Shown here: positions 1 through 6,286 of the stretch, in pieces
How the letters are laid out: each line of letters starts with the position of its first letter
Numbering within the stretch: the stretch's first letter is position 1
Source of the DNA: a bacterium
GTDB taxonomy: Bacteria > Blakebacterota > Blakebacteria > Blakebacterales > Blakebacteraceae
DNA length: 6,286 nucleotides
Direction: 5' to 3'
Assembly: GCA_025774205.1 (NCBI GenBank)
Contig: JALGWK010000102.1
Span: 1-6,286 of the forward strand
Program-made: the position numbers and the translations under genes
Notes under the pieces: generated by a model
Told to the model about the DNA's origin: nothing
Seen by the model: the letters and a program-made list of their open reading frames with translations, nothing else
Databases searched by the model: none

Positions 1-103
1 TGAGATCCCGTGTGTGGGTCTTCGGCTGGGCAGTACCGGGCGACGCTCGACGGGCAGGAGATACTGTGCCTTCTACTGTCATGATAGCGGCGGGTTCCGG
101 ATG

Positions 104-115
104 TTGTGTACTGAA
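104..115 (+). repeat. copy 1 of a 12-bp promoter-flanking direct repeat
   Basis: TTGTGTACTGAA matches the sequence at 191-202 in 11 of 12 positions, the last nine being identical. The element is partly self-complementary around GTAC. It directly abuts the palindrome at 115-126. The two copies lie 87 bp apart and bracket the candidate promoter, an arrangement compatible with looping or cooperative binding. A coincidence is possible for a repeat this short. Confidence 0.35.
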
Positions 116-126
116 CAATCGATTGT
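115..126. promoter_or_regulatory. perfect 12-bp palindrome upstream of the -35 box
   Basis: ACAATCGATTGT reads the same on both strands, with no spacer. It ends 11 bp before the -35-like TTGACG, where an activator or a second repressor dimer could bind. A T6 run follows (128-133), but a spacerless palindrome can form only a 4-bp A/U-rich stem, so a terminator is unlikely. The binding protein is unknown. Confidence 0.3.
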
Positions 127-137
127 CTTTTTTACCT

Positions 138-165
138 TTGACGGGAATGGAGGCGGATGTATATA
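138..165 (+). promoter_or_regulatory. candidate sigma70-like promoter for the regulator gene
   Basis: A -35-like TTGACG (138-143, 5 of 6 to consensus) and a -10-like TATATA (160-165, 4 of 6) are separated by 16 bp. Transcription would start near 172 and give a leader of roughly 180-195 nt before the regulator gene. The spacer contains GGAGG (149-153), which could instead be a ribosome site for a tiny ORF starting with the ATG at 165, but the 11-nt spacing and the unremarkable 23-residue product make the promoter reading more likely. The element is predicted by eye only. Confidence 0.4.
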
Positions 166-171
166 TGAAGC

Positions 172-192
172 AAGTATCACTGAGTGATACTT
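172..192. promoter_or_regulatory. perfect inverted repeat, candidate operator at the predicted transcription start
   Basis: Half-sites AAGTATCAC (172-180) and GTGATACTT (184-192) are exact reverse complements around the spacer TGA. No T-run follows, so it is not an intrinsic terminator. It begins about 7 bp after the candidate -10 box, covering the expected +1, which is the usual place for a repressor site. A dimeric helix-turn-helix protein, possibly the product of the gene at 352-786, would fit. That link is inference. Confidence 0.5.
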
Positions 193-202
193 CTGTACTG
201 AA
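191..202 (+). repeat. copy 2 of a 12-bp promoter-flanking direct repeat
   Basis: TTCTGTACTGAA differs from the copy at 104-115 only at its third base. This copy is a better dyad around GTAC (TTC/GAA arms, one mismatched pair) and overlaps the last two bases of the inverted repeat at 172-192, placing it just downstream of the predicted transcription start. Confidence 0.35.
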
Positions 203-254
203 AGCACAAAGGGCTTCATGGAATATGAACCCGTAGCAATTCTGCCTTGCTGAA

Positions 255-268
255 TGACGGGGCCGTCA
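255..268. promoter_or_regulatory. short dyad in the leader
   Basis: TGACGG and CCGTCA are exact reverse complements around GG. As DNA this could be a protein-binding site. As RNA the 2-nt centre would force a smaller stem. It lies between two other weak hairpins: AGCAA/TTGCT with a 7-nt loop at 235-251, and GGCCCT/AGGGCC with a 9-nt loop at 297-317. None is followed by a U-tract, so I do not read them as terminators. Confidence 0.25.
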
Positions 269-351
269 CTTCTTACGTTAATGCATAAGGAGCGGCGGCC
301 CTTTGTCTGTCAGGGCCCCGGGATCAAACAGGTTCTCCCCCGGCGACCGGG

Positions 352-786
352 ATGGAGCGGGTGATCGTGAACAGCGAACTCATTATCGACCTGAAGGTGA
401 TCCGGAAGGATCTCGATCTCAATCAGTCTGAACTGGCCGCCCTGATCGGTGTATCGGAGCGGACCATCCAGAGCTGTGAACAGGGCTGGAGGAATCCGGG
501 ACAGTCGGTTGAGAAGGCGGCCCTCCTCCTGATGATGGCCAGACGTCATGGAGCCGATCTGGAGAAACACCGCTGCTGGGATTCAATCAACTGCACTGAT
601 GAGGAACGGGCGAACTGTCTCGTTCATCAGTCACATCTGGGACATGTCTGCTGGCTGTTGTCGGGGAACCTCTGCCGGAGCCGGAACCTGAGGACCTGGG
701 ACGACAAGAAGCAGGCCTGTTTCGAGTGCACCTTCTTCCAGGAACTCCTGCCGGATGGTGTGCCGCTGCTCACACCAGACGCTTGA
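352..786 (+). CDS. XRE-type HTH regulator with C-terminal two-CW cysteine-rich domain
   Basis: A 144-residue protein. Residues ~10-62 form a Cro/C1-type helix-turn-helix (NQSELAALIGVSERTIQ, then EQGWRNP). Residues ~75-130 are a cysteine-rich module with two Cys-Trp pairs (C75-W76, C100-W101) plus C81, C89, C108, C123 and C126, resembling the small 'two-CW' domain and likely binding a metal or acting as a redox switch. That role is inferred. A cytoplasmic DNA-binding regulator is the best reading. The ATG at 352 has only a weak ribosome site; GTG at 367, preceded by GGAG (354-357) at 9-nt spacing, is an attractive alternative that would remove five residues and leave the HTH intact. The frame is open upstream to 289 but has no ATG, GTG or TTG there. 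The gene overlaps the corrinoid-protein gene tail to tail by 17 bp, so it probably regulates that operon and perhaps itself. Its possible promoter lies about 190 bp upstream. Confidence 0.8.
   Translation: MERVIVNSELIIDLKVIRKDLDLNQSELAALIGVSERTIQSCEQGWRNPGQSVEKAALLLMMARRHGADLEKHRCWDSINCTDEERANCLVHQSHLGHVCWLLSGNLCRSRNLRTWDDKKQACFECTFFQELLPDGVPLLTPDA
354..357 (+). promoter_or_regulatory. ribosome binding site that may set the regulator start at GTG 367
   Basis: GGAG lies 9 nt before GTG 367, a better arrangement than anything before ATG 352. A stronger-looking AAGGAG at 287-292 is too far from either start and has no in-frame start codon at a suitable distance. Confidence 0.35.
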
Positions 787-1399
787 CGATCTCCACCGCG
801 CTTAATCCATCGAAGCCATAGGCAACTGCCCCGATCTGACTGGCAAAATCCTCCGAGACGGGAGCTCCGCCGACGATGGCGTGGATCTCATCCCGGAGAC
901 CTTCCCGCTCCAGCCGCTCAACCGTCTCCCCCATGACCGGCATCGTGGTCGTCAGCAGAGCGGACATGCCGATAATCCGGGCTTCATTCTCCCGGGCGGC
1001 CGTGACGAAAGCCTCCGGAGAGACATCATTGCCGAGATCGATCACCTCGAAACCGGCCCCTCTCAGCATGATACCGACGAGGTTCTTCCCGATATCGTGC
1101 AGATCGCCCTGGACGGTCCCGATCACCACCTTCCCGCGGGCTGGTATGCCGGAGGCGGCGAGCAGGGGCTCGATCTGGTCGAGACCCGCGTACATGGCCC
1201 GCGCCGCCAGGAGTACCTCGGGCAGGAATATCTCATGGATCCTGAACCTCTCCCCGATGACATCCATTCCGGCGATCAGTCCGTCGTCGAGGATCATCCG
1301 GGGTTCGAGGTCGTGCTCGAGCGCCTCCGCGGTGAGGCTGGCAACGGTGTCTTGATCCCCCCGTTGAAGGGCTTCCGAGATCCGGGTTACGATGTCCAT
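770..1399 (-). CDS. corrinoid (cobalamin-binding) methyl-carrier protein, MtbC/MttC type
   Basis: A 209-residue cytoplasmic corrinoid protein that holds a B12 cofactor and shuttles a methyl group between a substrate-specific methyltransferase and a folate or CoM methyltransferase. Residues ~1-85 form the helical cap domain typical of methionine-synthase-like carriers (GLIAGMDVIGERF, then FLPEVLLAARAM). Residues ~88-209 are the Rossmann-like B12 domain with the base-off/His-on signature D99-L-H101-D-I-G104, where H101 should be the lower axial cobalt ligand, followed by SALLTTTM (146-153) and VGGAPV (176-181). Length matches the family. The ATG has GGAG at 8-nt spacing (1408-1411 on the complement). 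It starts 14 nt after the stop of the MttB-like gene, so the two are almost certainly co-transcribed and the proteins should be partners. The last 17 bp overlap the convergent regulator gene. The exact methylated substrate cannot be told from this protein. Confidence 0.93.
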   Translation of the reverse strand: MDIVTRISEALQRGDQDTVASLTAEALEHDLEPRMILDDGLIAGMDVIGERFRIHEIFLPEVLLAARAMYAGLDQIEPLLAASGIPARGKVVIGTVQGDLHDIGKNLVGIMLRGAGFEVIDLGNDVSPEAFVTAARENEARIIGMSALLTTTMPVMGETVERLEREGLRDEIHAIVGGAPVSEDFASQIGAVAYGFDGLSAVEIVKRLV

Positions 1400-1413
1400 G
1401 GATTCCTCTCCAT

Positions 1414-2871
1414 TTATTCCCGTTCGGGGAGTTCTTCCAGTCCGTATCTCCGGACCGCTGCTTCCATCAGGCGCACCAGCTCGGTCTGCTCTGTCTCACC
1501 GATACCACCCGGTTCCCATTCCGCCACCTTCAGTTCGACCTCCCGGTGGGCCCGTTCGCCCAGGGTCAGGCTGCCCTCTTCCTGCCACCGGGATCGGTTG
1601 GCCCGGTCGATGGTGGATGAGGGGAAATAGTGCTCATCGCGCAGATGGGCAAGGGTGTGATCGGAGATCAACAGGTGCCCGTCACGGAGCAGTTCCTCGA
1701 AAATCGGCACGGCCGGGAAGTCATCACGCGGTTCGATCCCCCGGGCGAGACGGAGGGCGAAACCGCAGATTTCGTTGTCGAGGACGAGTTTCTCGAGACT
1801 CTGACAGCTCTCGAAATCGAGCATGCCGGGACCGGAGACATTGTTGATACCTGCCAGGACCGAGAGTGTCGCGCCCATCGAGGTCTCCAGGCCGGCCTGG
1901 GCATCCAGGAGTTTGGCGTCACTCAGGGCGCTGTAGGCCTGGGTCGGCAGACCGAGGCGTTTGCCGATCTCGCTGGCGGCGCAGTCGATCAGCAAGGTTT
2001 CAGCCGCCCCCATGGGAGTCGTCTCGTACCTGACATCGAAGGCGGCTGGAGAACCGCCCCAGAGAGCCGGCGCCCCCGGGTTCTTCAACTGGGTCAGGAC
2101 CACCCCGCTCAGGGTCTCGGCGGTATGCTGCACCAGGGTGCCGACGATGGTCACCGGAGAGATGAACCCGGTCAACGGCATGGATATATATTCGACCGGG
2201 ATCGAGTACTCGGCGCAGTCGAGCAGGTTCTGGGAGGTGACTTCACTCCATTTGAGCGGCGCGGTCGGGCAGACGGAGAAGATGGTGAGCGGTTTCTCCT
2301 TCAGCGCCTCTTCCGATCCCCTGACCACTACCTGCAGATCCTTCATCAGTTCGAAAGACTCGATCGTGAAGGCACCCGTCACGACCGGTTTCGGGCAGAA
2401 GAGCAGGCTGAGGAAGAGACGGTACGAATCGGTCACCTCATCGGGCACATCGGTCGGGACGATGGCAGTGCTCTGCGAGGCGATGTTGTCCAGCGCGCAC
2501 ATGAGTCTGGCATAGCGGACATAATCACCGGTGACCGGCTTTCTCATCGAGCCGGTCTCATGGTCGAGGACGTTGATCGCGGCCGAACCGGGGGTGAAAT
2601 GGACGTTCTCACCGGAGAGATCGTGGGTTTCCCTGCCGCCGGCATCATAAAGCCGGAAGCCTGACGGAGCGGAGGCGAGGGCCAGATCGATGATCTCGTC
2701 GGTGAACCGGGCGTGGAACGATCCCGGATCGATCGTGGCTCCATGATCGGCAAGCAGTTCGAGAGCCTGCTGGTTGTGGATCTCCATCCCGAGCGTACGC
2801 AGTACGTCTCTTGCCTCGGAGATGATCCGCTCGATGAGTTCTTCATCAAGGAATCTCAGTAACGGTCTCAC
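1414..2871 (-). CDS. MttB-superfamily corrinoid methyltransferase, non-pyrrolysine
   Basis: A 485-residue protein of the trimethylamine methyltransferase family, expected to fold as a TIM barrel and to transfer a methyl group from a methylated amine to the Co(I) corrinoid of the protein encoded just downstream. Family-like segments include HFTPGSAAINVLD (91-103), TGSMRKPVTGDYVRYARLM (106-124), the PLTGFISPVTIVGTLVQHTAE region (232-252), and SDAKLLDAQAGLE (317-329) followed by AGINNVSGPG. True MttB reads through an in-frame UAG as pyrrolysine. This frame has no internal stop and ends in TAA, so the protein belongs to the non-Pyl branch, whose characterised members demethylate quaternary amines (MtgB glycine betaine, MtpB proline betaine, MtcB carnitine). 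Which of these, or another, cannot be read by eye. The start is GTG (2869-2871), supported by AGGAG at 2881-2885 with 9-nt spacing. The gene is divergent from an APC permease that may supply its substrate. Confidence 0.9.
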   Translation of the reverse strand: MRPLLRFLDEELIERIISEARDVLRTLGMEIHNQQALELLADHGATIDPGSFHARFTDEIIDLALASAPSGFRLYDAGGRETHDLSGENVHFTPGSAAINVLDHETGSMRKPVTGDYVRYARLMCALDNIASQSTAIVPTDVPDEVTDSYRLFLSLLFCPKPVVTGAFTIESFELMKDLQVVVRGSEEALKEKPLTIFSVCPTAPLKWSEVTSQNLLDCAEYSIPVEYISMPLTGFISPVTIVGTLVQHTAETLSGVVLTQLKNPGAPALWGGSPAAFDVRYETTPMGAAETLLIDCAASEIGKRLGLPTQAYSALSDAKLLDAQAGLETSMGATLSVLAGINNVSGPGMLDFESCQSLEKLVLDNEICGFALRLARGIEPRDDFPAVPIFEELLRDGHLLISDHTLAHLRDEHYFPSSTIDRANRSRWQEEGSLTLGERAHREVELKVAEWEPGGIGETEQTELVRLMEAAVRRYGLEELPERE

Positions 2872-2921
2872 TGATCTCGACTCCTGTTTCGATTCCCTTC
2901 GACTTCTGCCGCGACTGCCAG

Positions 2922-2949
2922 ATTACCCACTGCCCCGTGATCATGACAA
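2922..2949 (-). promoter_or_regulatory. candidate promoter for the methyltransferase/corrinoid operon
   Basis: Read on the minus strand, TTGTCA (2944-2949, 5 of 6 to -35 consensus) and GGTAAT (2922-2927, 4 of 6 to -10) are 16 bp apart. Transcription would start near 2915, giving a leader of about 45 nt that contains the AGGAG ribosome site. The palindrome TGATCA (2938-2943) lies in the spacer right beside the -35 box and could be part of an operator. This is a prediction by eye. Confidence 0.3.
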
Positions 2950-2976
2950 TCCCTTCTCGCAGCGATCCCCGGACGG

Positions 2977-2982
2977 TATGAT
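2977..2982 (+). promoter_or_regulatory. candidate -10 box for the APC permease gene
   Basis: TATGAT matches 5 of 6 bases of the -10 consensus. Transcription from about 2989 would give a leader of some 20 nt with GGAGG at 3002-3006. No good -35 box lies 16-18 bp upstream, so this would be a weak or activator-dependent promoter. The divergent methyltransferase promoter lies only about 30 bp away, so one regulator could control both. Confidence 0.22.
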
Positions 2983-3008
2983 GGAGGCCGTCCTGAAAAG
3001 GGGAGGCA

Positions 3009-4331
3009 ATGGAACGGAAATCACTCGGATTCTGGATGTGCACGGCCCTCGTGGTCGGCAATATGATCGGTTCCGGGGTCTTCCTGCTGCCCGCTACGCT
3101 CGCTCCTTTCGGCGGGATCAGCATCCTCGGCTGGCTGATCACCGCCGCCGGGGCGATGATGCTCGCCCTCGTCTTCGCCCGTCTGAGCCGACTGGTCCCG
3201 AAAGCCGGTGGACCCTATGCCTACACCCGGTACGGTTTCGGCGATTTCGCCGGTTTCCTGGTGGCCTGGGGATACTGGATATCGATCTGGGCCGGTAACG
3301 CGGCGATCGCGGTCGCCTTTACCGGGTACCTCGGAGTATTCCTGCCCGGCCTGAACGGAAACGCCGTGCTCTCTGCCGGAACCGCCCTGGCGGCGATCTG
3401 GTTCCTGACCTGGATCAACGCCCGGGGAGTCAGGGCCGCGGGTGTCGTCCAGGTGGTAACGACAGTATTGAAACTGGTGCCCCTGGCGGCGGTGGGGATC
3501 CTCGGTCTCTTCTATGTGAGACTTGAGAATTTCACTCCTTTCAACCTGACCGGCGGATCCGGATTCTCGGCGGTCACTGCCACCGCCGCCTACACACTCT
3601 GGGCCTTCCTGGGGCTCGAATCCGCCACCATCCCCGCCGGTGAGGTGCGTGATCCGGAGAGAACGATACCCCGTTCCACGATCACCGGATTCATATTGGC
3701 CGCGGTGGTCTACATCCTGGGGACGGTGGCGGTCATGGGTGTGATCCCGCCTGATATCCTGGCCCGATCGACCGCCCCCTTCGCCGACGCGGCCAGGCAG
3801 ATGTGGGGCGACTGGGCGGCTTACGTGGTAGCCGCCGGGGCCGTGATCTCATGTTTCGGAGCACTCAACGGGTGGATCCTCCTGCAGGGGCAGTTGCCGA
3901 TGGCGGCTGAGGCCGACAATCTCTTTCCCGGGGTGTTCGGCCGTCGCGGCAGGAGTGGCGCGCCGGTGGCGGGACTGGTGGTTTCGAGCCTGCTGATAAC
4001 GATCCTGGTTGGGATGAACTTCACCCGGAGTCTGGTGGAGATGTATTCATTCATCATCCTGCTGGCGACCTTCACAACGCTGGTTCCCTACGTCTTCTCC
4101 ACGGCCGCCGAACTGCAGATCTACATCCGGGAGAAGGAACGCTTCGACGGCAGGCGGATGCGGGGGGCCGCCGCGGTATCGATCCTGGCTCTCCTCTATT
4201 CCCTGTGGGCTTTCACCGGCATAGAGAGGGAGGCGCTTATCTGGGGCACCCTGCTTCTTCTGGGAGGTGTTCCGGTATTTTTCCTGGTCAGGAGATCACG
4301 GGAACCTGACGATGTCGATCTGCCGGAGTAG
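3009..4331 (+). CDS. APC-family permease, AdiC-like amino acid/amine antiporter
   Basis: A 440-residue inner-membrane protein with about 12 hydrophobic segments, the size and layout of the APC superfamily. It resembles the arginine/agmatine antiporter AdiC over its length, from memory of that sequence. N18 and G21-S-G23 in GNMIGSGVFLLPA match the broken first helix that binds the substrate backbone. Y88 and N96 (GYWISIWAGN), W197 and E203 (LWAFLGLESA) and W288 (LNGWILLQGQ) match AdiC Y93, N101, W202, E208 and W293. AdiC C97 and M104 are both Ile here, so the side-chain pocket differs. The ATG follows GGAGG with only 2 nt between, which is short, but the N-terminus aligns well with the family. 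Divergent transcription from a corrinoid methyltransferase operon suggests transport of a methylated amine or amino acid, or exchange of it for its demethylated product. That is inference; an ordinary amino acid transporter is the alternative. Confidence 0.88.
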   Translation: MERKSLGFWMCTALVVGNMIGSGVFLLPATLAPFGGISILGWLITAAGAMMLALVFARLSRLVPKAGGPYAYTRYGFGDFAGFLVAWGYWISIWAGNAAIAVAFTGYLGVFLPGLNGNAVLSAGTALAAIWFLTWINARGVRAAGVVQVVTTVLKLVPLAAVGILGLFYVRLENFTPFNLTGGSGFSAVTATAAYTLWAFLGLESATIPAGEVRDPERTIPRSTITGFILAAVVYILGTVAVMGVIPPDILARSTAPFADAARQMWGDWAAYVVAAGAVISCFGALNGWILLQGQLPMAAEADNLFPGVFGRRGRSGAPVAGLVVSSLLITILVGMNFTRSLVEMYSFIILLATFTTLVPYVFSTAAELQIYIREKERFDGRRMRGAAAVSILALLYSLWAFTGIEREALIWGTLLLLGGVPVFFLVRRSREPDDVDLPE

Positions 4332-4343
4332 CCAGGAGGGCGA

Positions 4344-5498
4344 TCAGTTACGCAGGTTCTTCACCGCCTCCACCAGCGCGGCATCGAAGAGGAATGTCTC
4401 ATCACCCCGCCTGGCAGCCTTCCCAGCCGCCCGATTGTAGATAGCGAGGAAGAGACGATAATCGGAGGGCAGGGAGCGGAGGACCTTCCGCCCGAGATTG
4501 TCTTCGATCGTGGCGATCATGTCCGAGCCGAGGATGTAGGCCGGTCCCTGGTATCCTTCAACCCAGAAATCAAGCAGCTCGGTCAGGTCGATCTCTCCCT
4601 CCAGGTTCCTCCTGATATCCCGCTCAGCCTGGCGGTAGAGATCGGGAAGCTGCGGCAGCAGACGATCCCAGTCGCGAGCCACTCCGCGGGCATTCTCGCC
4701 CGGAGCGGTCCGGTATTCTTCGAGGTGGTCGAACGTCCGGCTTACGAGCCGGGTGGCCATTCCCTCGACTGCCAGCAACCCGACCAGGTCGATCGGAGAG
4801 GCGTCATCGAGGTCCCGCATTCCGATCCCGGCAGAGTTGGAGAAGCCGGTGTGATGCAGTTCGTGGGCAAAGGTCCTTTCTATCTCGGGGATATCCGGGT
4901 TCCCCTGGTGATCGAGCGGCATCTGCAGCAGATCGTAACCGTTCACATCCCCGACCGAGAAGGCGCTCGATCCGCCGAAGAGTACAACATAGAACTCGTT
5001 GGTGATGTCGGTGTCCCGCGGAAGGTATCTCATTGCCTGCCTGGCGGCAGGTCTCCTGAGGTCGGCTTCCCGCAGGGACTGAAGGAGTCCCCGGAGCCGG
5101 TCGGGAGCAGTGAGCGCCGCGGTCCAGAGAGACCGCCGTTTCCCCAGAGAGGTCATTATCCCCTGGTCGTCAACGAGTGGTCCCTCACCTTCTCTCAGGC
5201 CCATCCCTTCCAGGATGAACACATAGAACATCTCTTCGTTCCACTCCCGGAACCGGGTCCAGTGCCTGATGATCGCCTGGCAGCCGAGGGTGGGTGTGAT
5301 CTCTTCGAAGAATCGGGTCTTGAGGCTCTCTTCGGGGGCTCCGGCCGCCGCGCTTTCGAGCCAGTCGATCATCGTCTCGGCCATCTCGAAATCGATGGTG
5401 ACGACGTTCTCGATCCGGCAATTCCGGCAACAACCCTGCAGGAGGAGCACGATCGTGCCGGCGATCACGGTTACGCGAATCAGGGATTTGCCGCTCAT
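4344..5498 (-). CDS. putative lipoprotein zinc metallopeptidase (HELHH, DUF5700-like)
   Basis: A 384-residue protein with an N-terminal signal: basic start (K4, R8), hydrophobic core 9-20, and lipobox L-Q-G-C with C23 as the expected lipidated residue, so it should sit on the outer face of a membrane. The Gln at -2 of the lipobox is slightly unusual. The body has a zinc-protease motif H212-E-L-H-H216 within ERTFAHELHHTGF, and about 30 residues later AVEGMAT, whose E245 is a good third zinc ligand in a gluzincin-like arrangement. This resembles putative zinc peptidases of the DUF5700 type. Substrate and true peptidase activity are unknown. Extra cysteines (C24, C27) follow the lipidated one. 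The start codon has no clear Shine-Dalgarno site and lies 17 nt after the stop of the FabH-like gene, suggesting operon membership and perhaps translational coupling. The 3' end faces the permease gene with a 12-bp gap. Confidence 0.75.
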   Translation of the reverse strand: MSGKSLIRVTVIAGTIVLLLQGCCRNCRIENVVTIDFEMAETMIDWLESAAAGAPEESLKTRFFEEITPTLGCQAIIRHWTRFREWNEEMFYVFILEGMGLREGEGPLVDDQGIMTSLGKRRSLWTAALTAPDRLRGLLQSLREADLRRPAARQAMRYLPRDTDITNEFYVVLFGGSSAFSVGDVNGYDLLQMPLDHQGNPDIPEIERTFAHELHHTGFSNSAGIGMRDLDDASPIDLVGLLAVEGMATRLVSRTFDHLEEYRTAPGENARGVARDWDRLLPQLPDLYRQAERDIRRNLEGEIDLTELLDFWVEGYQGPAYILGSDMIATIEDNLGRKVLRSLPSDYRLFLAIYNRAAGKAARRGDETFLFDAALVEAVKNLRN

Positions 5499-5515
5499 TA
5501 CTTGATCCCGGGCGA

Positions 5516-6286
5516 TCAGTAGTGGAACAGGTTCGCTCCCCAGGTGAAGCCCGATCCGAAGGCAACGGTGCAGATCAGGTCTCCCCGCTCGATCAGGCCG
5601 CTCTTGACGACCTCGCTGAGCGCGATGGGGATGCTTGCCGCGGTGGTGTTCCCGTACTTCCTGATGTTGCTGAATACCCGTTCAGGGGGGCCGCCCACCC
5701 GTTTGCGGACACCTTCGGTGATCCGCTCGTTGGCCTGGTGGGGGATCACGAGTTTGAGATCATCGAGCTCGAGTCCCTCCGCCTCGAGGACTTCCATGAT
5801 GACCTCGGGGAACTTCTTGACCGCGTTCCGGAAGACCTCCCGACCGTTCATGCGAGGGGAGAACAACCCCTCGTCGAACATCTCCTTCGAGATCCACGGT
5901 TTCCGCTTCGGTGTGGGACCAGGCATGCACAGATCTTCAGCATGGGCGCCGTTGGCATGGAGCCGATGACAGAGGACCCTGCTGCCGTCGGAGCCGTCGG
6001 TGACCTCGACGCAGGCCGCTCCGGCGCCGTCTCCAAACAGGACGGCCGTGTCCCGCCCCTTGGTCGTCATTTCCATCGCGGTGGAGTGCACCTCGGCCCC
6101 GATGATCAGGATGCGGTCGTACATGCCCATGCGGATATAGGCGTCCGCGATGGAGAGGGAGTAGACGAAACCGGTGCACTGGTTGCGGACATCGAGGGCT
6201 CCGCTTCCCTCAATCCCGAGCAGGTTCTGCACCAGGCAGCCGTCGCCCGGGAAATACATATCGGGAGAGAGGGTTGCGAAGATGAT
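5516..6286 (-). CDS. beta-ketoacyl-ACP synthase III (FabH-like), N-terminus beyond window
   Basis: The frame runs off the right edge: codons before the internal ATG at 6259 continue IIFATLSPD, a FabH-family segment, so that ATG is not the start. The visible 256 residues should be about three quarters of a ~330-residue thiolase-fold enzyme that condenses an acyl-CoA primer with malonyl-ACP to begin a fatty-acid or related chain. The catalytic triad is complete: Cys in VRNQCTGF (codon 6176-6178), His in VIPHQANERI, and Asn in YGNTTAASIPIAL 30 residues after the His, the same His-Asn spacing as E. coli FabH. Cys to His is 146 residues here versus 132 in E. coli, the excess lying around CMPGPTPKRKPWISKEM. 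The C-terminus AFGSGFTWGANLFHY is typical. No other fatty-acid genes are visible; the next gene is a lipoprotein. It may be the housekeeping FabH or a paralogue for a specialised acyl product. Confidence 0.92.
   Translation of the reverse strand: MIFATLSPDMYFPGDGCLVQNLLGIEGSGALDVRNQCTGFVYSLSIADAYIRMGMYDRILIIGAEVHSTAMEMTTKGRDTAVLFGDGAGAACVEVTDGSDGSRVLCHRLHANGAHAEDLCMPGPTPKRKPWISKEMFDEGLFSPRMNGREVFRNAVKKFPEVIMEVLEAEGLELDDLKLVIPHQANERITEGVRKRVGGPPERVFSNIRKYGNTTAASIPIALSEVVKSGLIERGDLICTVAFGSGFTWGANLFHY

Follow-up and report, generated by a model that had tools for sequence, protein, structure and literature searches.

The window (6,286 nt, the whole of contig C342 of genome G000, an assembly of 527 contigs with completeness 86 and contamination 5) encodes a helix-turn-helix (HTH) regulator for which a 15-base palindrome in the promoter of its own gene is very probably the binding site, judging from how that site recurs with the protein family. 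The reading that we favor, at a probability of about 0.6, is that of an autoregulatory repressor whose cysteine-rich two-CW domain would bind a metal or an Fe-S cluster and sense redox or cofactor state, and not that of a switch dedicated to the neighboring MttB-family unit. This reading draws on the statistics of sequence: operator-family linkage, cysteine conservation, and gene contexts. New here is the putative operator in the regulator's own promoter, which appears to recur before homologues in Armatimonadota. G000 comes from an isolated lineage of bacteria: among the sampled genomes, one (G001) belongs to the same genus and two more to the same family; the rest share only the domain. The features of the window are as follows.

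138 to 165, plus strand: promoter-like element TTGACG-N16-TATATA, recognized by eye and with the G001 alignment
172 to 192, no strand: operator candidate AAGTATCACTGAGTGATACTT, a perfect palindrome around one central base
175 to 189, no strand: operator core TATCACTNAGTGATA, in the regulator's own promoter
218 to 253, plus strand: possible 11-codon leader open reading frame (ORF) MEYEPVAILPC, MNVPVAFLPC in G001 (weak evidence)
256 to 307, plus strand: strong RNA hairpin, past the operator and ahead of the gene, with only a short U run after it
367 to 786, plus strand: HTH and two-CW regulator gene, GTG start preferred, ATG at 352 as the alternative
391 to 504, plus strand: XRE/Cro-type HTH (HTH_3), recognition helix RTIQSCEQ
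571 to 747, plus strand: two-CW domain with seven invariant cysteines and one invariant histidine, shorter than stand-alone two-CW proteins
770 to 1399, minus strand: corrinoid protein (MtgC/MtbC-like), convergent with the regulator gene
1414 to 2871, minus strand: non-pyrrolysine MttB-family methyltransferase, Leu316 (CTG) at the pyrrolysine codon of the mttB model
3009 to 4331, plus strand: amino-acid/polyamine permease, divergent from mttB

The initial annotation had described an ORF at 352-786 on the plus strand with an XRE-type HTH and seven cysteines in a two-CW layout, and all of this was borne out by the ORF list, the profile matches, and an alignment of 15 relatives. Residues from MNS onward (GTG367) are common to the window and the G001 orthologue (77% identity) and those before it are not, so GTG367 is probably the translation start. 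The gene is under purifying selection relative to that orthologue (dN 0.13, dS 1.14; dN/dS ∼0.11), which indicates more than a chance ORF. HTH_3 (PF01381) matches the window protein at 24.4 bits against a Pfam gathering cutoff of 23 and is matched by 15/15 relatives. The Q-S-x-E-Q and W-R motifs of the HTH are invariant in all relatives, as are the recognition-helix residues Q35, S36, E38, and Q39 (15/15). An unusual cysteine, C42, had been placed next to the recognition helix; the predicted helix (residues 31 to 38, GTG numbering) contains it. The proposal that cysteines are conserved among relatives holds for C75, C81, C89, C100, C108, C123, and C126 (numbered from ATG352), invariant in 15/15 relatives from two phyla, but not for C42, which is a cysteine in 6 of the 15; C42 was accordingly rejected as a redox switch.

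The NF045718 two-CW model matches residues 74 to 132 (E = 1.1e-7) at 32.1 bits, slightly below its cutoff of 35, and on this match the window protein is a divergent relative of NF045718 rather than a certified member. All 15 aligned family members match the same model. The second CW is invariant in 15/15 relatives, the first is CY in two, and a single histidine, H98, is invariant in the 15. When the window domain is set against stand-alone two-CW proteins, 6 of the 7 cysteines align directly; the stand-alone proteins have the same cysteine layout, but a longer loop separates their two CW motifs. Two-CW domains occur in 25 to 29 of 386 bacterial genomes sampled around G000 (about 6 to 8%), mostly as stand-alone small proteins and mostly without an HTH. 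We found neither the phrase "two-CW domain" nor a described function for such domains in the open-access literature. The AlphaFold model of the C-terminal domain is of low confidence (pLDDT about 50 to 68), so that no metal site can be drawn, and Foldseek with this model returned only HTH proteins, none at E ≤ 0.001. The domain could bind a metal or an Fe-S cluster, and its seven cysteines would allow either a cluster or two metal sites. It is likely a sensor, with redox or cofactor state as the presumed signal.

What does the regulator bind? Upstream of its gene, TATCACTGAGTGATA forms a perfect palindrome at 175-189; no other good operator was seen in the window, and at ≤1 mismatch this one is unique in the genomes of both G000 and G001. 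Apart from the palindrome and a leader block, the window and G001 agree at about 50% of positions upstream of the gene. Of the promoter-like element, only TATATA is kept in G001, and a promoter scan did not score the element. With its start 6 nt past TATATA, the predicted operator would lie over the site where transcription begins, as expected if the product represses its own gene.

By profile search, 11 of 291 Armatimonadota genomes (the phylum of Zipacnadum) carry the HTH-two-CW fusion, against only 2 of the 386 sampled around G000, both from this genus. The palindrome was defined from the window and G001 only, fixed, and then scored in the 200 nt upstream of 12 Armatimonadota homologues. 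At least 11 of 14 matches were found upstream of 8/12 homologues compared to 1/95 control genes from the same loci; 0 of 5,000 shuffled palindromes did as well (z = 7.8), and the combined P value against dinucleotide shuffles was 5e-12. Two of the 12 homologues (L002 and L049) had no visible site, and L054 had only 9/14. Exact TATCACNNNGTGATA has 16 occurrences in 13 genomes, one site being counted twice on overlapping contig ends, versus 2 for the reversed control; it lies in the regulator's own promoter in G000, G001, G283, and G292. These counts suggest that, in two phyla, a conserved recognition helix goes together with a conserved DNA site.

Two observations were made alongside this search. 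In G062, exact TATCACNNNGTGATA lies near near-identical O-methyltransferase genes (L079, position 3598, contig C67; L081, position 9, contig C49), perhaps as part of a repeated element. In two Armatimonadota species (G060 and G061), an operator-like site is kept before a radical SAM/SPASM gene, with a URO-D-like gene on its other side (L090, 3404-3418; L121, 4398-4412). As for origin, no plasmid or phage relatives of the regulator were found and two viral-contig matches covered the HTH only, and a mobile or phage origin was rejected.

Outside the genus, the regulator and its candidate sites were often found in or near tetrapyrrole or cytochrome c genes. In G344, the regulator lies between a hemA-cobA/hemD-ahbC-like arm and a cysG-hemB-nirJ2/ahbD-like-ahbA-ahbB-hemL arm, with sites before both. 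In G342, it and a cysG N-terminal gene are transcribed divergently; it is near hemA and a nitrite/sulfite-reductase-type gene in G258 and G259, and after ResB and CcsA genes and before CODH in G061; in G062, a site precedes a multiheme cytochrome gene on the same contig as the regulator. Operator-like sites also precede hemA in G062 and in G258/G259 and cysG-hemB in G061, and sites before hem genes were seen in G344, G062, G258/G259, G061, and G342. The combined P value for tetrapyrrole sites, over operons with and without sites, is 0.0014, a value that is inflated because some loci were chosen post hoc, after being seen near the regulator gene or near a site. Several homologues adjoin genes for large secreted proteins and not heme genes. 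The heme operons of G000, G001, G292, G289, and G283 carry no site; the tetrapyrrole link is therefore not seen in this genus, and the heme operons of G000 and G001 were rejected as targets. The regulon scans were pattern searches. In the open-access literature, we found nothing relevant on XRE-family regulators of hemA and no described regulator of siroheme-dependent (Ahb) heme synthesis in Armatimonadota.

On the favored reading, a dimer of the N-terminal HTH would bind TATCAC-N3-GTGATA overlapping the start of its own promoter and would repress, rather than activate, that promoter. The seven cysteines of the two-CW domain, perhaps with the invariant histidine, would hold a metal or an Fe-S cluster, and a change in redox, iron, or cofactor state would then alter DNA binding. 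In Armatimonadota, the presumed protein-operator pair is often found at siroheme and heme genes (hemA, cysG-hemB, Ahb) and cytochrome c genes, and the pair may have had an older role in controlling tetrapyrrole and redox cofactors. In this genus the autoregulatory site would have been kept, and the adjoining corrinoid methyltransferase unit need not be directly controlled. A broader proposal, which we put forward tentatively, is that the whole HTH-two-CW family consists of cluster- or tetrapyrrole-sensing repressors that read this operator and couple tetrapyrrole chemistry (heme, cytochrome c, and here corrinoid) to redox state.

The strongest competitor, less probable though a serious one, gives the two-CW domain a purely structural role, as a zinc module for dimerization or folding, in a plain or partner-controlled autorepressor that senses neither redox nor metal. 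Among the HTH matches are antitoxin and controller families, many of them doing no more than autoregulate, and two-CW domains mostly stand alone in small proteins. However, seven invariant cysteines are more than one zinc site would need, the heme and cytochrome contexts suggest a cofactor signal, and no toxin-like partner gene is kept beside the homologues. An antitoxin reading was rejected on the same absence of a partner, the HTH being antitoxin-like and the PADLOC matches HTH-only.

Is the regulator a switch for the methyltransferase unit beside it? The initial annotation had reasoned that a metal- or redox-responsive regulator would make sense as a switch for this module. That the protein is a DNA-binding regulator whose cysteine domain is conserved is supported; its proposed role at MttB is not. 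The logic is sound, since corrinoid demethylation requires Co(I), and synteny with the corrinoid protein, MttB, and permease genes is kept in G001, where the neighbors also include a DUF5700 protein (a putative zinc peptidase in Pfam) and FabH. The 3' ends of the regulator and corrinoid genes overlap by 17 nt (770-786), likewise in G001. The regulator was said to be attached to the corrinoid operon; it is indeed tail to tail (convergent) with the corrinoid gene, and so lies beside the operon and not in it. No operator above chance was found in the mttB/permease promoter region (2872-3008) in either genome of the genus (best 7/12), and there is thus no support for direct control of that operon, though the regulator might act on it indirectly or by way of the 17-nt convergent overlap. 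The expected association of homologues with corrinoid methyltransferase genes is absent everywhere except in this genus: a corrinoid or MttB gene lies near the homologue at 0 of 14 Armatimonadota loci, within fetched flanks of mostly 7 to 8 kb (much shorter on one side for L053 and L059), and adjacency was seen at 2 of 16 loci, both from the same genus. MttB-family genes are present elsewhere in 10 of 11 Armatimonadota genomes with the regulator, not beside it. In Eubacterium limosum, moreover, the gene divergent from mtyB encodes a RocR-like FIS homologue, a different type of regulator (PMC8604678). A switch dedicated to this operon and acting at the 2872-3008 promoter was rejected for lack both of recurrent adjacency and of an operator there and is improbable, and the position beside the methyl-transfer operon is probably a local arrangement.

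Two features of the MttB genes themselves deserve mention. The window MttB is of the non-pyrrolysine type (CTG, Leu316), yet its gene still resembles a pyrrolysine element: Rfam PYLIS_3 matches 1827-1926 on the minus strand at 40.8 bits against a cutoff of 38. A riboswitch was rejected, as this element within mttB was the only Rfam match above cutoff. G258 and G259 (L156, L158, and L169) each have about ten MttB-family matches, which amounts to a large expansion; some of these carry a single in-frame stop (TAG or TGA).

Between operator and gene lies block 231-275, over which G000 and G001 share 89% identity (49% over 1-150). The hairpin folds with a z of -5.6 in the window and -7.6 in G001, without a T-rich tail. 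The hairpin is possibly an attenuator or terminator, the possible leader peptide and hairpin together (218-307) might act as an attenuator or small RNA, and they may add a second regulatory layer; hairpin and tiny ORF were seen only in this genus. That the palindrome and hairpins are a 5' leader or small RNA acting by attenuation, operator-like by accident, is quite unlikely: 170-310 folds well (z = -4.75; -6.5 in G001), outer palindrome changes in G001 would still pair as G-U, and the leader block is conserved, but the palindrome recurs without the leader before homologues in another phylum, and before other genes, which fits a DNA site read by the shared recognition helix.

If the family-wide proposal is true, the two-CW domain would gain a first function, in a cluster- or tetrapyrrole-sensing repressor family. 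With its candidate operator defined, the regulator offers a simple assay of whether metal, oxygen, or tetrapyrrole acts through this domain on DNA binding, and the putative operator points to a candidate regulator of siroheme-dependent (Ahb) heme synthesis in some Armatimonadota.

Among known systems, E. limosum has RocR/FIS-type regulators beside the MttB-superfamily genes mtyB and mtcB; like the window regulator, they adjoin a non-pyrrolysine MttB gene with a transporter (PMC8604678). They belong to an unrelated class and are divergent from the methyltransferase, whereas the window regulator is convergent with the corrinoid gene. NF045718 proteins share the window protein's layout of CW...C, a single C, CW...C, and C-x2-C; the window domain, which is joined to an HTH, has about 17 fewer residues, whereas most stand-alone members lack an HTH. 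XRE/Cro-C1 regulators (CylR2, SinR, the 434 repressor, and the HTH of the MqsA and HigA antitoxins) have the same HTH fold and an operator palindrome at their own promoter, as is proposed for the window protein. In MqsA, the zinc domain is N-terminal to the HTH. The window protein differs from these regulators in its C-terminal two-CW domain, its lack of a toxin partner, and its different candidate operator.
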